Source: Deltaproteobacteria bacterium
GTDB taxonomy: Bacteria > Desulfobacterota > Syntrophia > Syntrophales > UBA2210
Reading direction: 5' to 3'
Assembly: GCA_019314085.1 (NCBI GenBank)
Contig: JAFCZZ010000140.1
Coordinates: 1-6,457, forward strand
Length of the DNA stretch: 6,457 nt
Shown here piece by piece: positions 1 through 6,457 of this stretch (the first letter of the stretch is position 1; every line of letters begins with the position of its first letter). The notes under the pieces were generated by a model that saw nothing but the letters and a program-made list of their open reading frames with translations, did not search any database and had not been told where the DNA came from. Made by a program: the position numbers and the translations under genes.

Positions 1-29
1 ACGATATCATCTAGGTTGGGGGCGGTCAA
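1..29 (-). promoter_or_regulatory. possible sigma70-like promoter leading leftward out of the window
   Basis: On the minus strand TTGACC (24-29) lies 17 nt upstream of TATCGT (1-6). This is a 5/6 match to the -35 consensus, a 4/6 match to the -10 consensus, and ideal spacing. It sits just beyond the operon terminator, where a promoter for a separate leftward unit would be expected. The -10 element touches the window edge, so no transcription start or downstream gene can be seen. The call is weak, since such matches occur by chance. The rest of 1-93 shows no gene. Confidence 0.2.
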
Positions 30-94
30 TCGGGCATCGGGCTGAACCGTATTGGAAATTGTTCCTAGGACTTTAGATGTAGAGGGCTTACTTT

Positions 95-125
95 GAAAAC
101 AAGAGCACCCCGAGATCGAGGTGCT
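95..125 (-). terminator. intrinsic terminator closing the leftward operon
   Basis: On the minus strand, bases 125 to 104 form a 9-bp stem (AGCACCTCG pairing with CGGGGTGCT, one G-U pair) with a 4-nt AUCU loop. It is followed at once by a T-rich tail (CTTGTTTTC, 103-95). It begins 21 nt after the stop codon of the last gene (147-386). Stem, short loop and U-tract together fit a Rho-independent terminator, and this is the only good one seen downstream of the gene series. Confidence 0.8.
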
Positions 126-146
126 ATAGAGAGGGTGGGCAAAAGT

Positions 147-386
147 TCAGGCTAGGCGGCCTTTGAGCTCCGCCACCTCGACCCTGAGTTCGCCTATGGC
201 CTCCTTCAGCTCATGGATGGTATCGTTGAGGTTCCCCATCGTTCCCCGCATGGCGGAAATGTCCCTGGACATCTGGAGGGTGACGAGGATCATAATATCG
301 TTGCCCCTGACCTTCCCCCCGGTCATCAGCCTCTGAAGCGCTTTATCCGCCAGGGGCGTGAGTATTGCGATAAGGCTCTCTTCCAT
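147..386 (-). CDS. small coiled-coil protein, 79 aa, last gene of the operon
   Basis: No family is recognised. Residues 4-19 are a mildly hydrophobic helix (LIAILTPLADKALQRL), followed by a GGKVRGND turn. The C-terminal half from about residue 40 is a predicted coiled coil, with hydrophobic residues at heptad-like spacing and many Glu and Lys (motif IHELKEAIGELRVEVAELKG). The ATG directly follows the stop of the 36-aa gene (TAGATG), and a GGGAG ribosome site lies 6 nt upstream inside that gene's last codons, so translation is probably coupled. The terminator follows 21 nt after the stop. Small coiled-coil proteins at the end of phage structural operons can be lysis accessories (XhlA-like) or virion-associated proteins. 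No convincing transmembrane segment is seen at the C-terminus where XhlA would have one, so the function is left open. Confidence 0.8.
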   Translation of the reverse strand: MEESLIAILTPLADKALQRLMTGGKVRGNDIMILVTLQMSRDISAMRGTMGNLNDTIHELKEAIGELRVEVAELKGRLA

Positions 387-497
387 CTATTTCTCCCTTT
401 CCAGGCACCTCTCGCAATGATCCAGGATGCGCTCAAGCAAACGGATGAGAGCTGCCATCTGCTGAAGAAGGTCTCTTATCGGGCATTCCTCTTTCAT
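387..497 (-). CDS. 36-aa Cys-containing helical microprotein
   Basis: This is a very short gene, supported mainly by its context. The ATG at 497 has GGGAG 4 nt upstream. Its stop TAG (387-389) abuts the ATG of the next gene. Its start overlaps as ATGA the stop codon that the upstream gene would have without the 28-bp duplication. The product starts MKEECPIRDLL and is one amphipathic helix, with Ile, Leu and Met at positions 7, 10, 11, 14, 17, 18, 20, 21, 24 and 25. Cysteines fall at 5, 28 and 31, the last two as CERC. It could oligomerise as a coiled coil, pair with the following coiled-coil protein, or bind a metal through the CxxC. No family is recognised. With the frameshifted upstream gene now ending at 585, coupling from that gene is probably lost. 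Confidence 0.65.
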   Translation of the reverse strand: MKEECPIRDLLQQMAALIRLLERILDHCERCLEREK

Positions 498-592
498 GTT
501 ACTCCCAGTATGTTCTCTATCGCCCAGCGTGCGTCCTCAACGCCCTGGTCGCCCCTGATGCGGCGGATCTGCTCCAGGAAGTCATCAACCGA
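494..592 (-). pseudogene. detached 3' end of the Cys/Tyr-rich gene (frameshifted remnant)
   Basis: Reading through a single copy of the 28-bp repeat, the Cys/Tyr-rich gene continues from ...SQWGAPI into SVDDFLEQIRRIRGDQ, and ends in ENILGVT at a TGA (494-496). The 32 residues are of ordinary composition and form a plausible charged helix. The TGA overlaps the ATG of the 36-aa gene as ATGA, the kind of junction used in this tight operon. In the present sequence the segment is out of frame and has no start codon of its own. It is therefore best read as the original C-terminus, cut off by the duplication. The observed 226 aa would become 247 aa with one copy removed. Confidence 0.75.
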
Positions 593-1265
593 TATCGGGG
601 CGCCCCACTGGGAGATGTAGTATCGGGGCGCCCCACTGGGAGATGTAGGAATTGATTGGCGAGGCGTGGGCCGTCAGGCATTGGCTGTAGTTGTAGTCAG
701 CGCAGGCAGCCAGCTGGCTCTCGGCGGCAGTGGCCAGCCAAGCGTCCATCTTCTCATCATGCAACTCCTTCAGACGGGCTGCCATCTCCTTCCAGAGATC
801 ATTGGGCCTGGCTGTCAGGTTCGAGATCACAGCTTGGCAGACATCCGTCGGAAGCACTGCATATGGGCGGTAGTACCCGTAGCAAACATATGCTACGCCC
901 ATGTAGTTCCCCGGGTAGTAGAGGTAGGCTGCCAGGTAGGTTCTCCCCAGGGCATACTCATCACCGGGGGCGTACTCCTCAGCCACCTGGTCGGCAGCCT
1001 CCTGATAGGCCCGGTCGCTCTGAGAGGCCATGAAACCGCAGGGGCTTGAGACGACAACACCCCAGGCGGCGCCGTAGCCCGGCTCGGTGCAGTTATAGAC
1101 AGGGAGAGATCTAAAATATTCCAAAGTTGGGTCGAGGTGCTGGTTGCAGAAGACATACTCCAGCACCTGCCTCATCTGTGAGGCATCGAGCATGGCCGGA
1201 GGCGCGAACGGCGCCATCTGGACATTTAACTCCCTAACCTCTCTTGGCTTTAGTGTTATCGCCAT
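585..1265 (-). CDS. Cys- and Tyr-rich protein of unknown function, C-terminus frameshifted
   Basis: The product is 226 aa as read. The start chosen is ATG 1265 (MAITLKPREV), with GGAGG 6 nt upstream. A longer GTG start at 1334 would overlap the previous gene and has no such site. Residues 1-23 closely match the inter-domain strand of the preceding gene (RELNVQMAPFAPP against RELNVQMTPLPPP). The body has seven cysteines (40, 59, 76, 128, 143, 188, 196) and a Tyr-rich stretch at about 98-136 (LAAYLYYPGNYMGVAYVCYG). This suggests a disulphide-bonded extracellular or virion-surface domain. A charged helix at about 157-175 follows. The last 11 residues are an artefact of the 28-bp duplication; the unduplicated form would be 247 aa. 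No family is recognised. Its position after a membrane-anchored beta-sandwich gene suggests the two act together, which is inference. Confidence 0.8.
   Translation of the reverse strand: MAITLKPREVRELNVQMAPFAPPAMLDASQMRQVLEYVFCNQHLDPTLEYFRSLPVYNCTEPGYGAAWGVVVSSPCGFMASQSDRAYQEAADQVAEEYAPGDEYALGRTYLAAYLYYPGNYMGVAYVCYGYYRPYAVLPTDVCQAVISNLTARPNDLWKEMAARLKELHDEKMDAWLATAAESQLAACADYNYSQCLTAHASPINSYISQWGAPILHLPVGRPDIG
593..648 (-). repeat. exact 28-bp tandem duplication (two copies)
   Basis: Bases 593-620 and 621-648 are identical 28-mers joined head to tail. Each holds the perfect 10-bp palindrome GGGGCGCCCC (597-606 and 625-634), which can form a hairpin and favour replication slippage. Because 28 is not a multiple of 3, the extra copy changes the reading frame of the minus-strand gene that crosses it. 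In that gene the repeat encodes first YISQWGAPI, and then, shifted, LHLPVGRPDI before a stop at 585. Confidence 0.97.
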
Positions 1266-1701
1266 CTCAGTCCTCCTATAGGACAAGTGTCTCGTATCCT
1301 TCCTTCTGGAACACCACACGGTAAGTCCCTGCACGAATGTCCGAGATTATGTAGTTGCCACCACTGTCTGTGTAGGCGCTGTAGCCGTCAACCGTCACCA
1401 GCACCCCGGCCACAGGTGCCCCGGTCTCGGCGTCGGTGACTGTCCCAAAGAGCGTAGCTGTTGGCGGCGGCAGCGGTGTCATCTGGACATTCAGCTCCCT
1501 ACTCTCGCCGGGTGATAATGTTACTGGCATCTCTATCTCCTCATATCCCTCTTTTTGGAATATGACATCGTAGGTGCCTGGATGCAAGCCAATAAACTCA
1601 TAGTAGCCGCCGGAATCAGTGACGGTCTGCTGATCATCGACAGTTACCAGCACGTCCACCAGGGGCTCACCTGTAGTGGCCTCGGTGACGATGCCATATA
1701 G
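1201..1701 (-). repeat. two tandem 83-aa domain repeats spanning two genes
   Basis: Copy 1 starts at LYGIVT (residue 37 of the anchored protein, base 1701) and copy 2 at LFGTVT (residue 120, base 1452), a period of 249 nt. Copy 2 runs past the stop at 1276-1278 and resumes in another frame at 1265. There the DNA again matches copy 1: CATCTGGACATT with CTCCCTA on the plus strand occurs at both 1215-1237 and 1480-1502. At the break, copy 2 carries about 15 extra bases including the in-frame TAG, and about 2 fewer bases before the ATG. Confidence 0.8.
1271..1276 (-). promoter_or_regulatory. strong ribosome site setting the start at 1265
   Basis: GGAGGA on the minus strand lies 6 nt before ATG 1265, with its first G being the last base of the upstream gene's TAG (1276-1278). 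It shows that the downstream reading frame is independently translated, despite its protein homology to the upstream gene. It also decides against the longer start at 1334. Confidence 0.8.
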
Positions 1702-1809
1702 GTTTGCCAGCCCAGGCGCTGGCTTTGCTGGCCTTGTGATTAGGTAGATGCCGAGGAGCCCAAGGCCAACAGCGCTTGCCCCTAATGCCATCTTCTTACC
1801 GTCTTTCAT
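1276..1809 (-). CDS. membrane-anchored protein with two carboxypeptidase-regulatory-like domains, second one incomplete
   Basis: The product is 177 aa. Residues 7-25 (MALGASAVGLGLLGIYLIT), after a basic KDGKK start, form a signal anchor or signal peptide. A Pro-rich spacer (RPAKPAPG) follows. Domain 1 (about 37-116) and domain 2 (about 120-177) are tandem copies of a transthyretin-like beta-sandwich (CarboxypepD_reg type). Both show the pattern G-V/T-x-T-x-x-x-T-G-x-P, then TDSGG-Y, GTY and FQKEGYE. Domain 2 stops at GYETLVL and lacks the last strand present in domain 1 (MPVTLSPGESRELNVQM); the counterpart opens the next gene. The start ATG 1809 has GAGGGG 5 nt upstream, and an in-frame TGA lies just above it. 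These domains serve as stalks or adhesion modules in surface and phage proteins. The likely role is a membrane- or virion-displayed stalk; the exact function is unknown. Confidence 0.88.
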   Translation of the reverse strand: MKDGKKMALGASAVGLGLLGIYLITRPAKPAPGLANLYGIVTEATTGEPLVDVLVTVDDQQTVTDSGGYYEFIGLHPGTYDVIFQKEGYEEIEMPVTLSPGESRELNVQMTPLPPPTATLFGTVTDAETGAPVAGVLVTVDGYSAYTDSGGNYIISDIRAGTYRVVFQKEGYETLVL

Positions 1810-1852
1810 CGCTTCCCCTCAGATATTGACAAATCTCGATTTTGTGCAACAC
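1796..1852 (-). CDS. possible 18-residue leader peptide overlapping the next gene start
   Basis: GTG 1852 follows a very good ribosome site (GGGGGAGGAG, 1857-1866, with GGAGG 6 nt from the GTG). It opens 18 codons (MLHKIEICQYLRGSDERR if the GTG is read as Met) ending at TAA 1796-1798. This overlaps the first codons of the membrane-anchored gene by 14 nt in another frame. It fills most of the otherwise empty 56-nt gap after the tailspike gene, and could couple translation of the anchored protein. Without homologues or codon statistics it may be a chance ORF, and the strong site may be a relic. Confidence 0.3.
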   Translation of the reverse strand: MLHKIEICQYLRGSDERR

Positions 1853-1865
1853 GGATCTCCTCCCC

Positions 1866-4085
1866 CTAATCTGCCATTTCCGCTATCTGCAAAATCAGCA
1901 TTACCTCACCAGCACCGGTCTTGCCGCCAGCGGTGCCCACGGTCACCGTGTCTCCAGCGGCAATCACAGAGTTAGTGAGGTCGCCTATGCGAAAATATTT
2001 CTTGTAGCCCTTATCCTTACTTGCTTCGCTGGTTGAGACGTCGAAGTAATCATCATCCAAAGCAACACCGTCTTGGTATCTGCCTATACGGATGTCTACC
2101 CCCGGGTCAGCAGATGATGCCTCAGTATAAACCACAGCGTAGCCAACGAGTAAGCAGGGTACATTAGCATGAAAAACCTCGATGTCTGTTGCCACCCCCG
2201 ATAGGTCAAGTGAAGTTGATCGTACCTCACGGTCGAAGCTGAAGTTGGTGCCTGAACTGGTATTCGTATAGCCCGTAGTGGCATTCCCCCGCAGGTTGTT
2301 GCCCTTTAAGGTGATATAATCAGCATCATCCTGAATTCTAATTCCAGTGCCCTGGGTCTTGGCAACCTGATCGTCATAGCAGTGATTACCGGTGAGAAGG
2401 ATATCGCTTGCCGCCCCCATTATCAGGATGCCATAGTCCCAGCTGGCGCTCTGGCCGTTGTTCTTGGAGATGCAGGCTTCAATGAGTCCCCGGGTCACCC
2501 CGTTGAGTACCAGTCCGGCCAAGTAGGCCCCTTCAGATATCGCACCCACTAGTTGGACATCGTTATGAGCTTCGCAGCTGAAGTTTTGGTCAGTCGCAGA
2601 CTCCCTGAACCAGCAACCTTTTATCCGGATGCGGTGGATTGTCCCTGTTCCGGACTTTTGGATATAGCAGTTGTTGCCGTTGTTCTTTTGAGAGGTGCAG
2701 CCCTCAATGAGGAGTTCCTCAAGGTCGCTATCACCAGTATCAACATGCAGGCCATGATTACCGGCACCGGAAATGTAGACATTGCGCAGATGGACCGCCG
2801 TGCCACCGATCGGATTGATCCGCACGCCCGTATCACTGGCATCAAGGCACCGAACATTGGAGAAGGAAAGGTATTCGGGAGACGTCGCATCTACAAATAT
2901 GCTGTGTTTACCTCCACGAACTATTTCGCCACCGTCAACTTGGATACTGCCCACATGAGTAGCGCCTGTAATATAGATACCATAGTGGTTAGCGGCAGGT
3001 TCCAAGTGCATCTGGGACAGTTTTATATCGTCTACCTCAGCGGCAATCCTGGCGCACTCAAGCCCACAGCCCCTGGCAGCGAAGTTAGTAAGCTGGATAT
3101 TCCACGCTTTGGTAGTGCCGTCAGTCCCAACGCCATGTATCAAAAAACCATTCGAGCCATGGTCAATAACTTCGCAGTTGACCCATTTTATGTGACCGAT
3201 TCGCCTGGATCCACCAAAGGCAGCAGCAGCCGCAGAGGCAGTATGGTTCTGGTTGTAGCTCAAGCAGTTGGAGATGAGGATATTTTCGATTAGCTTATCC
3301 TTATCGGGCGGATCGTTGTCAGCCTCAAGCGAGACGCAACTGCGGCCGCCATTCAGTACCATGACATTGTTGACAATGAAGTTGCGGTAGGTGCCCGGGT
3401 TGGTGAAGCTGTAGATATAGACGCCCAAATCCCCTGCGGTCTCGCCGTCAAGCACGACAATCAAGCCATCAACTATGCAGTTGTTGCACTCGTTGAGGCC
3501 TACCATGCCGCCGATAAGGTTCTGGCCTATGAGATAGCCATAGCAGCTCTTTACATATACCCGGTCGCAACGCACGAAGTCGAGGGCGCCCTCCCAGGTA
3601 TTGGTGATGTACAGGTCCTCGCACAGGCAATCGGTGACATTGGTGAAGCGGAGGCCGCCACCTGCCGTCTGGTTGCCCTTGTTGCCGTCGATGGAGAGGC
3701 TGCGGACAACGATATTATTGTTTCCACCAACAGGATCCGAGTTTTGAATCAAGTAGTCGTTTACACCGTTGTTGATATAGAGGACTGTGGCTCTCCCCTG
3801 GCCCTTAAAGGTGATGGTTGAGGGGCAGCGGATAATTGCCCCGCAGTAGAAGGTTCCATTCAAGAGTATGACCCTTCCACCGGTCGCAGGTAGGGCGTCA
3901 AAAGCTGCTTGTATCTCCACGTGGTCATCGGTGCCGTCGCATACCTGGATGCGGCCACCAAATAAGACCTTGGCGACCCTTGCTGCCGCCTTGATCAGCG
4001 TTGGGCTATCAGCGGGCACGACCACTGCCGTCGCTGTTATCACCATCGAGAGTCCAGCTATGGGGAGCTGTGGCAACTTAGGCAT
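1866..4085 (-). CDS. right-handed beta-helix tailspike-like protein
   Basis: The product is 739 aa. Residues about 48-80 carry the entry motif of pectate-lyase-3/tailspike beta-helix proteins (CDGTDDHVEIQAAFDALPA, then GGRVILLNGTF). About fifteen rungs of 22-28 residues follow to about residue 615, each with a hydrophobic strand, often Asn or Cys, then Gly (for example NCIVDGLIVV, ENILISNCLS, DYITLKGNNL). Cys and Asn recur at equivalent rung positions, as in stacked ladders. Residues about 619-739 form a separate C-terminal beta domain (IGRYQDGVALDDDYFD, DTVTVGTAGGKTGAGEV), probably for trimerisation or capping. The likely role is a homotrimeric spike that binds or degrades a host surface polysaccharide; catalytic residues cannot be assigned by eye. 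An in-frame TAG lies shortly upstream of ATG 4085, and the ribosome site is weak (GGTGGTG). It starts 29 nt after the preceding structural gene. There is no signal peptide. Confidence 0.85.
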   Translation of the reverse strand: MPKLPQLPIAGLSMVITATAVVVPADSPTLIKAAARVAKVLFGGRIQVCDGTDDHVEIQAAFDALPATGGRVILLNGTFYCGAIIRCPSTITFKGQGRATVLYINNGVNDYLIQNSDPVGGNNNIVVRSLSIDGNKGNQTAGGGLRFTNVTDCLCEDLYITNTWEGALDFVRCDRVYVKSCYGYLIGQNLIGGMVGLNECNNCIVDGLIVVLDGETAGDLGVYIYSFTNPGTYRNFIVNNVMVLNGGRSCVSLEADNDPPDKDKLIENILISNCLSYNQNHTASAAAAAFGGSRRIGHIKWVNCEVIDHGSNGFLIHGVGTDGTTKAWNIQLTNFAARGCGLECARIAAEVDDIKLSQMHLEPAANHYGIYITGATHVGSIQVDGGEIVRGGKHSIFVDATSPEYLSFSNVRCLDASDTGVRINPIGGTAVHLRNVYISGAGNHGLHVDTGDSDLEELLIEGCTSQKNNGNNCYIQKSGTGTIHRIRIKGCWFRESATDQNFSCEAHNDVQLVGAISEGAYLAGLVLNGVTRGLIEACISKNNGQSASWDYGILIMGAASDILLTGNHCYDDQVAKTQGTGIRIQDDADYITLKGNNLRGNATTGYTNTSSGTNFSFDREVRSTSLDLSGVATDIEVFHANVPCLLVGYAVVYTEASSADPGVDIRIGRYQDGVALDDDYFDVSTSEASKDKGYKKYFRIGDLTNSVIAAGDTVTVGTAGGKTGAGEVMLILQIAEMAD

Positions 4086-4114
4086 CAGTGCACCACCACT
4101 CTATGATTGCGGTC

Positions 4115-4990
4115 CTATGCATTCGGCCTCACTATCTCGCTCACCCTCATCAGCCTCATCGTCGCATCCGCCGAGTACCTGAAGTTGACCGAGTCCCCAT
4201 CATGGACGGCCATGTCGAAGAGATAGAGGCCGTCCGCGATGAGGTCTGAGCCTGAGTTGAACTCCACGCCTACTGTCGTTGAGTCCCTGGTTACCCTGGC
4301 GCTGAAGACGCCTGCCGCTGAGAAACAGGTCATGACGCGGAAGAGGCTCGGCGGATTGGACGGCGTGATGTCCGACGAGAGGATATCGGTGGCAGCGGTG
4401 ACGGCCGCATTGTGTTCAGAGACCTTCTCTATGGCGTGGTACCTTGCCAGCCGTATGACATAGACAGAAGTGCTGTCCGGCCTTGTCGTCCAGTCAGCCG
4501 TGGTCACGAGGCGGTTTTCGTCATTGGACTCTATGATTCTCGTCTGGCCTGCCCCTTTGCCCTCGACGATGGCAAGCTCGTAGCCAGCCCATATATTGGT
4601 CTGCCAGAACTGGTTCCGATCAATGAGCGTATTGTCCCCTCCTGATGCGGCTTTCCCCCAGTGAACAACGGCTGAGGTGAGGAAATTCAGCTTTGATAGC
4701 AGAGCTTCAAAGCTCGGAACCTTAGGCACTTCTCCGCCGAGTGTAACGATCAGCGCTGCAAGATTCTCATTCAGGCTGTTGAGGGTTCCTATCAGTTCTT
4801 CGAGTGGTGTAGCAGCAGGGGGTGCAGGGGCAGGGACAGGCTCGCCACTGAGGAGCCGATATAGGTCGATAAGCGTTAGCGCAATGAAATCCAGCCTTTC
4901 ATCGGTCGGTGACAGTGCCTCCCGCAACCGCTCGAACCAGGTGAGACGCTCCGCCAGCCACTGCTCGTAGGAGGGCAATTGCATTGCCAT
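4115..4990 (-). CDS. phage structural protein with helical N-terminus and beta-sandwich C-terminus
   Basis: The product is 291 aa. Residues about 6-48 are helical (WLAERLTWFERLREAL, DFIALTLIDLYRLL). A Pro/Ala linker (PVPAPAPPAA) covers 51-60, and a second helical, coiled-coil-like part about 63-105 (EELIGTLNSLNENLAALIV). Residues about 127-180 hold a beta module seen in several phage structural proteins (WAGYELAIVEGKGAGQTRII, then DWTTRPDSTSVYVI). Residues about 215-291 form a final beta domain (ADGLYLFDMAVHDGDSVNFR). ATG 4990 has GAGG 8 nt upstream, overlapping the stop of the fibre gene; ATG 4984 is an in-frame alternative. Its place between a fibre-like gene and the tailspike suggests a baseplate or adaptor component. 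That role is inferred from architecture and context, since no specific family was recognised. Confidence 0.8.
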   Translation of the reverse strand: MAMQLPSYEQWLAERLTWFERLREALSPTDERLDFIALTLIDLYRLLSGEPVPAPAPPAATPLEELIGTLNSLNENLAALIVTLGGEVPKVPSFEALLSKLNFLTSAVVHWGKAASGGDNTLIDRNQFWQTNIWAGYELAIVEGKGAGQTRIIESNDENRLVTTADWTTRPDSTSVYVIRLARYHAIEKVSEHNAAVTAATDILSSDITPSNPPSLFRVMTCFSAAGVFSARVTRDSTTVGVEFNSGSDLIADGLYLFDMAVHDGDSVNFRYSADATMRLMRVSEIVRPNA

Positions 4991-5001
4991 TTAAGCTACC
5001 T

Positions 5002-5463
5002 CTATCTGTGTCCCCAGGCCATCCAGGAGGCGCTGCCAGGGGTGTCGGCGATCCAGGTAAAGCTCTCTGGCCAGACACCGGTGATGCGGGCGTAGCTGAT
5101 GTCAGGCCCGGGGGCCGTTGTCACCACTGGCGTGTCGCCATAGGCTGTGCCGAAGGCAACCGTTGCCTCCACCGAACCTATGGCCACCAGCCGATCCATC
5201 TGGAACAGGGAGTCGAGTTTGGCATCTGTTAGTGTGCCATCCCGTACCTTGGCGCCGGTTACCGCCAGGGTGTCCAGCTTGTCCTCGACAATGGCGGCAT
5301 CACGTATCTTGGTCGTCGTCACTGCCAGGGTGTCCAGCTTGGGGTCTGTCACCGCAGCGTCACGGAGCTTGGCGGTCGTCACCGCCAGGGTGTCGATGTC
5401 GGCCTCCCTGACCTCGGCGTCCAGTATGTTCTCTGACCTTATCCTGCCGTCAAGTATCCTCAT
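5002..5463 (-). CDS. short tail-fibre-like protein with 20-aa repeats and lectin-like tip
   Basis: The product is 153 aa. Residues 1-22 are a degenerate repeat-like start (RILDGRIRSENILDAEVREA). Three 20-residue repeats follow at 23-42, 43-62 and 63-82 (consensus LDTLAVTTxKIRDAAxxxxK), the pattern of a trimeric fibre shaft. Residues about 96-153 resemble the C-terminal receptor-binding domain of phage fibres and H-type lectins: an alternating beta pattern (VEATVAFGTAYGDTPVV), an aromatic FTWIAD, and a closing WMAWG. The likely role is a small trimeric host-binding fibre, shorter than most tail fibres. ATG 5463 has GGAG 7 nt upstream, inside the last codons of the previous gene, whose TAA is 4 nt away. 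The assignment to a fibre is good; the precise fold of the tip is inferred. Confidence 0.82.
   Translation of the reverse strand: MRILDGRIRSENILDAEVREADIDTLAVTTAKLRDAAVTDPKLDTLAVTTTKIRDAAIVEDKLDTLAVTGAKVRDGTLTDAKLDSLFQMDRLVAIGSVEATVAFGTAYGDTPVVTTAPGPDISYARITGVWPESFTWIADTPGSASWMAWGHR
5218..5397 (-). repeat. three 60-nt in-frame repeats in the fibre shaft
   Basis: Three consecutive 60-nt units encode the 20-aa shaft repeats. On the plus strand the phrase GCCAGGGTGTC recurs at 60-nt steps (near 5264, 5324 and 5384). The DNA similarity is high enough for unequal recombination to change copy number, which would lengthen or shorten the fibre shaft without shifting the frame. Confidence 0.9.
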
Positions 5464-5467
5464 CGCC

Positions 5468-5743
5468 TTACTCCAGGTGATAGATGGCTATTATGACGCA
5501 GCTCGCGTCGATGGCGTCCCCAGTCGCCTTGGCCACGCCCAGGAACTTGCAGTCCTCGAGTTCCTCCTTGGGCACATTGGCGGTGAGGCCGGCCCCGACC
5601 GTGACCTGTAACCTGGTTATGGTCTGCTCGCTGGGGCTTGACACACCCTCGCTGGCGTCCGGGGTGAAGACATCGGTGATGGTGACCGTCCTGTCTGCGC
5701 TGCCCTGGTTGTCGATCTTGAGCCCGGTGAGCACCCCCTTCAC
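5468..5743 (-). CDS. small beta-rich phage structural protein
   Basis: The product is about 91 aa from the GTG at 5743, which overlaps the stop of the previous gene as GTGA and would rely on coupled translation, as no ribosome site is seen. The frame stays open upstream to a GTG at 5848 (126 aa), and the residues just before 5743 (QELFDTPAH) look protein-like, so the true start is uncertain. The sequence alternates beta strands (GVLTGLKIDNQ, DRTVTITDVF, TITRLQVTVGAG) and ends with CKFLGVAKATGD and VIIAIYHLE. This resembles small single-domain beta-sandwich decoration or adaptor proteins of virions. No specific family can be named. Its stop lies 4 nt before the fibre gene, so a role next to the fibre (attachment or decoration) is likely but inferred. 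Confidence 0.72.
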   Translation of the reverse strand: MKGVLTGLKIDNQGSADRTVTITDVFTPDASEGVSSPSEQTITRLQVTVGAGLTANVPKEELEDCKFLGVAKATGDAIDASCVIIAIYHLE

Positions 5744-6396
5744 ATGGGCGGGAGTGTCGAAGAGTTCTTGGGCTGAGGTGTTGCTGTGATGGTTTGTGCC
5801 CTCTCCCGCTGCTCCGGGGTCGGGTGTTCGATCTCTTCCAGCTTGCACTTATTGATGTTGTGGATGATCGTCACTTTCTCGAAGTCCACCCCCTTGAGCA
5901 CGTAGAGGTAGAGGATGAAGGCGGCCATGTCCTTGATGGAATACAGCTTCATCAGGGGGCACGTCCAGGGGGAGTCCCTCCATGTCCTGGCGCCGAGATA
6001 CCTGTAGGCCTCGGTGGTGACGTCGGGTATCTGGGTCGGGTCCGCCAGGTGGTACACATACCTGCCAGTGGGGATATAGAAGTGGACGATATAATCCCCC
6101 GGCTTCATGCCCAATGCGTCCTCATAGAGCACAAGCTCGTCCTCAGGGTACAGCTTGAGCCCGCTATCGGCGTTGGAGAGGTCGATCTTCTTGTAGTCGT
6201 CGCCGGGCAGGATGTAGCTGAAGGGGGCAGGAACGAGCACCGTGTCTGTCACCCGGAAGACCTTGCCCCTGGCCCACTTGTGGGAGTCAGGCCACTTGTC
6301 GGTGAACTTGACCCAGCTGTTCTCCTTGAGCAGCAGGTCCTCGGGGCGAATGGAGGTTGCGACCGCGGATAGCGCGGGGCTGATGGTGTGAATCAT
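5740..6396 (-). CDS. unrecognised 218-aa protein, probably virion-associated
   Basis: This is the first complete gene of the visible operon. ATG 6396 has a near-perfect AAGGAGG 5 nt upstream. The N-terminal two thirds are beta-rich with many aromatics (NSWVKFTDKW, FRVTDTVLVPAPFSYILPGD, GDYIVHFYIPTGRYVYHL). Residues about 150-180 turn to a hydrophobic segment (MAAFILYLYVLKGVDFEKVT), too broken by charge for a clear membrane helix. The C-terminus is polar and Pro/Thr/Gln-rich and may be flexible. There is no signal peptide, and no family or catalytic motif is recognised. Its place directly upstream of, and overlapping by 4 nt with, structural genes suggests a virion component such as a head-tail or baseplate part. 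That is context only. Confidence 0.8.
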   Translation of the reverse strand: MIHTISPALSAVATSIRPEDLLLKENSWVKFTDKWPDSHKWARGKVFRVTDTVLVPAPFSYILPGDDYKKIDLSNADSGLKLYPEDELVLYEDALGMKPGDYIVHFYIPTGRYVYHLADPTQIPDVTTEAYRYLGARTWRDSPWTCPLMKLYSIKDMAAFILYLYVLKGVDFEKVTIIHNINKCKLEEIEHPTPEQRERAQTITATPQPKNSSTLPPM

Positions 6397-6401
6397 ATTT
6401 G

Positions 6402-6426
6402 CCTCCTTCTCACCTCTCAGGGAGGT
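6402..6426 (-). promoter_or_regulatory. ribosome site with two competing leader pairings
   Basis: On the minus-strand RNA, AAGGAGG (6402-6408) is the ribosome site for the gene starting at 6396. Upstream, CCTCC (6421-6425) can pair with its GGAGG core across a 14-nt loop. Alternatively the overlapping ACCTC (6422-6426) can pair with the nearer GAGGT (6412-6416) across a 5-nt loop, leaving the ribosome site free. The two are mutually exclusive. Stems of only 5 bp make regulation a guess; the ribosome site itself is certain. Confidence 0.4.
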
Positions 6427-6437
6427 TTTTGATCCGA

Positions 6438-6457
6438 CCCCGTTTTCAGCCCCGTTT
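6438..6457. repeat. two 8-bp direct repeats at the window edge
   Basis: CCCCGTTT occurs on the plus strand at 6438-6445 and 6450-6457, a 12-nt period, just upstream of the first gene's ribosome site. Only two copies are visible because the window ends there. This could be a short iteron, a regulator site, or chance. Confidence 0.35.

What the first reader, a model, noticed from the sequence alone, without database searches (positions are those of the whole stretch)
593..648. 28-bp tandem duplication breaks a gene; removing one copy restores a perfect ATGA operon junction
Two exact 28-bp copies stand head to tail inside the Cys/Tyr-rich gene. As read, the protein ends 11 residues into the second frame. 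With one copy, the frame runs on for 32 more sensible residues to a TGA at 494-496, which overlaps the ATG of the next small gene as ATGA. That coincidence is strong evidence that the one-copy form is ancestral. Each copy carries the palindrome GGGGCGCCCC, a known setting for slippage, so the site could be a recent mutation, an on/off switch for a surface protein in a mixed population, or an assembly error.
Basis: partly seen in the sequence, partly recalled or inferred. Interest (0 to 1): 0.7.

Follow-up and report, generated by a model that had tools for sequence, protein, structure and literature searches.

The report
Recent 28-base duplication truncates phage-like gene
In a piece of what looks like a bacterial virus, 28 bases stand twice in a row inside a protein gene, which cuts off the end of the protein; a related protein from another contig has the segment once and keeps the end, so this is probably a recent mutation or an assembly error, with an on/off switch possible but unproven.

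Summary
Positions 593-620 and 621-648 are identical 28-bp head-to-tail copies. The minus-strand gene (ATG at 1265) stops at 585-587 after 11 residues in a shifted frame; another frame stays open to a TGA at 494-496 that overlaps the next ATG.

A relative on another contig (P0002, 172 of 204 residues identical) has the segment once and runs into the tail; the window's separately translated tail matches it at 36 of 40 residues. The tail frame has codon usage like the window's other genes. A second relative ends similarly. One copy is most likely ancestral; this rests on two relatives.

The proposed slippage is weakened: the duplication's ends share no bases. Real fixed mutation, mixed-population switch or assembly error cannot be separated without reads.

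Verdict: real sequence feature, ordinary kind of event (frameshifting tandem duplication), in a little-sampled modular protein for which Pfam and PHROGs gave no accepted match.

The parts
593..620 (-). 28-bp unit, second in reading order
621..648 (-). 28-bp unit, first in reading order
585..1265 (-). Cys/Tyr-rich ORF as it stands (226 aa, 7 Cys, 20 Tyr), ending in 11 residues of a shifted frame
   Evidence: the local alignment to P0002 ends before these 11 residues
494..619 (-). conserved C-terminal tail in a different frame, ending in TGA 494-496
   Evidence: 36 of 40 residues identical to P0002; 0.656 log-odds per codon over 29 codons of 497-583
387..497 (-). 36-aa ORF whose ATG overlaps the tail's stop (ATGA), with a GGGAG motif before it
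   Evidence: no PHROG or Pfam match at E up to 1
147..386 (-). 79-aa ORF directly after the 36-aa ORF (gap 0)
589..606 (.). overlapping palindromes CCGATATCGG (589-598) and GGGGCGCCCC (597-606) at the left end of the duplication
1198..1268 (-). 5' end of the gene, a 72% repeat of a stretch of the upstream gene (1463-1533)
104..125 (-). terminator-like hairpin after the last ORF
   Evidence: 2 such sites in 1-2000, shuffles give 1.1 on average

Best explanation
A recent tandem duplication of 28 bp (one more than a multiple of three) near the 3' end of a gene in a phage-like tail or appendage region has shifted its frame. Shown: P0002 has the segment once and the tail; the window's tail DNA is open, codes normally and lies in another frame than the body. 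Inferred: this allele makes a truncated protein that lacks the 32-residue tail and ends in 11 unrelated residues; its stop lies 87 nt before the next ATG instead of overlapping it, so coupling of translation to the 36-aa and 79-aa ORFs is lost, though the 36-aa ORF has its own GGGAG motif. Tandem copies are in general unstable, but a selected switch is not shown. How it formed is inferred: with no bases shared at the ends, simple misalignment between short repeats is less likely; stalling at the overlapping palindromes or joining of broken ends is possible.
For: Exact duplication and frames. P0002 has the segment once and the tail: 172 of 204 body residues and 36 of 40 tail residues identical to window pieces read apart. 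Tail not distinguishably more diverged than body (Fisher p 0.47; 27 of 31 without the nine residues of the unit). Tail frame scores 0.656 per codon against 0.434 for the gene body, while the other two frames over the same bases are negative with two stops each. P0003, with P0002's N-terminus, ends in a similar tail: window tail against P0003 scores 53, reached by 0 of 2000 shuffles (maximum 49); P0002's middle against P0003 scores 30, reached by 682 of 2000.
Against: Only one relative covers the body and the junction and one more the tail; I had no DNA of either. An assembly error would give the same letters, and no reads were available. No shared bases at the ends. The window's protein cluster lists two member sequences on one contig; what the second is was not resolved. 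The codon-usage yardstick was computed on the same genes it was trained on.
Confidence: 0.65

Rival explanations
1. Assembly artefact: two contig ends sharing a 28-base overlap were joined without merging it, and the real molecule has one copy.
For: Exactly 2.0 identical copies with no shared bases at the ends, as an unmerged overlap would give; the relative has the segment once. False duplication by assemblers is a documented class (passages of PMC9516828, on vertebrate genomes).
Against: 56 bases fit inside ordinary short reads (general knowledge), so a two-copy stretch is easy to assemble rightly. Assembler, word length and reads of this contig are unknown. Of 18 rows listed by my two searches for such artefacts (8, 10 of 16; one paper is in both), none is about this error in phage contigs by its title.
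Confidence: 0.25
2. Selected on/off switch: one-copy and two-copy forms coexist, as in tandem-duplication phase variation of pneumococcal capsule genes.
For: Same anatomy: a perfect tandem duplication inside a reading frame that breaks it. Reversible sequence duplication in pneumococcal capsule loci is reported (passages of PMC4022640 and PMC4243769).
Against: No evidence of a mixed population; P0002 shows no repeat at this place in its protein; a single one-off mutation looks the same.
Confidence: 0.07
3. Programmed or leaky ribosomal frameshifting makes a long and a short form, helped by the hairpin between the two copies.
For: RNA of 580-680 minus folds at -35.5 kcal/mol, z -2.34, 3 of 200 shuffles as good; the two frames are both open over about 88 nt.
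Against: The hairpin follows from duplicating a palindrome; P0002 is one continuous frame.
Confidence: 0.03

Closest known systems
Tandem-duplication phase variation in pneumococcal capsule genes (type 3 locus; cap8E and tts). Waite et al. 2001 and 2003 were seen only as reference entries, with citing passages in PMC4022640 and PMC4243769
   Same: Sequence duplication within a reading frame that disrupts it
   Different: There it is described as reversible and spontaneous; here no population or reversion data, and the gene is a phage-like one of unknown function
Copy-number phase variation of promoter tandem repeats in M. tuberculosis Erdman (PMC12817950: passages, part of the abstract among them)
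   Same: Copy number of tandem units varies, with subpopulations
   Different: Promoter repeats with variants seen in reads; here a coding stretch, two copies, one contig
Ordinary frameshifting insertions in phage genes (general knowledge)
   Same: Recent, breaks one gene
   Different: The insertion is an exact 28-bp tandem copy

Membership tests
Tandem-duplication phase variation | perfect tandem duplication inside an ORF, length not a multiple of three | tested here: met
   (28 leaves 1 on division by 3)
Tandem-duplication phase variation | one-copy form is the intact form in relatives | tested here: met
   P0002, 1 of 1 relative that covers the junction
Tandem-duplication phase variation | both forms in one population, with reversion | not testable with these tools
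   no reads; no genome held for the window
Simple-sequence-repeat contingency locus | array of many short units | tested here: not met
   two copies of 28 bp only
Programmed ribosomal frameshifting | overlapping frames conserved in relatives | tested here: not met
   P0002 is one continuous frame; one relative only
Assembly duplication artefact | no single read spans both copies | not testable with these tools
   no reads available

The most novel reading that the evidence does not exclude
The duplication is a selected, reversible switch in a phage: virions of one population carry the protein with or without its conserved tail, with a coupled change in the two small downstream genes, by gain and loss of a 28-bp copy at a double palindrome.
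Probability: 0.07. Interest if true: 0.6.

Novelty: new member of a known kind. Interest (0 to 1): 0.27.

Why it matters
If the two-copy form is real and mixed with the one-copy form, it would be a case of tandem-duplication switching in a phage tail-region gene. If fixed, it is a fresh loss allele. If an artefact, it shows that a gene break in a single contig can be recognised from one relative. The protein itself is a little-sampled modular one in which the C-terminal tail is kept while the middle and the N-terminus differ.

Tried and rejected
No relatives of the gene were found in IMG/VR, in GTDB species genomes, in phage records by protein or by DNA (whole window, 64 gene region), or in plasmids (P0002 only). 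These scans use short patterns or BLAST, and the profile search scored only the 7997 candidates sharing most words. The exact 28-mer is absent from IMG/VR. Of the neighbours I searched four: the 218-aa gene found nothing in IMG/VR, GTDB or phages; the 177-aa gene nothing in IMG/VR; the 291-aa gene nothing in IMG/VR and one 20%-coverage match in a Pseudanabaena phage; the 739-aa gene partial N-terminal matches in 3 IMG/VR contigs and 11 Streptomyces phage records. The 126-, 153-, 79- and 36-aa ORFs were not searched in these collections as proteins. In the three IMG/VR loci the best match of P0001-P0003 had E 0.028. AlphaFold2 of P0002 with two sequences was unusable (mean pLDDT 35.4), so no fold search was run. 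The gene, P0002, P0003 and the tail piece had no PHROG match and no Pfam match above its cut-off; P0003 has weak Pfam matches (NPCBM_assoc E 0.044, 14.4 bits, cut-off 24.4; DUF3261 E 0.67), the tail piece one to DUF4045 (E 0.39). P0002 had PDB matches only at E 0.73 and 2.1. Rfam gave nothing on the window. Rejected: chance repeat; tail as decayed or non-coding; restart of translation in the tail frame (no ATG, GTG or TTG there; one ATT and two CTG). Literature on switching by tandem duplication: searches listed 27 rows in all (15, 10, 1, 0, 1, 0; held 28 and 58 papers), some repeated; by title none describes a phage tail-region gene switched so, which is not proof that none exists.

Full report
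What is there. The window's length equals that of the contig recorded for its own protein, 6457 bases, so it seems to be a whole contig. The likely genes lie on the minus strand: a 218-aa ORF, a 126-aa ORF that overlaps it, a 153-aa ORF with repeats that matches tail-fibre PHROGs (best E 1.6e-11), a 291-aa ORF, a 739-aa right-handed beta-helix ORF (Pfam E 3.2e-10; PHROG pre-neck appendage E 1.2e-7), a 177-aa ORF with two carboxypeptidase-regulatory-like stretches (Pfam E 2e-30), the Cys/Tyr-rich gene of the finding, a 36-aa ORF and a 79-aa ORF, then a terminator-like hairpin at 104-125. This looks like a tail or appendage region of a phage or prophage. No confident capsid or terminase match was seen (weak matches to a head protein, E 0.075, and a head-tail adaptor, E 0.026), so 'phage' is likely and not proven.

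The duplication. 593-620 and 621-648 are identical and form the only exact array of at least two copies with unit length 8-199 in the window; about 1.5e-13 are expected for this unit length by base composition. The ends share no base beyond the unit. The left end falls one base from the centre of the palindrome CCGATATCGG, which overlaps GGGGCGCCCC. Ten-base palindromes number 7 against 6.8 expected, so their presence alone says little.

The reading frames. The gene starts at 1265 behind an AGGAGG motif. Its frame passes the first copy, is shifted in the second, and stops at 585-587 after 11 residues. The frame that spells YISQWGAPI in the second copy, as the gene's own frame does in the first, goes on to TGA 494-496, which overlaps ATG 495-497. 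In a codon-usage test trained on six other window ORFs, that tail frame scores 0.656 log-odds per codon over 29 codons, against 0.434 for the gene body. 54 in-frame 28-codon stretches of five of the training ORFs average 0.57 (sd 0.24) and 108 off-frame stretches of 27 codons -0.46 (sd 0.31); this yardstick is in-sample. The other two frames over the same bases score -0.63 and -0.43 with two stops each. Over the duplication itself the gene's frame scores only 0.04 and the others -0.53 and -0.14.

Relatives. The first protein search returned two proteins among 130 candidates, the window's own included; a profile search added one; a search with that one added none. P0002 (337 aa, 3776-base contig) matches the window's body at 172 of 204 residues, has YISQWGAPI once, and continues; its tail matches the window's separately translated tail at 36 of 40 residues, 27 of 31 without the unit. 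Body and tail do not differ detectably in conservation (p 0.47; the nine residues of the unit count in both). The tail has not visibly decayed, so the break looks recent relative to the split from P0002. P0003 (223 aa, 15058-base contig) matches P0002 at 73% over 57% of its length, the N-terminal part; its middle shows no similarity to P0002's in a shuffle test (682 of 2000 reach the score), and its end, with RWAIEN, resembles the tail (window tail against P0003: score 53, best of 2000 shuffles 49; P0002's end against P0003: 52, best 48). Both relatives keep this end, which suggests a structural or docking role; that is inference from two relatives. Searches of IMG/VR, GTDB genomes, phage and plasmid records found no others. 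The window's cluster lists two member sequences on one contig, which I could not resolve.

Consequences, inferred. The allele as it stands makes a protein without its tail. Its stop lies 87 nt before the ATG of the 36-aa ORF, so the overlap that would couple translation is lost, although that ORF has its own GGGAG motif. The two palindromes, 18 bases apart, can pair in the mRNA (101 nt, -35.5 kcal/mol, z -2.34, 3 of 200 shuffles as good; as DNA -17.8, z -2.01); this follows from duplicating a palindrome and is only weakly unusual.

How it arose and what it is. Slippage between short direct repeats would be expected to leave shared bases at the ends (general knowledge); there are none. Stalling at the palindromes or end joining could give the same outcome, and so could an assembler that fails to merge a 28-base overlap. 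Without reads these cannot be separated. I give 0.65 to a real recent duplication, 0.25 to an assembly error, 0.07 to a selected switch and 0.03 to recoding; these are judgements. The switch reading has a precedent in pneumococcal capsule genes, where reversible sequence duplication is described (passages of PMC4022640 and PMC4243769; the primary papers were not read). Here only the anatomy matches.

Modular ends. The stretch 1198-1268, which holds the first part of the gene, is a 72% repeat of 1463-1533 inside the upstream 177-aa gene. In a gapped alignment the gene's TATAGGAGGACTGAGATG, which carries the upstream gene's stop, the ribosome-binding motif and the start, lies over coding TATGAGGAGATAGAGATG. 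P0002 and P0003 have another N-terminus. The 5' part of this gene seems to have been exchanged or split off from the upstream gene; this is inference.

Noticed in passing
1198-1300 and 1463-1560: The gene's ribosome-binding motif and start codon align with a coding repeat of the upstream carboxypeptidase-regulatory-like gene (72% identity over 71 nt without gaps for 1198-1268; gapped alignment); the N-terminus differs in relatives.
   Followed up: partly
1528-1542: The aligned coding stretch inside the 177-aa gene carries GAGGAG six bases before an in-frame ATG (minus strand), a possible internal start.
   Followed up: no
5261-5421: About 60-base tandem repeats in the 153-aa tail-fibre-like ORF (72-78% matches).
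   Followed up: no
387-497: 36-aa ORF with three cysteines between the tail's stop and the 79-aa ORF; no family match.
   Followed up: partly
P0003 (15058-base contig): Relative that keeps P0002's N-terminus and the RWAIEN end but has a shorter middle without detectable similarity: a sign that the central part is exchanged.
   Followed up: partly
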